A stretch of DNA of 64,000 nucleotides. Origin: Coriobacteriia bacterium. GTDB lineage: Bacteria > Actinomycetota > Coriobacteriia > Coriobacteriales > Eggerthellaceae. Location: contig JAUNOE010000002.1 in NCBI GenBank assembly GCA_030537255.1, forward strand, positions 1 to 64,000, read 5' to 3'. The notes under the pieces were generated by a model. The model ran no database searches. It worked only from the letters and a program-made list of their open reading frames with translations, and was not told the origin of the DNA. The position numbers were made by a program, and so were the translations under genes. Position 1 is the first letter of the stretch. Every line of letters begins with the position of its first letter. Below, one piece after another: positions 1-64,000 of the stretch.

Positions 1-590
1 GCTTCGGCGGTAACCCCTTTGGCGGGCAGCCTATGCCCCAGAAGGGTGCCGATCGCACCGTGAAGTTGGATATCAGCTTCGACGAGGCTTTCCGTGGCTG
101 CGAAAAGAAGATCCGCGTTCGTCTTGAGCAGGGTTCTGATCCTCAGACTCTTCCCGTGAAGATTCCTGCTGGCGCCATCGATGGTGGCCAGGTTCGACTG
201 AGGGGCAAGGGCAATCCGGGTATCAACGGTGGTCCTGCTGGCGATTTGTTGGTGAAAGTACATATCCTTGATCATCCGCTGTATCGACGCGAAAAGGCTG
301 ACGTCCTCATGGATGTTCCCGTTTCCATAGCCGAAGCGGCGCTGGGATGTTCTTTGACCGTTCCCGTTCCTGACGGAACCAAGATTCGCGTCAAGGTTCC
401 TACGGGAACCCAGGACGGCACCAAGCTTACGGTTCGCGGCAAGGGTGCTCCTCAGCTGGGCAAGTCCGGCGTCTCTGGCAACCTGTACCTCGTCATCAAG
501 GTGAAGGTTCCCACCGAGCTGAACGATCAGCAGAAGCAGGCCCTTGAGGCATTCAAGGAAGCTGACGGAGGTGACTTGAGGCAATGGTAG
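1..590 (+). CDS. DnaJ/CbpA-type co-chaperone, C-terminal part (5' end outside window)
   Basis: The reading frame is already open at base 3 and runs to TAG at 588-590, so only about the last 195 residues are visible. They form the two beta-sandwich substrate-binding domains of an Hsp40: a VKLDISFDEAF-type start of domain I, paired R-GKG loops (RLRGKGNPG and TVRGKGAPQ), and a short C-terminal tail. The Cys4 zinc-finger repeats that class I DnaJ proteins carry between the G/F region and domain I should lie at or just before the visible start, and no cysteine cluster is seen, so this looks like a class II (CbpA-like) protein. It would deliver unfolded clients to DnaK. The following hspR start overlaps its end by 7 bases, as expected for an actinobacterial dnaK-grpE-dnaJ-hspR operon. 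Family assignment is secure; the subclass is inferred from a partial gene. Confidence 0.9.
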   Translation, partial: FGGNPFGGQPMPQKGADRTVKLDISFDEAFRGCEKKIRVRLEQGSDPQTLPVKIPAGAIDGGQVRLRGKGNPGINGGPAGDLLVKVHILDHPLYRREKADVLMDVPVSIAEAALGCSLTVPVPDGTKIRVKVPTGTQDGTKLTVRGKGAPQLGKSGVSGNLYLVIKVKVPTELNDQQKQALEAFKEADGGDLRQW

Positions 591-967
591 ATAACGACAA
601 GGACCGTCCCGTTTTCATGATCGGTGTTGCAGCTGAGCTGGCAGGTGTCCATCCTCAGACCTTGCGCATCTACGAGCAGAAGGGGCTGGTTTCGCCCCAG
701 CGCACTCGTGGTAACACGCGCATGTACTCGCAGTCAGACATCGATCGCCTTCGTTTGATCAATGAACTGACCAGCGAAGGCATCAACCTGGCTGGCGTCA
801 TCCGCATCCTTGATTTGCAGGGACGTTTGGCCGAGAGGGACGACGAGCTGGATTCCCTTCATCAGCGCGTGCGCCGTTTGGCCGATCGTGTTCATGAACT
901 TGAGACGCGACAGAACATCAGCGAGCTCATGGAGTCCTCCATGGCCATTCAGCTTCGTCGTATTTAG
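584..967 (+). CDS. hspR: HspR, MerR-family heat-shock repressor
   Basis: A 127-residue protein with an N-terminal MerR winged helix (residues about 11-80; AAELAGVHPQTLRIYEQKGLV is the recognition region, followed by RGNTRMYSQSDIDRL) and a short C-terminal coiled coil. HspR homologues repress dnaK and clpB operons in actinobacteria by binding HAIR inverted repeats with DnaK as co-repressor. The start overlaps the dnaJ stop by 7 bases, so translation is probably coupled. clpB follows 124 bases downstream. I did not find a convincing HAIR site between hspR and clpB; a site before dnaK would lie outside the window. Confidence 0.93.
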   Translation: MVDNDKDRPVFMIGVAAELAGVHPQTLRIYEQKGLVSPQRTRGNTRMYSQSDIDRLRLINELTSEGINLAGVIRILDLQGRLAERDDELDSLHQRVRRLADRVHELETRQNISELMESSMAIQLRRI

Positions 968-1017
968 AAACTAGAGCGAGGTTGAGGACCTTCGTTTAAC
1001 CAGGCGTCCCCCTGTGA

Positions 1018-1033
1018 CGTTCCACGTGAAACA
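1018..1033. promoter_or_regulatory. parS-like centromere site (ParB binding)
   Basis: The 16-mer CGTTCCACGTGAAACA differs at one position from the B. subtilis parS consensus TGTTCCACGTGAAACA. It is the core of a larger imperfect palindrome at 1011-1040, whose outer arms CCTGTGA (1011-1017) and TCACAGG (1034-1040) are exact complements. It lies in the hspR-clpB gap. The match is direct; binding by ParB is inferred. Confidence 0.75.
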
Positions 1034-1091
1034 TCACAGGGAAAAAGCCCAAAACCATAGACAACATCTACATCAAACAAAGGAGGCAATT

Positions 1092-3794
1092 ATGAGACTC
1101 GACAAATTGTCCCTTACTGCACAAGAGGCAATGCAGGCGGCGATGAGCGTCGCTGGCGAGCACGAGGCGGGTTCCGTCGAACCGCTGCACCTGCTCGAGG
1201 CCTTGTTGAGCTCTGGTGAGAACAACATCAAGGCCATCATCACCCGCATCGGTGCCGATCCTGCCGCTCTTCAGGCATCCGTCACGGCAAAGATTGATGC
1301 ACAGCCCAAGGTTCAGGGTGGCGGCTTCATGGGCATGGCCGTTCCTTCTCAGGCTTTCATGGGCCTGTTCGACAAGGCCGTGAAAATTGCCGAAAAGCTG
1401 GGTGACCAGTATGCGACCACCGAGCATTTGCTCATCGCCCTTTCCGAAGACAAGGGAGACGCTGGTCGTCTGATGACGGAGCAGGGTATCACCCGTGCCA
1501 ACATCGAAGAGGCCTACGAGGAGCTTCGTGGAGATACGCGTGTTACCGACCAGCAGTCGAAGACCGAATTCGAGGTGCTGTCTCAGTACGGTGTTAACCT
1601 GACCGACGCCGCCCGCGAAGGCAAGCTCGATCCCGTTATCGGCCGTTCCGAGGAGATTCGTCGTACCGTTCAGGTGCTTTCGCGTCGCACCAAGAACAAC
1701 CCGGTTCTGATCGGCGAGCCTGGCACCGGCAAGACTGCAATCGTTGAGGGCTTGGCTCAGCGTATTGTGGCCGGCGACGTTCCTTCCAGTCTGCGCGATC
1801 GCGAGCTCATCTCGCTTGATTTGCCGAGCATGCTGGCTGGTGCCAAGTATCGTGGTGAATTTGAAGACCGCCTGAAGGCTGTGCTTCGTGAGGTAAAGCA
1901 GTCTGATGGTCGCATCATTCTGTTCATCGACGAGCTGCACACCATCGTCGGCGCTGGTTCTTCTGGAGACAGCTCCATGGACGCAGGCAACATGCTGAAG
2001 CCTGCTCTGGCTCGTGGTGAACTCCACGCCATCGGTGCAACTACCTTAGACGAATATCGCAAGTACATCGAAAAGGACGCCGCTCTGGAACGCAGGTTCC
2101 AGCCCGTGTTGGTGGATGAGCCCTCTGTTCCCGAGACTATCGCTATCCTGCGTGGCTTGAAGGAGAAGTACGAAATCCACCACAGCGTGCATATCAAGGA
2201 CGCAGCTCTGGTTGCTGCTGCCGAGCTGTCGAATCGCTACATCTCCGATCGTTTCCTGCCTGACAAAGCAATCGACTTGATGGACGAGGCTGCCAGCCGT
2301 CTTCGTATCGAAATCGACTCCAAGCCCGAGGAGCTTGACCTGCTGGATCGCAAGCTGATCCAGATGCAGATCGAAGAGCAGGCCTTGATGAAGGAAGACG
2401 ACGCTGCTTCGAAGGAGCGTCTGGAAGCCCTGCATCGCGAAATGGCTGATGTTCGTGAGTCCCTGGATGCTGGTATGGCAGCCTGGAAGAACGAAAAGGA
2501 CGTCATCGATAATGTCCAGCAACTGAAGACCGAGCTGGAGACGGCCCAGTACGAAGAAGAGCGTGCAACGCGCGAAGGCGACCTGGCTCGTGCATCCGAA
2601 CTTCGTTTCGGCACCATTCCTGGCCTGAGGGCCAAGCTGGCCGAAGCCGAGGCTGCTCAGGAGGCTCGCAACGATGACGAAAGCATGCTTCATAACGAAG
2701 TCGGCGAAGAGGAAATCGCCGAAGTCGTGAGTGCTTGGACTGGCATTCCCGTGACCAAGATGATGCAAGGCGAAATGGCCAAGCTGGTCGATCTGGAAGA
2801 CAAGCTTCACGAGCGTGTCATCGGCCAGGACAAGGCCGTGTCTGCCGTAGCTGATGCCATCCGCCGCAGCCGTGCTGGTCTGGCTGATCCCGACAAGCCC
2901 ATCGGCAGCTTCCTGTTCCTGGGCCCCACGGGCGTCGGCAAGACCGAGCTGGCAAAGGCACTGGCCGAGTACCTGTTCGACACCGAGCGCAACATGGTGC
3001 GTATCGACATGTCCGAGTACATGGAGAAGTTCAGCGTGCAGCGTCTGATTGGTGCTCCTCCGGGATACGTTGGCTATGACGAAGGTGGTCAGCTGACTGA
3101 GGCCGTTCGTCGTCATCCCTACAGCGTCATCTTGCTCGATGAGATCGAGAAGGCTCATCCCGATGTCTTCAACATTCTGCTTCAGGTGCTTGATGACGGT
3201 CGCTTGACCGATGGTCAGGGTCGTGTGGTCAGCTTTAAGAATGCCATCATCATCATGACTTCCAACATCGGCTCCGAGAGCATTCGTGCTTATGGTCAGC
3301 TCAAGGCCAACAAGGCAAAGAGCCTGGGCAAGAGCGTTGAGGACATGATGTCGGGCGATCTGGACTCCGTCGCCGAGAGTCTGGCAGAGCTTACTACCAA
3401 GGTGAACGACTCGCTGCGCAATACCTTCAGGCCTGAGTTCCTGAACCGCATCGACGACATCATTACCTTTGACGCCCTGTCTATCATGGATGTCGAACCC
3501 ATCGTCGACCTTCAGCTCAAAGAAGTCTCCGAGCGTCTGGCTGGTCGCCATATCGAGCTTTCCGTCAGCGCTGCAGCTCGTGAGCGTCTGGCTATCGACG
3601 GCTACGACCCGGTGTTTGGTGCTCGTCCCCTGAAGCGTCTGATCCAGCGTCAGGTGGTCGACCGTGTGGCAACTGCCATGATTCAGGGAGAGGTGCTTGC
3701 TGGCTCCAAGGTCTCCGTGGATCTGGATGCCGAAGGTGACTACTCCGTGGTTATCACGGGTCCCACTCCTGTCCTCGAGGCAGTAACGGAATAG
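1092..3794 (+). CDS. clpB: ClpB disaggregase (AAA+ chaperone)
   Basis: A 900-residue Hsp100 that works with DnaK/DnaJ to pull polypeptides out of aggregates. Order: N-terminal Clp repeat domain (about 1-150); first AAA+ module with Walker [10 protein letters not shown] and Walker B LFIDELH; a long coiled-coil middle domain (about residues 400-530), which marks ClpB rather than ClpC/ClpA; second AAA+ module with GPTGVGKTE and a YVGYDEGGQ pore loop; C-terminal D2-small domain with FGARPLKR. The frame is open from a GTG at 1014, but ATG 1092 is preferred because AAGGAGG lies just upstream (about 1079-1086), the protein then begins like other ClpBs, and the extra 26 codons would run through the parS palindrome. 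Downstream of hspR, it is probably part of the heat-shock regulon. A strong hairpin follows at 3854. Confidence 0.97.
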
Positions 3795-3853
3795 GCGGAA
3801 CCGTTCATGCGGGATAACGCATGAGGGTCTTTCTTTAGCCCCTCATCGTCCCT

Positions 3854-3893
3854 GACCCCTGCGTGGAGCGCTCGCTCTGCGCAGGGGTCTTTT
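3854..3893 (+). terminator. Rho-independent terminator of clpB
   Basis: A 10-bp perfect stem GACCCCTGCG (3854-3863) / CGCAGGGGTC (3880-3889) is followed directly by TTTT. The 16-base loop can fold further. Confidence 0.85.
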
Positions 3894-3903
3894 CTGTATT
3901 AGA

Positions 3904-4074
3904 ATGGGCGGAATGAAACTACCCGAGTTGGAAATATCCGCTTCGAAGAAGGACCAGGCCAAGATCTCTTTGGCGGGGCTGGGGGCTCTGCTCGTGTCCC
4001 TGGTTTCTTTCGTGCTGTTTCTATACCTCATCACCGTCGCGGTGAAGCTCGTGGTTACCTTTTGGGGTGCGTGA
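3904..4074 (+). CDS. small single-pass membrane protein upstream of trkH
   Basis: ATG 3904 (or ATG 3913) to TGA 4072-4074 encodes 56 (or 53) residues: a charged head (KLPELEISASKKDQAK) followed by about 33 mostly hydrophobic residues that can form one, possibly slightly bent, membrane helix. Its TGA overlaps the trkH ATG by one base (TGATG), the arrangement of translational coupling. No strong Shine-Dalgarno sequence is visible before either ATG and the gene starts only 10 bases after the clpB terminator, so a promoter would have to be very close or expression leaderless. Function unknown; a small partner of the potassium channel is a guess from coupling alone. Confidence 0.5.
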   Translation: MGGMKLPELEISASKKDQAKISLAGLGALLVSLVSFVLFLYLITVAVKLVVTFWGA

Positions 4075-5588
4075 TGTGGCAGCGCTTTAGTTTCGATGAC
4101 GTTCTCACTATTGGTCATTACCTTGGTGTGCTGACCTCGGTGTTTGCCTTTGCTTTTTTGGCTCCCTTGATCACCGCCCTGCTGTGTCAGGAATGGGAAC
4201 CCCTTACGAGGTATGCCATGGCGGCAGGTATCGCCCTTACGGTGGGAACCCTGCTTCGTCTTATGCGCGTGAGTCCCGGCCGTCTTTCTCACCAGCAGGC
4301 AATGGCCGTCACGGGTCTCGCCTGGATGTTTTTGGCCCTGATTGCCTCCATTCCCCTGGCCTTGTCGGGTCATTATGCAAGCTACCTGGATGCCCTGTTC
4401 GAAGGCGTTTCGGGTCTCACCACCACAGGTGCTTCTCTGGCCCTTGACCTTGAGCACATGGCCTTCGCTGATAACATGTGGCGCTTCACCATGCATTTCC
4501 TCGGTGGCTTGGGCTTGATCGTCGTTGCCTTGGCGTTGGGCCTCATGGGTTCGAGTATGTCGGGTCTCTATTCGTCCGAGGGTCGCAGTGACCACGTGCT
4601 TCCCAACATCGTTTCGACCACTCGCCTTATTGGCCGTATCGCCATCATCGTCATCGCAGTTGCAACAGGCGTGATGACTCTGTTCTGTCTGTTTTCGGGC
4701 ATGGAGCCTGTTCGCGCCTTTTTCAATGCGCTATGGGTTTCCGTTTCGGGTTTCATGACGGCTGGCTTTACGCCCACAAGCCAATCCATTTCCTACTACC
4801 ACTCTTATCCGCTTGAATTGATCTGTATGGTGCTCATGTTGCTGGGTTCCATCAGCTTTGCTTTGCTGGTTGAGGTGTGGAAGGGTCGCACCGGTCGCTT
4901 CTTCCGTGACATCGAAGTGCGTGTTGGCTTCATCTGGATTGTGGTGGCAACCTTGGTGCTCATGTCTTCGCTTGCGGTGTCTGACACCTTCCCCAACCTT
5001 CCGGAGTTGTTGCGCCGCGGTGTGTTCATGGTTGTTTCCGCCATGTCTACCACGGGCTTTTCTGTGATTACCGGCAATCAGCTGGTCACGAGCTTTTCGT
5101 CAGGTGCTCTGTTCATCTTGATTCTGCTTATGGCCGTCGGTGGCTCGAGTGGATCGACCGCTGGTGGCATGAAGCTCATGCGTATTGGCATCGTGGTCAA
5201 GTCGCTGGTCTCTACGGTCAAGGAGACCATGGCTCCTGAAAATGCCCGTGTCTCGGTTGTTTACGAACACATGGGAAAGCATGTTCTTTCGACAGACTTG
5301 GCTCGTTCTGCCATGACCGTTTCTACCTTGTTCGTGGTCACCTTCGTCTTGGGCGCCCTTGCGGGTGTGGCTTGTGGCTACGATGCCATCTCGGCCATCT
5401 TTGACTCGGTTTCCATGGCGTCGAATGGTGGTCTAAGCACGGGCGTCGCAAGTCCTGGCATGCCTGCATTCCTTGAGGGCATCTACATTCTTGAGATGTG
5501 GGCGGGTCGTCTTGAGTACGTGACGCTTATCGCTCTTCTGGCAAAGATGGTCATGTCCGTCATTCCTCGCCGGAGGGGTGGTCGCTGA
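4074..5588 (+). CDS. trkH: TrkH/KtrB-family potassium uptake channel subunit
   Basis: A 504-residue polytopic membrane protein made of four M1-P-M2 repeats. The four pore loops can be read as LTTTGAS (near residue 115), FMTAGF (near 230), STTGFS (near 325) and SNGGLST (near 455); the single glycine in each lines the K+ filter. The family moves K+ (or Na+/K+) into the cell, normally gated by a cytosolic TrkA/KtrA RCK subunit; no such gene is in this window. The frame is open from TTG 4062, but ATG 4074, overlapping the upstream small ORF's stop, is the natural start. Its stop overlaps the next ORF by one base. Length is normal for TrkH/KtrB. Confidence 0.93.
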   Translation: MWQRFSFDDVLTIGHYLGVLTSVFAFAFLAPLITALLCQEWEPLTRYAMAAGIALTVGTLLRLMRVSPGRLSHQQAMAVTGLAWMFLALIASIPLALSGHYASYLDALFEGVSGLTTTGASLALDLEHMAFADNMWRFTMHFLGGLGLIVVALALGLMGSSMSGLYSSEGRSDHVLPNIVSTTRLIGRIAIIVIAVATGVMTLFCLFSGMEPVRAFFNALWVSVSGFMTAGFTPTSQSISYYHSYPLELICMVLMLLGSISFALLVEVWKGRTGRFFRDIEVRVGFIWIVVATLVLMSSLAVSDTFPNLPELLRRGVFMVVSAMSTTGFSVITGNQLVTSFSSGALFILILLMAVGGSSGSTAGGMKLMRIGIVVKSLVSTVKETMAPENARVSVVYEHMGKHVLSTDLARSAMTVSTLFVVTFVLGALAGVACGYDAISAIFDSVSMASNGGLSTGVASPGMPAFLEGIYILEMWAGRLEYVTLIALLAKMVMSVIPRRRGGR

Positions 5589-6217
5589 TGAGGGCTCCTT
5601 GCATGATCGGTATGGCATTTGGACGGATGGCCGCAAGGCGCATTACCGCTGCGTTGCTGGCTGTTTTGATGTGTTGGTGCTTGCTTGCTCCCTCTTATGC
5701 CCAGGCTGATGAGTCTGATGCTTCGTCAGGCAATCAAGTGAACCAGGTCCAGCTGCCCGACAGTTCTTTTTTGTATGACGTTCCCATCTCGGAGTTGGTG
5801 ACGGCCGATTCCTTCCACGACGAGCAGACCGTTCAGGTTCAAGGCGAAGTAGTGGGAGATCTGATCGCCGACGAAGCAGATGCTTCGTATTGCTGGGTAA
5901 GCCTGCAGGAACTTGACTCCCAGGCTCCTGCCGTGGTTTCGGTCTACATGACGCGTGAGCTTGCGAAGCAGATCGATTCTTGGGGGCATTACGGTCAAAG
6001 AGGCACTACCTTGCAGGTCATGGGCACCTTCCATCTTTCTTGCGGTGTGCATCAGGGCCTTTCCGACATTCATGCCGAAACCGTGTCTGTCGTTGAGTCC
6101 GGCAAAAGCGTGGAATACCCCATAAGCAGCATCATTTGCACCCTTGCTTGGGTGTTCCCTCTGGTAGGTGCGGGCTTGGCCCTGTATTACCGTCATCGTA
6201 ACGAACAGGAGCGCTAG
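5588..6217 (+). CDS. secreted, membrane-anchored protein with possible OB-fold domain
   Basis: 209 residues. The N-terminus has basic residues and a hydrophobic run ending in PSYAQADE, a signal peptide with likely cleavage after A-Q-A. The central part (about 60-165: EQTVQVQGEVVGDLI..., ...LQVMGTFHLSC) has the alternating beta pattern of bacterial OB-fold modules, and a C-terminal hydrophobic helix (about 178-200) ends in the basic tail YRHRNEQER, giving an extracytoplasmic domain tethered to the membrane. ATG 5588 overlaps the trkH stop (TGATG), with GGAGGGG upstream, so it is co-expressed with trkH and probably rsgA. I know no defined function; the OB-fold call rests on pattern only. Confidence 0.72.
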   Translation: MRAPCMIGMAFGRMAARRITAALLAVLMCWCLLAPSYAQADESDASSGNQVNQVQLPDSSFLYDVPISELVTADSFHDEQTVQVQGEVVGDLIADEADASYCWVSLQELDSQAPAVVSVYMTRELAKQIDSWGHYGQRGTTLQVMGTFHLSCGVHQGLSDIHAETVSVVESGKSVEYPISSIICTLAWVFPLVGAGLALYYRHRNEQER

Positions 6218-6219
6218 TA

Positions 6220-7185
6220 GTGCAAGGCGTCGTGGTAAAGCTTGATCGTGGTTTCCCTTTGGTGCTGTTGCCCAATGGTGACGAAGTCCGGTGCGAACAT
6301 GCGGTTGCCCTGGTCAAGAACAAGGAGCACCGTGCCGTCATCGGAGATAAGGTCGAAATCGAGCTTCCTTCCGGTCATGACAAGGGCCGCATCATCGACG
6401 TCCTGCCCCGTCGTACGAGCTTCGTGCGCAAGGATCCGACCGAACGGGCTCTGCCTCAAACCCTGGCGGCAAACTTTGACATGGTGCTGGTTGCCCAGCC
6501 CCTGGACCAGATAAACACTCGTCGCCTGGAGCGAGAGCTGGTTCTGGCGCATGAGACGGGTGCCGAGGTTGTTGTCGTCTTGACCAAGGCTGACTTGTTG
6601 GCCTCCGAAGACGAGGTCTCGTCTGTACTTGCCGAAATCGAAGGCTTTGTGGGAGACGATCGTGTATTGGTTCTTTCCGGCGATGACCAGGCTTCTGCTG
6701 AGCCAGTGGCCGACTTGATCGCCGAGGGCAACAAGACTGCCATCTTGGTAGGCCGCAGTGGCGTTGGCAAATCTACGCTGGTGAACATGCTGGTTGGCTC
6801 CGAAATCCAGAAGACTACCGAGGTGCGCGAAGACGGCAAGGGCCGCCATACCACGGTTTCCCGTGAGATCATCCCCCTGCCCAAGGGCGGCTACATTGTT
6901 GATATGCCAGGTGTTCGTGGTCTAGGTCTGTGGGATGCCGACGAGGGCATTGGCGCAGCCTTCTCCGACGTCGAAGAGCTGGCCGAGCAGTGTCGTTTTC
7001 GTGACTGCAGTCATATAAACGAGCCGGGTTGTGCTGTTCGTGCGGCGGTCGAGTCGGGCGATTTGGCTGAAACCCGCCTGGAGAGCTATCTGCGCCTTAA
7101 GGATGAAATGGCACAGATGCTCAAGCGCCGTACCGAGGCCGAACGCATCCGTACCCGGCGGGGTCACCCTCGTCGCCGCCGTTAG
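6220..7185 (+). CDS. rsgA: RsgA, small ribosomal subunit maturation GTPase
   Basis: A 321-residue circularly permuted GTPase that acts late in 30S assembly. An N-terminal OB-fold (1-75) precedes the GTPase domain with motifs in permuted order: TKADLL (G4), then GRSGVGKSTL (P-loop, G1) and DMPGVRGLGL (G3). The C-terminal zinc-binding segment CRFRDCSHINEPGC supplies Cys/His ligands. GTG 6220 is the start: CAGGAGC lies 7-12 bases upstream and the previous gene ends 2 bases before. Last gene of the trkH operon; a modest hairpin follows at 7226. Confidence 0.95.
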   Translation: MQGVVVKLDRGFPLVLLPNGDEVRCEHAVALVKNKEHRAVIGDKVEIELPSGHDKGRIIDVLPRRTSFVRKDPTERALPQTLAANFDMVLVAQPLDQINTRRLERELVLAHETGAEVVVVLTKADLLASEDEVSSVLAEIEGFVGDDRVLVLSGDDQASAEPVADLIAEGNKTAILVGRSGVGKSTLVNMLVGSEIQKTTEVREDGKGRHTTVSREIIPLPKGGYIVDMPGVRGLGLWDADEGIGAAFSDVEELAEQCRFRDCSHINEPGCAVRAAVESGDLAETRLESYLRLKDEMAQMLKRRTEAERIRTRRGHPRRRR

Positions 7186-7225
7186 TTGTCGACGTTTCCT
7201 TCTTGTTGGATCGCCTATTTTGTTG

Positions 7226-7253
7226 GACAGTCCCTCAAAAGCGAGGGTCTGTC
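7226..7253 (+). terminator. possible terminator after rsgA
   Basis: GACAG-T-CCCTC / GAGGG-T-CTGTC arms fold around an AAAAGC loop with one T-T mismatch. The downstream T-run is poor, so efficiency is uncertain. Confidence 0.5.
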
Positions 7254-7325
7254 TCATGCTCTGTCTGCCTTTTGTGGGCTTCTGGGTCCATTTGGCTGAA
7301 CTGCGTTTCTAATTCCCACTAAATT

Positions 7326-7338
7326 ACTATGATATAGT
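7326..7338 (+). promoter_or_regulatory. palindrome over the putative suf promoter -10 region
   Basis: ACTAT-GAT-ATAGT is a perfect inverted repeat with a 3-base centre. It contains TATGAT (7328-7333), a good -10 hexamer, about 130 bases before sufC; no clear -35 is seen. The SUF operon ends with its own Rrf2-type regulator, whose relatives bind short AT-rich dyads at suf/isc promoters, so this is the best operator candidate. Confidence 0.5.
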
Positions 7339-7463
7339 CCGACGCGAATACGAAAGACGTTTCCTGCCGTGTGTTCGGCTTGCTTGCGTATCGCCTGGCC
7401 GACCGCACATCGACCGAAGCGTCTGAACATATCAGGAATTACGAAGAAGAGGAGTGATTCCCT

Positions 7464-8360
7464 ATGCCGAATGCCCTTTTGGCTACCAAGGGTTTGACCA
7501 TTGCCGCCGATGATGTGCCCCTGCTGCACGACATCGACTTGACCATCGAATCTGGCACCACCCATGTTCTCATGGGTCCCAATGGTGCCGGCAAGTCAAC
7601 CCTGGGCCATGCGCTCATGGGCGACCCAGAATACACCGCCACGGCGGGAAGCATTGTCTTCGATGGTCAGGACATCACCGAGTTTTCGCCCGACAAGCGC
7701 TCCACCGCAGGTTTGTTCATGAGCTTCCAGGCACCCGTTGAGGTTCCTGGTGTTCCCCTGTTTACCTTCCTGCGCGCCATCGTTGCACAGCGTCCGGACC
7801 TCAAGTTGCGTGGTCCCAAGCTGAAGAAGCGCATCCTGGAAATCATGGCTCAGCTGGACATGGATCCGAGCTACCTTGATCGTGAGCTCAATGTGGGCTT
7901 CTCTGGTGGCGAAAAGAAGAAGGTCGAGATGCTTCAGCTGCTGCTTCTGCAGCCCAAGCTGGCCATTCTTGACGAAACGGATTCTGGCTTGGACGTCGAT
8001 GCGCTGGACACCGTTTCCCGTGCCATTCGTATCTACCAGGACGAAATGCAGGGTACGCTGCTGATGATTACGCACAATACCCGCATCCTGGAGCACCTCG
8101 ATGTCGATCAGGTGCACGTGCTTGTTCGCGGTCGTCTGGTCGATGCTGGTTGTGCATCGCTTATCAACGAAATCAACGACCACGGCTTCGAGCGTTATGT
8201 GGGCCAGGCAGGTTCTGGTGCGGCTTCCGTTGCCGCAGCTAAGGCAAAGGCCGAAGCAAAGGCAGCTGCCGTAAAGCAGGAGACCCATTTTGACGTCGCC
8301 GCTGCTATCGAGAACATGGAGGCAGCTCTCGAAGCTGCCGATGAGCAGGCGGGCGAGTAA
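7464..8360 (+). CDS. sufC: SufC, Fe-S assembly ATPase
   Basis: ABC-type ATPase of the SUF scaffold: Walker A GPNGAGKSTL, signature FSGGEKKK, Walker B LAILDETDSGLD and the switch histidine in MITHN. It drives conformational change of the SufB-SufC-SufD complex during cluster assembly. At 298 residues it is about 45 longer than usual; the extra part is an Ala/Lys/Glu-rich C-terminal tail (AAAKAKAEAKAAAVKQE and on) predicted helical. GAAGAGGAG lies before ATG 7464. First gene of sufCBDSU-rrf2; 2 bases separate it from sufB. Confidence 0.97.
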   Translation: MPNALLATKGLTIAADDVPLLHDIDLTIESGTTHVLMGPNGAGKSTLGHALMGDPEYTATAGSIVFDGQDITEFSPDKRSTAGLFMSFQAPVEVPGVPLFTFLRAIVAQRPDLKLRGPKLKKRILEIMAQLDMDPSYLDRELNVGFSGGEKKKVEMLQLLLLQPKLAILDETDSGLDVDALDTVSRAIRIYQDEMQGTLLMITHNTRILEHLDVDQVHVLVRGRLVDAGCASLINEINDHGFERYVGQAGSGAASVAAAKAKAEAKAAAVKQETHFDVAAAIENMEAALEAADEQAGE

Positions 8361-8362
8361 TC

Positions 8363-9769
8363 ATGGTTGCCCGTTCGAACGTTGCCGACGTCGATCGCAG
8401 CCGCTATGACTTCGTCAAGAGCGAAGCCACGAGCGAGCGTCTGAGCGCCGGCCTTACTCCGGAAATTATCCGGGAGATCTCAGCACGCAAGGACGAGCCC
8501 GAATGGATGCTCGATCTGCGCCTGAAGTGCCTGGACATCTACCACCGGACCCCTGTTCCCAACTGGGGTCCGGCACTTGATGGTCTGGACATCGAAAACA
8601 TCGTGACCTATGTCAAGCCTGAAGGCGAGCAGAAGTCTGATTGGGAGTCGGTCCCCGAGGACATCAAAGACACCTTTGATCGATTGGGCATTCCTCAGGC
8701 GGAACGTGCCTACCTGGCGGGCGTTGGTGCTCAGTATGACTCCGAGTTGGTGTATCATAACATTCAGGATTCAGTTGCTGACCAGGGTATTGTCTATTCT
8801 GGTATCGAGGAGGCCATGAAGAATGGCTGGGAAGGGGTCATTCACGACCACTTCATGAAGCTCGTTCCTCCCACCGATCATAAGTTTGCCGCCCTGCATG
8901 GTGCAGTTTGGTCGGGTGGCTCCTTCGTTTACGTGCCTGCGGGAGTCAAGCTCGACTTCCCCCTGCAGAGCTACTTCCGTCTGAACGCCAAGGGTGCTGG
9001 CCAGTTCGAGCACACCTTGATCATCGTTGAGGATGGCGCAGAGTTGCACTTCATCGAGGGTTGTTCGGCTCCTAAGTACAACGTTGCCAACCTGCATGCG
9101 GGTTGCGTCGAGCTGTTCGTGGGCAATGATGCCAAGCTGCGCTACAGCACCATCGAAAACTGGTCCAAGAACATGTACAACCTGAATACCAAGCGCGCCA
9201 CCGTGGGAGCACGTGGCAGCATCGAATGGGTGTCGGGTTCTTTTGGTAGCCACGTGGGCTGTCTCTATCCCATGAGCATCCTGGCGGGCAAAGAGTCAAC
9301 CAGCGAGTTCACGGGCATCACCTTTGCGGGTACTGGTCAGGACTTGGACACGGGTTGCAAGGTGGTATGCGCCGCTCCCGACACCAAGGCCGTGGTCAAT
9401 ACCAAGTCCATTTCGAAGGGTGGTGGCGTGTCAACCTTCCGTTCGTCGGTTGCCGTCACCCCTGCCGCTGAAAACGCCAGTGTCGCCGTTTCGTGCGCAT
9501 CGTTGATGCTCGACGACGAATCGCGCTCTGACACGATTCCTGCCATGGACATCCGGAACCAGAACGTCAGTGTTGGTCATGAGGCTTCTATCGGGCGCAT
9601 TGGCAACGACCTGATGTTCTACTTGATGAGCCGAGGCATTCCCGAAGGCGAGGCTTCGACCATGGTGGTCAATGGCTTTGCAAACCCTGTTTCCAAGGAG
9701 CTTCCCCTGGAGTACGCAGTTGAAATGAACAACCTGATCAAGCTCGAAATGGAAGGGGCGATTGGCTAA
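8363..9769 (+). CDS. sufB: SufB, Fe-S scaffold protein
   Basis: 468 residues, normal for the family. Typical SufB segments are AVWSGGSFVYVPAGV, LHFIEGCSAPKYNVANLHAGCVE, WSKNMYNLNTKRA and SRGIPEGEA near the end, the right-handed beta-helix core on which clusters form with SufC and SufD. Conserved cysteines in the EGCSAP and HAGCVE segments are candidate ligands. ATG 8363 follows sufC by 2 bases; sufD starts right after its TAA. Confidence 0.97.
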   Translation: MVARSNVADVDRSRYDFVKSEATSERLSAGLTPEIIREISARKDEPEWMLDLRLKCLDIYHRTPVPNWGPALDGLDIENIVTYVKPEGEQKSDWESVPEDIKDTFDRLGIPQAERAYLAGVGAQYDSELVYHNIQDSVADQGIVYSGIEEAMKNGWEGVIHDHFMKLVPPTDHKFAALHGAVWSGGSFVYVPAGVKLDFPLQSYFRLNAKGAGQFEHTLIIVEDGAELHFIEGCSAPKYNVANLHAGCVELFVGNDAKLRYSTIENWSKNMYNLNTKRATVGARGSIEWVSGSFGSHVGCLYPMSILAGKESTSEFTGITFAGTGQDLDTGCKVVCAAPDTKAVVNTKSISKGGGVSTFRSSVAVTPAAENASVAVSCASLMLDDESRSDTIPAMDIRNQNVSVGHEASIGRIGNDLMFYLMSRGIPEGEASTMVVNGFANPVSKELPLEYAVEMNNLIKLEMEGAIG

Positions 9770-11170
9770 ATGGAAACCCTCTATCAACCCAACAAGCCCG
9801 AGTTCCAGGACGCAGCCATCGATCTTGGAGTCGTCAATGGGCTCCTTACGAGCACGTGGAACCGCCTGCAGGCAAACGGGCAGAACGTGGAGCTGGCTGG
9901 TTTGCGACCTGCGAACCAGTGGGCAGCCTACGAGCTGGACGTTCCTGGTGACGTCCGTGGTGTCGATCAGGCAACCTTCGATGTTGCCTGGGCGGCCTAT
10001 GAGGAACAGGCTCGAGAAATCAGTGCTCAGCGCCTGACCGTGAAGTCGACCCCTGATGTGAACGGTGTGCCTTTCGAAGCCTTCAAGGTTGCCGCCGCAG
10101 ACGATCTGGACGTGCCTGCCCGTAATGCCATCGCCCGCGGAGCAGTGGATGCTGCCCTGGGTGCTTCGGCCGATGCCGTCTTGCGTGCCCTATCAGGTGA
10201 GCACTTCCTGGTGGACGTGCCTGCCTATCACGCGGCATCCGCCCCCGTGGTCCTGCGTCTGAAGGCGCAGGATGGGGCCTTTGCTTGTGCAAGCCTGGAT
10301 ATGCACGTGCACGAAGGTGCCAAGGTCAAGCTGGTGCTTGAAGCGGATTCGCCCGCCGAAGGCGCTGGTGCTCTGGCGCTGGTCGTTCGCGTTATCGCTG
10401 ATGCGGGCGCTCGCGTGTTCATCAAACAGCAGCAGACCCTGGATGATTCCTGGACCTATCTGGAATCCATCGAAATCAAGACTGCCAATTCGGCACGTGT
10501 CGATGTCGACCAGGTGTACCTGGGTGGCAAGGAATCCTATTTGGGATTCGGCAATGCTCTTCTGGGTGCCAAGAGTGTCTGCAATATCGATACGCACTAC
10601 CTTGCCGCAGGTACTTCGAAGCTCGACTTCAACTACCTCATCAGGCAATTCGGCAAGCAGTCCACCTCGAAGCTCATCTCCAATGGCGTGCTTACCGGAG
10701 CATCGGACAAGGTGTTGCGCGGGACCATTGACCTGATTCATGGTTGCAAGGGTGCGGTTGGCCACGAGCTTGAGAGTGTCCTTTTGGCAAACAAGGACGT
10801 CCGAAACCGCACCATCCCCATCATCTTGTGCGATGACGACGACGTTCAGGGAACTCATGGAGCCACCATCGGTCACGTTCCCGACTCCCAGCGCAACTAT
10901 CTTGCGTCGCGTGGCTTGGATACCTTGCAGATCGAAGGTCTGTTCCTTCGTTCTTTGTTCGAGCATGCCTTGATCGACGCCTTTGATGAGGAGTCGGCGC
11001 GTGCCATCACCCGTCTGGCAAAGACGGTGCTGGGCTACGACATCGCAGATGCCGAGGAGCCTTTGTCCGAAACTAACGAACAGCAGGTTCAGGCAAAGAT
11101 CGATGCAAAGATCGCCGCCGGTTTGGCTGCAGGTCTCGCCGCCCGCGCCAATCAGTCAGAGCAGAACTAA
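9770..11170 (+). CDS. sufD: SufD, Fe-S scaffold partner of SufB
   Basis: 466 residues; paralogue of SufB forming the SufB-C-D complex and needed for iron entry. The C-terminal half is conserved (LKLDFNYLIRQ-like segment, GVLTGASDKVLRGTIDL, NRTIPIILCDDDDVQGTHGAT, YLASRGLDTLQIEGLFL), while the N-terminal 150 residues are divergent as is common for SufD. The ATG directly abuts the sufB stop. The tail is Ala-rich. Confidence 0.94.
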   Translation: METLYQPNKPEFQDAAIDLGVVNGLLTSTWNRLQANGQNVELAGLRPANQWAAYELDVPGDVRGVDQATFDVAWAAYEEQAREISAQRLTVKSTPDVNGVPFEAFKVAAADDLDVPARNAIARGAVDAALGASADAVLRALSGEHFLVDVPAYHAASAPVVLRLKAQDGAFACASLDMHVHEGAKVKLVLEADSPAEGAGALALVVRVIADAGARVFIKQQQTLDDSWTYLESIEIKTANSARVDVDQVYLGGKESYLGFGNALLGAKSVCNIDTHYLAAGTSKLDFNYLIRQFGKQSTSKLISNGVLTGASDKVLRGTIDLIHGCKGAVGHELESVLLANKDVRNRTIPIILCDDDDVQGTHGATIGHVPDSQRNYLASRGLDTLQIEGLFLRSLFEHALIDAFDEESARAITRLAKTVLGYDIADAEEPLSETNEQQVQAKIDAKIAAGLAAGLAARANQSEQN

Positions 11171-11182
11171 GGAAGGTCGCAT

Positions 11183-12439
11183 ATGACCAAGATTACGAAA
11201 GAAGAAGCGCTCGATATTGCGGCAAATCCCTTCAAGCAGGATTTTCCGCTGTTGGTGAACGAATCCGAGCTGGCTTTCTTGGATAGCGCGGCAACCGCGC
11301 AGCGTCCTCGTGTAGCGTTGGATGCCCAGCGCACCTTCTACGAAACCATGAATTCGAATCCCTTGCGTGGCCTGTATCGCCTGAGTGTTGCTGCCACGCA
11401 GGCCATTGACGATGCACGTCGCGATGTGGCCCGCTTCATCGGCGTTGAAGATTCTGACGAAATCGTCTTTACCCGCAACGCCAGCGAATCGCTGAATCTG
11501 TTGGCGTTGAGCTATGCACCGAGCATCCTTGAGCCAGGCGACGAGGTGGTCATCTCCATCATGGAGCATCACTCGAACCTTATCCCCTGGCAGCAGGCTT
11601 GTGCTCGAACGGGTGCCACGCTGGTCTTTTTGCGCCCCGATTCCGAAGGCGTCATTACCGAGGAAGAGATGGATGCCAAAATTGGTCCCAAGACCAAGAT
11701 TGTCTCGTGTACCCATGTCTCTAATGTCCTGGGTGTTCGCAATCCCATTGAGCAGTTGACCCAGAAGGCTCACGCTCAGGGTGCTCTCATGTTTGTGGAT
11801 GGTGCCCAGTCCATGCCTCACATCCCCGTGGACGTGCGCGCCTTGGGCTGTGATGCTCTGGCATTCAGTGGTCATAAGGTGTTCGGTCCCATGGGCGTTG
11901 GCGTGTTGTGGGCCAAGCGTGAGTTGCTTGAGTCCATGGATCCGCTCTATACCGGCGGTGAGATGATCGACAACGTGACCGAGGCCACTGCCACCTGGGC
12001 GCCCATTCCCATGAAGTTCGAGACGGGCACGCAGGACGCTGCTGGCATCGCCGGTCTGGGAGCTGCCATTCGCTATGTTGAGGATCTTGGCCTGGATGTG
12101 CTTGAAGCTCGCGAGGCTGCTTTGACCGCAGAGTGCGTGCGTCGCTTGTCCGAGCTGGACTATATCGACATTATCGGCCCTACCGATCCTGCTGCTCACA
12201 TTGGGGTCGTTTCGTTCAACGTCCGCGGCATTCACCCTCACGACGTCTCCTCCATCATGGATACGGCAAACGTGGCTATCCGTGCGGGCCATCATTGTGC
12301 CCAGCCCCTGCTTGCCTGGATGGATGTCGAAAATGGCAGCTGCTGCCGAGCAAGCTTGGCTTTCTACAATGACGAATCCGATATCGACCGCCTGGTTGAT
12401 GCGGTGAAACTGGTTTGGAGGATTTTCCATGGGGCTTGA
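11183..12439 (+). CDS. sufS: SufS, group II cysteine desulfurase
   Basis: 418-residue PLP enzyme that takes sulfur from cysteine as a persulfide and passes it to SufU. Motifs: LDSAATAQRP at the N-terminus, EHHSNLIPW, DGAQSMPHIPVDV, PLP lysine in FSGHKVFGPMG, and catalytic cysteine in GHHCAQPLL. AAGGAAGGTCGCAT precedes ATG 11183. It overlaps sufU by 11 bases. Confidence 0.97.
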   Translation: MTKITKEEALDIAANPFKQDFPLLVNESELAFLDSAATAQRPRVALDAQRTFYETMNSNPLRGLYRLSVAATQAIDDARRDVARFIGVEDSDEIVFTRNASESLNLLALSYAPSILEPGDEVVISIMEHHSNLIPWQQACARTGATLVFLRPDSEGVITEEEMDAKIGPKTKIVSCTHVSNVLGVRNPIEQLTQKAHAQGALMFVDGAQSMPHIPVDVRALGCDALAFSGHKVFGPMGVGVLWAKRELLESMDPLYTGGEMIDNVTEATATWAPIPMKFETGTQDAAGIAGLGAAIRYVEDLGLDVLEAREAALTAECVRRLSELDYIDIIGPTDPAAHIGVVSFNVRGIHPHDVSSIMDTANVAIRAGHHCAQPLLAWMDVENGSCCRASLAFYNDESDIDRLVDAVKLVWRIFHGA

Positions 12440-12959
12440 GAGCATCTATCAGGGTGCGTTGATGGAGCATAACTCCTATCCCACCTGCAAATATCCGCTT
12501 GACGAGGCAACGCATGTTCACGAGGGCGTGAACCCTTCCTGTGGCGACGACATCGTCCTGTCGCTCATTGTCGAAGACGGCGTCATCGTCGAAGCCGCCT
12601 TCCAGGGCAGCGGTTGTGCAATTTCGCAGGCATCGGCTGACATCATGGCCGAGCTGGTAACCGACAAGACGGTGGAGGAAGCAGAAGCCCTGGCCGAAAC
12701 CTTCCTTGCCATGATTCGTGGCGAAGAGCTTACCGAAGAGCAGAAAGCTTCCTTGGGTGAGGCTGCCGAGCTCGAAGGCATTTCTCGCATGCCTGCCCGC
12801 GTCAAGTGCGCTCAGCTGGGCTGGCGTACCCTGAAGCAGATCATCGACGAAGGCGAGGACGCAGGTTCGGGCAATTCTGACTTCGAGGCCCTGGACGGCG
12901 AAGACCCTGCGCAAGCTGCGGCCGAGGCCGCGGCTGTTCGTGCGGCGGGCATCGAATAG
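12429..12959 (+). CDS. sufU: SufU, zinc-dependent sulfurtransferase
   Basis: 176 residues. The three cysteines that bind Zn and accept persulfide from SufS are in NPSCGDD, GSGCAIS and RVKCAQLGW, and the Asp of NPSCGDD is also a ligand. The extra residues between the second and third cysteine are of the SufU kind rather than IscU. A Glu/Ala-rich tail of about 30 residues follows. TTTGGAGG (about 12414-12421) sits before ATG 12429, which overlaps sufS. Confidence 0.95.
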   Translation: MGLESIYQGALMEHNSYPTCKYPLDEATHVHEGVNPSCGDDIVLSLIVEDGVIVEAAFQGSGCAISQASADIMAELVTDKTVEEAEALAETFLAMIRGEELTEEQKASLGEAAELEGISRMPARVKCAQLGWRTLKQIIDEGEDAGSGNSDFEALDGEDPAQAAAEAAAVRAAGIE

Positions 12960-12977
12960 CGTTGGGGCTGATTCGGC

Positions 12978-13451
12978 ATGATGATCACGACCAAGGGACG
13001 CTATGCCTTGCGCCTGATGATTGACGTAGGATGCCTTCCCGAAGGGGAGCGAACCAGCCTTCGCTCGGTCTCCGAGCGAACGGGTATCAGCGTCAAATAT
13101 CTTGAGCAGCTGGCAAAGACCATGGTGGGTCAGGGTTTCCTTGTTTCGGCTCGAGGTGCGCATGGGGGCTACTCTCTGGCCTTGCCTGCTGCAGAGATTT
13201 CTGCGGGTGACATTCTGCGTGCTGCCGAAGGTTCCTATGCTCCCGTCGAGTGTCTTCAGGATGGGGCTCCCTTGTGCCCTCTGCACGACGATTGCGCCAC
13301 TGTTGGGTTTTGGGCGGGTCTCGAGGCGGCCATCGACTCCTATGTCGACAGCGTTACTTTGGGTAACCTGGTTGCACAGCAACGTATGAGCCAGACCATC
13401 TCAGGCGATAAGTTTTTTCGGGAAGTAGAAGGACGCCTGGCGAATTGCTAG
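12978..13451 (+). CDS. Rrf2-family Fe-S-sensing repressor of the suf operon
   Basis: 157 residues with the Rrf2 winged helix (TTKGRYALRLMIDV at the N-terminus, SVKYLEQLAK recognition helix, RGAHGGYSLA wing) and a cysteine cluster C-x7-C-x5-C (ECLQDGAPLCPLHDDC) that in relatives such as IscR holds a [2Fe-2S] cluster. It ends the suf operon, so feedback control by cluster status is likely; the ACTAT-N3-ATAGT dyad at 7326 is the candidate site. ATG 12978 and ATG 12981 are both possible starts. Confidence 0.92.
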   Translation: MMITTKGRYALRLMIDVGCLPEGERTSLRSVSERTGISVKYLEQLAKTMVGQGFLVSARGAHGGYSLALPAAEISAGDILRAAEGSYAPVECLQDGAPLCPLHDDCATVGFWAGLEAAIDSYVDSVTLGNLVAQQRMSQTISGDKFFREVEGRLANC

Positions 13452-13530
13452 GATCGCTCATTGCGATATTCCCTTGCTGACCAGCTCGGACACCTTGGAA
13501 CCAGCCCGATGTGCGAGTGGGTTCACCGAA

Positions 13531-13546
13531 TGTTTAACGTGAAACA
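13531..13546. promoter_or_regulatory. second parS-like site
   Basis: TGTTTAACGTGAAACA matches the actinobacterial parS consensus TGTTTCACGTGAAACA at 15 of 16 positions. It lies in the gap after the rrf2 gene, 7 bases before a strong terminator hairpin, and 12.5 kb from the first site. Confidence 0.7.
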
Positions 13547-13552
13547 CCTACA

Positions 13553-13592
13553 AAGAGGCCCTCTCTTCTTGCATGAGAAGAGAGGGCCTCTT
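13553..13592. terminator. strong bidirectional terminator
   Basis: A 17-bp perfect stem (13553-13569 / 13576-13592) with the six-base loop TGCATG. It lies between the suf operon and the convergent gene ending at 13640. Short A- and T-rich flanks suit termination from both sides. Confidence 0.88.
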
Positions 13593-13639
13593 GCTTTATA
13601 TGGGCGCTCGGATGACGAACGCCCAGTCCGGTGCCTTGA

Positions 13640-15340
13640 CTAGAGGGCGCTTCCCAGCTTGCCGCTCTTGGTGGTGAAGATGCGTACCAGCGTGTAGGGG
13701 TCGCTGCCATCGCTGGGAGTGATGTTGCTGACGCCCACCAGCTTAGTGCAGATGCCGCTGCTGGCTAGGTACTCTCCCCAGTCGTCAGTGTCGGAGGGCA
13801 GATCGATACTGAAGTAGCGCTTTTTTGCAAAGTGGATGCCTGCGATGCTACGGGTGCTCTTCACGCAGAACCATTCTCCGCACCAGCAGGGCTCGGCACT
13901 CGGCGTGCGGCCGTAGCGTAGCCAGCTGCTCAGGTTGTCGTATTCGTGAGGCTGAGTCTTTTGCATGGGGGTGTAGGTTCCCAGCTTGGCGATGCCGCCG
14001 CCGTAGTTGTAGGTGTCGGTAAAGCCGAAGGAAAAGCCCGTCCGTCCGTAGCTGGCTTGGTCGGGGTGCATGTTGGAGGGCAGGACCATGGTGTCGGTCA
14101 CTTCGCCCGAGTTGCCATCAAGCAGGGTGAGCTGGTAGTAGGTGCCCGTAGCTTCTGCTCGAGGCGTGCACACGACGCCTTCGTCAACGGGGGAAAGGCG
14201 GGTAGCAAAGGCGCGCTTGCTGCTTACGAGGTCAGTGTGGTCCTTGCTGCCAAAGGTGGCGCTCCTGACCACGCTTGGCGAAGCGGCTTCATCCCCTTCG
14301 GTGTTGGGGCACAGCTGCCAGAAGGCGCGCGATTGGGTTGCTGCAATTGAGGGAATCAGCCAGTTGGCATCGCCTTCGTCAAGGCGCAGGGCCTTATCAA
14401 GCTTTCCCTCGGAGAAGCTTGCGGCATAGACGCGCCAGCTGGATTCGTAGGGATTGGACTCGACCCAGACCAATCCCTTTTCGGAAAGACGGGCATCAAC
14501 GATTTCGAAGCCATCCTTCGTTCCCTTTGCCTTGCTCAAGAGCTTGGTTGTGTTGCCCGAGGAAAGGCTCATGCAACGAACGGTGTTCAAGGGCGAGGAA
14601 GTTTCTCCGGGGACCAGCAGGCAGGCATAGCTGTCGTTGTCGGCGAACACCAGGGTGCCAAAGGGAAGGTGGTGCTTGCCCTTGGTTTCGACGTAGGTTG
14701 ACTGCTTGACCTGCTTCAGGTCGTCGACGCCCGTGATGGCTTCTTCGGCGACGGAGATGTAGTTGACGGTGTCCGAGGAACCTTCGAAATGGTCGATAGC
14801 CATGCTGATGCCGCCACCGACCAGAGCTACGCCACCGAGTGCTGCCGCTCCGACCACCACGTTACGACGAGTCAGGAGCATCTCGGGGCCTTGGTTGGGG
14901 GCGCCTCCTTCCAGACCCACGTTGCCAGGGCCAGAGGTTTGCGCCTGCTGGGAGGAAAAGGTAGGCAGGGTTCCCTTCTGGGTGCCAGCAAACGACGTGG
15001 AGAAGCCACCCTGGTCCTTATGTGAAAATGAATTGACCACCGAGCTAATTCCTGCACCGATGCTGCCGACGACGCCGCCGACAATCTGCGGGATGCTGGG
15101 TGTGGGGCTCTGGACCGAGCCGCGACGGCTTCCGGGTGCCTGATTTCTGTTGCGGGTTGTGCTACGAGACGCCTGCGTCGGGTTTTTCATGCGCGGGGAC
15201 GTGTAGTTCTTTCCGCTGCGCTTGCCGGGGCTGGTGTAGCCTTGGGTCCCCCTTCCAGTGCCGCCACGTGAAGCAGAAGGGCGTGCGGCAGGACGCTGGG
15301 TGCGCTTGCCTCGTCCGTTATCGGTTCGCTTTGTGGGCAC
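13640..15340 (-). CDS. membrane-anchored protein with large extracytoplasmic domain, function unknown
   Basis: 566 residues from GTG 15340, chosen because AAAGGA lies about 8-13 bases upstream; the frame is open to an ATG at 15412 but that extension has no good ribosome site. Residues 1-150 are low-complexity, basic and Ser/Thr/Gly/Arg-rich (cytoplasmic, disordered). A twin-arginine-like TRRNVVVGAAALGG (arginines at about 158-159) begins a hydrophobic helix to about 183. The rest, about 380 residues, has repeated short beta segments with aromatic residues (LVWVES, RAFWQLCP, PCWCGEWFCVKS), suggesting a beta-propeller-like sensor or binding domain outside the cell. It is divergent from the two-component system at 15587, which hints at a shared regulatory region. 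I do not recognise a family. Confidence 0.75.
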   Translation of the reverse strand: MPTKRTDNGRGKRTQRPAARPSASRGGTGRGTQGYTSPGKRSGKNYTSPRMKNPTQASRSTTRNRNQAPGSRRGSVQSPTPSIPQIVGGVVGSIGAGISSVVNSFSHKDQGGFSTSFAGTQKGTLPTFSSQQAQTSGPGNVGLEGGAPNQGPEMLLTRRNVVVGAAALGGVALVGGGISMAIDHFEGSSDTVNYISVAEEAITGVDDLKQVKQSTYVETKGKHHLPFGTLVFADNDSYACLLVPGETSSPLNTVRCMSLSSGNTTKLLSKAKGTKDGFEIVDARLSEKGLVWVESNPYESSWRVYAASFSEGKLDKALRLDEGDANWLIPSIAATQSRAFWQLCPNTEGDEAASPSVVRSATFGSKDHTDLVSSKRAFATRLSPVDEGVVCTPRAEATGTYYQLTLLDGNSGEVTDTMVLPSNMHPDQASYGRTGFSFGFTDTYNYGGGIAKLGTYTPMQKTQPHEYDNLSSWLRYGRTPSAEPCWCGEWFCVKSTRSIAGIHFAKKRYFSIDLPSDTDDWGEYLASSGICTKLVGVSNITPSDGSDPYTLVRIFTTKSGKLGSAL

Positions 15341-15586
15341 GGCTGGTCCTTTCTTTCGAAAGAGGGGGTATGCATTCTTTGTGGTAAATGCGGGAAAACA
15401 TTGTGGCATCAACGCAGCCTTTAAGGGAGCTTTGAGGCTAATTGATACAATAAATCACAAAGATTGGACGCGGGACATTTGCATCGTCTCGCTCCTCTGG
15501 AATCGGCGTCCGCCCGTCAAAGTGGAAGTACGAGCGAAAGCGCATGTGGGATGCCCGTTCCAAGCGTTCTGCACGAAGGAGAGAAC

Positions 15587-16297
15587 ATGAACACTGCAGA
15601 CACTCGTCGTATCCTTCTGGTTGAAGACGAAAAGGCTATCCGTGACGCCGTCGCTGCCTATCTTGAGCGCGAAAGCTATCTGGTTGTTGCCGTGGGCGAT
15701 GGTCAGGAGGCACTCGAGGAATTCTCGAAGCACCACTTCGATCTGGTCATCCTTGACCTCATGCTTCCCCGTGTTCCTGGTGAGCGCGTCTGCCGCGTTA
15801 TTCGCGACAACTCGGATTGCCCCATCATCATGCTGACGGCAAAGGGTGAGGTCGAGGACCGTATCATTGGTCTCGAACTGGGCGCCGACGACTATCTGGT
15901 GAAGCCCTTCAGCCCTCGTGAGCTGGTCGCTCGCGTTCGCGCTTTGCTTCGTCGTGTCCACGCTGATGCAGAGCCCCAGCGTGAGGTCATGGAATTTGGC
16001 GACCTCACCATCGACATCAGCGGTCACAAGGTGTTGGTGCATGGCAAGGAAGTGGACTTTACCGCTTCTGAATTCAAGCTGCTCACCACGCTGTGCCGTC
16101 AGCCTGGCCGCGTCTACAGCCGTATGGAGCTGGTCGAAAAGGTCCTGGGTTACGACTTCGAAGGCTATGAGCGCACCATTGATTCTCACGTGAAGAACCT
16201 GCGCGCAAAGCTGGGCGACAACCCCCGCAATCCCACTTGGCTGCACACCGTGCATGGCGTGGGCTATCGCTTCGAGGATCCTACCAAGAACAACTAG
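15587..16297 (+). CDS. OmpR/PhoB-family response regulator
   Basis: 236 residues. Receiver domain (about 7-120) with acidic pocket VEDE, phospho-acceptor Asp in LVILDLMLPR, the conserved Thr in MLTAKG and Lys in YLVKPFSP. C-terminal winged helix (about 140-232) with LTASEF-like VDFTASEFKLL, ERTIDSHVKNLRAKLG and VHGVGYRF. The frame is open back to 15464, but ATG 15587 has GAAGGAGAG upstream and starts just before RILLVEDE. Its histidine kinase follows 27 bases later. The resemblance is to RegX3/PhoP-type regulators; the regulon is unknown. Confidence 0.95.
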   Translation: MNTADTRRILLVEDEKAIRDAVAAYLERESYLVVAVGDGQEALEEFSKHHFDLVILDLMLPRVPGERVCRVIRDNSDCPIIMLTAKGEVEDRIIGLELGADDYLVKPFSPRELVARVRALLRRVHADAEPQREVMEFGDLTIDISGHKVLVHGKEVDFTASEFKLLTTLCRQPGRVYSRMELVEKVLGYDFEGYERTIDSHVKNLRAKLGDNPRNPTWLHTVHGVGYRFEDPTKNN

Positions 16298-16324
16298 TGC
16301 GCTTAAGGAGGGGCTGACTACCCA

Positions 16325-17821
16325 ATGAGCACCAAGAAGCCTTTGGCTGACGCCACCGAGGGAGTAGATCCCGAGACTGGCCAGCCCCGAACCGAACGCA
16401 AAACGGGCTCCTATACCTCCCGGGTCATGGGGGCCTTCTTCGCAGTTGCCAGCATGACCGTGCTGATCATCGTGGTCGTGCTGGCTTCTGTGTGGAACAC
16501 CCATTTCAGGGACTACACGCATGACAGCATGCAAAACCTTGCTGCCTCTCTGGCAGAGTCCATTGGGTATTCCTACGGAAGCAGCGCGTCCAAGGACGAG
16601 GAATGGGACCTGGACACGCTTGCCTGTGTAAACGTGGCAAGCGACCTGTTCGATACCTGGAACATTAGGGTCGAAGACGAAAAGGGTGCGGTTGTCTACG
16701 ACAATGATCAGACTTCCAGCAAGTTGTTTGGTCCGCAGAAGGGTGGCGAATCTGTCGCCAGCGCCCCCATCATGGTCAAGGACGAACAGGTGGGCACGGT
16801 GTATGTGCGCGTGTTTGGCTCAACTGATCTCTCCACCGCGCTTGATAGGGAATTTCAGTCTCGTTCGTATCAGGCCATTGTTTTGGCTGGTTTGATTGCC
16901 CTGATTGCTGCCCTTATCGTGGGCTTCCTGTTCAGCCGGGCACTGGTGAGGCCCATCAACGGTATCGCCCATGCCGCCAACCGCATCAAGGAAGGCGACT
17001 ACTCCGCTCGTTCGGGCCTGTCGGGCAATGACGAAATCTCGCGTCTGGGCGAAACCTTTGACCGCATGGCCGAGTCCATCGAAGCCAACCGCGACCTCGA
17101 GCGTCGTCTGGTGACCGACGTGGCCCATGAGCTGCGCACCCCCCTGATGGCCATCCAGGCAACGGTCGAAGCTATCATCGATGGCGTGTACGAGCCGAGC
17201 CCTGAGCGATTGGAGACCTTGAATTCCGAGGTCAGACGTCTGTCGCGCCTGGTTGATGCGCTGTTGAAGCTCTCGCGCCTGGAAAACAGGGCTAACCCTG
17301 TGGAGATGACGCGCCTAGACCTCTCGGAGCTCTTGGAAACCGTGGCGGAAAGTCACAAGGCCTTCGTCGTTGACTCGGGCTTGAACTTCGAGTTCCGCCG
17401 CGATCCGCATGTCTACATCCTCGGCAATGCCGACATGATTCGTCAGGCCACGGCAAACCTTATTTCTAACGCCGTGCGCTACACACCCGAGGGCGGCACC
17501 GTGACCCTTTCTGTGAAGAAGGGCGACATCATGGGTCAAATCGCCGTTAGCGACACAGGTATTGGCCTGACCCCCGAGGAAGCCAAGATGGTGTTTAGCC
17601 GTTTCTGGCGCGCCGATCGTGGTCGCGCCCGTGATACGGGCGGCTTGGGCATCGGCCTTTCGGTCGTCAAGGAAATCGTCGATCGCCATAACGGCTGGGT
17701 GCACGTCGACGGTCGCCCCAACGAAGGTGCCTGCTTCACCATCTACATTCCGCTCATCCGTGAGCAGGAGCGTCCTCGCCGCTTGCGGATTGGGCGAGAA
17801 AACCCGAAGAATCTTTCATAA
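16325..17821 (+). CDS. membrane sensor histidine kinase
   Basis: 498 residues. Two membrane helices (about 37-60 and 180-204) enclose an extracytoplasmic sensor region of about 120 residues; then HAMP (about 205-258), HisKA with phospho-acceptor His in VAHELRTPL (near residue 268), and HATPase with N box NLISNAVRYTPEG, G1 VSDTGIGL, F box FSRFWR and G2 GGLGIGLSVV. GGAGGGGC precedes ATG 16325. With the regulator at 15587 it forms a complete two-component system; the signal is not evident. Confidence 0.95.
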   Translation: MSTKKPLADATEGVDPETGQPRTERKTGSYTSRVMGAFFAVASMTVLIIVVVLASVWNTHFRDYTHDSMQNLAASLAESIGYSYGSSASKDEEWDLDTLACVNVASDLFDTWNIRVEDEKGAVVYDNDQTSSKLFGPQKGGESVASAPIMVKDEQVGTVYVRVFGSTDLSTALDREFQSRSYQAIVLAGLIALIAALIVGFLFSRALVRPINGIAHAANRIKEGDYSARSGLSGNDEISRLGETFDRMAESIEANRDLERRLVTDVAHELRTPLMAIQATVEAIIDGVYEPSPERLETLNSEVRRLSRLVDALLKLSRLENRANPVEMTRLDLSELLETVAESHKAFVVDSGLNFEFRRDPHVYILGNADMIRQATANLISNAVRYTPEGGTVTLSVKKGDIMGQIAVSDTGIGLTPEEAKMVFSRFWRADRGRARDTGGLGIGLSVVKEIVDRHNGWVHVDGRPNEGACFTIYIPLIREQERPRRLRIGRENPKNLS

Positions 17822-17884
17822 TGTGGGGCCTTTGTTCCATAATGAGGAGATAACTCAAACGTTTCGTGACGAAAGAAGGCATCC

Positions 17885-18760
17885 ATGCCGGGAATCGACA
17901 TCAAGCCCGATGCACAGGGCAAGGTCCGCGACCTGTATGACCTGGGCGACAAGCTTCTGCTGGTCGCAACTGACCGTATTTCGGCCTTTGACTATATCCT
18001 GCCGGACGAAATCCCCTACAAGGGCCAGGTGCTCACCCAGCTTTCCCGTTTCTGGTTCGAGCTCTTGGAAGATGTCACCGAAAACCATCTGATTAGCTGC
18101 GATGTGAAAGATCTGCCCGAGCAGTTCAAGCCTTACGCCGATTACCTGGCAGGTCGCTTCATGCTGGTCAAGAAGGCCGAGATGTTCCCCGTGGAATGCA
18201 TCGTCCGTGGTTATCTCACTGGATCTGGTCTGAAGGATTACCAGAAGACCGGTGCCGTCTGCGGTATCAAGCTGCCCGAGGGCTTGGTTAACTCATCCAA
18301 GCTGCCCGAGGTCATTTACACGCCTTCCACCAAGGCCGAAATTGGCGGTCACGATGAAAACATCAGCTACGAACGCACGGTTGAGCTGATGGGCGAAAAG
18401 GACGCAGCTGCTCTGCGCGACCTTACCATCAAGGTCTACACCACCGCTGCTGAGCATGCCGCCAAGCGTGGCATCATCATTGCTGACACCAAGTTTGAGT
18501 TCGGCATGATCGATGGCAAGATTGTCCTGGGCGATGAGGTCCTCACTCCTGATAGCTCTCGTTTCTGGCCTGCCGACACCTATGAGGTTGGCAAGGAGCA
18601 GCCCAGCTTCGACAAGCAGTTCGTCCGCAACTGGCTTAACGCCAACTGGGATCGCACGGGCGAGCCTCCCCATCTTCCTGCCGACGTCATCAAGGCAACC
18701 AGCGACAAGTACATCGAGGCCTACGAAAAGATCACGGGCCGTCCCTTCGTTGCTGCCTAA
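17885..18760 (+). CDS. purC: SAICAR synthase (PurC)
   Basis: 291 residues; condenses CAIR with aspartate using ATP in purine synthesis. Motifs: GKVRDLYDLGDKLLLVATDRISAFD at the N-terminus (nucleotide site), EMFPVECIVRGYLTGSG, DTKFEFGMIDGKIVLGDEVLTPDSSRFW and a C-terminal YEKITGRPF. Length matches the longer (fungal-like) form rather than the short 240-residue E. coli form. GAAAGAAGG precedes ATG 17885. A hairpin at 18775 follows; purL is about 0.8 kb downstream. Confidence 0.96.
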   Translation: MPGIDIKPDAQGKVRDLYDLGDKLLLVATDRISAFDYILPDEIPYKGQVLTQLSRFWFELLEDVTENHLISCDVKDLPEQFKPYADYLAGRFMLVKKAEMFPVECIVRGYLTGSGLKDYQKTGAVCGIKLPEGLVNSSKLPEVIYTPSTKAEIGGHDENISYERTVELMGEKDAAALRDLTIKVYTTAAEHAAKRGIIIADTKFEFGMIDGKIVLGDEVLTPDSSRFWPADTYEVGKEQPSFDKQFVRNWLNANWDRTGEPPHLPADVIKATSDKYIEAYEKITGRPFVAA

Positions 18761-18774
18761 CGCACAAACCCAAA

Positions 18775-18830
18775 GGCTGACACCGTCTGGAGCACCGGTT
18801 GTTCTCAGGCGGTGTCAGCCCGTTTAAGTA
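18775..18830 (+). terminator. hairpin after purC
   Basis: An 11-bp perfect stem GGCTGACACCG (18775-18785) / CGGTGTCAGCC (18820-18830) with a 34-base loop. Only CGTTT follows, so it may be a weak terminator or an mRNA-end structure. Confidence 0.5.
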
Positions 18831-18862
18831 GTAGTACCCCCCCCAGAGAAGAAAGCGGTTCG

Positions 18863-19405
18863 ATGTCAACTCGCAACCCCATGAACGAGCGCAACACTAC
18901 GGCAAAGCCCGCAGGTCAGACGCGCAAGTCCGCCGCCTCCGCCAAGCCGGTGTCCAAGGCTGCCGCATCCGTCTACGTCAAGGAAGCCAACGCAAAGCCC
19001 AAGAAGCAGGGCTTCCTGGCACGTGTTTCTGGCAAAGAGCCTGAAAACGAGACCAGCAAGGAGCGCAAGGCTCGCGAGGCAGCCGAGGCCCGCAAGGCCG
19101 CCGAAAAGGAAGAGGCGAAGGCTCGCCGCAACTTCAAGGCAAACACTCCTGAGTATCGCAAGTGGCGTCGCGTCTTTTGGGGCTTCATGGCTCTGTCCGT
19201 TTGCTGCATGGTGCCCGTCACCTTCTTCTCCCAGCTTCTTGAGACCAACTACATGGCCTACGTCACCATGTTGATTCTGGCTTGGGGTTGCCTGACTGGT
19301 GCCATCATTACCGACATCCGCAAGGTCAAGCCCGCACGTGATGATGCCTACTACGCATCCGTCAACGTGCGCAACAAGTCCAAGAACGCCAAGAAGCACA
19401 AATAG
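18863..19405 (+). CDS. hypothetical membrane protein with charged N-terminal half
   Basis: 180 residues. Residues 1-100 are hydrophilic and rich in Ala, Lys and Glu, including a stretch likely to be a single charged helix (about 60-95); two hydrophobic helices follow (VFWGFMALSVCCMVPVTFF and MAYVTMLILAWGCLTGAII), and the tail is basic (VRNKSKNAKKHK). The two ends would both face the cytoplasm. ATG 18863 has AGAGAAGAAAG upstream; the frame is open further back but without a ribosome site. It lies between purC and purL and has its own terminator. No family recognised; conserved position in relatives would be worth noting but cannot be seen here. Confidence 0.78.
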   Translation: MSTRNPMNERNTTAKPAGQTRKSAASAKPVSKAAASVYVKEANAKPKKQGFLARVSGKEPENETSKERKAREAAEARKAAEKEEAKARRNFKANTPEYRKWRRVFWGFMALSVCCMVPVTFFSQLLETNYMAYVTMLILAWGCLTGAIITDIRKVKPARDDAYYASVNVRNKSKNAKKHK

Positions 19406-19422
19406 CTGTGTCTTATGGCCGA

Positions 19423-19450
19423 ATGCCCACGTTCGCGTGGGCATCTTTCG
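19423..19450 (+). terminator. Rho-independent terminator
   Basis: Perfect 9-bp stem ATGCCCACG / CGTGGGCAT with stable TTCG tetraloop (19423-19444), then CTTTCG. Confidence 0.8.
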
Positions 19451-19548
19451 TCTACGGTGGTCTTTTACGTTTTGCGTCCAACCAAAATTGGACGCAGGCG
19501 TGAGTCATTGAATTCCTTACAAATGTCAAGGAGGAAGGCAGAGAAGCA

Positions 19549-22500
19549 ATGGTTTCCCGTGTCTACGTTGAAAAAAAGCCTGGGTTTGACGTCGAAGCCC
19601 AGCAGCTGTTTGGTGAGCTGCGCACCATTCTGGGGATGCAGGCGCTGACGGGCCTTAGGCTGGTCAATCGCTATGACGTCGAGGGTATCGACGAAGAGCT
19701 GTTCGCCAGCTGCGTGCCCACCGTGTTCAGCGAGCCTCAGTCCGATAACGTGAGCTTTGAGCTGCCTTCTGCCGAAGGTGCAACCGTGTTTGCGGTCGAG
19801 TTCCTTCCCGGACAGTTCGACCAGCGCGCCGCTTCTGCATCTGAATGCATCCAGCTGATCAGCCAGGGCGAGCGTCCCAGCGTGCTGTCCGCAACGGTCT
19901 ATATGCTCGAAGGCGAGCTGACCGACGAAGACGTGGCTGCCATCAAGCGCTACGTCATCAATCCCATCGAGGCACGCGAGGCTTCCCTTGCCGAGCGCGA
20001 GACACTGAAGATGGAGTACCCCACCCCTGGCAAGGTCGAGGTCATCGAGGGCTTCACCGATCTTGACCAGGAAGGATTGGCTTGCTTCATCGAAGAGCGC
20101 GGTCTTGCCATGGACTTGGCTGACATCACCTTCTTCCAGGCTTACTTCCGTGATACCGAGAAGCGCAACCCCACCATTACCGAGGTGAAGATGGTCGATA
20201 CCTATTGGTCCGACCACTGCCGCCATACCACCTTTGGCACGGTGCTCACCGACGTTGAAATCGACGACCCCAAGGTCAAGGCAGCATACGACAAGTATCT
20301 GGAAATGCGTCATGAGCTGGGCAGGGACAACCGTGACATCTGCTTGATGGACATGGGCACTATTGGCGCCAAGTACCTGAAGAGCAAGGGTATCCTGAAG
20401 AATCTGGACGAGTCCGATGAAATCAACGCCTGCACCGTGAAGGTGAAGGTCGATGTCGACGGCGAAGATCAGGACTGGCTCTACCTGTTCAAGAATGAGA
20501 CCCACAACCATCCCACAGAAATCGAGCCCTTCGGTGGTGCGGCAACCTGCGTGGGTGGCGCAATTCGCGACCCACTTTCTGGTCGCTCCTACGTCTATCA
20601 GTCCATGCGCGTGACTGGTGCCGCCAATCCCTTGGTCCCCGTTTCCGAAACCATTCCCGGCAAGTTGCCCCAGCGCAAGCTCGTCACCACTGCTGCAGCT
20701 GGCTTCTCCAGCTATGGCAACCAGATTGGTCTGGCAACGGGTCAGGTGCACGAGCTGTATCATCCCGGCTATGCCGCAAAGCGCATGGAGATTGGTGCCC
20801 TCGTGGCTGCCGTTCCCGCCGATCACGTGGTGCGTGAGGTTCCCGCACCCGGTGACGTGGTCATCCTGCTGGGTGGTCGCACCGGCCGTGACGGCATTGG
20901 TGGCGCAACGGGTTCTTCCAAGGCTCACAACATGGATTCGCTCGAAGAGTGTGGTGCAGAGGTCCAGAAGGGCAACGCTCCTGTTGAGCGCAAGATTCAG
21001 CGCCTGTTCCGCCGCAAGGAGGCAACTACGCTGATCAAGCGTTGCAACGACTTTGGTGCCGGCGGCGTTTCTGTTGCTGTTGGCGAGCTTGCTGACGGCG
21101 TTCTGGTTGACCTGAACGCAGTGCCCAAGAAGTACGAAGGCCTTGACGGTACCGAGCTGGCCATCGCCGAGTCCCAGGAGCGCATGGCCGTTGACGTTGC
21201 TGCCGCAGACGCAGAGCGCTTCATCGAGCTTGCCCACGAGGAGAACCTCGAGGCTACCGTCATTGCCAAGGTTACCGACGACAACCGCGTGCGTATGATC
21301 TGGAACGACGATGCCATCATTGACGTCTCCCGTGAGTTCCTGGCCTCCAACGGTGCTCCCAAGAGCCAGGCGGCGAAGGTCGTCGCTCCTGGTACGTACT
21401 CCCGCGACTGGGAGGGCACCACGCTTGCCGAAAAGATGAAGAACCTGGTCACGGATATCAACGTTTCGTCCAACAAGGGCTTGGCCGAGCGCTTTGACTC
21501 CACCATCGGCGCTGGCACGGTGCTCATGCCCTTTGGCGGCAAGAACCAGCTGACCCCCACCATGGCCATGGCCGCCAAGATTCCCGTCTTTGGCGAGACC
21601 ACTACGTGCTCCGGCATGGCCTGGGGCTTCAACCCCTACCTTACCGAATCCGACCAGTTCACGGGTTCCTACATCGCAGTCCTCGAGTCCGTGGCGCGTA
21701 TGGTTGCCGCTGGCTTCGAGCGCAAGAACCTCTACCTGTCCTTCCAGGAATACTTCGAGCGCCTGCGCAACGAGCCTTCCCGTTGGGGCAAGCCTGTCGC
21801 TGCTGTTCTGGGTGGCCTGATGGCTCAGCTCGACTATGGCGTGGGTTCCATTGGCGGCAAGGACTCCATGTCCGGCTCCTTCGAAGAACTGGATGTTCCT
21901 CCCACGCTGGTGAGCTTCGCTACTGGCTGCGGCAAGGTCGAGCGCGTCACTTCGCCTGAGTTCAAGAAGGCTGGCAGCCGTGTCGTCCTGATCGAGCCCC
22001 TGCGCGAAGAGGACGGCATTACGCCTAGGGCTACTTCCGAGCTTGAGGCCATGAACCTCGTCGAGGCTCTGGTGGGTGCTGGCGCCGTTCTGGGCGTAAG
22101 CACTCCTGGCTACGGCGGCCTGGCCGAGGCTCTCTTCAAGCAGACCGTGGGCAATGGCATTGGCATTGCCCTGTCTGACGACATCGAGGTTGCCGATCTC
22201 TTCGAGCCTGCTTACGGCTCCTTTGTCGTCGAGCTTGCCGAGGGTACCGATCTGGAGAAGATTGCTGCCGAGGCTGGCGTCGAGATCGAGTCTGCTGTCG
22301 TTTCTGAGCTGGGTGCCACTACTGAGGCCTACAAGTTCGCTGCCGCTGGTGAGGTCCTGGATCTGGCTGAGTTGCAGGAGGCTTGGGAAGCCAAGATCGA
22401 GCCTGTCTTCCCCTACCGCGCTGCTGGCGAAGCGGTCGAAACCGTAACCAGCGATGACAAGCTGCCTCTGACCTTCTCGGGCACTGTGGCCAAACCTCGT

Positions 22501-23289
22501 GTGGTCATCCCAGTCTTCCCTGGTACCAACTGCGAGTACGATACCGCCCGTGCCTTCGAGCGTGCTGGTGCTATCCCTGAGGTTCTGGTGGTCAACAACC
22601 TGAACCCCAATGCGGTTCACGAATCCATCGAGGCCCTGGTCAAGTCCATCAAGAACAGCCAGATCGTCATGCTTCCTGGTGGCTTCTCGGGTGGCGACGA
22701 GCCCGATGGCTCCGCTAAGTTCATTACGGCCTTCTTCCGCAACCCTGCGGTTACCGAGGCCGTCCGCGACTTGCTCCAGAATCGTGACGGCTTGATGCTG
22801 GGTATCTGCAATGGCTTCCAGGCATTGGTCAAATTGGGCCTGGTTCCCTATGGCGACATTCGCGCCATGGATGCCGACTGCCCCACGTTGACCTTCAACA
22901 CCATCGGTCGCCATCAGTCCCGCCTGGTTCGTACCCGCGTGGCGTCTTCGCTTTCCCCTTGGCTCTCCAAGACGAAGGTGGGCGACATCCACACGGTTGC
23001 CATCTCCAACGGCGAAGGCCGCTTCGTTGCAAGTCCCGAGCTCATGGCAGAGCTTGCTGCTAATGGCCAGATTGCCGCTCAGTACGTTGATGAGGCCGGC
23101 GTTCCCAGCATGGACCTGTCGGTCAATCCTTCGGGTTCGCTGATGGCTATCGAATCCATCACCAGCCCTGATGGCCGCATCCTGGGCAAGATGGGTCATA
23201 CCGAGCGTTCTGGCTTCGGTCTGTACAAGAACGTTCCTGGAGACACCTACCAGCCTCTGATCGAGGGCGGCGTGGAGTACTTCCTGTAA
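19549..23289 (+). CDS. purL: single-chain FGAM synthase (PurL fused to PurQ)
   Basis: 1246 residues; converts FGAR, glutamine and ATP to FGAM. The PurS-like N-terminal part, two AIRS-type ATPase halves and a C-terminal class I glutamine amidotransferase are in one chain. Visible landmarks: TYWSDHCRHTTF, FKNETHNHPTEIEPFGGAATCVGG, RTGRDGIGGATGSS, CNDFGAGGVSVAVGEL, GGLMAQLDYGVGSIGGKDSMSG, and in the amidotransferase FPGTNCEYD, LPGGFSGGDE and the nucleophile Cys in GICNGFQAL. The size suits the large form found in Clostridia, Coriobacteria and Proteobacteria, so no separate purS/purQ is needed. AAGGAGGAAGG lies upstream of ATG 19549. A shadow frame on the other strand is open for almost the whole length and is not a gene. 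Confidence 0.97.
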   Translation: MVSRVYVEKKPGFDVEAQQLFGELRTILGMQALTGLRLVNRYDVEGIDEELFASCVPTVFSEPQSDNVSFELPSAEGATVFAVEFLPGQFDQRAASASECIQLISQGERPSVLSATVYMLEGELTDEDVAAIKRYVINPIEAREASLAERETLKMEYPTPGKVEVIEGFTDLDQEGLACFIEERGLAMDLADITFFQAYFRDTEKRNPTITEVKMVDTYWSDHCRHTTFGTVLTDVEIDDPKVKAAYDKYLEMRHELGRDNRDICLMDMGTIGAKYLKSKGILKNLDESDEINACTVKVKVDVDGEDQDWLYLFKNETHNHPTEIEPFGGAATCVGGAIRDPLSGRSYVYQSMRVTGAANPLVPVSETIPGKLPQRKLVTTAAAGFSSYGNQIGLATGQVHELYHPGYAAKRMEIGALVAAVPADHVVREVPAPGDVVILLGGRTGRDGIGGATGSSKAHNMDSLEECGAEVQKGNAPVERKIQRLFRRKEATTLIKRCNDFGAGGVSVAVGELADGVLVDLNAVPKKYEGLDGTELAIAESQERMAVDVAAADAERFIELAHEENLEATVIAKVTDDNRVRMIWNDDAIIDVSREFLASNGAPKSQAAKVVAPGTYSRDWEGTTLAEKMKNLVTDINVSSNKGLAERFDSTIGAGTVLMPFGGKNQLTPTMAMAAKIPVFGETTTCSGMAWGFNPYLTESDQFTGSYIAVLESVARMVAAGFERKNLYLSFQEYFERLRNEPSRWGKPVAAVLGGLMAQLDYGVGSIGGKDSMSGSFEELDVPPTLVSFATGCGKVERVTSPEFKKAGSRVVLIEPLREEDGITPRATSELEAMNLVEALVGAGAVLGVSTPGYGGLAEALFKQTVGNGIGIALSDDIEVADLFEPAYGSFVVELAEGTDLEKIAAEAGVEIESAVVSELGATTEAYKFAAAGEVLDLAELQEAWEAKIEPVFPYRAAGEAVETVTSDDKLPLTFSGTVAKPRVVIPVFPGTNCEYDTARAFERAGAIPEVLVVNNLNPNAVHESIEALVKSIKNSQIVMLPGGFSGGDEPDGSAKFITAFFRNPAVTEAVRDLLQNRDGLMLGICNGFQALVKLGLVPYGDIRAMDADCPTLTFNTIGRHQSRLVRTRVASSLSPWLSKTKVGDIHTVAISNGEGRFVASPELMAELAANGQIAAQYVDEAGVPSMDLSVNPSGSLMAIESITSPDGRILGKMGHTERSGFGLYKNVPGDTYQPLIEGGVEYFL

Positions 23290-23316
23290 GCGCTTCGGCC
23301 TGCATGGTTCTTCTTG

Positions 23317-23360
23317 GGCGGTCGGTTAGCCAATGGGCTACCGGCCGCCTTGTTTGTTTG
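23317..23360 (+). terminator. Rho-independent terminator of purL
   Basis: GGCGGTCGGTTAGCC (23317-23331) pairs with GGCTACCGGCCGCC (23336-23349) with one bulged base and an AATG loop, followed by TTGTTTGTTT. Confidence 0.78.
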
Positions 23361-23415
23361 CTGTAACCTGGTAAACGTGAGCGGGTTTTGGGGTTGCTTC
23401 GTGAAAGGAGACGGC

Positions 23416-24240
23416 GTGGTCGCTGAGTTTGACCGGACGTTCGATCAAAAGGGCACTCCAGGCGCCCAGATTAAGGAAATGAGACGGGAGCTGCGTGCCC
23501 AGGTGAAGGAGCGCCGCAACGAAATGACTCCCGAGTCCAGGCGGCTCAAGAGCCAGCAGGTGTGCGAGCGTCTTCTGGGTTTGCTGGATGGCATCGTCGA
23601 GCAAGAGCGCGCTCGGGGTGTGGGTGCGTCTTGCGACATGTCTCGCAGCATCAATCTAGGGGTGTACTCGGCCTTTGCGGAGGAACTCGACCTTGGGTTG
23701 TTGATTGAGGGTGCGTTTGAACGTGGTGTTACAGTTTCGTTCCCCTGCATGATGCACGACGCACGGTGTTGTCAGGGTTCCTGCGAGCAGACCATGGAGT
23801 TTCGTGCCGTTTCGTTTGATGACTACGCTTTGACCAAGAAGACCCTGGCGGGGAAGGGCTCAACGCGCAAGCTTGCCGCCGAGGAGGAAGAGCGGGGCGT
23901 TTCGTTTTTGCTGCATCCGCTTCGCCGCTACCACCATGCCGATCCTGAGCTTGACCAGCTTCCCTATGTTCCTGCTGACGAGCTCGACTTGCTGGTGTGC
24001 CCCTGTGTTGCGTTTGACGGAAAGGGGAATCGTCTGGGCTACGGAGCCGGCAACTATGATCGTTATTTGACCCAGTTTAGATATCGAGGGATTGGGCTCG
24101 ATGGAGGAATCGACGATGCGACGGCAGGTCTGTCTGCGTTTGAGGCCTGCTGCATTGTCGGCGTGGCTTTTGAGGAACAGCGGGTGGGCTCCATTCCTGT
24201 TGAGGAGCACGATATCCCGCTTCCCTTCGTGAGCGCTTGA
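23416..24240 (+). CDS. 5-formyltetrahydrofolate cyclo-ligase
   Basis: 274 residues; ATP-dependent return of 5-formyl-THF to 5,10-methenyl-THF. The N-terminus has the basic helix RRELRAQVKERRNEMT and the C-terminal part the hallmark folate/ATP motif NRLGYGAGNYDRYL, preceded by DLLVCPCVAFD. It is longer than the usual 185-200 residues because of an insertion in the middle (roughly residues 95-165), including a Glu-rich segment. The frame is open to 23314, but GTG 23416 has AAAGGAG (23404-23410) at the right distance. It links to the folate-dependent purine steps upstream. Confidence 0.86.
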   Translation: MVAEFDRTFDQKGTPGAQIKEMRRELRAQVKERRNEMTPESRRLKSQQVCERLLGLLDGIVEQERARGVGASCDMSRSINLGVYSAFAEELDLGLLIEGAFERGVTVSFPCMMHDARCCQGSCEQTMEFRAVSFDDYALTKKTLAGKGSTRKLAAEEEERGVSFLLHPLRRYHHADPELDQLPYVPADELDLLVCPCVAFDGKGNRLGYGAGNYDRYLTQFRYRGIGLDGGIDDATAGLSAFEACCIVGVAFEEQRVGSIPVEEHDIPLPFVSA

Positions 24241-24283
24241 TGGCCGCTTGGGAGAAGGCGCAGGGGTGACGTGATGCCATGGC

Positions 24284-24521
24284 GTCGACTCCCGGCGAGA
24301 GGGCGGGTTGCCTAGGAAGTGGGTCGGTTCTTTGCGCTTGGTGCGGGCGTTGACTCTCGCCGAGAGGGCGGGGTTGTCTAAGTCGCGCTGCCTGCGGTTC
24401 TTGTGGTGCCGGCTCTCGTGGTGCCGAGGGCTGAACTCGCCGAGAGGGCGGGATTGAGGTTATGGTGCGTCTGACCCTGTACCTGTGACGTAGGGCCGAA
24501 CCCCGCTGGGGGGCGGGGTTG
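24284..24521. repeat. four degenerate 27-bp repeats at 65/81/65-bp spacing
   Basis: Copies at 24284-24310, 24349-24376, 24430-24456 and 24495-24521 share a core close to GCCGAGAGGGCGGG-TTG. Start-to-start distances are 65, 81 and 65. Spacers (38, 53 and 38 bases) are unrelated. No cas genes are nearby and the repeats are too divergent for a CRISPR. The 24241-24650 stretch holds no gene. Confidence 0.65.
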
Positions 24522-24650
24522 AGGTTCGATTTCTTTCGTTGTGTTCGCTGATTAACTGCAGTTCGATGACGAAGCGCAGATTCCTTCGAAAGAAAATCAA
24601 GGCTCTGACCTGGGATTATGCAAATTGGTCAAAAATATTCAAAAAAGTTG

Positions 24651-24679
24651 TTGACGCCAAGGGCAAAGCCTCGTATATT
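24651..24679 (+). promoter_or_regulatory. sigma-70-type promoter of tRNA-Arg
   Basis: TTGACG (24651-24656), 17-base spacer, TATATT (24674-24679). A start about 7 bases later would be some 9 bases before the tRNA. Confidence 0.85.
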
Positions 24680-24694
24680 TCTTTTTGCTGCAAC

Positions 24695-24771
24695 GCGCCG
24701 TTACCTCAGCTGGATAGAGGGACTGACTACGAATCAGTACGTCGGGGGTTCGAATCCCTCACGGCGCACCA
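24695..24771 (+). tRNA. tRNA-Arg (anticodon ACG)
   Basis: A complete 77-base cloverleaf: acceptor GCGCCGT / ACGGCGC, D stem CCTC/GAGG, anticodon stem ACTGA/TCAGT with loop CTACGAA (ACG at 34-36), T arm with GGTTCGAAT, discriminator A and encoded CCA. Wobble A34 would be inosine. No second copy of its 3' end was seen downstream, so no evidence of an integrated element here. Confidence 0.97.
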
Positions 24772-24782
24772 TTTAAAATGCG

Positions 24783-24815
24783 AGGTCACCACCTGTTTTG
24801 GGTGGTGACCTTTTT
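24783..24815 (+). terminator. terminator of tRNA-Arg
   Basis: AGGTCACCACC (24783-24793) / GGTGGTGACCT (24801-24811), 7-base loop, T-run 24811-24815. Confidence 0.92.
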
Positions 24816-25674
24816 CGTTTCCCGGGGTGGTTTTCGGGGGCATTCCATAAGTTCCCCCAATGTTCCCCACAAGTTACCGCCGTGACCTTCGCCTGTCTGG
24901 CAAGGCTGGTACGGACACCCCGATGTTTCCCCTGCCTTGCTTTTTGGCCAACCTTAGACGGTTTCAACGTGCTCCACGGGTTGTCAAATGCGGCAGGTGC
25001 CGCTTCAGCTTTCGTCCTGTGCTGCTTTTTGGCTTTGGTGCATTCCCGTTATAGAAATCGGCTCTTATGTTCGATTTTCTTTTCGCAAATTGGGACATTT
25101 CGTGCATGAGGCAGAAAAGGCAGCGCAAAAACGACGTTTGGGGCCAAAAGGGATGCTAATTAGCAAGAAAATGAGCGCAAAATCGTGCATAGAAGACGTT
25201 TTGTAGGAGCGGAAGGCACAGCTGCCCAAAAGTAGCTCAACTCCATCTTCCTTGGCAGTGATGGCGGATTCGCTGAGTGCATGGGCGCAAGCTGCTTGAG
25301 GATCTCTGCGGGACACCTTGGCAGTGACAGTAGGTCTGGTGGGTGCATAGGCGCCAAAAAGTGGCTGGTTCGCTCCGAGATTCCCAAGCAAATTCCCAAG
25401 TAATATGACTGACACGACAACCAATGGCTGATGATCACGAATTTCGCTCTGGGAGCACCGAGAATCACCCTCCGCAACAGGTCGCGATGGGAGCCGTTTG
25501 TCATAGCTTGTCGCAGCAAGTTGTAGCGAGCCTCAGCGGGGAATCGCCTATGGTCAGGCGCAGGATACTGTCCCATGCGTCCTTCCGCCCTTCTTCTGCA
25601 CCTTGATTCATGCGGTATCATCTCAAGGCACATGCAATTAAGTCGGCAGAGACTACCAGGTCAGGGGAGGGGAA
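24816..25674. other. 859-bp stretch without a supported gene
   Basis: Several short frames are open but none has a convincing start, codon pattern or recognisable product. The stretch holds a tandem direct duplication: 25251-25316 and 25317-25382 both begin CTTGGCAGTGA and carry GTGCAT(A/G)GGCGC at offset 26, a period of exactly 66 bp, with a fainter half-copy upstream (around 25213-25235). A GCTAATTAGC palindrome lies at 25154-25163. The rest shows nothing clear. Confidence 0.55.
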
Positions 25675-26634
25675 ATGAACGGCGTTCGTTTGGGCCATAT
25701 GTGTTCTGGCAATGTTTGCCCGGGCGAGGTACGTTTCGATAATGCTCGCCTGAATAGTGTTCGTTCGCGTGACGGTTTCACGCTTGCGGAACTTCTTGTT
25801 GTCGTGGCCATTATTGCGGTGCTCATCGCTATCGCCATTCCCCTGTTCAATGCCCAGCTCGAGAAAAGCCGGGAAAGCACGGACCTCGCCAATGTGCGAG
25901 CAGCTTATGCCGAAGTGATGACTAGCTGCATCGAGTCGGGAAAGAGCGCATCTCAAACCGTTCGCTTGGTACAAGAGCAGGATGGCTGGCAATCCTTTGA
26001 TGCCGTGACGATCGGCGGAATCACGCACAAGGTGGGAGACCCCGACACCAAGCACTGGAAGGGCGATCCTGAAGCGAAGGGGGTCTGTGAGGTCTCCTAT
26101 GCTCCCGAAACGGGAATCGTGTTTGACTGGCGCGCCTATTCCTTCAACATCAACGAAGATTTCTTTGATGCGCTGAACAAGAGCGGTGCGCTTGTTGGGT
26201 TGGAAAACAACGGTAACTTCGAATTCGATTCGAAGTGCCCCAATTCGGAGTATTTGCCAAAGATCGAGCAGGCTATTGCCTCCAACAGCTTGCTCAAGCA
26301 TGGCACCTACGCTTTCTTGGGCAGCGGCAAGATCGAATCTAAGCGTTACCTGTTCTGGACCTCGGTTGACGTGAACAAGGTTGGGGTAGGTGCGGAAATC
26401 CCTGTCATCATCCAGACGACTGGTGGGAAGTACTACCTGTCGAAGTCGACCACTGCGCAGCGCTCCGGCGGTTATGTGGCCATCGCCGACCATACCTACA
26501 ATTATAATCAGTTCCTCAGCAGCGGAACGAAGTACGACTCGCTCCAGGAAGCCTTTGACGCATACAAACAGACGGTTCGAAACGACTATCCCGATTTCAG
26601 CGAGTCTCTTAAGGACATCAAGGGAACGAAGTAA
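25675..26634 (+). CDS. solitary type IV prepilin-like (pseudopilin) protein
   Basis: 319 residues. A 34-residue leader ends in SRDG, followed by FTLAELLVVVAIIAVLIAI: the prepilin peptidase site G34/F35, glutamate at mature position 5, and the single hydrophobic helix of class III signal peptides. The rest (about 265 residues, two cysteines in the mature domain) is a soluble globular head without a family I recognise. GGGGAGGGG lies just before ATG 25675. No pilus assembly ATPase, platform protein, prepilin peptidase or second pilin is nearby, so the export machinery must be encoded elsewhere. Flanking DNA is gene-poor and repeat-bearing. Confidence 0.85.
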   Translation: MNGVRLGHMCSGNVCPGEVRFDNARLNSVRSRDGFTLAELLVVVAIIAVLIAIAIPLFNAQLEKSRESTDLANVRAAYAEVMTSCIESGKSASQTVRLVQEQDGWQSFDAVTIGGITHKVGDPDTKHWKGDPEAKGVCEVSYAPETGIVFDWRAYSFNINEDFFDALNKSGALVGLENNGNFEFDSKCPNSEYLPKIEQAIASNSLLKHGTYAFLGSGKIESKRYLFWTSVDVNKVGVGAEIPVIIQTTGGKYYLSKSTTAQRSGGYVAIADHTYNYNQFLSSGTKYDSLQEAFDAYKQTVRNDYPDFSESLKDIKGTK

Positions 26635-26747
26635 GTTCGGGCTTTTGATGTAAGGGCTCTTGGTCTGCTTGAGTTGACTGAGCGAAGGATGCGCCCCAAC
26701 TGACGCAGGAAATCGTTGGGCTTGCCTGCCTGGCGTCTCCAGCAAAC

Positions 26748-26785
26748 GGGGTGCGTCCCCGTCGGCGTAGGTCGGCACCCCTTTT
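26748..26785 (+). terminator. terminator of the prepilin-like gene
   Basis: GGGGTGC (26748-26754) / GCACCCC (26775-26781) with an internally structured loop, then TTTT. Confidence 0.75.
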
Positions 26786-26812
26786 GCACAATTAAAATCG
26801 CTCGCTCATCTA

Positions 26813-26842
26813 AGCCCTCGGACAAAAGCGTGTCCGAGGGCT
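26813..26842. terminator. strong hairpin, possible bidirectional terminator
   Basis: A perfect 12-bp stem AGCCCTCGGACA / TGTCCGAGGGCT with a six-base loop; CGTTGTTT follows on the plus strand. Confidence 0.6.
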
Positions 26843-26932
26843 CGTTGTTTAGCCAGGCGCCTTTTGGCTCGTTCTGTCCGTAAGGCTGGTTTGCGGTTCG
26901 GCATAAGCCACTGTTTTGCAAGCTGGGGTGAC

Positions 26933-27080
26933 AAACCCTCACGCTCAGGGCTGACGGCCACAGCATGGATTTGAGGTAAGCCAGGAGGTGGAAAGCCATA
27001 GTCGAGAGTGGTGGTAGCGTGCCAAGAGGAGGTTCTCGACAATCCGAGGCCATGGTCGCCAGCCCCGAGCGTGAGGGTTT
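26933..27080. repeat. 20-bp inverted repeat spaced by 108 bp
   Basis: 26933-26952 and the reverse complement of 27061-27080 agree at 19 of 20 positions (AAACCCTCACGCTCAGGGCT arm). The interval holds no supported gene. The whole 26635-27292 gap otherwise shows only the two hairpins listed above and weakly open frames. Confidence 0.6.
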
Positions 27081-27292
27081 TGTTTTCGAGGAAGGGTCGA
27101 GGGGCGCCGAACAGTATAGGCTAGATGGGTTCGGCGCCTGCCCCTCGCTACTTTCCACGTTTGGTCTTTGCCATGTAGAAGTTTCCCGTGGACGAGCTTT
27201 GTTGCTTCGTGTAGCCGCCGAAGCTCTGTCCGACGTGTTGGTGGGCTCGGGCGGAGGAGTAGGACCTCGCCCCGGATGACTTCCTTGCCCCG

Positions 27293-28042
27293 TTAGTCCT
27301 GTATGCCATCGTTGCTCCCTTCGTTTTTGAGGATGATGTTTTCCTTCAAACCCTTGAATACCAGCATGTTCGTCCATTCCTCCGACGAGGAAGTGCTTGC
27401 GAACCTGGAACAGAGCTGCTTTCCGTTTCTGTAATAGACCAGCAGGGCTAGGCTCATCGCGTCGTCGACCTTGTCGAGGAAGTCATGGAGGTCGTCTGCC
27501 TCCCCGATAAGGTCGTTGACCTCCTTGTCGGCCATGAGCCGTTCCCCGATGGACGTGGCAACCCCCACGGATATGTCACGAAGCTCGGGTGCGGCCGCGA
27601 TTACTTCGTCCGTGATCAAGGCGAGCTCTGTCTCGAGCTGCAGGAGTGAGTTGCCCGGCATCGTGCACTGATTCCAGCAATTGGCCAGTCTTTCAGCCGC
27701 ACGCTCAAATTCCTGTTGAAGACTCTCGTCGAACTTGTGGCTCTTGGCGTTGAATTCCCAGCAGCCTTTCACTTCCTCGTCCTGCTTGATCTTGAGGTAC
27801 TTCCCGAAGATGTTCGAGTTGATGATCTTCGCCGCTTTGCTTACGGCCGCCTCGTCGATCCAGAACTCGGGGTCAAACTTGGGGGTGAAGGGAAGCCCCG
27901 CCTCCTGGGCGACCTGGCGCAGGCACATGCCGATGTAGCTGCTCAGGTTGAGCCCCATTCCCGACAGGACGCCCTCTGCGCTCTCCTTGACGATGCTGTC
28001 CACTTTGAAGTTGACCAAGGTGGTTTCGTTCTTCTCTGCCAT
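27293..28042 (-). CDS. RelB/DinJ-like ribbon-helix-helix protein with long C-terminal extension
   Basis: 249 residues. Residues 1-58 match the DinJ/RelB antitoxin DNA-binding domain (TTLVNFKVDSIVKESAE, GLNLSSYIGMCLRQVAQE, GLPFTPKF). The normal antitoxin is 85-95 residues; here about 190 extra residues follow, mostly helical, acidic, with no family I recognise and two late hydrophobic patches (AMSLALLVYY; TNMLVFKGLKENIIL). No RelE/YafQ-type toxin lies on either side. GAAAAGGAGAAA sits before ATG 28042. The upstream region is unusually AT-rich with TTTACT/AGTAAA repeats that could be its operator. It may be an orphan regulator or a fused toxin-antitoxin-like protein; neither is shown. Confidence 0.75.
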   Translation of the reverse strand: MAEKNETTLVNFKVDSIVKESAEGVLSGMGLNLSSYIGMCLRQVAQEAGLPFTPKFDPEFWIDEAAVSKAAKIINSNIFGKYLKIKQDEEVKGCWEFNAKSHKFDESLQQEFERAAERLANCWNQCTMPGNSLLQLETELALITDEVIAAAPELRDISVGVATSIGERLMADKEVNDLIGEADDLHDFLDKVDDAMSLALLVYYRNGKQLCSRFASTSSSEEWTNMLVFKGLKENIILKNEGSNDGIQD

Positions 28043-28090
28043 TGGTGTTTCTCCTTTTCATTTGTTGTAATCCGTTTGGCTTGCCTTCAG

Positions 28091-28139
28091 TTTACTAAAA
28101 GAATTTAAAAAGTAAAGAAAAAATAAATGAAAAGTAAAG
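28091..28139 (-). promoter_or_regulatory. AT-rich repeats upstream of the DinJ-like gene, candidate operator
   Basis: TTTACT at 28091-28096, AGTAAAG at 28111-28117 and AGTAAAG at 28133-28139 lie about two helical turns apart (20 and 22 bp). Ribbon-helix-helix antitoxins bind such repeated half-sites at their own promoters. Confidence 0.5.
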
Positions 28140-28605
28140 ATGACAGAGAATTATGGGTGATATAAGAAGGCGACAGCTGTGTGCGTTGCCACTCGTGGGT
28201 CGAATTTCATGTCACGGTATTAATCGGTAAAGAATCCGTATTTACCAAATGTTGTGTTCTTGATTTCTTTGGCTCCGCCAAGGTGGGGTTGATGCGGGAA
28301 ATCCCAAAACGACTCGTCTGGTTCATATGGGGACTCGTATGCGGTGCCAGCGAATTGGCCTGACCCAGCTTCGTGTGCGGTGCTGGCGAATCGGTTTTAT
28401 CTAGTTTCATAAAGCTATTGCGAGTATTGATGATATTCTGGTGTCTTCGTTGTAGAAATGCCGCTTCACCAGGCATTATGAACGACAGGTTTCTTGAGAT
28501 ATTTCTTATTGCTAAAAACCTAGGGGAATAGTAGGCTTTAACCCATCAACAAGGAAGCACGTTTGATTGGACCTTGTTCCGGTCAAATCGAGAAAAGGAA
28601 GCGTT
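28140..28605. other. gap before cysK with a short direct repeat
   Basis: No supported gene. Two 24-bp near-copies (28335-28358 and 28371-28394, 36 bp apart) share TCGT-TGCGGTGC--GCGAAT-GG. A promoter for cysK is expected here but no hexamer pair stands out. Confidence 0.5.
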
Positions 28606-29535
28606 ATGGCAATCAAGAAGAGCGTCGCAGAACTCATCGGCAACACCCCCTTGCTGGAGCTCACCAACTTTGAAAAGAACAACGACCTGAAGGCAACCAT
28701 TCTGGCAAAGGTCGAGCGCACCAACCCCGCTGGTTCCGTCAAGGACCGTATCGCAAAGGCCATGCTTGCCGAAGCAGAGGCTCAGGGCGTTCTCAACGCC
28801 GACACCGTCATCATCGAGCCCACCTCCGGCAACACCGGCGTTGGCCTGGCTGCCCTGGCTGCTGCACGTGGCAATCGCATCATCATCACCATGCCTGAGA
28901 CCATGTCCGTCGAGCGTCGCAACCTCATGAAGGCCTACGGTGCCGAGCTGGTTCTTACCGATGGCTCCAAGGGTATGAAGGGTGCCATTGCCAAGGCCGA
29001 CGAGCTTGCCGCCGAAATCCCCAACTCCTTCATTCCCTCCCAGTTCACCAATCCTGCCAACCCCGCAATCCACGAGGCAACTACGGGTCCTGAAATTTGG
29101 GCTGACTCCGAGGGCAAGGTCGACATCCTGGTTGCAGGTGTTGGCACGGGTGGCACCGTCACGGGTATCGGCCGCTACCTGAAGTCCCAGAACCCCAACA
29201 TCAAGGTTGTTGCCGTTGAGCCCGCTGGCTCCCCCGTCTTGTCCGAGGGTCATGGCGGCGTTCACAAGATTCAGGGCATCGGCGCGGGCTTCGTTCCCGA
29301 CACGCTCGACACGTCAGTCTATGACGAGGTCCTGCCCATCGAAGACGAAGAGGCTTTTGCAACGGGCCGCGAGCTTGCTGCCAAGGAAGGCCTCCTGGTG
29401 GGCATTTCTTCCGGTGCTGCCGTCGCTGCAGCTAAGAAGCTGGCCGAACGTCCCGAAAACGCAGGCAAGGTCATCGTCGCGGTTCTTCCTGATACGGGCG
29501 AGCGTTACCTGTCTACAGCGATGTTCAACTTCTAG
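28606..29535 (+). CDS. cysK: cysteine synthase A (O-acetylserine sulfhydrylase)
   Basis: 309 residues, normal length. Fold-type II PLP enzyme: ELIGNTPLLEL at the N-terminus, PLP lysine in NPAGSVKDRIA, EPTSGNTGVGLA (substrate loop), GVGTGGTVTG (phosphate loop), GISSGAAVAAA, and PDTGERYLST near the end. It makes cysteine from O-acetylserine and sulfide. ATG 28606 is preferred over the longer frame from 28567 because AAAAGGAAG precedes it. It heads a group with a glutamate-cysteine ligase homologue, an Rrf2 regulator and LarE, all linked to cysteine or sulfur. Confidence 0.96.
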   Translation: MAIKKSVAELIGNTPLLELTNFEKNNDLKATILAKVERTNPAGSVKDRIAKAMLAEAEAQGVLNADTVIIEPTSGNTGVGLAALAAARGNRIIITMPETMSVERRNLMKAYGAELVLTDGSKGMKGAIAKADELAAEIPNSFIPSQFTNPANPAIHEATTGPEIWADSEGKVDILVAGVGTGGTVTGIGRYLKSQNPNIKVVAVEPAGSPVLSEGHGGVHKIQGIGAGFVPDTLDTSVYDEVLPIEDEEAFATGRELAAKEGLLVGISSGAAVAAAKKLAERPENAGKVIVAVLPDTGERYLSTAMFNF

Positions 29536-29580
29536 GCGGTCTTTCCTAGCTGAGCATTTCGCTTCAAGCATCTTGCCTTG

Positions 29581-29648
29581 AGGGGTTGGCAGAGGCGGTC
29601 GTCGGCTTTCGTGCGAAAGCGGGGGCGTATCCGTGGTAGCCAACCCCT
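29581..29648 (+). terminator. large structured hairpin after cysK
   Basis: Outer 10-bp stem AGGGGTTGGC (29581-29590) / GCCAACCCCT (29639-29648) encloses an inner GCTTTC-GTGC-GAAAGC hairpin; GCGTTTT follows. Probably the cysK terminator; the compound fold would also suit a small RNA. Confidence 0.6.
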
Positions 29649-29815
29649 GCGTTTTGTGTGCTTGGGGCAGGAAACGAGCGAGGATGACCAAGTAAGTACG
29701 GTATCCTCAAAAGCCAATGACCTGGCCAGCGCGCCACGGGACGGGAGCCCCGTTGCCGGATTGAGCCAGGGACGAGCCCAGAGGCCAAGGCCTCGAATCA
29801 AGGAAATGGGGCCAC

Positions 29816-31111
29816 ATGGATTTCACGGCGCAGAATCGCCAGGCAATGATCGACTTCATCTTGAAGGGGTCGCATGAGGTGTGCGACAAGCTTGGCGTGG
29901 AGGTCGAGCACTTCGTTGTAACCGACAAGGGTGACGATGTCAGCTACTTCCCCCGAAACGGCCAGGTGGGTGTGGTTGATGTCCTTGAGCACTTGAGCCA
30001 GTTCTACCCTGAGCGTACCGTGACTGATGATGGCGATTTGCTGGGACTCGCCTCTGAGGATGGCTCTATTACGTTGGAGCCTGCAGCCCAGATCGAAATC
30101 AGCATCGCACCCTTTGCAAGCATCGAGGAGATCGTAGCTGCCTATGAGCGCTTCCGCTCCCGCATCGACCCCTACCTGGAGGAGCATGGCCTGAAGCTGG
30201 TTCATGGCGGCTACCATCCCAGCAGGAAGGCCTTCGACCTGACGCTCATCCCCAAGAAGCGTTACGGTTTCATGGATGCCTACTTCACCGAAATCGGTAC
30301 GGTGGGCCATCGCATGATGCGTGGCAGCGCTTCCACCCAGGTTTCGGTTGATTTCCATGACGAAGCTGACGCTGTTCGCAAGATGCGCATTGCGAATGCT
30401 TTGTCGCCCATCCTTGCGGTAATTGCGGACGGAACCAAGGTGTTCGAGACCGAGCCAGTCACGTCTCCCATCGCCCGTTTTGACTTGTGGCGCCAGGTCG
30501 ATCCTGCCCGTTGTGGTGTGGTCCCTGGCTTGTTCGATGAAGGTTTCGGCGTTGGTAGCTACGTTGACTGGATGCTGGCAACCAGGCCTATCTTCGTGAC
30601 GCGCGCCGCAGCAAACGACCCAGAGGGCCCTTCCTTGCGTGCAGACGGCGGCAAGACCGCTGCGGAGCTCTATGCGGATGCCCCTATGAGTGCCGAAGAC
30701 ATCGAGCACGTCATGTCCATGTTCTGGCCTGATGTTCGCCTGAAGCGTTTTGTCGAGATTCGCCCCGCCGATTCTCTGCCGGAGCCTCAGATGACTGGGT
30801 ACGCTGCGTTGGTGAAGGGTATTTTCTATAGCGAGGAAAGCCTTGCTGTCATTGAGGGCTTGCTGGGCGTAAAGGGCGATGCGTGGAGCCTTTCCGCCGA
30901 GGACACCGATGATGCGGTGGCGGCAATTCACGAGGATCTCTTTGAGGCCCAGGTTTATGGCATGACGCTTGCTCGGTGGATCAAGCTGCTGTTCAAGCTG
31001 GCCGATGCCGCGCTGCCTGAAAACGAAAAGGGATACCTTGCGCCCCTGTATGCTTTTGCAACCGATAAAATCTGGGGAAGCATGCAATCGACCCAGGAGG
31101 ACAAGCAGTGA
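29816..31111 (+). CDS. glutamate-cysteine ligase family protein
   Basis: 431 residues of the GCS2/plant-type gamma-glutamylcysteine ligase fold: LGVEVEHFVV near the N-terminus (metal/ATP site), a catalytic core with MRGSASTQVSVDF, and KRFVEIRPADSLPE in the C-terminal half. The family joins glutamate to cysteine with ATP as the first step toward glutathione or ergothioneine. No gshB, egtB or egtD gene is in the window, so the end product is open. AAGGAAA precedes ATG 29816. Its stop overlaps the GTG of the next gene (GTGA). Confidence 0.85.
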   Translation: MDFTAQNRQAMIDFILKGSHEVCDKLGVEVEHFVVTDKGDDVSYFPRNGQVGVVDVLEHLSQFYPERTVTDDGDLLGLASEDGSITLEPAAQIEISIAPFASIEEIVAAYERFRSRIDPYLEEHGLKLVHGGYHPSRKAFDLTLIPKKRYGFMDAYFTEIGTVGHRMMRGSASTQVSVDFHDEADAVRKMRIANALSPILAVIADGTKVFETEPVTSPIARFDLWRQVDPARCGVVPGLFDEGFGVGSYVDWMLATRPIFVTRAAANDPEGPSLRADGGKTAAELYADAPMSAEDIEHVMSMFWPDVRLKRFVEIRPADSLPEPQMTGYAALVKGIFYSEESLAVIEGLLGVKGDAWSLSAEDTDDAVAAIHEDLFEAQVYGMTLARWIKLLFKLADAALPENEKGYLAPLYAFATDKIWGSMQSTQEDKQ

Positions 31112-31542
31112 AGATTTCCACGAAGGGCACCTACGCGGTTCGTCTGATGTTGCTTCTGGCTATGCGTGGGGACGAATTGGTGTCGCTCAAGGAAATCTCG
31201 CGTGTCACGGGCATCTCGAAGAAGTACCTGGAGCAGATCGTCCCTAGCCTGACGTCGGCGGGTCTGCTCAGGTCGGTTCGCGGTGCTCAGGGCGGCTATC
31301 GTCTGGCGAACTCTCCCGACAAGATCACCATCCTGGATGTCCTGAATGTCATGGAGGGCAGCATTGCACCCGCATCGTGCCTTCAGGGCGAAAAGTTCGA
31401 GTGCAATTTCCCTACTCCTTGTATGGAGTTTTACGTATGGAAGGGCCTGCACGAGGTCCAGCAGAACTATCTGTCCAGCATCACGCTGCAGGATGTTCTG
31501 GACCATTCTTCTTCTGCGGCAATTGATAACTATTGCATTTAG
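31108..31542 (+). CDS. Rrf2-family regulator of the cysteine cluster
   Basis: 144 residues: winged helix with STKGTYAVRLMLLLAM, SKKYLEQIVPSL and RGAQGGYRLA, then three cysteines in SCLQGEKFECNFPTPC that could hold an Fe-S cluster. It is clearly a paralogue of the suf regulator at 12978. Position inside cysK-ligase-larE suggests control of cysteine or sulfur genes, like CymR of Firmicutes, but the cysteines argue for an IscR-like sensor. Start GTG 31108 has AGGAGGA upstream and overlaps the previous stop. Confidence 0.9.
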   Translation: MKISTKGTYAVRLMLLLAMRGDELVSLKEISRVTGISKKYLEQIVPSLTSAGLLRSVRGAQGGYRLANSPDKITILDVLNVMEGSIAPASCLQGEKFECNFPTPCMEFYVWKGLHEVQQNYLSSITLQDVLDHSSSAAIDNYCI

Positions 31543-31553
31543 TAGAGGCTTAT

Positions 31554-32345
31554 ATGGACAAGCTTGAACGGCTGAAAGACCTGCTGCGATCGTATGGCAA
31601 GGTCACCGTTGCTTTTTCTGGTGGCGTCGATTCGACCTTTCTTGCAAAGGTGGCGCACGATGCGCTGGGCAAGGACGCCGTGGCTCTCACATCAAAGTCT
31701 CTGCTGAACCCCGAAGGGGAGTTTCGTGTCGCTCGGGAATGGTGTGCTTCCGAGGGAATCAAACAGCTGGTGGTTGAGTCCGATGAGCTGTCCATTCCGA
31801 GTTTTGCGGCAAATCCCCCCGAGCGTTGCTATATCTGCAAGCGCGCTTTGTTTACCGAGCTTTTGACAGTGGCCGAGCAGGAGCATCCTGGCAGCGTGGT
31901 CATCGACGGTTCCAACATGGATGATTTGGGCGATTATCGTCCTGGCGCTCGCGCTTTGAAAGAGCTGGGCGTTAGGAGCCCCTTGCAGATTGTTGGTCTC
32001 ACCAAAGACGAGATTCGCGCCTATTCTCGCGAGTTGAACGTGCCAACCTGGAACAAACCTAGCTTTGCTTGCTTGGCCAGCCGTTTTCCTTACGGAAGCA
32101 CCATCACGGCAGAAGGCTTGGTACGCGTAGGAGAAGCCGAGCTGTATTTACGAGAGCTGGGCTTTGCTCAGGTGCGTGTGCGCATTCATGGTGATTTGGC
32201 TCGTATTGAGGTGCCGCCAGCCCAGTTGGGACATCTGGTGGCCCAGCGTCAGCAAGTGGCAGCTCGTTTGCACGAGTTGGGCTTTGCGTATGTATCAGTT
32301 GACCTGGATGGCTATCGAACAGGCAGCATGAACGAAGTGCTTTAG
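31554..32345 (+). CDS. larE: LarE, sulfur-sacrificing synthetase of the nickel-pincer cofactor (or homologue)
   Basis: 263 residues of the PP-loop ATPase superfamily: SGGVDSTFLAKVA at the N-terminus, then ERCYICKRALF, VIDGSNMDDLGDYRPG and KPSFACLASRFPYGS. In Lactobacillus LarE a cysteine in the last motif gives up its sulfur to the pyridinium cofactor. larA, larB and larC are not in the window, so the role could also be in a related sulfur transfer. ATG 31554 is chosen over TTG 31533 because GAGG (31544-31547) lies at proper distance. Confidence 0.88.
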   Translation: MDKLERLKDLLRSYGKVTVAFSGGVDSTFLAKVAHDALGKDAVALTSKSLLNPEGEFRVAREWCASEGIKQLVVESDELSIPSFAANPPERCYICKRALFTELLTVAEQEHPGSVVIDGSNMDDLGDYRPGARALKELGVRSPLQIVGLTKDEIRAYSRELNVPTWNKPSFACLASRFPYGSTITAEGLVRVGEAELYLRELGFAQVRVRIHGDLARIEVPPAQLGHLVAQRQQVAARLHELGFAYVSVDLDGYRTGSMNEVL

Positions 32346-32619
32346 CTCTCAGTCCGGGTCGTTCGGACGGCTGCGTTTCGATAATGGGCTTCGACAATGA
32401 ACTCCATGACGGGGTTCGATGATGGGTCCGACTCTTTTGCGCCGAGGGCGTTCTTTGTCTGACTAGGTTGTTTGTTGTCGTGGCCGTTATTCTGTTCGGT
32501 CGGGTTGTCTTTGCGCTGTTGCGCAGGCTTGCTTGTCGGCATTGCTTGAATGCGATTTGCGGTTCATGAATAGGGCTGCTTGTTCGTTGTGACTGCGTCT
32601 TGCCTGTTGAGCACACCCT

Positions 32620-32842
32620 CCAAAACCAGAATGCATGCGTGATTTGGCAATTTTGAGCGCAAATGTACGACTGCCGAACGCTTGGTTCCGGGGTCTCTTT
32701 ACTGCATTCAGGCGGACAATCTTCTGACCTGGGGTTTTGTTGGGCCGCTTTCGGGATTGCCGACAGACAGCGCCCCTGTGCTCCTCAATGGTCGTACATT
32801 TGAGTGCAAATTTGCCACAAAGGGCTCGTTTGCTGGTTTTGG
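32620..32842. mobile_element. MITE-like element, copy A
   Basis: A 223-bp non-coding unit whose 52-bp ends are inverted and co-linear: CCAAAACCAG at the outside, TGGCAA in the middle and AAATGTACGAC at the inside occur at the same offsets in both ends. A second copy at 48400-48643 has the same ends plus a shared internal core (CTTCTGACCTGG-GTTTTGT). No transposase and no clear target-site duplication. It lies in the 32346-33057 gap after larE. Confidence 0.7.
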
Positions 32843-32885
32843 ATGCCTTGAAGCGCTGCCCAGCTGAAGAATGAGTGCCGACGGG

Positions 32886-32918
32886 CCTGGTTCCGGGATT
32901 CTTCCGGGACCAGGTCCT
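32886..32918 (+). terminator. hairpin after copy A, possible terminator
   Basis: CCTGGTTCCGGGA (32886-32898) / TTCCGGGACCAGG (32902-32914) pairs along its full length with two G-U pairs, then TCCTTT. Confidence 0.6.
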
Positions 32919-33011
32919 TTGTTGTCAGTCTTGGGCGGGTGAAGCTTGGCAAAAAGAACCATTGCGTTAACCATTAAGGTTAAATGGCACCCTGAATTAG
33001 GTGCGAATAAA

Positions 33012-33044
33012 GTGGGGCCGGCATTCTGCGGATGCTGGCCCCAC
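33012..33044 (-). terminator. terminator of mnmA
   Basis: A 13-bp stem GTGGGGCCGGCAT / ATGCTGGCCCCAC (one G-U pair) lies 14 bases beyond the mnmA stop. On the minus strand TTTATT follows. Confidence 0.82.
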
Positions 33045-33057
33045 GTGCGATTGAAGG

Positions 33058-34254
33058 TTAGCGATAGCTCCGAATGGTGCCGCCGCCTACCACGGTGTCG
33101 CCCTGATAGAGCACGACGGCCTGTCCGGTGGCGCAGCTGCGGATGGGCTCAACGAAACGAACGTGCAGCATGTCCCCTTCGACCCGAGCCCAGGCTTCGA
33201 CGGGGGTGGCCCGGTAGTTCACCTTGGCCTCGACCTTCACGGCTATAGGCATTTCAGCCACGCTGATCAGGTTGACGTCATCGGCCCACAGCTCGCCTAC
33301 ATGCTGGCTGGAGCGGGGTCCTACCACGAGCGCGTTTTTCGCGAGGTCCTTGCGAAGCACAAACAAAGGCTCGCTCCAGGCAACTCCGAGTCCCTTGCGC
33401 TGCCCTGGCGTATAGGCGACCAGGCCTTCGTGCGTACCTACGTGCGTTCCGTCCTCCAGCACGATAGGGCCAGGACCAGGCAGGCTCCCCTCGTGCTTTT
33501 CGATGAAGGCAGCGTAGTCACCGTCGGGCACGAAGCAGATGTCCTGGCTTTCGGCTTTTTCCGCAGTCACGAAGCCGTGACGTCGCGCCACCTCGCGCGT
33601 TTCCTCCTTGGTGAGTTCCCCTAAGGGAAACAAGGTGTGTGCCAGCTGTTCCTGCGTCATGCCGTACAAGACGTAGCTCTGGTCCTTCTTGGGGTCGAGT
33701 CCCTTTTTCAAGAGGAAGCGCTTGCTCGCGGGGTCGAAGCAGCGGCGTACGTAGTGGCCCGTTGCCACGTAGTCGTAGCCAAGCTGTTCGCGCCGACGTT
33801 GCAGGGCCGTAAACTTGAGGAAGCGGTTGCAGTCGATGCAGGGATTGGGTGTCTCTCCGGCCAGATATGACTTGCAGAACTTGTCCATCACGTCGGATTC
33901 AAAACGATCGGTAAAGTTGAAGGCGAAGTGGTCGAGCCCCATGCCCCAACAGACACTACGGGCGTCCTCCACGTCCTTCTGCGAGCAGCATGATTGGTTC
34001 ATGGCCTCGATGTCGGCATTTGCTAGCTGATCGTAGTCGAACAGGCGCATGGTGACGCCAATGACCTCGTAGCCCTCTTCATGCAGAAGCGCACAGGCTA
34101 CGGATGAATCTACACCGCCGCTCATTGCTGCGATGACCTTTCCCTTTGGTGGGGTAATCGTCTCTTCGGCGGAGCTCGTGTCTCTTGTGGGATCGGCTGT
34201 CTCTGCAGGGGTGCTCAGCGAGCCCGTGAGTACGTCCTCGTTGTTGTCAGGCAT
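33058..34254 (-). CDS. mnmA: MnmA, tRNA-specific 2-thiouridylase
   Basis: 398 residues. PP-loop AMSGGVDSSVACALL, catalytic cysteine in NPCIDCNRFLKF and second catalytic cysteine in ESQDICFVPDGDY, GHY in VATGHYVR, KKDQSYVLYGM, and the C-terminal beta-barrel. It adds sulfur at the wobble uridine (s2U34) of tRNAs for Lys, Glu and Gln. An extra N-terminal 37 residues, polar and low-complexity, precede the PP-loop; GAAGAAGG lies before ATG 34254, so the extension is probably real. Confidence 0.96.
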   Translation of the reverse strand: MPDNNEDVLTGSLSTPAETADPTRDTSSAEETITPPKGKVIAAMSGGVDSSVACALLHEEGYEVIGVTMRLFDYDQLANADIEAMNQSCCSQKDVEDARSVCWGMGLDHFAFNFTDRFESDVMDKFCKSYLAGETPNPCIDCNRFLKFTALQRRREQLGYDYVATGHYVRRCFDPASKRFLLKKGLDPKKDQSYVLYGMTQEQLAHTLFPLGELTKEETREVARRHGFVTAEKAESQDICFVPDGDYAAFIEKHEGSLPGPGPIVLEDGTHVGTHEGLVAYTPGQRKGLGVAWSEPLFVLRKDLAKNALVVGPRSSQHVGELWADDVNLISVAEMPIAVKVEAKVNYRATPVEAWARVEGDMLHVRFVEPIRSCATGQAVVLYQGDTVVGGGTIRSYR

Positions 34255-34272
34255 GAGGGAACCTTCTTCGAC

Positions 34273-35079
34273 CTAGTCTTCAGTGCTTGTGACGCTAACG
34301 TCGCGGTTGACCAGCTCAGGATACAGGCTCATGGTCTGGAAGCGTTGCTGCATGAAGTCATCGCCAAAGTTGTCGGCGAAGAATGCTTGAACAGGCGTTT
34401 CGACGGGGATTCCGGCGGAGCGTTCAAACCAGCAGTTGAAAGCGCCAATGGTAAGCACGATGTTGGCTGCCATGAACAGGGCGCAAACAGTAGTGAGTCC
34501 CTTGGCGGCAATCGGGGGAATCAGGGAAATCAGATCCATGACCAGGGGAAGTAGCATGCGAACCCAGATAATGCCAAGGGCACCCCACACCAGGGCAATG
34601 CCAAGGCAGGTGTGACCCATCAGGTTGAAGGGCTGATCGAGATAGCTCCAAGCGACGATGCCAAAGCCCTCTTCGAGCACCCATCCAACGAAGAATTCGA
34701 AGGCGCCACCCAAAAGTGCTGCAAACACGAAGGTATGAATGGCGGTCTTGCCGCGCATGCCGTTTAGGCCCACGGTCATCAGTACGCCGCCTACGCCGTA
34801 GATGGGCGAAAAGGGCCCCCATACAAATCCAGCGCGGTCTTTCCAGATGCCATCGATGGGATAGCTCACCAGGGTTTCGATGATCAGGCCAAAGAAACTG
34901 GCGACCACGAAGATCCAAAACAGGTTGTAGAAAGAAAGCTTGATAGCGCCATTGTCGCCAGAGCCATCGATGGAGCCGTCAATGGCGCCATCAAGCTGTG
35001 CGGCACGGCGCCTCTCTTCAAGGGCGTCCTTTAGGGTTTTGGGGCGAGTGCCCGTGTATGTCTGTTCTTTTTCATTCAT
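34273..35079 (-). CDS. CmpB-type putative ABC transporter membrane protein
   Basis: 268 residues from ATG 35079 (ATG 35100 also possible). A polar 55-residue head is followed by at least five hydrophobic helices. The segment FWIFVVASFFGLIIETL...GPFSPIYGVGG...FFVGWVLEEGFGIVAWSY, read with gaps, is the signature of the Pfam group named putative ABC-transporter type IV / CmpB. No ATPase partner is adjacent, and the transport role of the family is unproven. It ends 18 bases before mnmA starts, so the two are probably co-transcribed on the minus strand. Confidence 0.78.
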   Translation of the reverse strand: MNEKEQTYTGTRPKTLKDALEERRRAAQLDGAIDGSIDGSGDNGAIKLSFYNLFWIFVVASFFGLIIETLVSYPIDGIWKDRAGFVWGPFSPIYGVGGVLMTVGLNGMRGKTAIHTFVFAALLGGAFEFFVGWVLEEGFGIVAWSYLDQPFNLMGHTCLGIALVWGALGIIWVRMLLPLVMDLISLIPPIAAKGLTTVCALFMAANIVLTIGAFNCWFERSAGIPVETPVQAFFADNFGDDFMQQRFQTMSLYPELVNRDVSVTSTED

Positions 35080-35224
35080 GCACCCTGTAGTTTCGCACAT
35101 TTCTTCACTCGAATTTGCCGCAACCTTTGCGGCTTGTTTACCTGGCTTTGATGCAACACTGCGGCTTTTTTGAGTAAAAGAACATGGACAAGTTGAGGAG
35201 AAATGACAAGCTGCTCTGAATTCG

Positions 35225-35255
35225 TTGTCGAAAAAAACCATACAGTGTGTATGAT
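35225..35255 (+). promoter_or_regulatory. promoter with overlapping dyad operator before the activase gene
   Basis: TTGTCG (35225-35230) and TATGAT (35250-35255) with a 19-base spacer. The perfect palindrome CATACA-GTG-TGTATG (35239-35253) overlaps the -10. A repressor here would block the promoter; the TetR regulator at the end of this operon (39837) is the obvious candidate. Confidence 0.65.
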
Positions 35256-35377
35256 ACTTGACCCCATAAGCGTTCTATTTGTCGGGGATCGAACGGAACG
35301 TCAAGGAGCTTTCTACCGAGAATGGCACCCTGCTGCCGTTCGTCTCTGACGAGCAAGCAAGAAAGAGGCGTGCCCTT

Positions 35378-38300
35378 ATGCAGGCTGCTCCACATTCCTC
35401 CTGCGTACATATCGGTGTTGACGTCGGATCAACCACTACCAAGTTGCTGGTGCTCGATCCCGCCACGCACGAGGTGCTCTATTCGCGCTACAAGCGCCAT
35501 AACGCTCATCAAGCGCAAAGCTTGAAGGAGGCCTTTGCGGAAGTCGCAGAGTTCTTTCCCCAGCATCGCTGGCGCGTTGCTCTGTGTGGCAGTGGCGGTG
35601 AGTCCCTGGCTCGTCAGACGGGCATCCCCTTTATTCAGGAAGTGGTGGCAAACGCTCAGGCGATTGCGCGCCTGCATCCGGAGGTCCGTTGCGCCATCGA
35701 GTTGGGCGGCCAGGATGCCAAGATGGTGTTTTTCCGCAAGGATGAACGAACAGGCCAGCTCACGGTTGCCGACATGCGTATGAATGGCTCGTGCGCAGGC
35801 GGTACTGGTGCCTTCATTGACGAAATTGCCGCCCTCCTCAAGGTTCCTGTGGAGCGCTATAACCAACTGGCTTGCGAGGGCCAAACGGTCTATGACGTCT
35901 CTGGTCGTTGCGGCGTGTATGCCAAGACTGACATTCAGCCCCTGCTGAATCAGGGTGTGCCCAAGACCGACATCGCCCTATCTGCCTTTCACGCCGTTGC
36001 CAAGCAGACCATCGGTGGCTTGGCTCAGGGTTTGAACATCGAGCCTCCAGTGGCTTTTGAGGGCGGTCCTCTGACTTTCAACCCCCGTTTGGTCGAGGTC
36101 TTTGCCGAGCGTCTCAACCTGAGTCCTGAGCAGGTGGTAGTGCCCGAGCATCCCGAGACCATCGTTGCCTATGGCGCCGCGCTTTCCTTGGAGTCCCTGT
36201 TTGCCCAGGAGGAAGGCTTCACCAACGCTGCCGATGCGCTGGAGTGCGTTTCCCGGCTTGATGAAGCTGTGTCATCGGGGCCTTCGGCGGCACCTCTGTT
36301 CGCCGATGCCTCCGAGCGAGAGCGCTTTGAGGTCCGTCACCGTCTGGGTCTGGCACACAGGGAACCCCGTCAAATTAGAACCAAGCGCGACCAGAACCAG
36401 CCCCTGCGCGTGTACCTGGGTATCGATTCTGGTTCCACGACCACCAAGTTCGCTTTGATTGACGAAGACGGCGTGCTGGTGGATAGCTTCTATGCCTCTA
36501 ATCAGGGAGAACCCCTGGCCATTCTGAAACAGGCACTCCTTGACATGAATCGGCGCTATCTTGACCAGGGCGTTCGGTTGGACGTCGCAGGCGTGGGCTC
36601 CACGGGCTACGGCGAGTTGCTGTTTGCCCAAGCGCTGCACGCCGATCACCATACGGTCGAAACAGTGGTGCATGCCCATGCCGCAAGTACCTATGTGCCA
36701 GATGCCAGCTTCATCCTGGACATCGGCGGGCAGGATATGAAGGCGATCTGGCTTGATGGCGGCGTCATCACGGACATCGTGGTGAACGAGGCCTGTTCGT
36801 CTGGTTGCGGATCGTTCCTTGAATCCTTTGCGGCAAACCTGGGCATCAAGGTGGGCGACATTGCCGAAGCAGCCTTCCGTTCCCGCAATCCAGCCGTGCT
36901 GGGTAGTCGCTGTACCGTGTTCATGAACTCGTCGATCGTGTCCGAGCAGCGCAACGGCAAGACGCCCGACGACATCATGGCGGGTCTGTGCCGCTCCATT
37001 ATCGAAAACGTGTTTACCAAGGTCATCCGCGTGAACAACCTGGATAGCCTGGGCAAGCGCATCGTTGTCCAGGGTGGCACCTTCCAGAACGACGCCGTCC
37101 TGCGTGCTTTGGAGCAGTACCTGGGTCGCGAGGTCACGCGTGCTCCCTATCCAGGCTTGATGGGTGCCATCGGCGAGGCGTTGATGGTGAAGGAGCAGAT
37201 GGAGAACCGCGACTCGGCCCATCGAACGACAAGCTTCATCGGTTTTGAGGCTCTGGAACGCCTGGATTACACCCAGGAGACGAATTTGCGCTGCCCCTTC
37301 TGCAGTAACCACTGCAACCGCACGCGCACCGTATTCAGCGACGGCACCACCTGGATGACGGGTCATCGCTGCTCGCGCGGCGAAATCTTGGGAGACCCCA
37401 AGGATGACTCGGTGCGCGAAAAGGTGCGTGCTGCACTGAAGCGCGACCAGAGTGTCCCTAATCTGTACGACGTGCGTGAGCGTCTGCTGCTCGAAGACCG
37501 CCCTGTTGTGCCCTTGCTTGCCGACCAGGACATCACCATAGGTATCCCACGTACCCTTGCTTTCTGGGACCGCCTTCCGTTTTGGCGCTCCTTCTGGAAG
37601 AGTTTGGGCTTCAAGGTTGAGGTCAGCGGCCCCTCCACGCGCAAGATGTACGAGCAGGGTCTTTCCGCTGTTACCTCCGACACCATGTGTTTTCCGGCAA
37701 AACTGGTGCACGGCCATGTTCGTGACCTGGTCAAACGTAAAGTCGATCGCATCTGGTACCCCATTTTGACCACCATTCCGTCCGAAAACGCCATGTCTAC
37801 CTCCGAAAGCATGTGCGCCGTGGTGAAGGGCTATCCCATCGTCATGCGGAATTCCGACGATCCGGGTCGGGTGTTTGGCGTGCCGTTGGATGCGCCGCTC
37901 TTCCATTGGTATACCTACGAGGACCGCGACAAGCAGCTTTGCGAATATGTGCAGAAACAGCTCGGTATCGATCCGTCGCTGACCCTGCGTGCTATCAAGC
38001 AGGGCGATGCCGCAATGGACGAGTTCCGCAGCACCCTGGAGGCTTGGGGCGAAAATGTCATCAGTCAGGTGAGGGAGCAGGGTCGCTATGCGGTGGTTTT
38101 GGCTGGTAGGCCCTATCACAACGATCCTTTGGTCAACCACGACCTGCCGCGCTTCTTCACCGAGCTGGGCATTCCCGTGCTTACGCCCGATAGCGTGCCG
38201 GGGCGCAACGAAGTTGACCTGTCCAACTCCTTGATCGACGTGGTGAACAACTTCCATGCCCGCATGCTTTCCACTGCCGTAATTTCGGCGCGCAGCGAAT

Positions 38301-39835
38301 GCCTGGAGTACGTGCAGATCGTGAGCTTTGGCTGTGGGCACGATGCCTATCTGTCTGATGAAATCATTCGCATGTCCAAGGAGATTTCGGGCAAGGCGCC
38401 TCTGGTGCTGAAGGTTGACGAATCTGATATCCAGGGTCCGTTGCGCATCCGGGTCCGCTCCTTCGTGGAAACGGTGAACGCACGGCGTGGTCTGCCTAGC
38501 ACCAGTGCCCTGGAAGCGGGCGACCTTTCCCTCGAGATTCCCTGTAAGGCTTGCGCTGCCCTTGAGGTGCACGAGCTGTCCGATCCCTATCAGCGCAAAT
38601 TCACCAAGGAAGATTTCAAGGACAAGACCTTGTTGGTTCCTAACACGAGCCATGCCTTCAGCATGCTGATGGCGGCCTCTTTCGCTCGACAGGGCATCAA
38701 GACCGAGGCTCTGCCTATTGGTCGCGAGGAAGCCATTCGTCTGGGAAAGAAGTATGTGCACAACGACATCTGCTTCCCGTGCCAGATTGTCATCGGCGAG
38801 GCCTTGGCAGCACTGGAAAGTGGCAAGTATGACCCTGACAAGGTAGCTATCTGCCAGGGCAAGTACATTGGCGACTGCCGTTTGACGCACTATGCCGCCC
38901 TGACGCGCAAGGCACTTGACGATGCGGGTTATCCTCAGGTGCCCATCGTCACCAATGACGATGTGGACTTCCACAACATCCATCCGGGCTTCAAGATGAG
39001 CTTGGCTTCGGCCATTCGCATTGCCTACACGCTGCCTGCCGTTGACGTGATGGAGGAGCTGCTGCGCAAGATTCGACCTTACGAACTGGAGCCGGGTTCG
39101 ACTCAGGCTGCTTTCGACGAGGGCCTGGATCTAATGATAGATGGCTTGAGGAAAAAGGGCGTTCGCGGCATGCACCGTGGCTTCAAGCAGGCCATCGATA
39201 AAATGTGCGCAGTTAAGTACGACCGTTCGAATCCACGTCCAACCGTGTTGATCGTGGGCGAGTATTTGCTGAACTTCCATCCTGGAGCCAATCACGACAT
39301 CGAACAGTATCTTGAGGACAACGGCCTGGAGATCATCGAGGCTCGCATGACCGACGTTATTCGCAAGTCCTACTTCTACAAGGATCGCCAGGTAAAGGAA
39401 TATGGCCTGAACAAGCCGTTCAGCTACAAGACGATGTTCTCGATTGAAGACAAGTTCTTCGACTTGGCACACGATGCGACGGACAAGGTCGCCATCAAAC
39501 ATCCGCTGTACAAACCCGCAAAACGCATGGACGAATTGGTGAAGGCCTCCGACCCCATCATCCATCACACCTTTGATGCGGGCGAAGGCGTCCTGATTCC
39601 TGGCGAGATTCTGCATCACGCGGAAGAGGGCTGTCGTTCGTTTGTCATCTTGCAGCCCTTTGGATGCCTGCCCAATCACGTGGTGGGCCGCGGCATTGCC
39701 AAACGCCTGAAGGAGATGTACCCCGATGCCCAGATTCTGCCGTTGGACTACGATCCGGACGTCAGCTTCGCCAATGTAGAAAATCGTCTGCAAATGCTGA
39801 TCATGAATGCCCGCACTCTGAAAGAAGGTGAGTAG
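35378..39835 (+). CDS. giant acyl-CoA dehydratase activase (two BadF/HgdC ATPase domains plus C-terminal dehydratase-like part)
   Basis: 1485 residues from ATG 35378 (AAGAGG upstream); the frame is open to TTG 35279, which would add 33 residues but lacks a ribosome site. Two ASKHA ATPase modules: IGVDVGSTTTKLLVLD with MNGSCAGGTGAF and SGRCGVYAKTD, then LGIDSGSTTTKFALID with NEACSSGCGSF and SRCTVFMNSS; the paired cysteines are those that bridge a [4Fe-4S] cluster in HgdC-type activases. Next a Cys-rich segment CPFCSNHCNRTRT and a long part related to CoA-enzyme activases and HgdB-like subunits (IPRTLAFWDRLPFW, DICFPCQI, QPFGCLPNHV). The family uses ATP to push electrons into 2-hydroxyacyl-CoA dehydratases or related reductases. 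No partner dehydratase subunit is adjacent. The exact substrate is unknown. Confidence 0.88.
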   Translation: MQAAPHSSCVHIGVDVGSTTTKLLVLDPATHEVLYSRYKRHNAHQAQSLKEAFAEVAEFFPQHRWRVALCGSGGESLARQTGIPFIQEVVANAQAIARLHPEVRCAIELGGQDAKMVFFRKDERTGQLTVADMRMNGSCAGGTGAFIDEIAALLKVPVERYNQLACEGQTVYDVSGRCGVYAKTDIQPLLNQGVPKTDIALSAFHAVAKQTIGGLAQGLNIEPPVAFEGGPLTFNPRLVEVFAERLNLSPEQVVVPEHPETIVAYGAALSLESLFAQEEGFTNAADALECVSRLDEAVSSGPSAAPLFADASERERFEVRHRLGLAHREPRQIRTKRDQNQPLRVYLGIDSGSTTTKFALIDEDGVLVDSFYASNQGEPLAILKQALLDMNRRYLDQGVRLDVAGVGSTGYGELLFAQALHADHHTVETVVHAHAASTYVPDASFILDIGGQDMKAIWLDGGVITDIVVNEACSSGCGSFLESFAANLGIKVGDIAEAAFRSRNPAVLGSRCTVFMNSSIVSEQRNGKTPDDIMAGLCRSIIENVFTKVIRVNNLDSLGKRIVVQGGTFQNDAVLRALEQYLGREVTRAPYPGLMGAIGEALMVKEQMENRDSAHRTTSFIGFEALERLDYTQETNLRCPFCSNHCNRTRTVFSDGTTWMTGHRCSRGEILGDPKDDSVREKVRAALKRDQSVPNLYDVRERLLLEDRPVVPLLADQDITIGIPRTLAFWDRLPFWRSFWKSLGFKVEVSGPSTRKMYEQGLSAVTSDTMCFPAKLVHGHVRDLVKRKVDRIWYPILTTIPSENAMSTSESMCAVVKGYPIVMRNSDDPGRVFGVPLDAPLFHWYTYEDRDKQLCEYVQKQLGIDPSLTLRAIKQGDAAMDEFRSTLEAWGENVISQVREQGRYAVVLAGRPYHNDPLVNHDLPRFFTELGIPVLTPDSVPGRNEVDLSNSLIDVVNNFHARMLSTAVISARSECLEYVQIVSFGCGHDAYLSDEIIRMSKEISGKAPLVLKVDESDIQGPLRIRVRSFVETVNARRGLPSTSALEAGDLSLEIPCKACAALEVHELSDPYQRKFTKEDFKDKTLLVPNTSHAFSMLMAASFARQGIKTEALPIGREEAIRLGKKYVHNDICFPCQIVIGEALAALESGKYDPDKVAICQGKYIGDCRLTHYAALTRKALDDAGYPQVPIVTNDDVDFHNIHPGFKMSLASAIRIAYTLPAVDVMEELLRKIRPYELEPGSTQAAFDEGLDLMIDGLRKKGVRGMHRGFKQAIDKMCAVKYDRSNPRPTVLIVGEYLLNFHPGANHDIEQYLEDNGLEIIEARMTDVIRKSYFYKDRQVKEYGLNKPFSYKTMFSIEDKFFDLAHDATDKVAIKHPLYKPAKRMDELVKASDPIIHHTFDAGEGVLIPGEILHHAEEGCRSFVILQPFGCLPNHVVGRGIAKRLKEMYPDAQILPLDYDPDVSFANVENRLQMLIMNARTLKEGE

Positions 39836-39836
39836 C

Positions 39837-40490
39837 GTGGCCCGTCCCCGCAACAACGCCCAAGAGCCTCCTGCCACCGAACGTATCATGGCTGCTTTCT
39901 GGCATTTGCTTGAGGACCATGCAGTGAAGGACGTGACCATCAGTATGGTTGCGGCAGAGGCGGGATGTAACCGCGGAACCTTCTACTATCACTTCTCCGA
40001 CATGGATGACCTGATGTTCCGCTGCATCGAAAACGAGCTGATGGGCGATGGCGAAGACTCGTACGCCTTTGCCATTTTCCGCTTGCTGACCAAGCCTTCC
40101 AGCGAGCTTCTTATGGAGCCCGCTCAGCGTCAGATGGCCCGCAAACTGTGCTTGCTGGTGAGCCAGGGCGGCATGGAGATCGTCGACAGCAAGATGAAGG
40201 CGATCATCTTCCGCATGTGGCGGGACATCTTATGCGATGAAGGCCAGGAGCTGTCGTTCGAGTCTCTCCTGATCATCGAGTATTCCGTTAGCGGTCTTAT
40301 TGCCCTGTTCAACCTGGTATATCGCATGGAGACCAAGGGCGAACCCCTGCCCGAATCGGTGGACATGGAGGTGTTCCAGTCCATTGCCCGCATTCAGCTG
40401 GCACGCCTGGCAAGCTGCGAAAACGTGGAGTTGCCCGAGATGCTCATGCGTCTGAAGGTCTACGACAAGTTTCTGAAGAACAAGTCCTAG
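39837..40490 (+). CDS. TetR-family regulator
   Basis: 217 residues from GTG 39837; GTG 39828 is also open, but AGAAGG (39823-39828) fits the later start. The N-terminal helix-turn-helix is seen in RIMAAFWHLLEDHAVKDVTISMVAAEAGCNRGTFYYHF, quoted with family landmarks ISMVAAEAG and TFYYHFSD. The C-terminal ligand domain (about 80-210) is divergent and helical. It starts right after the activase stop and probably feeds back on the dyad at 35239. Its 3' end faces the trp operon with 13 bases between. Confidence 0.92.
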   Translation: MARPRNNAQEPPATERIMAAFWHLLEDHAVKDVTISMVAAEAGCNRGTFYYHFSDMDDLMFRCIENELMGDGEDSYAFAIFRLLTKPSSELLMEPAQRQMARKLCLLVSQGGMEIVDSKMKAIIFRMWRDILCDEGQELSFESLLIIEYSVSGLIALFNLVYRMETKGEPLPESVDMEVFQSIARIQLARLASCENVELPEMLMRLKVYDKFLKNKS

Positions 40491-40503
40491 GCCCCTAAGA
40501 CCC

Positions 40504-41283
40504 CTAGGCTTCGTTGACGGCCTTTACGCATTCGGCGGCGAAGGCGCCAACCGCTGCAGGTGCCTTCGTGCCTTTCTTGGCGATCAGTTTTACGATGGCC
40601 GAGCCGATGATGGCGCCGTCGGCCTTTTGTGCCATGTCCTGGGCAGCTTGTGCGTCCGAAATACCAAAGCCGATGGCAATAGGTGTGTCGGTGACGGCGC
40701 GAATCTGCGCCACGATGTCATCCAGGTTAGTGGTGATGTGGCTGCGCGTGCCCGTGACGCCAAGCGAAGAAACCAGATAGATGAAGCCTTCCGCCTCACG
40801 GGCGATCATGCTGATACGGTCCTTTGAGGTAGGGGCAATCATGGAGATAAGGTCGATGCCTGCCGCCTTGCAAGCTGGCGCGAATTCCCCGCGTTCCTCA
40901 AAGGGCACGTCGGGCAGGATGATGCCACAGATGCCCGCATCGGCTGCCTTTTGGGCGAAGCGCTCGATGCCGTAATGGAACACCACGTTGCCGTAGGTCA
41001 TGAAGACCAGGGCTACGTCGAGTTCTTCGTTGAGCTCTGCTGCAAGTTCGAAAATCTTGTCGGTGTTGACGCCGCCGGAGAGCGCCCGCAGGTTGGCTCC
41101 CTGAATAATGGGTCCTTCGGCGGTTGGGTCGCTGAAGGGGATGCCCAGTTCAATGACGCGAGCGCCCGCTTGGGCCAGGGATCGTACGATGGCTCGCGTG
41201 GTTTCCAGGTCGGGGTCGCCGCAGGTGACGAAAGGAATGAAGGCCTTTCCCTGGGCGAAGGCCGTGGCAAGTTTCTGATTCAT
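40504..41283 (-). CDS. trpA: tryptophan synthase alpha chain
   Basis: 259 residues, a TIM barrel that cleaves indole-glycerol phosphate to indole. Motifs: FIPFVTCGDPDLETT, VIELGIPFSDPTAEGPIIQ (catalytic Glu and Asp), ILPDVPFEERGEF, VSSLGVTGTRS and IGFGISDAQ. AAGGAGAATCTC precedes ATG 41283; 27 bases separate it from trpFB. Last gene of the trp operon. A short CCTAGG dyad between it and the TetR gene is the only end structure. Confidence 0.96.
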   Translation of the reverse strand: MNQKLATAFAQGKAFIPFVTCGDPDLETTRAIVRSLAQAGARVIELGIPFSDPTAEGPIIQGANLRALSGGVNTDKIFELAAELNEELDVALVFMTYGNVVFHYGIERFAQKAADAGICGIILPDVPFEERGEFAPACKAAGIDLISMIAPTSKDRISMIAREAEGFIYLVSSLGVTGTRSHITTNLDDIVAQIRAVTDTPIAIGFGISDAQAAQDMAQKADGAIIGSAIVKLIAKKGTKAPAAVGAFAAECVKAVNEA

Positions 41284-41310
41284 GAGATTCTCCTTGGGTT
41301 CCTTCTCTTG

Positions 41311-43455
41311 CTATTCGGAAAGGTTCTGGCCGCGGTACTTGGCCATGGCGACGCAGTCCTTGTCGCCGCGTCCGCTCAGGGTGATTACCATGATCTGGTC
41401 CTTGGGCAGGGTGGGTGCAATCTTGATGGCGTGGGCCAGGGCATGGGAACTTTCGATGGCGGGAATAATGCCTTCCGTACGGCTCAGGTATTCGAAGGCG
41501 TCGACGGCCTCGTCGTCGGTGATGGCCACGTATTGAGCTCGGCCGGTGTCATGCAACCAGGCGTGTTCGGGCCCGATTCCGGGATAGTCCAGACCGGCAC
41601 TTATCGAATAGACCGGGGCGATCTGCCCGTACTCGTCCTGGCAGAAGTAGCTCTTCATGCCATGGAAGATTCCCAGGCTGCCCGTGTTGATGGTGGCTGC
41701 CGTTTCGAAGGTATCGATTCCACGCCCTGCCGCTTCGCAGCCAATGAGCTTGGTCTGGGTGTGCTCGATGAAGGGATAGAAGGTGCCGATGGCGTTTGAG
41801 CCGCCGCCGACGCAGGCCAGCACGTAGTCGGGCAGGCGACCTTCCTTTTCCTGGCACTGATCGATGATTTCGGTTCCGATGAAGCTTTGGAAGTCACGCA
41901 CAATGGTGGGGAAGGGATGCGGCCCCATGCAAGATCCCAGAAGGTAGTGGGTGTCTTCGATGCGGTTGGTCCATTCGCGCATGCATTCGGACACGGCGTC
42001 CTTGAGCGTGCCCGTTCCTGCATCAACGCCGTGGACCTCGGCACCCATGAGGCGCATGCGATAGACGTTGAGGGCTTGGCGCTCCATGTCTTCGGTTCCC
42101 ATGTATACGTGACATTCCATGTCCAACAGGGCGGCGACGGTGGCAGTTGCCACGCCATGCTGGCCAGCACCGGTTTCAGCGATCAGGCGGGTCTTGCCCA
42201 TCTTCTTTGCCAGCAGAGCCTGGCCAAGGGCGTTGTTGATCTTGTGGGCACCAGTGTGGTTGAGGTCTTCGCGTTTGAGGTAAATTTTACATCCGCCCAG
42301 GTCGCGCGTTATCTTTTCGGCAAAGTACAGCAGGCTGGGGCGGTTTGCGTAGTTGTCCAGCAGGTCCTTGAACTCGGCCTTGAATTCGGGATCGTCCTTG
42401 TAGTGGTTGTAGGCTTCTTCCAATTCGATTACGGCGTTCATCAGGGTTTCGGGGATGTATTGGCCACCGTGGGCGCCAAAGCGTCCGCGGGAAGTGGTGA
42501 TAGAAGAGGAATTCATCGTGTTTCCTTCCGGTGCGTGCGGGGTCTGTTTGTGACGGGGGTCCGATTCGTCCGCTTCGTCTGTCGCGCCTGTTGCGTCCGC
42601 TTCGTCCTGGGTCGCGGGTTGTGACGAGTCATGGGGCCCCTTTTGGGTGATGGGTTCTTCGGTGGGCACGTCCTGGCTCGCCGAAAGGTCTGCTTCACAT
42701 GGCCCGCAGGGCCACGAGTTGGTTTCCTGGGATTGGGCGATCTGCTCTTCGGCTGCCTGTTCTATCGACGCTGCGGCGCGGCTGAGCTCGCGGGTTGCCT
42801 GGGCAAGGCGGGCTCCCTTTTTGGCCATACGCCAGAAGGCGCGCATCTTTTCCTTGCTTTTACGGGCCTTTCCGTTGTCGTCGAGTTCGTCCTGTTCGAT
42901 TCCGCTGCTTACGTCGATTAGGCTGGGCTCACATTGGAGCAGGGCCTGGGCCACGTTTTCGGTGCTTAGTCCGCCGGCGAGTGCGAAGGGGCGCTGTATT
43001 CCCTCCAGCAGATTCCAGTCGAAGTTCTGACCGGAACCCATTCCGCCGTCAAGGAGCACGAAGTCGGCGCTTGATGCGTTGGCGGCGTCCAGATCGGCGG
43101 GGCTGCTTACCTGGAAGGCCTTCCAGATCTCCAGGCCAGGAATGCGCTCGCGCAGTTCTGCGATGTAGGCTTCGTCTTCGGACCCATGAAGCTGAGCGGC
43201 GCTGATGATCCCTTCGTCAAAGAGCATGCCGATCAGCTCAAAGGAGGCATCGACGAAGACGCCTACTGTCTTGATGCGGGGCTTGAGCATGCTGCGCAGC
43301 GTTTCGGCTTCGCCTACGGTGACGGCGCGCTTGCTTTTGGGCCAGAACACCAGGCCCACATAGTCGGGCTCAAGGAAGTTTACGCAGGCGACGTCATCGG
43401 GGTTGCGCAGTCCGCAGAACTTGATCGAGGGCTTTTTGGTGTCGTGGGGAATCAT
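41311..43455 (-). CDS. trpFB: fused phosphoribosylanthranilate isomerase and tryptophan synthase beta chain (TrpF-TrpB)
   Basis: 714 residues in one open frame. Residues 1-215 are TrpF ([12 protein letters not shown] with the catalytic Cys, [33 protein letters not shown] with catalytic Asp, [11 protein letters not shown]). Residues about 215-313 are a polar, acidic linker without sequence order. Residues 314-714 are a full TrpB ([16 protein letters not shown] lysine in [36 protein letters not shown]). The TrpB part has its own ATG (42516) with a perfectly placed GGAAGG, so free TrpB may also be made. Overlaps trpC by 4 bases. It supplies the fifth and last trp steps with TrpA. Confidence 0.93.
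42514..42529 (-). promoter_or_regulatory. internal ribosome binding site and start codon for TrpB inside trpFB
   Basis: On the minus strand GGAAGGA (42529-42523) is followed after 6 bases by ATG (42516-42514), in frame with trpFB. From here the product is 401 residues, the usual TrpB length, beginning [18 protein letters not shown]. Confidence 0.7.
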
Positions 43456-44306
43456 GGACGCACTCCTGGATCGGTGGTTTCTTGCATGCGTGACAAGTCG
43501 AGACGAGCTGCCTTTCGGAAAGCGGCAAGCGTCTCCGTCCTGTCTTTGCTGCGCATAAGCGCCTCGCCAACAAGTGCGGCATCGGCCTTCATGTGCGCAA
43601 TGCGGGCGATGTCCTGTTCTACTGAAACGCCGCTTTCCGCAACGAAGAGGCGGTCATCGCCAACTAGGGAGCGCAGGTGCCCCGCATTCTCGAAGTCTAC
43701 GCTGAAGTCGGCGAGCTTGCGGTTGTTCACGCCGATGATGCGAGCGTCGGCCTGGAGCGCCTGCTCGACCTCTCGTTCGTCATGGGCTTCGACCAGCGCA
43801 GCCATGCCGAGCTCGTGTGTGAGCTCGAGGTAGCTTTGCAGGTGTTCGTCATCCAGAAGCGAGCAGATGAGCAGGACCGCATCGGCGCCCATGAGTCGTG
43901 CCTGGTAGATCTGGTATTCGCTCACGGTGAAGTCTTTGCGCAGCATTGGCGCATCCACACTCCGGCGAATGTCGCGGAAGATCTTGTCTGTGCCCAGGAA
44001 CCATTCGGGTTCGGTCAGGCAACTGATGGCATCGGCGCCTGCTGCTTCGTATTCATGTGCGATTGCCAGGTAGGGGAAGTCCGGAGAAATGATCCCTTTG
44101 CTGGGGCTTGCCTTCTTCGCCTCGCAAATAAGCGAAAGGCCTGGTTTGGCCAGGGCGTCGGTGAATCGTTTGCCTTGGCCCAGCTTGCTGCTGCCGTATT
44201 CGGCGGCCTTGCAAAGAAGTTTCAGCTCGCCAAGGCTGATGTGGGCTTCTTCCTGGGCGACGCGCCTGCGGGTCGCGTCTGCGATGCGGTCGAGGATGTT
44301 CGTCAT
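43452..44306 (-). CDS. trpC: indole-3-glycerol phosphate synthase
   Basis: 284 residues, TIM barrel closing the indole ring from CdRP. Motifs: [16 protein letters not shown] (catalytic Lys and Glu region), [38 protein letters not shown] and [10 protein letters not shown]. The frame is open to 44405 but overlaps trpGD; ATG 44306 has AAGG upstream, 13 bases after the trpGD stop. It is not fused to trpF, unlike E. coli. Confidence 0.95.
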
Positions 44307-44319
44307 TTTGCGCCGCCTT

Positions 44320-46059
44320 CTAGCTGTTCGAGACTTCGACGTAGTGTGCCAGGGTCTCTGCGGCGGCTCCGCTGTCGATGAGTTTCGTCGCAACGTGGAT
44401 GCCATGTTCGAGCGAGGCGGCCTTGCCGTTGAGGTAGAGACCAGCCGCGGAACTCAAGAGCACGGTGTCGCGCATGGGCCCTGTGATTTGTCCTTCGAGG
44501 ATGCCGCGGGTGATCCGGGCGTTTTCATCGGGGTCGCCGCCAACGAGGTCCTCCTTGGAGCAACGTGCAAGACCAAGGTCTTCGGGGCGAATCACGTAGT
44601 TGCGGTAGAAGCCCTTGTGGAATTCGCAGACGGCGGTTTCGCCGGCGGTCGACAGTTCGTCAAGGCCTGCGCGACCATGGACCACCATGCCGTCTTCCAC
44701 GCCCAGTGCAGTAAGCACTTCGGCCAGGGGCTGCACCAGGCTTTCGTCGTAGACGCCCAGGAGGAACTTGGTGGCGCCCGCGGGGTTGGTGAGGGGTCCC
44801 AAGATGTTGAATACGGTGCGAATGCCCAGCTCACGGCGGATTGCTCCGACGTAGCGCATGGCGGGATGGTATTTCTGGGCGAAGCAGAAGCAGAGGCCTA
44901 CCTGGTCAAGGAGCTTTTTGCACAGCTCGGGGTCCTGGTCGATGTTGACGCCGAGGGCTTCCTGCACGTCAGCGGTGCCACACTTGCTGCTTGCAGCGCG
45001 ATTGCCGTGCTTGGCCACTTTCACGCCTGCAGCGGCAATGACCAGTGCGGCCGTGGTGGAAACGTTGAAGCTGCCCGCCTTGTCGCCGCCCGTGCCTACG
45101 ATTTCGAACAAGGGCTCGGGGTATTCCAGGTGCTCTGCCGCATCGCGCATGGCAGCTCCGCAGCCAGCGATTTCGTCGATGGTTTCGGCCTTGGTGCTCT
45201 TGGTGGAAAGCGCAGCCAGGAAAGCAGCCGTTTGGGTGGGGGTAGTCTGGCCCGTCATTATTTCGCTCATGACGGCATAGGATTCTTCGTAGCTGAGGTC
45301 CTGCTTGTCAACGATCTTGAAGATGGCTTCCTGAATCATGGGGTGCTCCTTAGGTGCGGGGGTGTTTTGGTCGAGGTGTTCGGGGTGCTTGCCGCTGCTT
45401 ACCAAAGGGGCGTCCATGCTGATAGCCAGGCCGCTTTGATCGCCTTTCGTTGCTGTGGGATGCAGGGCTTTTGCGCGCTTTGCCCTGCCTGGCTTGGGGA
45501 TGGCCAGGAAGTTGGCGATGATTTGCATGCCGTCGGGCGTCATGATGCTTTCGGGATGAAACTGCACACCGAAGGTGGGATAGCTGGTGTGCTGTACCGC
45601 CATGACTTCGCCATCGTCGGTGAGCGCCGTCACGCGCAGGCACGACGGAAGGCTGTGACGATCGGCCGCAAGCGAGTGGTAGCGCGCTACCTTGAAGCGC
45701 GCAGGCAGGCCACTGAGCAAGATGCTGTCTTCGCGATTGACGAGACTCTGCTTGCCGTGCATCAGCTGTTCTGCGTAGCCGATCTTTGCGCCATAGGCCT
45801 CGCAGATTGCCTGATGGCCCAGGCACACGCCCAGAATGGGGTAGTTGGGACCCAACTTGCGGATGAGGTCAATGCAAATACCGGCTTCATTGGGTCGGCC
45901 GGGGCCGGGGCTGATCACGATGTGGTTCGGATCCAGTTCGGCAAGTTCCGTCGGCGTGATTTCGTCATTGCGGAAGACCCGAATGTCGGGGTCGATCGAT
46001 CCGATGAGCTGGTAGAGGTTGTAGGTGAAGGAGTCGTAGTTGTCGATGATTGCGATCAT
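44320..46059 (-). CDS. trpGD: fused anthranilate synthase amidotransferase and anthranilate phosphoribosyltransferase (TrpG-TrpD)
   Basis: 579 residues. TrpG (about 1-195): [22 protein letters not shown], nucleophile Cys in [10 protein letters not shown], and [10 protein letters not shown] with the His-Glu pair. A Pro/Lys-rich linker (about 196-240) leads to TrpD (about 245-579): [18 protein letters not shown] (PRPP-binding), [21 protein letters not shown], and [10 protein letters not shown]. The same fusion order occurs in E. coli. ATG overlaps the trpE stop by 4 bases, so subunits I and II are translationally coupled. Confidence 0.96.
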
Positions 46060-47786
46060 TGCTCGATACCTCCCTGCGCAAGTTCAAGGGCCAGGCGTAC
46101 GGCGGCGGCCTTGTTGATGGTCTCCTGGTATTCGTTTTCGGGGATGCTGTCTGCGACGATGCCGGCGCCCGAACGAACGAAGACGCGTTCGTTTTTCTTG
46201 AACACCAGGCGGATGGCGATGCACATGTCCATATTTCCAGTGAAGTCCAGGTAGCCTACGGCGCCGCCATATACGCCACGCTTGCAGCGTTCCAGGTCGT
46301 TGATGATCTGGGCAGCGCTGATTTTTGGGGCGCCTGAAAGGGTGCCGGCGGGAAGCACGGCCGTGATTGCATCGAGGGCATCCTTGTCCGGACGGATGCG
46401 TCCGACAACCGTGGAACCCAGGTGCATCACGTGACTGAAGCGTTCGACGGCCAGGTACTTCTCGAGTTTCACGCTGCCGTACTCCGATAGCTTGCCGATG
46501 TCATTGCGGCCCAGGTCGACAAGCATGTTGTGCTCGGCGAGTTCCTTTTCGTCGGCAAGGAGCTCAGCTTCGATGCGGGCGTCTTCTTCTGGTGTCGCGC
46601 CGCGGGGGCGAGTGCCTGCCAAGGGAAAGGTGCGCAGGGTTTTGTCTTGGAGCTTTACCAGCGTTTCGGGGGAGGCACCCGCTACTTCGACGTCAGTGCC
46701 GGAAAGGTAGAACAGGTAAGGGCTGGGATTGGTGGTGCGCATGATGCGGTAGGTGTCCAGCAGGCTGCCTTCGAAGTCGGCATCCAGGCGATTTGACAGC
46801 ACTACCTGGAAGATGTCGCCTTCTCGGATGCGCTCTTTGGCAGCTTCGACGATTCTGCAGAAGCCCTGTTCGTCGAAGAGCGACCTGAACTCGCTGGTGA
46901 TGCGACCGGGCTGGTGGTCTGCCATCTTGCCGCTCAGGATGAGCATGCGCATTTCGGTCAGGTCTGCTTCGGCCTGCGCGACGCCTTCAACGCCTTCGGC
47001 CACCTTTGCATTGGTTACCAGGATGATCTTCTTCTTAGCGTTGTCGAAGGCAATGACCTTGTCGAACAGCATCAGGTCAACGTCGTTGAAGCCTTCTTCA
47101 TCAGGGGCATCGAGCTTCAGGCTAGGCTCGGAGTACTTGAGGAAGTCGTAGGAAAAGTAACCTACCAGTCCGCCTGTGAAGGGAGGCAGGTCCTCCAGGC
47201 GGGGGCTGCGGTGCCTCGCCAGAAGAGCTCGAATGGTTGCGGCGGGGTCGGTCGTGTCGAATTCGAGCGCAAAGGCGAAGGAGCTTTTGTTGCCTGCGTC
47301 ATGCGCGGTGTTCGGCATTTGCGGCTCGATGCCTTCGGGGGCCAAGGCGTGAAGTTCGCTTTCGGAATTGCTCAGGATTCGCAGGTGACCCTCTTTGCAG
47401 GTGAGCACCATGCTGGGGTTGTAGCCGAGGAAACTGTAGCGTCCTTCGGCCGAGTTTTCCACGGATTCCAGCAGGTAGCAGTGCTTGCTGGCCTTTTGCA
47501 GCTTGCGGAGAACCAAGATGGGGGTCAGCTCGTCAGCCATGAGTTCGCAGCTGATGGGTTGGAGGTCGTAGTCGCAAGAGGCGGCCGCGGTTGGGCTTGC
47601 GGGGGTCGTGGTTGGGTCTGCGGCGGCTGATGAGGTAGGCTTGCTCGACCTATCTGCATTGCAAGAGGGCGCCAAGCTGGGTGCTTCGACGGCGATGCCT
47701 GGTTGGATGCCTGGCTGATGAGCGAGGTGACCTAGGACGCAAGAGGTGGTTGGGCCTGCGGTGGTGCCAGTCGTTTCCGGTTTCAT
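46056..47786 (-). CDS. trpE: anthranilate synthase component I
   Basis: 576 residues from ATG 47786, preceded by AAAGGAG at 5 bases' distance; the open frame continues into the T-box and is not coding there. Residues 1-65 are a Pro/Ser/Thr/Ala-rich, probably disordered extension not found in typical TrpE (about 500 residues). Conserved parts: YSFLGYNPS, the LLES-type tryptophan-binding element (CYLLESVEN), [61 protein letters not shown] and GTLSGAPKI. The LLES element implies feedback inhibition by tryptophan, in addition to the upstream T-box. Confidence 0.96.
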
Positions 47787-47810
47787 TCCCGCTCCTTTCT
47801 GGGCGGAAAC

Positions 47811-48100
47811 AAAAAGCCCGCCCTTGGTCGTACAACGATTCCAAGGACGGGCTCGAAAGCTCGCGGTGCCACCTTGATTCACCAAACCCCTTGATGGGGT
47901 GGTGCCCTTTGTGAAGCGCCATCACGCTTCTGGTCCTTAACGTAGACCTCACGCCATGAATACTTGGCTGGCTGAAATGCTAGCCGTTCCTCACGCCCTC
48001 GGCGGCCCATTTGATGGCTTGCTTTCTGTCCGGATCTCAGCACCCCGGACTCTCTGTGAGTGCACAGCCACCGTTACTTCCGCTTCATCGGTTTCGGTGA
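47811..48100 (-). promoter_or_regulatory. T-box riboswitch of the trp operon (tRNA-Trp)
   Basis: On the minus strand the invariant T-box element AAGGTGGCACCGCGA lies at 47875-47861. The terminator follows: a 12-bp GC-rich stem (47852-47841 / 47827-47816, one G-T mismatch) and TTTTT at 47815-47811. Upstream an AGTA motif and a paired stem flank an internal loop whose 3' side contains TGG (48009-48007), the expected Trp specifier codon. Uncharged tRNA-Trp should favour the antiterminator and switch on trpE-GD-C-FB-A. Confidence 0.9.
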
Positions 48101-48107
48101 TGGTCTG

Positions 48108-48137
48108 AATATAGCGCGCTCGTTGCGGCGTGGTCAA
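48108..48137 (-). promoter_or_regulatory. promoter of the trp operon
   Basis: Minus strand TTGACC (48137-48132), 18-base spacer, TATATT (48113-48108), giving a start near 48101, directly before the T-box stem I. Confidence 0.8.
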
Positions 48138-48399
48138 TTTCGAGAGTGTTACGTTTCGTCGAAAGGTTTTGGCCAGATTGGCCGGATCGTTCCCTTGATG
48201 CTGGGAGCGGCTCTTCGCTTGAGTGTGGTTTGCGGCTCTGCGTCAAGCATAGTCCGCTTTCGTTGAGGTGCGTTGAGTGCGGCTTGCCTTTGGCGGGGAG
48301 CCGTTCTGGCTCGTTTTGTCTTCAGTTTTGTCCTCGGTTTTGCCCCCCAGTCGGATTTTCCATGGCTCTGCTCCCAGGCTGGGCCTTGTCAAACTGGGC

Positions 48400-48643
48400 C
48401 CAAAACCAGGTATCGCGCTCTGTTTGGCAATTTTGGTCGCAAATGTACGATTGCGGCCATTTTGCTTCGGAATCATTGCTGGGCGACGAGCCAGCCGATC
48501 TCCCAACTTGATGCGCTCAACCTTCTGACCTGGTGTTTTGTCGGGAGTGCTTTTGCTCTTCCAAAAGACGGCATGTCTTGAGTCTGAACTGGTCGTACAT
48601 TTGGCCTTCTTTTTGCCATGAACGCCTTGTTTGCTGGTTTTGC
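48400..48643. mobile_element. MITE-like element, copy B
   Basis: 244 bp with the same co-linear 52-bp inverted ends as copy A (outer -CAAAACCAG, middle TGGCAA, inner AAATGTACGA) and the internal core CTTCTGACCTGG-GTTTTGT at 48520-48542. The right outer end has one mismatch. It sits between the trp promoter and the DUF4352 gene. No coding capacity. Confidence 0.7.
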
Positions 48644-48708
48644 CGTCTTTGAAAGCCAGGTTTGCGGCCTGTCGCCCGTGTCCATGATCCTTGGTGATGG
48701 CTCTGCTC

Positions 48709-48870
48709 GGTTTTGCGGATGTTCGCAGCCCGGGACTCTTCCCTGCCTTCAGCGTGGGGGTGGTGCTCTTTCGGGGTTTTGTGGGCGTCCTCAGCCTGGC
48801 ATTTTTCCTTGCGTATGTCGGCTTGCTTTCCTGCTATTTCGGTTGTCAAGGGTTTCCGTGGGTCATCGAG
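48709..48870. repeat. 66-bp degenerate tandem repeat
   Basis: 48709-48774 and 48775-48840 both begin GGTTTTG-GG--GT-C-CAGCC-GG and end TGCT-TTTC; a third, weaker copy begins at 48841. It fills part of the gene-free stretch between copy B and the gene at 49072. The frames open through here have no supported start. Confidence 0.55.
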
Positions 48871-48885
48871 GCTGGTCTTCCTTTG

Positions 48886-48902
48886 ATTAGCTCTGAGCTA
48901 AT
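48886..48902. promoter_or_regulatory. 17-bp palindrome upstream of the DUF4352 gene
   Basis: ATTAGCTC-T-GAGCTAAT is a perfect inverted repeat, 170 bases before ATG 49072. An operator is plausible; no regulator can be assigned. Confidence 0.4.
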
Positions 48903-49071
48903 GAATTCAATCGAGGTGATTTTCTATCATGGCTTTACCTTGTTGCGCGACTTCCAGTTAAAGAGGTTACGCGCGCGACTACGGCCGCCTTCAGCCTCAG
49001 CGGGCGAGCGACGGTCTGGTTATTTCGATTCGGTTGGGGATGGGAGTCCCCAAGTGAGAATAGGGACGCAA

Positions 49072-50091
49072 ATGGATAATCAACCCAATCAGCAGCTGCA
49101 GGGTGGCAACCAACAACAGGGCGGCCAGCTGCGGGACGGCGGTCAGCAACAGGATGGCGGCTGGCCTCAGGCTCAGCCCAACGGCACTGGCCAGCCCCAG
49201 CCCAATGGCCAGCCTTATCAGCAGCCTGGACAGGGTCAGCCTCAGAACCAGTTTCAGTATCAGCAGAATCCCCAGGGTCAGTACCAGCAGCCCTATGGTG
49301 CACCGCAGCAGGGCCAGGCTTACATGAACAACGGCCAGCAGCCTTATGGCCAGCCTAGCCAGCAGGTCTATTACACTCAGCCAGGGCAAGATCTCCAGCA
49401 AAAGAAGCGTTCGATTTCGGCAATTGTCGGACTGATCATCGCAATTTCTGCCCTGCTTACTTGCTTGCTTCCCATCGTGAACAACGGTTCGTTCTTCTTG
49501 GCGCTCCTCTCACTTCTTATGGGCATCATCGGCTTTGTTGCGACTGGCAAGAAAAAGATGAAAAAGGGCCGAAGTGTGGCTATTGCAACAATCGTCGTTT
49601 CCCTTATTGCTTGTGGCGGGGTGTTGTCTTCTCAATCGGCGTATGATGATGCGCTGGATGGCCCCTCAGCCTCTTCGGTTAGCCAGGCCGGATCAAGCGA
49701 CCCTTCAAAAACCGATTCCGACGAAACCAGTGATGCAAACAAGCTCTCCATCGGCGATACTCTCACCCTTGAAGATGGCTTGAAGGTGACCGTGAATGAG
49801 ACGAAGAAAGTGAGCCAATACGGTTCTTCCTATGTAGGAATTCGGGTCACCTACAAGAACACTGGAGACGCAACTGCTTCCTACAATTTCTACGACTGGA
49901 AGGGCGAAGATAAAGATGGTGCCCTGGAAGAACCCGAGTATACGTCCTTCGACAATGAGCTCAGTTCTGGCGATTTGAAGCCGGGTGGCAAGAAAACGGC
50001 TTGGGTCTATCTTCCCAAGGCTTCGAAGAAGGCATGCTATTTCAGTTCTACATTTGCTGACGAACCTGTTGGCTCTTGGGTCTTGAAGTAA
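49072..50091 (+). CDS. membrane protein with Gln/Pro/Gly-rich head and C-terminal DUF4352 domain
   Basis: 339 residues from ATG 49072. Residues 1-105 are very rich in Gln, Gly, Pro, Asn and Tyr and surely disordered. Two to three hydrophobic helices follow (AIVGLIIAISALLTCLLPIV; FFLALLSLLMGIIGFVAT; VAIATIVVSLIACGGVLSS), then a Ser/Asp linker, then an Ig-like DUF4352 domain (about 225-339; SIGDTLTLEDGLKVTVNET, VGIRVTYKNTGD, GGKKTAWVYL) outside the cell. Many Gram-positives have several such proteins; their function is not established. The open frame reaches 48691 but the head is unlike coding sequence and lies over repeats. Confidence 0.82.
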   Translation: MDNQPNQQLQGGNQQQGGQLRDGGQQQDGGWPQAQPNGTGQPQPNGQPYQQPGQGQPQNQFQYQQNPQGQYQQPYGAPQQGQAYMNNGQQPYGQPSQQVYYTQPGQDLQQKKRSISAIVGLIIAISALLTCLLPIVNNGSFFLALLSLLMGIIGFVATGKKKMKKGRSVAIATIVVSLIACGGVLSSQSAYDDALDGPSASSVSQAGSSDPSKTDSDETSDANKLSIGDTLTLEDGLKVTVNETKKVSQYGSSYVGIRVTYKNTGDATASYNFYDWKGEDKDGALEEPEYTSFDNELSSGDLKPGGKKTAWVYLPKASKKACYFSSTFADEPVGSWVLK

Positions 50092-50186
50092 GAGATTCCG
50101 CTTATTCTGCATTTTGTTGATTGGGGTTACTGATTGTCTTTTTGGCATGACTGACAGCCAGTTGGAAGAACTGCTTGTCTGGGGAA

Positions 50187-50468
50187 ATGAAAGAGCGGCT
50201 TGAACAGTTTGACGAGAAAGGCCGAACGGAAGAACTGACGTTCAAGCTGGAGAAAGAGGGAAACCAGTGAAAGCCCGAGGTCTTACCGAGGAACAGCAGG
50301 ACACGATATGTGGCGGCTTCCGATTATTCAAAAGAGTTCCGCAAGAGCGGACACACCCAAAAACATGGCGCACTGGGGCTGCTGGAATTCGAGCTTGAAG
50401 ACGGCGGCTTCGCCGCAATTGGCCGTCGGGTAGCCGACGAATTGTCGCTTCGACAAATCCGTCAGTAA
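50187..50468 (+). pseudogene. possible broken small gene
   Basis: One frame reads MKERLEQFDEKGRTEELTFK to TGA at 50268, then continues open to TAA 50466-50468 with a protein-like stretch (RYVAASDYSKEFRKSG...GALGLLEFELEDGGFAAIGRR). The two parts share the frame and are split by a single TGA. I recognise no family. It could be a decayed gene or chance. The rest of the 50092-50544 gap shows nothing else. Confidence 0.3.
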
Positions 50469-50544
50469 CCTCAGGTCAGCACGTCAAAACGCGTCCCGCT
50501 CTCTCCCCGCAACTAATAAAGACGCACGATTTGGAAGGAAACCA

Positions 50545-50964
50545 ATGGAAGAACCTTTGACCGAAGAGCTCCTAGACGAGCTTCTGTCTGCGTCTTCTCC
50601 TGCTGACTTTTCGGACGGTCGCAACTTTCCCTTCTCGTCGGCGAGCGAGTATCTGGCGCACCTGTTGAGGGAAAAGGACTTGAAACGTTCCGAGGTGGTG
50701 GCGGCGTCAGGCCTGAACTCGACCTTCGGCTATCAAATATTCACGGGAGCCCGCAACGCCTCGCGCGACAAATTGCTGCAACTCGCCTTTGCCATGAGCC
50801 TCAAGCAGCACGAAACCGACCGTCTGCTCATGCTGGCAGGACACAGTCCCCTGTACGTAAAGCTGCGTCGGGACGCCATCATTCTGTTCTGCATGCAGAA
50901 GGGCTTCACCTTCGCCCAAACGGAAGAAACGCTGTTCCGTTTCGGCGAAAAAACCATTGCCTAA
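50545..50964 (+). CDS. helix-turn-helix protein paired with a Ser/Thr kinase
   Basis: 139 residues. An acidic head (1-25) precedes an XRE-like helical domain (about 35-95) with KDLKRSEVVAASGL and YQIFTGARNASRDKLLQLAF, followed by AFAMSLKQHETDRLLMLAGHSPLY and a C-terminal helical region ending FRFGEKTIA. GGAAGGAAA precedes ATG 50545. Proteins of this size with the KLLQLAF...SPLYVKLRRDAIILF pattern are familiar to me as the gene before a protein kinase in gut Firmicutes and Actinobacteria, and that is the arrangement here (48-base gap). DNA binding is likely from the fold; target unknown. It may be the substrate or regulator of the kinase. Confidence 0.82.
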   Translation: MEEPLTEELLDELLSASSPADFSDGRNFPFSSASEYLAHLLREKDLKRSEVVAASGLNSTFGYQIFTGARNASRDKLLQLAFAMSLKQHETDRLLMLAGHSPLYVKLRRDAIILFCMQKGFTFAQTEETLFRFGEKTIA

Positions 50965-51012
50965 CTGGTGCGACCGAAGCATCGCACCCTCCGGTCGCGC
51001 TATCCTTGCAGG

Positions 51013-52356
51013 ATGGAAAAGGAGCTTCAGGAATACCTCGATTCTCTTGCCCAGCCCCTCGAAGGGGATGGGCTTTCTTCATACACGGAGTATCGCATCG
51101 AGCGGCTGCTTGGCTGCTCTGACCTCGAAGAAACCCAGCTGGTTTACCGCTCGGTTGGAGCGTCCCAGCCAAAGGGGCTGGTCGGTAACCGGTCTGAGCT
51201 GAAAGAAGAAGGTCCCTTTGTCCGCAAGTTCATCGATGCCTCGGCGTCAGGTGCCCAGGTGTACGAATTGCTGTATCGAGCGCAGGAGAAAGGGGCCTGC
51301 CTGCATCACGTCCCGCATGTTATCGAGTGCCATCACGAAGGTGAGTCCTTGGTGGTGGTCACTGAGTATGTGGAAGGCGCTTCGCTCGAATCTGCGATTT
51401 GCGCATATGGGCCTTCCGCCCGTTTAGCGCGCTCGGCTTTTCTTTCTCTCTGTGACGCAGTTATTGAATTGCACGAATGTCTCGATGTACCTGTTATTCA
51501 TCGCGACCTCAAGCCGTCAAACGTCATGCTGTCAGACGGTACGGCTTATCTGATCGATTTCGGCATCTCGCGCGCATACAAGGAAGGTGCGCAGAGGGAT
51601 ACCTCGCATTTCGGAACGCGGAGCTATGCGCCACCCGAGCAGTTTGGCTTTGGCCAGACCGACGTACGCAGTGACGTGTATGCCTTGGGTATGGTGCTGT
51701 ACTTTTGCCTCACGGGGCGGGAGCCTTGTCCCTCCTTGGCTGAGGAAGGCCGTCCTGCTCAGATTTCTGCGGAGTTATGGGACGTCATCCTGATGGCGAC
51801 TCGGTTTGATCCCGTGTCGCGTTTTGCAGACGTGCGCGCTCTGAAAACAGCAGCTGCCTGGGCTTTTGACAAGGGGCGTGAACCCTCACAAGACGCAGGG
51901 GCATATAAAAAAGGGGCATATAGAGAAGCGGCGCATAAGGAGGAGACGTACAAGAAAGAGGCGTACAAGGACGAAGGTGCTTCCGACAAAAGTCAAGACA
52001 CTATGGCTTCCTCGTCGCCTCTTCGGAGACTCCCGCGGTTCGTGGGCGTGCTTTGGAACCTCTTGTTGCTATTCGTGGTTGCGTTTTTTGCTGCAGACAC
52101 GATTGGCGACGTGGTTCATCCGTCCGAAGGAGGAATCCTTGAGGTTTTTGTACCGCGGATTCTCATGGATTTGGGCTTGATGCTCATTCCGGCGGCATTG
52201 CTTTCGTACGGCTTGGCCGACCTGAGGGGCTGTCCTCCCATCCTTCCACTTTCGGAGCGCAGCTGGAAATCGCGCTTCGGTCTCATGGCGAAAGCAGTGT
52301 GCGTCGTAGCCGTGGTCACTGTTCTGGTCCTGGCAATCCTGCTTTCTGTCGTCTAG
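51013..52356 (+). CDS. membrane-anchored Ser/Thr protein kinase
   Basis: 447 residues from ATG 51013 (frame open to 50968). Kinase domain about 20-285: a degenerate nucleotide loop (LLGCSDLEET, no GxGxxG), probable catalytic Lys 72 in FVRKFI, HRDLKPSN (HRD at 163-165), DFG (182-184), GTRSYAPPEQ activation segment and SDVYALGMVLY. Then five near-exact pentapeptides (GAYKK, GAYRE, AAHKE, ETYKK, EAYKD; residues 296-320), a Ser-rich stretch, and three hydrophobic helices to the C-terminus. No PASTA or other extracellular domain. The kinase would face the cytoplasm. Function of the HTH/kinase pair is not known to me; upp follows but has its own leader. Confidence 0.9.
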   Translation: MEKELQEYLDSLAQPLEGDGLSSYTEYRIERLLGCSDLEETQLVYRSVGASQPKGLVGNRSELKEEGPFVRKFIDASASGAQVYELLYRAQEKGACLHHVPHVIECHHEGESLVVVTEYVEGASLESAICAYGPSARLARSAFLSLCDAVIELHECLDVPVIHRDLKPSNVMLSDGTAYLIDFGISRAYKEGAQRDTSHFGTRSYAPPEQFGFGQTDVRSDVYALGMVLYFCLTGREPCPSLAEEGRPAQISAELWDVILMATRFDPVSRFADVRALKTAAAWAFDKGREPSQDAGAYKKGAYREAAHKEETYKKEAYKDEGASDKSQDTMASSSPLRRLPRFVGVLWNLLLLFVVAFFAADTIGDVVHPSEGGILEVFVPRILMDLGLMLIPAALLSYGLADLRGCPPILPLSERSWKSRFGLMAKAVCVVAVVTVLVLAILLSVV

Positions 52357-52427
52357 CTGCTTTTGCGGCTGTGGTTCTTTCATAGGCAGGGGCGGCTGCA
52401 TGGTAGAGTTTGCTCTGAAATTGAAGT

Positions 52428-52523
52428 ACCACGTTCGGGATGCCAACGGTGCGGGGGAGCGCCTTGGCAGGATGGGTATCTGGCGTTTTCGCAAGTCGTC
52501 TAGAGCCAGTCCCAGAACGTGGT
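52428..52523 (+). promoter_or_regulatory. inverted repeat in the upp leader
   Basis: ACCACGTTCGGGA (52428-52440) can pair with TCCCAGAACGTGGT (52510-52523) with one bulge, closing a 69-base loop about 50 bases before upp. Possibly a regulatory leader; nothing matches a known riboswitch. Confidence 0.35.
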
Positions 52524-52574
52524 GTTTACGATGTCGCTGTGCGTTTCGGCGACAAGCAAGGTAAGGAGTTCCTT

Positions 52575-53210
52575 ATGTACGAAGGCCGCGTCACCCTGCT
52601 GGATCATCCTATGGTCCAGCACAAGCTTTCCATCCTGCGTCGTTCCGACACGCCCACTAAACTCTTCCGCGAAATCGTGGGCGAGTTGGCCATGCTCGAG
52701 GCCTACGAGGCCACGCGTGACCTACCCATGGAAGACGTGGAGATCGACACGCCCATGGCTCATATGACCGCTCGTCAGATTTCGGGCAAGAAGCTGGTCA
52801 TCGTTCCCATCCTGCGTGCTGGACTGGGCATGGTCGATGGCGTGCTGGAAGTGGTTCCCGCCGCTCGCGTTGGTCATCTGGGCATGGAGCGCGACGAAGT
52901 GACCCATGTGCCCCGTTCCTATTACGCAAAGCTTCCCGCCAACAGCGACCAGCGTGAGATCCTGCTGGTTGACCCCATGCTTGCAACGGGGGGCTCGGCT
53001 ATTATGGCGGTCGAGTTCCTTCGCAAGGCTGGCGTGAAGAAGATCAAGTTTTTGAACATTGTCGCTTCGCCTGAAGGTATTAAGGCATTGCTGGATTATG
53101 ACCCTGACCTGCACATCTACACGTGCGCCATTGACGAACGCCTGAGCGAAGACGCCTACATCATTCCTGGTCTAGGTGACGCGGGTGACCGCATTTTTGG
53201 TACCAAGTAG
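52575..53210 (+). CDS. upp: uracil phosphoribosyltransferase
   Basis: 211 residues, normal length. Uracil + PRPP to UMP. Motifs: [48 protein letters not shown], the PRPP loop [13 protein letters not shown] and [17 protein letters not shown] at the C-terminus. ATG 52575 has AAGGAG at 7-12 bases upstream; the longer frame from 52440 overlaps the leader inverted repeat and is rejected. Confidence 0.97.
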
Positions 53211-53225
53211 TTTTTGGCACCCGGC

Positions 53226-53349
53226 TTCTGGCGGCTGTCGCTCATCGGTCTGTGTCTTCAGGCGGTTGGCGACTATCGGTCTGTGCTTTCTGGTGGTTGT
53301 CGCCCTTCGGTTTATGCTTTCTGGCGGCTGCCGACCATCGGTCTGCGTT
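53226..53349. repeat. 31-bp tandem repeat, four copies
   Basis: TTCTGGCGG, TTCAGGCGG, TTCTGGTGG and TTCTGGCGG recur at exactly 31-bp intervals (53226, 53257, 53288, 53319), each followed by TG-CG-C--TCGGT-T-TG. It begins 15 bases after upp and ends shortly before a terminator. Non-coding. Confidence 0.8.
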
Positions 53350-53369
53350 GGGTCTTCCCCATCAAGCAA

Positions 53370-53407
53370 AACGGCGACCCCTTCCGTGCGAGGAGGGGGT
53401 CGCCGTT
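53370..53407 (+). terminator. terminator after upp
   Basis: 12-bp perfect stem AACGGCGACCCC (53370-53381) / GGGGTCGCCGTT (53396-53407), extended inside by partial pairing; CGTTGTCTT follows. Confidence 0.78.
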
Positions 53408-53545
53408 CGTTGTCTTGCCTGGGTCTAGAAAGGGCATAGATAGGAGTGGGGACGCCGTCTAAAACCCAAAAGGACGCCGGTAAATCGCGAAAGTCCAAAA
53501 TGAAATCGGACCGAAGGTGGGAACGCCAATAGAATCGCTGAGCGC

Positions 53546-53750
53546 CCAGGGACAAGAGTGTCAGCAGAGCCGCTGCATGCCCAGGAGCAGGGGCTCTGGC
53601 GGACAGCTGCGCTTCCAGGGGACAAGAACGCCAGCGCATCGCCGAGTGCCCAGGGGACAGGAACGCCAGCGGACCGCTGCGCTCCTGGGACAAGAACGCA
53701 GGCAGAGAAGCCGCATGCTCAAGGGACCTGAGCGCAGGCAAAGCCGCTAT
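53546..53750. repeat. degenerate tandem repeat of 34/35 bp arranged as 69-bp dimers
   Basis: CCAGG(G)GACAAGAACGCCAGCG-like units start at 53546, 53581, 53615, 53650, 53684 and about 53719: steps of 35, 34, 35, 34 and 35, so every second unit is exactly 69 bp apart. Weaker units extend upstream to about 53443. It runs up to the end of glf. The 53211-53746 interval has no supported gene. Confidence 0.7.
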
Positions 53751-54904
53751 GCGCGCAGGTCGATTCCCAGTTCGTTCTTTACTAGGTCGAATGCCGCATC
53801 GATGCACTTGTCCATGTCGTAGTACTGGTATCCGCCCAGGCGGCCAGCAAACACGATGTCGCCATCTTGCTTAGAACGCTCCACGTAGCGCTGGTACAGC
53901 TCGGAGTTGCGCTCGTTGTTCAAGGGGTAGTAGGGCTCGTCGCCGGGATGCCAATCTGCGGGATACTCGCGCGTGATGTAGGTGACGGGCTTGCCCTCGG
54001 CATCCTTCACAGGCTCACCCTGGTCATTCAGACAGAACTCGAAGTGCTTGTGCTCGATGATGCGCGTCCAGGGAACTTCGCGTTCGTTGTAGTTCACCAC
54101 GGCGTTGCCCTGCCAGTTATCGCTTGCGATGCGTTCGGTTTCGAAGCGCAGGGAACGGTACTCAAGCGTGCCCAGCTCAAAGTCGTAGAAGCCATCGATG
54201 GTGCCGCAGTAGATAGTGCGGTCGGCAATCCCGGGATGCTCCGCAATGAAGCTGCGGTACTCGGTGTTCAGCAGGACTTCGGTGTCGCCGAACATGTTGG
54301 CCACCATCTTCGTGTAGCCACCCATGGGGATACCTTGCCAACGGTCGTTGAAGTAGTTGTTGTCGTAAGTCAGGCGTACGGGCAGGCGCTTGATGATGGA
54401 TGCGGGCAGGTCCTTGCAGTCGCGGCCCCACTGCTTTTCGGTGTAGCCCTTGACCAGTGCCTCGAAGATGTCGCGTCCAACCAGGCTGATGGCCTGCTCT
54501 TCCAGGTTCTGGGGCTCGCCCGTGATTTCAGCGCGCTGCTCGTTGATCTTGGCAAGCGCTTCATCGGGAGTGACGACGCCCCACATCTTGGAGAAGGTGT
54601 TCATGTTGAAGGGCATGTTGTAAATGGTGCCCTTGTATAGCGCAACGGGGCAGTTGACGTAGTTGTTGAACTCGGCGAAGCGGTTCACGTAGCGCCAGAC
54701 AGGCTCAAGGCTGGTGTGGAAGATGTGCGCGCCGTATTTGTGCACATGGATGCCTTCGGTGGGCTCGGTGTACACGTTGCCAGCGATGTGGTCGCGTGCC
54801 TCGATGACCAGGACCGACTTGCCGGCCTTCTTGGCGGCGTCAGCGAACACGGCGCCGGTCAGGCCTGCGCCAACCACGAGGTAGTCGTAATGGGCTTGGT
54901 TCAT
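53747..54904 (-). CDS. glf: UDP-galactopyranose mutase
   Basis: 385 residues; flavoenzyme converting UDP-galactopyranose to UDP-galactofuranose for cell-surface glycans. N-terminal dinucleotide fold YLVVGAGLTGAVFADAAKK, then HKYGAHIFHTS, YTEKQWGRD, RLPVRLTYDNNYFNDRWQGIP, EREVPWTRIIEHKHFE, and a C-terminal FAGRLGGYQYYDMDKCID. All are typical of bacterial Glf. CAAAAGGAGATCAC precedes ATG 54904. Two hairpins separate it from the stress-protein gene upstream. Confidence 0.97.
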   Translation of the reverse strand: MNQAHYDYLVVGAGLTGAVFADAAKKAGKSVLVIEARDHIAGNVYTEPTEGIHVHKYGAHIFHTSLEPVWRYVNRFAEFNNYVNCPVALYKGTIYNMPFNMNTFSKMWGVVTPDEALAKINEQRAEITGEPQNLEEQAISLVGRDIFEALVKGYTEKQWGRDCKDLPASIIKRLPVRLTYDNNYFNDRWQGIPMGGYTKMVANMFGDTEVLLNTEYRSFIAEHPGIADRTIYCGTIDGFYDFELGTLEYRSLRFETERIASDNWQGNAVVNYNEREVPWTRIIEHKHFEFCLNDQGEPVKDAEGKPVTYITREYPADWHPGDEPYYPLNNERNSELYQRYVERSKQDGDIVFAGRLGGYQYYDMDKCIDAAFDLVKNELGIDLRA

Positions 54905-54924
54905 GTGATCTCCTTTTGATGATG

Positions 54925-54965
54925 GCTCGCAGGAGCCAATGGTTCATGGTGGCTCCTGCGAGCCG
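54925..54965. terminator. 15-bp hairpin just upstream of glf
   Basis: GGCTCGCAGGAGCCA (54925-54939) / TGGCTCCTGCGAGCC (54951-54965), 11-base loop. It lies about 20 bases before the glf start; no T-run on the minus strand, so it may act as a leader structure rather than a terminator. Confidence 0.5.
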
Positions 54966-54992
54966 GGTTTGCGGCAAGGTGCCACATGCAGG

Positions 54993-55029
54993 TCGGGGCT
55001 GCGCCATCTTGGTGGGCGAGGCCCCGACG
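54993..55029 (-). terminator. hairpin after the stress-protein gene
   Basis: GTCGGGGC (54993-55000) / GCCCCGAC (55022-55029), just after the stop at 55036 on the minus strand. No clear T-run. Confidence 0.45.
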
Positions 55030-55035
55030 AGGGAA

Positions 55036-55488
55036 TTAGTCTTGCTTTACCACCAGCACGTCGCAGCGCAGGTTGCGAATGAGGAAGGTGGAGGTGCTGC
55101 CCACGAAGGCATATTTTATGTCAGACAGGCCACGCTCGCCGCAGATGACCAGGTCAGGGTCGAAGGGATCGATGAATTCCTGGGTCAGGGTGCTTTGGAT
55201 CAGGCCATATTTCACCTGAACTTCTACGCTGGGGATGTTGGGATCCTTTTCCGCGGCGGCCAGTGGTTCGCGGAGTTCGTCTTTGATGCGTTCGCAAACG
55301 CGGCTGCACAGGTCGCGGTAGTCTGCCACCGTCAGTGCGTCGGGGACGGAATCCAGGACATGGCCCATGAGCAGGGCTGCATGATTGCTGCTTGCTTCGC
55401 GAACGGCGCGCCAGGCGATGCCTTCCATGGTGGGACCGCCGTCAAGAGCCGCGAAGATACGCTCGTATTCCTTGATCTTGGGTGCCAT
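55036..55488 (-). CDS. universal stress protein (UspA family)
   Basis: 150 residues from ATG 55488 with AGAGGAGG directly upstream; the much longer open frame to 56094 overlaps the thioesterase gene and is rejected. The C-terminal CGERGLSDIKYAFVGSTS fits the G-x2-G-x9-G-S/T nucleotide-binding pattern of ATP-binding Usp proteins, followed by LIRNLRCDVLVVK. The N-terminus (ERIFAALDGGPTMEGIAWRAV) is the usual first strand with Asp. Function: stress-linked ATP/AMP-binding protein; partner unknown. Confidence 0.9.
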   Translation of the reverse strand: MAPKIKEYERIFAALDGGPTMEGIAWRAVREASSNHAALLMGHVLDSVPDALTVADYRDLCSRVCERIKDELREPLAAAEKDPNIPSVEVQVKYGLIQSTLTQEFIDPFDPDLVICGERGLSDIKYAFVGSTSTFLIRNLRCDVLVVKQD

Positions 55489-55704
55489 GGTTCCTCCTCT
55501 GACGTGGGATTTGGTATCTTTGCCAGTTCGCCAAGTGTTCGGCAGGCTGGTTTCATGGTGATTAACAATCCCCATTCTAACGCTGCTCGATCTGGCGTAG
55601 CGCGACCGGGGGTTAGAATCGTGCTCGGAAAGAATGAGGGTGGAGGATTTGCTCGGTCGCGCCTTGGCGGCGAATTCCTCCAAGAAGACACGAGGGAGAC
55701 AACC

Positions 55705-56208
55705 ATGAATCGCCAGATGAACCCCGAGCACGTACGCCAGCTGTTGGAGCTGATTGACGAAAGCCCCTTCTTGTCCTTGCTGGGCGTGAAGACCACCGCT
55801 TTGGGCAATGGCTTTGCACGCGGTGAGGTAGACGTGCAGCGTTGCCACCTCAATGCTTTTGGTGGTGTCCATGGGGGTATGTACGCTGCCATGATGGACC
55901 ACTTCAGCTACTGGGCGCTCTACAGCGAGCTTGCGCCTGACATGGGCGCCATCACGTTGGACCTGCACACGGACTACCTGCGTTCGTGCAATCAGGGGCA
56001 TCTGGTTGCGGAGGGCCATTTGATCAAGGCGGGCCGTCAGATCGCCCTCTGTGAGGTGAAGATTACCGATGAAGCTGGTCGCATGATGGCTCATGGCACC
56101 TCGAAGATGATGTGCTCGCCTACCTTGCAGCCCGTAAGCGACGTCATCGAGCTGCTTCGTCCTGGCTTTGTGCTGCCCGACAAGTTTTTGCCCGAGGACG
56201 AAATCTAG
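55705..56208 (+). CDS. hotdog-fold acyl-CoA thioesterase (PaaI family)
   Basis: 167 residues from ATG 55705 with GAGGGAG upstream. Hotdog landmarks: RGEVDVQRCHLNAFGGVHGGMYAAMMDHFSYWAL with HGG and downstream Asp of the PaaI active site, then ITLDLHTDYLRSC and GRQIALCEVKITDEAGRMMAHGTSKMM. It should hydrolyse an acyl- or aryl-CoA; substrate unknown. Its 3' end overlaps that of the MarR gene by 4 bases (convergent). Confidence 0.88.
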   Translation: MNRQMNPEHVRQLLELIDESPFLSLLGVKTTALGNGFARGEVDVQRCHLNAFGGVHGGMYAAMMDHFSYWALYSELAPDMGAITLDLHTDYLRSCNQGHLVAEGHLIKAGRQIALCEVKITDEAGRMMAHGTSKMMCSPTLQPVSDVIELLRPGFVLPDKFLPEDEI

Positions 56209-56741
56209 TTCTTGCTAGTAGCCTTCTGTTCGGAAAAGATGCGCTCTTCGGTTTCGAAGAAGTCCTTTACCTGGTCAAGGGCTCCAATAAGGACGCGCGC
56301 ATCGTCGGGGTCCAAGCCCTCAAGTGCTCCGTCGGTCATTTTGCGATGGAAGGCGTCGTGTGCGCGCCAGGCCTTGCGGCCCGCGGTGGTCAGGCTCACC
56401 ATGACCTGTCTGCGGTCGGTGCTGCAGCGCTCGCGCTTTACATGCCCTTTTGCCTCAAGCTTGTTGATGGCAACAGTCACCGTTGCCAGCGTAACGCCCA
56501 GCCGTTGCGCAATCTGCTTCATGGGCACGGATTCGTGCAGGCCAATGGCAGCTATGGTGTGGAGCTCGGCAATGGTGAGGTTCTGGGTCAGCCGATTGTT
56601 CAGCGACGCTTCCTCAATGCGCGTAATGGAATCAAACACCGAGGTCAGAAGTTGATTGACCACGTGCTTCTCCTGCTTGGTGAGGGGCTGCTTTTCGGTG
56701 GGTGCCTGACAGACGGCATCTATGTTGTCTTCGCAAATCAT
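56205..56741 (-). CDS. MarR-family regulator
   Basis: 178 residues. Winged helix about 55-130: LTIAELHTIAAIG, SVPMKQIAQRLGVTLATVTVAINKLEAKGHV and the wing RERCSTDRRQVMVSLTTAGR, quoted in parts. The pattern is like FabT-type repressors of lipid genes, and the neighbouring thioesterase gives weak support to a lipid or acyl-CoA role. It is divergent from the lysozyme gene. An inverted repeat CCACAAAC-N17-GTTTGTGG just upstream (56754-56786) may be its operator. Confidence 0.9.
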   Translation of the reverse strand: MICEDNIDAVCQAPTEKQPLTKQEKHVVNQLLTSVFDSITRIEEASLNNRLTQNLTIAELHTIAAIGLHESVPMKQIAQRLGVTLATVTVAINKLEAKGHVKRERCSTDRRQVMVSLTTAGRKAWRAHDAFHRKMTDGALEGLDPDDARVLIGALDQVKDFFETEERIFSEQKATSKN

Positions 56742-56753
56742 GCAACAGTTCTA

Positions 56754-56786
56754 CCACAAACGGGGAAGTGGCTTTCGTGTTTGTGG
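56754..56786. promoter_or_regulatory. inverted repeat upstream of the MarR gene
   Basis: CCACAAAC (56754-56761) and GTTTGTGG (56779-56786) are exact complements around a 17-base spacer, 12 bases before the MarR start codon and between it and the lysozyme gene. Candidate autoregulatory operator. Confidence 0.45.
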
Positions 56787-56913
56787 ACTATACGGTACGA
56801 TGAGGTGACTGCAAGATACTCGAGTGGGCCTCCAAGAAGGACTTAGGGTCCTAGCCTAGTGCGGCCGCTCCTTTATTCCGCAATCTAATCAGACTTCGAC
56901 GAAAGCGAGACGC

Positions 56914-58869
56914 GTGACTCAACGAAGCACCTTTGCCCAGCCCAACGGCATCCAGCAAGCCAATGCTTGGCCTTGTGCGCTGGCTTGCGCTCTGATGGCG
57001 GCCTTCTTGTTCGTGGCACTCATGTTTGCGGCACCTCAGCTGGCCTTTGCTGACGAAGACTTTGAAGACGAAACCCCCACCGCCGAGGAGGTCGAAGTCC
57101 CCGTCGAGTCAAGCGAGGAGACCGACTGCGCCAACAGCTGGCGCTTTACGAATGGCGAGCCAACGCAGGAATCTTCCCTGTATCGCACGACGCGTGCTTC
57201 GAGAGCCCCTTCTTCCAAGGGCAGCCTGGGCAAGCTGATTGACGTTTCCAAGTGGGACGGAAAGATCAACTGGGAAAAGGTTCGCAAGTCTGGCATCCGT
57301 TACGCCATCATCCGTTGTGGCTATGGCGAAAACAAGACCAGTCAGGATGACAAGCAGTTCCGCAATAACGTGCGTAATGCTCGTGCTGCAGGCGTGAAGA
57401 TTGGCGTCTACATTTATTCCTATGCCTATAACACCAAGAAGGCTCAGTCCGAAGCGGAGCATGTGCTGCGTTTGCTGAAGTCCGAGGGACTGACCCCATC
57501 CAAGCTTGCGCTTCCTGTGTACTACGACTTGGAAGAGCAGGCGGGTACCAGCAAGCCCTGCGTCAAGAGCGACGGCAAAAAGTACAAGGTCAGCAACGCG
57601 ATGCTGGGCAAGATGGCCACCACCTTTGCCAAGACCATCACCAAGGCCGGCTACAAGGTGGGCGTCTATGCCAACAAGAACTGGTGGAACAACTTCCTTA
57701 CCGACAAGGCCTTCTCGAATAAGTCGTGGAGCAAATGGGTCGCTCAGTACAGCACTAGCTGCACCTATAAGGGCAGTTATGACATCTGGCAGTACAGCTC
57801 CACGGGCCACGTCAGCGGCATCTCGACCTACGTGGACATGAACTATCTGTACCGCAACTTTGACACCAAGATTGCCACGGCCAGCATTGGAATGACCGGC
57901 ATCACCTGTCCGTATCAGGTAGTGCGGGGCACCAATGATTTGAGCCTGGGCGGCAAGCTGACCTCGCCGGTTACTTTGAAGACGGTGACGGTACGCATCC
58001 TTGAAGGGGACTCTGACGCAGGTGCGGTCAAGAAGTCGGTGACGCTCTATCCCGGAGCCACGACCTTCGACTTGGCTTCTGCGGGCAAGTTGGTGGAAGA
58101 CCTGTCGTTCGATGGCTTGCCGCTGGGCACCTACACCTATCAGGTACGGGCAGGCGTTGAGGACGGTCAAACCACGGTCTTCAGCAAGTCTTTCAAGGTG
58201 GTTGAGCCCCGCTCCGATGGCAAGACCTTCCTTCTGGCAACTTCCTCTAATGTCGAATCGGCCTATTTGGACTACACGCGTCCCACCTTTGGCACTTCGG
58301 GCCTGACCTTGTCTACGGGCCTGACCAAGGGCGGCACTCTGCCCCTCAAGGGCGGCAAGGTGACCTCCTCGGTCGCATTGACCCGCGTCCAGGCTACGCT
58401 GACAAACCTGACCACGGGTAAGCAGGTGGCACAGTGGTCGGGCAAGGCCAGTGCCAAGAGCCTGGCTCTCCCTGCGGCATGCATAAGCAAGCTTTCCACC
58501 AAGAGCCTGCCCATGGGCAAGTATCGTTTGGTGGTGACCGCCTCTTCCAGCAGCGCCACAGGTACGGCTCTGAGCAAAACCTTCACTATTGGCACGGCTG
58601 CTCCTGGGGTAGGCAAGGCCAAGGCGGCCAAGAAGAAGTTCACCGCCAAGTGGAAGAAGTCCAGCGGCGCTACCGGCTATCAGGTGCGCTATAGCCGCTA
58701 CAAGTCCATGAAGAGCGATTACTTCAAGACCACCAAGAGCACCTCCAAGACGATTAAGGTCAAAAAGAAGAAGACCCGATACTACTACCAGGTGCGCAGC
58801 TACAAGGTGATCAAGGGCGCAAAATGCTACGGTTCCTGGAGTTCCGTCAAGAGTGTCAAAGTAAAATAG
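56914..58869 (+). CDS. secreted GH25 lysozyme with C-terminal repeat domains
   Basis: 651 residues, GTG start. Signal peptide about 1-46 (hydrophobic run ending in APQLAFADE). GH25 domain about 105-310: LIDVSKWDGKINWEKV, IRYAIIRCGYG, GVYIYSYAYN, catalytic Asp-x-Glu in PVYYDLEEQ, and SYDIWQYSSTG with STYVDMNYLY. After it come two Ig-like all-beta modules (about 325-435 and 440-560) and a C-terminal fibronectin-like domain (about 570-651), ending in a very Lys-rich section (FTAKWKKSSGATGYQVRYSR; KTIKVKKKKTRYYYQVRSY). The basic end probably binds the cell wall. It cleaves peptidoglycan MurNAc-GlcNAc bonds and lies next to an L,D-transpeptidase. Confidence 0.93.
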   Translation: MTQRSTFAQPNGIQQANAWPCALACALMAAFLFVALMFAAPQLAFADEDFEDETPTAEEVEVPVESSEETDCANSWRFTNGEPTQESSLYRTTRASRAPSSKGSLGKLIDVSKWDGKINWEKVRKSGIRYAIIRCGYGENKTSQDDKQFRNNVRNARAAGVKIGVYIYSYAYNTKKAQSEAEHVLRLLKSEGLTPSKLALPVYYDLEEQAGTSKPCVKSDGKKYKVSNAMLGKMATTFAKTITKAGYKVGVYANKNWWNNFLTDKAFSNKSWSKWVAQYSTSCTYKGSYDIWQYSSTGHVSGISTYVDMNYLYRNFDTKIATASIGMTGITCPYQVVRGTNDLSLGGKLTSPVTLKTVTVRILEGDSDAGAVKKSVTLYPGATTFDLASAGKLVEDLSFDGLPLGTYTYQVRAGVEDGQTTVFSKSFKVVEPRSDGKTFLLATSSNVESAYLDYTRPTFGTSGLTLSTGLTKGGTLPLKGGKVTSSVALTRVQATLTNLTTGKQVAQWSGKASAKSLALPAACISKLSTKSLPMGKYRLVVTASSSSATGTALSKTFTIGTAAPGVGKAKAAKKKFTAKWKKSSGATGYQVRYSRYKSMKSDYFKTTKSTSKTIKVKKKKTRYYYQVRSYKVIKGAKCYGSWSSVKSVKVK

Positions 58870-58886
58870 CAGCGAGCAACAAGGTT

Positions 58887-58916
58887 GAGGCGATCAGCGT
58901 AGGTGCTGGTCGCCTC
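58887..58916 (+). terminator. hairpin between lysozyme and transpeptidase genes
   Basis: GAGGCGATCAGC (58887-58898) / GCTGGTCGCCTC (58905-58916), 12 bp with one G-U, loop GTAGGT. It lacks a T-run and may only set the relative transcript level. Confidence 0.55.
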
Positions 58917-58945
58917 TGCTGATTCAACAAGAAGGGGAGAGATCC

Positions 58946-60178
58946 ATGACTTCGGAAAAGAAACGAAAGGTGCACGGCGTTTCGTCACCGTGCCTTGCGG
59001 CATCAAGCCAGAATGTGTTGAAGACGGCCACGGCGGCACTGTGCGCAGCGCTTCTGTCCGTGACGCTGCTGGCGGGTTCGGCATGGGCCGACACCAGCGC
59101 CTCTGTTGCGGGATCCGGCTCGGGTGTCCCTGCGGCATCTTCGGGTGAGGACGGCTCCACGGGCACTACGGGCACCACGACTGGTGGCACCACCGGTGGC
59201 TCCACGGTAACGCCGACGCCCAGCACTCCGACCACCCCGGTTCAGCCTACCGTGGCGGACCTCTCCAAGGGCGAGGCTACTATCACGCTCTCTTCTGCGA
59301 GCTACACCTATGATGGCAAGGCCAAGAAGCCTGGCGTGACGGTCAAGGTCAAGGATGCTGTGGTCAAGGCCTCTGGCAACTACACCGTTTCGTACGCAAG
59401 CAACGTTAAGCCCGGCACCGCAAAGGTGACCATCAAGGCAAAGTCTGGCAGCACCAAGCTCAAGGGCACCAAGACCGTCACCTTCAAGATCAACAAGGCC
59501 CAGGCCTCCAAGGTGTTTTCGGTGACGCTCTCCAAGAAGAGCTACACCTATAACGGCAAGGCCAAGAAGCCGAGCGTCAAGGTCAAGGCCAAGGTCAATG
59601 GCAAGACGGTCACTCTGAAGAAGGGCAAGGCCTACACGGTTTCCTACAAGAACAACAAGGCTGCAGGAAAAGCGAGCGTCGTCATTACCGGCAAGGGCAA
59701 CTACGCTGGTACCACCACGCGCAGCTTTACTATCAAGAAGCAGGTCATCAAGAGTTCTTCTGCGGCCATGACCAAGAAGGCCAACAAGTACAGCAGCAGC
59801 ACGCGCTACCTGATCTTGATCAACAGCAAGGCTCACAAGGTGGGCATCTACAAGGGCTCCAAGGGCAATTGGAGCGAAGTGAAGTACTGGAGCTGCACCA
59901 CCGGTGCTCCCGGCACCCCAACCAAGAAGGGCGTGTTCAGCGTGAAGGGCAAGGGCCTGCACTTTGGTGAGTCCAAGGGCTATACCTGCTGGTACTACAC
60001 CCAGTTCTACGGCAACTACCTGTTCCACAGCGTGCTGTACTATCCCAACAGCAAGACCAAGATCAAGTCTGGCATCTTGGGCGCCAGCAGGTCGCACGGT
60101 TGCGTGCGTCTGGCAAAGAGCAACGCAAAGTGGATTTACGACAATGTTCCTCGCGGTACCAAGGTCGTAAGCTATTAG
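58946..60178 (+). CDS. L,D-transpeptidase (YkuD) with Ig-like repeats
   Basis: 410 residues. Signal peptide about 1-48 (LLSVTLLAGSAWADT), a Thr/Gly/Pro-rich linker to about 105, two Lys-rich beta repeats (about 110-185 and 190-268; each has SYTY-GKAKKP near its start), then the YkuD domain (about 285-410) with catalytic motif H...SHGCVRLAKSNAKWIYD (Cys in SHGCVRL) and NYLFHSVLYYP. It should make 3-3 cross-links or attach proteins in peptidoglycan. GAAGGGGAGAG precedes ATG 58946. The repeats resemble cell-wall-associated modules common in Coriobacteriia. Confidence 0.93.
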   Translation: MTSEKKRKVHGVSSPCLAASSQNVLKTATAALCAALLSVTLLAGSAWADTSASVAGSGSGVPAASSGEDGSTGTTGTTTGGTTGGSTVTPTPSTPTTPVQPTVADLSKGEATITLSSASYTYDGKAKKPGVTVKVKDAVVKASGNYTVSYASNVKPGTAKVTIKAKSGSTKLKGTKTVTFKINKAQASKVFSVTLSKKSYTYNGKAKKPSVKVKAKVNGKTVTLKKGKAYTVSYKNNKAAGKASVVITGKGNYAGTTTRSFTIKKQVIKSSSAAMTKKANKYSSSTRYLILINSKAHKVGIYKGSKGNWSEVKYWSCTTGAPGTPTKKGVFSVKGKGLHFGESKGYTCWYYTQFYGNYLFHSVLYYPNSKTKIKSGILGASRSHGCVRLAKSNAKWIYDNVPRGTKVVSY

Positions 60179-60244
60179 GGCAGGTGTCCCTGACCATAGT
60201 GCGGGTTTCCGATAAACTTGAACCTGTACGCTTTGCAACCATCG

Positions 60245-60273
60245 GGGCGGACCGTTTGTGTCCGCCCTTTTTT
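60245..60273 (+). terminator. Rho-independent terminator after the L,D-transpeptidase gene
   Basis: GGGCGGAC (60245-60252) / GTCCGCCC (60260-60267), 7-base loop, TTTTTT 60268-60273. It lies only 21 bases before the next start, so that gene must rely on read-through or a promoter overlapping the hairpin. Confidence 0.9.
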
Positions 60274-60293
60274 GAAGAACGAGGAGCCTTGAT

Positions 60294-62864
60294 ATGGCGT
60301 CTTTGACCTGTATCGACTTGGGCCGTTCGGCTGAAGAGCTGAACTCGGCTATCGAGTCCTGCACAAGCACGTACCTCGCCTTCGTCGAAGAAGGTGCCAC
60401 CTACGCGGATTCGTATTTTGAGCAGCTTGCCCAAGAGCTTGACGCGCATCCCGAGGCAGCTTTTGCCAAGGGCGTAATGATGCGTGGCGAAGAGCGCCTG
60501 ACCTTGGATCGCTGGGCAAAGGACGATCCCAAGGTGGTCGATTGTTCCAAGGATTACTTGCGCGCGCTGCTGTACCCCTGCGGCGTGGTCTTTCGCGTGG
60601 ATGAGCTCCGTCAGTTGGGAATCACCTTTTGTTCTGAGCTGCAATTCTGCCGCGATGAGCAGTTCTCCCTGGTTGCGTCTGCCTTGCTTAAGAAGTACGT
60701 CTTGGTCCCTGGCCTCTCATACGAAAGCCCTCGCGTCTTTGACGAGGCCAGCCCTCGTACGCCGCAGAGCAATTCTTTGGGCTGGTATGACGAAGTTGTC
60801 GAGGACCTGCCCGCTTCTCTGAAGAAGGCTCTGGGAAAGCCTCAGTCTTCGGTGGCCGACGCTTTCCCCAAGCAGGTTCAGTTTGGCCTGCTGTATCTGT
60901 TGGTGCAGCGTTTCAAGTCCAATTCGGGTTCGAACCTGAAATCCTTCTTTGGTGATGCCGAGGTCCGCGACCGTTTCCTTGCCAAGGTAGGCGCTTTCAT
61001 GCATCTCATCAGCAACGAAGTGCTATTCCGTCATTCGGTTGCAACTCAGATGCCTCGTCGTACGCTTTTGTATCTGGCTCAGCTCCGTACGCCAGACGTG
61101 TCCCTTGAGACCGAGACCAAGACGGGAAAGCGTCAGAAGGGCGAAGGAAACCAGGGCTTCCTGTACGTGAAGGATCAGCCCGGCATCCCTGAAGGGGAGC
61201 ATATCCCTGCCGTTCGTTTCACCGAGCAGCGGCTCAGCATTATCTCCACTCACCTGACCAAGACAAGCAAGGGCAAGCCTGCCATCGAGTTTGTGTGCGG
61301 TTGTGCGCATGTCTTTCCCAGGGAGTCCTTCGACCTGTACTTCTGTAACACCTATGCTCATCGAGAGCATGCGGTAAAGATGGAGCCGCTGACCATGGTC
61401 ACGGCCCGTCAGAGCTACTTCGACCTCAACATCTATTCCAGCCATGCCTATAAGGCCACGGTGCCTTTGGGGCCGCGCCTGTTTGCCCAGTGCATTTCTG
61501 CTTATGGCATGCTGAATGGCGTGCGTATCGATCTGAACATTCACGTGCGTGCCGTCTGGCAAGCAAAGCTGCAAGAAGATGAGCCCCTGAACACGTGGTC
61601 GATCCCTGGATTCATGGTTGGTCATAACAAGGGCTGCATTTACGTTACGCCTGCGAATGAAAAGAAAAAGGCCCAGGCCGAGCTTGTCTACCAGCAATAT
61701 CTGGCAAAGTCCGATAAGGCTCCTGATTCCGTTCTTGCGCTGCGTAAGGAATACTTTGCTCGCAAGAAGGAGTTCGAAGGCCGAACCATTTGGGCTTACT
61801 ACGACAAGTCCTTCAAGGCGGGCGATAACGGCGAGCATGCCTATCGTTATGCAATGCAGCAAGATGACGGCATCGAAAAGGTGTTCTTCATTAATCCCAA
61901 CTGCGATGATGCCAAGAGACTAAAGGCGGCTGGCTTCAAGGTGCTGGCGCCGGGCTCTCAAGAAGGCAAGCTCTATGCGCTGAACGCTGACGTTATCTTC
62001 ATGACCCACGTGCCTCCTTTTGGAAAGATGGGTATTGGCAAGACAACGCTGCCGTACTTTACACCGCTGCTGAATCCCAAGGTTGTTCGTCTGTACCACG
62101 GCTTTCCCAACAACCAAAGCTCAACTTACGCGCAGTGCAACGCCGATTGCGCCGCCGTCGTGGTGAGCTCGTCTTATGAGCGCGACCTGTACACAAGCCC
62201 CGAAAACGGCTTTGCTCCCAGCCAAATCATCGAAAGCGGCAATCCCCGTTATGACGATCTGGTCGACGACGGTCGCAGGCAGCTGCTGTTTGCCCCTACG
62301 TGGCGTCCCGCTCTTGCCGGTAAGGTCTCAGCTGGCAAGGCGCTCCATAATCCCAAGTTCAAGGATTCGCTGTATTTCCAGCTATACAGCCAGATTCTTG
62401 CTGACGAAAAGTTGCTGGAGACGGCACGCCGCACGGGTTACAAGATCAAGATGTTCCTGCATCCCAAGCTTTCGGCCCAGACGGTCGACTTCGAGGGCAA
62501 TGATGTGGTGGAATCGTTGAGCTGCGTGGGAGATATGGACTATGTGACCATCATGCGCCAGAGTGACCTGATGATCACTGACTTCAGCAGCGTTCAGTAT
62601 GACTTTGCATCCATGCATAAGCCTGTGGTGTATTACCACGATCCCAGCTTGCCCTATTGGCGCGTGGTGGACTTTGACTATGCGAAGTATGGCTTTGGCG
62701 AAATCTGCACTTCAGCCAAACAGTTGGTGGACGTGCTGTGCGACTACATGGAGCGTGACTGCGCTTTGAGCGATTTCTACGACAAGCGCATTACCGACTT
62801 CTTCATCAACGAAAACGACCACCAGGCCGCAAAGCGCCTGTATGAAGCAGCTCGAATGCTATAG
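60294..62864 (+). CDS. TagF-like CDP-glycerol glycerophosphotransferase
   Basis: 856 residues. The C-terminal 400 residues are the Glyphos_transf domain: VRLYHGFPNNQSS (catalytic His region), SSSYERDLY, LLFAPTWRPA, LMITDFSSVQYDFASMHKPVVYYH and YWRVVDFDY. The N-terminal part (about 1-130, YLAFVEEGATYADSYFEQLAQEL) resembles the end of a GT-A glycosyltransferase-like module without its start; the middle (about 230-480) is unassigned beta-rich sequence. The family polymerises glycerol-phosphate units of teichoic acids or similar glycans. GAGGAGCC precedes ATG 60294. tagD-like gene follows. Confidence 0.88.
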   Translation: MASLTCIDLGRSAEELNSAIESCTSTYLAFVEEGATYADSYFEQLAQELDAHPEAAFAKGVMMRGEERLTLDRWAKDDPKVVDCSKDYLRALLYPCGVVFRVDELRQLGITFCSELQFCRDEQFSLVASALLKKYVLVPGLSYESPRVFDEASPRTPQSNSLGWYDEVVEDLPASLKKALGKPQSSVADAFPKQVQFGLLYLLVQRFKSNSGSNLKSFFGDAEVRDRFLAKVGAFMHLISNEVLFRHSVATQMPRRTLLYLAQLRTPDVSLETETKTGKRQKGEGNQGFLYVKDQPGIPEGEHIPAVRFTEQRLSIISTHLTKTSKGKPAIEFVCGCAHVFPRESFDLYFCNTYAHREHAVKMEPLTMVTARQSYFDLNIYSSHAYKATVPLGPRLFAQCISAYGMLNGVRIDLNIHVRAVWQAKLQEDEPLNTWSIPGFMVGHNKGCIYVTPANEKKKAQAELVYQQYLAKSDKAPDSVLALRKEYFARKKEFEGRTIWAYYDKSFKAGDNGEHAYRYAMQQDDGIEKVFFINPNCDDAKRLKAAGFKVLAPGSQEGKLYALNADVIFMTHVPPFGKMGIGKTTLPYFTPLLNPKVVRLYHGFPNNQSSTYAQCNADCAAVVVSSSYERDLYTSPENGFAPSQIIESGNPRYDDLVDDGRRQLLFAPTWRPALAGKVSAGKALHNPKFKDSLYFQLYSQILADEKLLETARRTGYKIKMFLHPKLSAQTVDFEGNDVVESLSCVGDMDYVTIMRQSDLMITDFSSVQYDFASMHKPVVYYHDPSLPYWRVVDFDYAKYGFGEICTSAKQLVDVLCDYMERDCALSDFYDKRITDFFINENDHQAAKRLYEAARML

Positions 62865-62925
62865 GGTGTGCACGAAAGAACTGCTAGCATCGAGCGACCA
62901 TCCAAAGACTAAGGGGAGGTGCCCC

Positions 62926-63330
62926 ATGGCACTCAAGCGAATTTTGACCTACGGAACTTTCGACCTTCTTCACTACGGCCACATCCGCCTGCTTAGGCGT
63001 GCGGCCGCTATGGGCGACTATCTGGTCGTGGCTCTGTCCACCGATGAGTTCAATGCCGGCAAAGGCAAGCAGAGCTACTACGACTACGAGACCCGCAAGG
63101 AAATGCTCGAGGCAATTCGTTATGTTGACCTGGTCATTCCTGAGGAAAACTGGGCTCAGAAGGCAACGGACATTGAGGAATACCATATCGATACCGTGGT
63201 CATGGGTGGCGACTGGGCTGGCAGTGAGCGCTTTGAGTACCTGAAGGATGTCTGCGAAGTGGTCTATCTTGACCGTACTCCAGGTATCTCCACCACCAAG
63301 ATCAAGGAGAACCTTGAGCTTAACGGCTAG
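62926..63330 (+). CDS. tagD: glycerol-3-phosphate cytidylyltransferase
   Basis: 134 residues from ATG 62926 (GGGGAGG upstream; the frame open from 62842 lies within the previous gene). Nucleotidyltransferase motifs TYGTFDLLHYGHIRLLRRA (HxGH) and RTPGISTTKIK are in place, and ALSTDEFNAGKGK is typical of TagD. It makes CDP-glycerol, the donor for the TagF-like enzyme upstream. Confidence 0.95.
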   Translation: MALKRILTYGTFDLLHYGHIRLLRRAAAMGDYLVVALSTDEFNAGKGKQSYYDYETRKEMLEAIRYVDLVIPEENWAQKATDIEEYHIDTVVMGGDWAGSERFEYLKDVCEVVYLDRTPGISTTKIKENLELNG

Positions 63331-63373
63331 TCAAAGCTGGTAGGTGGGATAGGTTCAAAGTGAAGGGAAGTTT

Positions 63374-64000
63374 GTGAAAAAGGTTTTGGTTCGAGGCGGC
63401 TATTCTCCCTTTGATGGGGGGATGACGCCCGAACGTGCGCTGGCACACAACCTGATAGGGGGAAACACCGGCAATACGGTATACCTCAATTCCATATTCC
63501 GATTGCTCGCAGCACAGGGGATTGAGGCCGTTCCCGATGGTTACCAAGGGGAGCGTGGCCTGTTTGGCGCCGAGGACATCGCGCGCATCAACGAAGAATA
63601 CGATGCCTACCTTGTTCCCTTGGCGGATGCCTTCAGGGATTCGTTCACCAAGCAGCTCAAGGCTTTTACGCGTCTGTTCAAAAAGCTCACCATTCCCTGT
63701 GTGGTGGTGGGTGTCTGTTTAAGGACTCCCTTTGAGCCTAGGCCTACCGAACCCCATTCCTTCGATGGCGTGGTTAAGGACTTTGTGGCGGCGGCGCTCG
63801 AGCGCTCTGCTTTGGTTGGGGTGCGTGGCGAGGTTACCGCTCGCTATCTAGCTCATCTGGGTTTTAAGGAAGATGTGGACTTCATGGCCATTGGTTGTCC
63901 GTCCATGTTTACCTTTGGCGAAAGCTTGCAGCAGAAGCCTTTGAAACTGACTCCCGAGTCAAAGCTTTCGGTGAACTTCAACCAGTACACCCATGAACCT
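63374..64000 (+). CDS. polysaccharide pyruvyl transferase family protein (3' end outside window)
   Basis: GTG 63374 with AAGGGAAG upstream opens a frame that runs to the window edge, 209 codons without stop. Landmarks: IGGNTGNTVYLNSIFRLL near the N-terminus, VVVGVCLRTPFEP, ALVGVRGEVTARYLAHLGF and AIGCPSMFTFG, as in the CsaB/pyruvyl transferase group. In the teichoic-acid context it may modify a wall polymer. Incomplete, so substrate cannot be judged. Confidence 0.82.
   Translation, partial: MKKVLVRGGYSPFDGGMTPERALAHNLIGGNTGNTVYLNSIFRLLAAQGIEAVPDGYQGERGLFGAEDIARINEEYDAYLVPLADAFRDSFTKQLKAFTRLFKKLTIPCVVVGVCLRTPFEPRPTEPHSFDGVVKDFVAAALERSALVGVRGEVTARYLAHLGFKEDVDFMAIGCPSMFTFGESLQQKPLKLTPESKLSVNFNQYTHEP

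Follow-up and report, generated by a model that had tools for sequence, protein, structure and literature searches.

A surface protein, an XRE-type regulator and a Hanks-type kinase encoded as one conserved unit with a putative operator of its own in Eggerthellaceae

In Mycobacterium tuberculosis, the genes for the membrane-bound Hanks-type kinase PknL and the small DNA-binding protein Rv2175c are adjacent. PknL phosphorylates Rv2175c on T9, which lies in a flexible N-terminus ahead of the DNA-binding domain, and a T9D mimic can no longer bind DNA (PMC4601284). The same organism contains PknH, a Hanks-type kinase controlling EmbR, which is an activator of cell-envelope genes (PMC4601284). The locus described here, located in a window of 64,000 nucleotides (the whole stretch of DNA analysed) from a member of the Eggerthellaceae, shares with PknL-Rv2175c the pairing of a membrane-bound Hanks kinase with a small DNA-binding protein, and with PknH-EmbR the link between such a kinase and a putative activator of envelope genes. 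However, Rv2175c is a winged helix-turn-helix (HTH) protein, whereas the HTH protein of the window is modelled as a lambda-type XRE fold; the N-terminal extension of Rv2175c has been described as confined to M. tuberculosis, whereas T6 of the window-type protein is invariant across phyla; and no surface protein has been described as part of the PknL-Rv2175c system, whereas the window set has a defined operator and its operon also encodes a surface protein. The window pair lacks both the SARP/FHA architecture of EmbR and the extracellular sensor of PknH. The best reading is that the window set would work like PknL-Rv2175c but is not a member of that type.

With respect to the single components, the closest folds to the window HTH protein are C.AhdI and C.Esp1396I (with weak Foldseek E-values). 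Such C proteins of restriction-modification systems are small XRE auto-activators and, unlike the window HTH protein, they have no kinase partner. The best sequence relatives of the kinase domain are the PASTA kinases PknB, PrkC and StkP, but these possess a canonical glycine loop and extracellular PASTA repeats, both of which are missing in the window kinase. Literature searches, in which subscription journals were thinly covered, yielded only incidental mentions of DUF5067/DUF4352 together with a kinase, of Coriobacteriia kinases and of Listeria locus tags, and we found no description of the set as part of a known pathway. That a Hanks kinase can act on a transcription factor is known in principle; the dedicated three-gene architecture with its operator is a new variation on it.

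Table 1. Position of the genes and sequence features of the unit within the window
Feature	Coordinates	Strand	Remarks
Operator	48887..48901	.	15-bp palindrome TTAGCTNNNAGCTAA, written TTAGCTCTGAGCTAA; family consensus TTAGCTGSCAGCTAATG
-10 box TATCAT	48925..48930	+	distance to operator start 38 nt, in most relatives 37; -35 consensus absent
Surface-protein gene	49072..50091	+	339 aa; Gln/Pro-rich N-terminus, hydrophobic membrane segment, extracytoplasmic DUF4352 domain
XRE-type HTH protein gene	50545..50964	+	139 aa
Thr6 codon	50560..50562	+	candidate phosphosite; invariant in 130/130 relatives
Recognition helix STFGYQIFT	50719..50745	+	residues 59-67; residue 64 tracks operator sequence
Membrane-anchored Hanks-type Ser/Thr kinase gene	51013..52356	+	447 aa
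Kinase domain	51091..51873	+	residues 27-287; K72, D165, N170, D182 invariant; no GxGxxG
Three C-terminal membrane helices	52036..52350	+	residues 342-368, 379-401, 415-446; short loops

The initial annotation described a small HTH gene ahead of a membrane-anchored kinase gene, and both open reading frames were confirmed (Table 1). It further considered the pairing recurrent, which holds true: in 138 genomes of the window's family a kinase gene follows directly downstream, on the same strand, in 107 out of 129 HTH matches. The HTH gene, whose possible separation from the kinase in most genomes had been named as an objection, is therefore linked, and the pairing is far beyond chance. HTH and kinase were detected in 103 and 102 of these genomes, respectively, and roughly three out of four of the Eggerthellaceae genomes searched carry the set, among them Adlercreutzia, Gordonibacter, Enteroscipio and Slackia; with Collinsella and Enorma it reaches into the neighbouring family, and strong matches within the phylum end at the order level. 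There are also solitary copies, i.e. some HTH genes without a detected kinase and some kinase genes without an HTH. Among individual loci, the HTH gene is tandemly duplicated within one cassette at L060 and L070, and Gordonibacter pamelaeae 7-10-1-b (L085) retains HTH and operator with a weak or broken kinase match, possibly indicating kinase decay. Open frames of 360-435 aa with a distant copy of the HTH region were noted in G149, G254, G359, G369, G429, G456 and G513. An apparent natural HTH-kinase fusion (684 aa, L061) contains a run of N and was discarded as an assembly-gap artefact.

As to its extent, the two-gene cassette initially delimited at 50545-52356 proved too narrow, as the unit comprises positions 48887-52356 and includes a surface-protein gene and a palindrome. 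The surface-protein gene is the sole other conserved neighbour of the pair; further neighbouring genes are not conserved, and in the window they are housekeeping genes. A count with regular expressions places it immediately 5' of the pair at no fewer than 66 of the 108 distinct loci. The 76 upstream proteins contain DUF5067 (33), DUF4352 (23, including that of the window) or Ltp (7) domains, a further type of C-terminal domain being DUF3426/FxLYD-like, and the C-terminal domain is often preceded by a DUF4190-type membrane anchor. Since 17 of the 25 DUF5067 domains scoring above the cut-off in 60 genomes adjoin the cassette, the association does not simply reflect a domain that is common anyway. 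In the window, the gap between surface-protein and HTH genes (50092-50544) measures 453 nt and is wider than in most relatives; no terminator was predicted on the + strand between the two genes, and no RNA elements were found with Rfam in the region 48000-53500. The gap sequence resembles the remnants of a broken gene and shows no unusual folding.

In an unbiased word count, AGCTAATG was recovered from 96 of 121 regions upstream of HTH genes, compared with about 4 expected. This word is half of the palindrome TTAGCTGSCAGCTAATG located 5' of the operon's first gene, which is found upstream of the operon in about 80 out of 108 distinct loci, usually as the sole copy in the genome; the window site is the only exact TTAGCTNNNAGCTAA in its genome (an 82% complete MAG). 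Genome searches detected the palindrome in 91 of 138 genomes, the reversed control pattern being rare, and more specifically in 84 of the 103 genomes with HTH compared with 7 of the 35 without (Fisher p=9e-11). For nearly two thirds of the tabulated sites (47/75), an HTH gene follows within 2.5 kb downstream.

Operator and recognition helix vary together. Loci encoding glutamine at recognition residue 64 show the TTAGCT palindrome in 81 out of 91 cases and an alternative palindrome in none (0/91), whereas paralogues with D64 (helix VVYDIF instead of GYQIF) never have the TTAGCT palindrome (0/14) and instead show TTCAGTTGNCAACTGAA, close upstream at 7 of 14 loci and nearby at others, the D-type operator being TCAGTTGNCAACTGA; these counts are inflated by the relatedness of the loci. 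At the two M64 loci the operator is TTAACTNNNAGTTAA. The expected operator is missing in the searched stretch for 10 of the 91 Q-type and half of the D-type HTH genes. Both HTH paralogues are present in the genome of the window, together with exactly one operator per type, which in each case sits at the matching cassette; the second, divergent HTH/kinase cassette (L056, contig C123) has the operator TCAGTTGCCAACTGA and encodes a kinase of about 657 aa. Because palindrome and recognition helix change together between paralogues, the window HTH protein almost certainly binds the palindrome, and three helix types matching three operators would be hard to explain otherwise.

The motif TAnnnT is found at +37 from the operator in 63 of 83 aligned operators and in 0-3 at other offsets, and several paralogue operators show the same -10 spacing. 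A strict operator/-10 pattern misses the window site, where the -10 box lies one base further (38 versus 37). None of the 83 aligned operators contains the -35 consensus TTGACA, with only 2-4 of 6 positions matching, and no sigma-70 promoter was predicted between 48700 and 52700. As the -10 box is located at a fixed +37, the palindrome would be centred about 42 bp before the expected transcription start, which is the position of a class II activator, from which lambda CI acts at PRM and which C proteins use as well. A fixed -10 box without a normal -35 box is activator geometry, and we thus read it as activation rather than repression. In 12 of the 83 operators a phased -10 box occurs at the same offset on the opposite strand. 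At L051, L116 and other loci two palindromes, or phased -10 boxes on both sides, suggest divergent promoters.

Additional palindromes with a phased -10 box precede detached genes of the surface type, for example those encoding a DUF4190-DUF5067 protein at L195 and, at L197, a zinc-ribbon protein, and on the L040 contig an Ltp gene begins 26 bp after a palindrome. TTAGCTNNNAGCTAA is also found near a sortase-like gene in several genera (L196, L200, L209, L211, L225; two tandem copies in L211); these sites have no phased -10 box, are doubtful members of the regulon and perhaps belong to another regulator. The same palindrome occurs in a near-identical integrative element beside an excisionase-like gene (L203, L210, L212), again without a phased -10 box and in some cases in genomes without the HTH gene.

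The HTH protein has no match in Pfam or NCBIfam. Its AlphaFold model (70 sequences) contains a five-helix lambda/XRE domain at residues 33-97 (pLDDT about 95), followed by two more conserved helices and preceded by an N-terminal segment of low confidence. The domain superposes on C.AhdI, DdrO and 434 Cro with TM scores by target of 0.74-0.79 and Foldseek E-values of only 0.01-0.1. According to this model, with the HTH at helices 2-3, the protein is an XRE/lambda-repressor-like regulator. Residue 6, in the N-terminal segment outside the DNA-binding fold, is threonine in all 130 relatives that possess this position, and never Ser, Asp or Asn; its invariance could be structural, as it marks the start of a helix. 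A supposed loss of Thr6 in kinase-less HTH proteins was discarded, as cases were too few and one of them retains a TxxLM motif.

The kinase matches PF00069 (6.7e-26), and its structural model matches protein kinases. Translation more likely starts at ATG 51013 than at GTG 50968, as the N-terminus is conserved in 48 relatives. The absence of a canonical glycine loop noted in the initial annotation was borne out, the motif 'LKxSxxETTExV' being conserved in place of GxGxxG. The glycine-rich loop varies among active kinases, so its absence is no bar to membership in the Hanks family; the assignment rests on catalytic residues and fold, with the missing GxGxxG as an exception. Across the 48 relatives K72, HRD 163-165, N170, D182 and T202 show no or almost no variation, and with the catalytic Lys, HRD, Asn and DFG Asp fully conserved, the kinase is predicted to be active and not a degenerate pseudokinase. 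The three C-terminal hydrophobic helices are joined by short loops only and therefore leave no extracellular domain, in agreement with the annotated lack of an extracellular sensor. With the PASTA-kinase profile NF033483 the kinase scores 104 bits, compared with a cut-off of 450.

The set is not restricted to Actinomycetota. In Listeria, an HTH protein with 41% identity, a kinase whose domain is 35% identical and a DUF5067 protein are encoded side by side, the HTH gene being divergent from the kinase and DUF5067 genes; the TTAGCT palindrome is absent from the Listeria intergenic region. This locus is a true relative of the window cassette, and it would correspond to lmo0617-lmo0618-lmo0619, the kinase being identified as lmo0618 by its neighbours and its length of 380 aa. 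lmo0618 was deleted in a study of ten loci in which nine of the ten deletions led to 5-10 fold lower replication in Caco-2 cells (PMC3091722). Listeria matches labelled 'phage' and 'plasmid' look chromosomal from their annotated neighbours and were set aside. On clostridial contigs the HTH gene likewise adjoins the kinase gene, in several cases together with lipoproteins or zinc-ribbon membrane proteins, and in a search that used only the kinase as query, this HTH gene adjoins the kinase gene on all six best contigs. The linkage thus persists through changes in gene order (co-directional, divergent) and across phyla.

Taken together, the locus is probably an auto-activating operon of a Hanks kinase and an XRE activator that controls surface proteins, in which the kinase would phosphorylate the HTH protein. 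A dimer of the HTH protein would bind TTAGCTNNNAGCTAA about 42 bp before the transcription start, substitute for the -35 box and, in class II geometry, activate transcription of the operon. A single transcript would encode first the extracytoplasmic Ig-like/lipoprotein surface protein, then the HTH activator and last the kinase. The kinase, which is anchored in the membrane by its three helices and has no sensor domain itself, would phosphorylate the HTH protein, most likely on the invariant Thr6, thereby setting expression of the operon and, in some genomes, of a few other surface-protein genes. The surface protein would be the output and perhaps a sensor, too. The three-gene unit, the HTH-operator pairing, the promoter geometry and the intact kinase are well supported by the sequences, while activation rather than repression, phosphorylation of the HTH protein by the kinase, its site and the signal are what we infer.

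A position at about -42 would suit a repressor as well. The HTH protein might repress its own operon until phosphorylation by the kinase sets it free and the surface protein is induced; operator and -35 region overlap, a place where RNA polymerase would be blocked, and most small XRE proteins are repressors. We nevertheless consider this unlikely, because the -35 region hardly resembles TTGACA although the -10 box and its spacing are tightly kept, as in activator-dependent promoters, and because the second phased -10 box on the other side of some operators fits symmetric activation. It is also conceivable, if rather doubtful, that the HTH protein runs the operon alone and that the substrates of the kinase lie elsewhere, for example in envelope synthesis, the genes being merely co-expressed. 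The solitary copies of both genes are consistent with this, as is the fact that Hanks kinases usually have many substrates (PMC4601284), but a linkage that survives changes in order and holds across phyla, and the invariance of Thr6, argue against it.

The initial annotation proposed a signalling or phage-response switch in which the kinase modifies the HTH protein. The latter layout is strengthened by the linkage in two phyla, the HTH-tied operator and the invariant threonine outside the fold, whereas the phage-response half finds no support as the main role. The kinase does score with many PADLOC PD-T4-6 kinase models (2e-34), Ltp lipoproteins, whose phage relatives act in superinfection exclusion (PMC3952083), are found in 7 of 76 cassettes, and six clostridial-type HTH-kinase pairs are located on contigs classed as viral. 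However, the match is confined to the generic kinase domain, a search with the HTH protein itself recovered no relative in 2.9 million viral contigs, the cassette has housekeeping neighbours in the window, and its conserved third gene encodes a surface protein, mostly of the DUF5067/DUF4352 type. A toxin-antitoxin pair like HipBA is not indicated either, as the HipA family is absent from the Pfam and NCBIfam matches of the kinase. A phage-response or abortive-infection switch or a kinase toxin-antitoxin pair is very improbable.

Returning to the auto-activating operon under control of its kinase, we tentatively suggest that the set may represent an equivalent of two-component systems that is based on Ser/Thr phosphorylation, in which a dedicated couple has an operator to itself, insulated paralogues, a self-activating promoter and interchangeable surface proteins. 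The couple is spread over Coriobacteriales and Bacillota, and its paralogues would be kept apart by co-evolving HTH and operator. The carriers are Actinomycetota common in the gut, and how these bacteria regulate their surface proteins has been little studied; for the Listeria kinase gene, known from a deletion phenotype, the set provides a concrete hypothesis. Hanks kinases have mostly been investigated as pleiotropic regulators acting on many substrates; for the window kinase there is a single candidate regulator, a single operator and a single candidate phosphosite, and specific Ser/Thr signalling would therefore be directly testable here.
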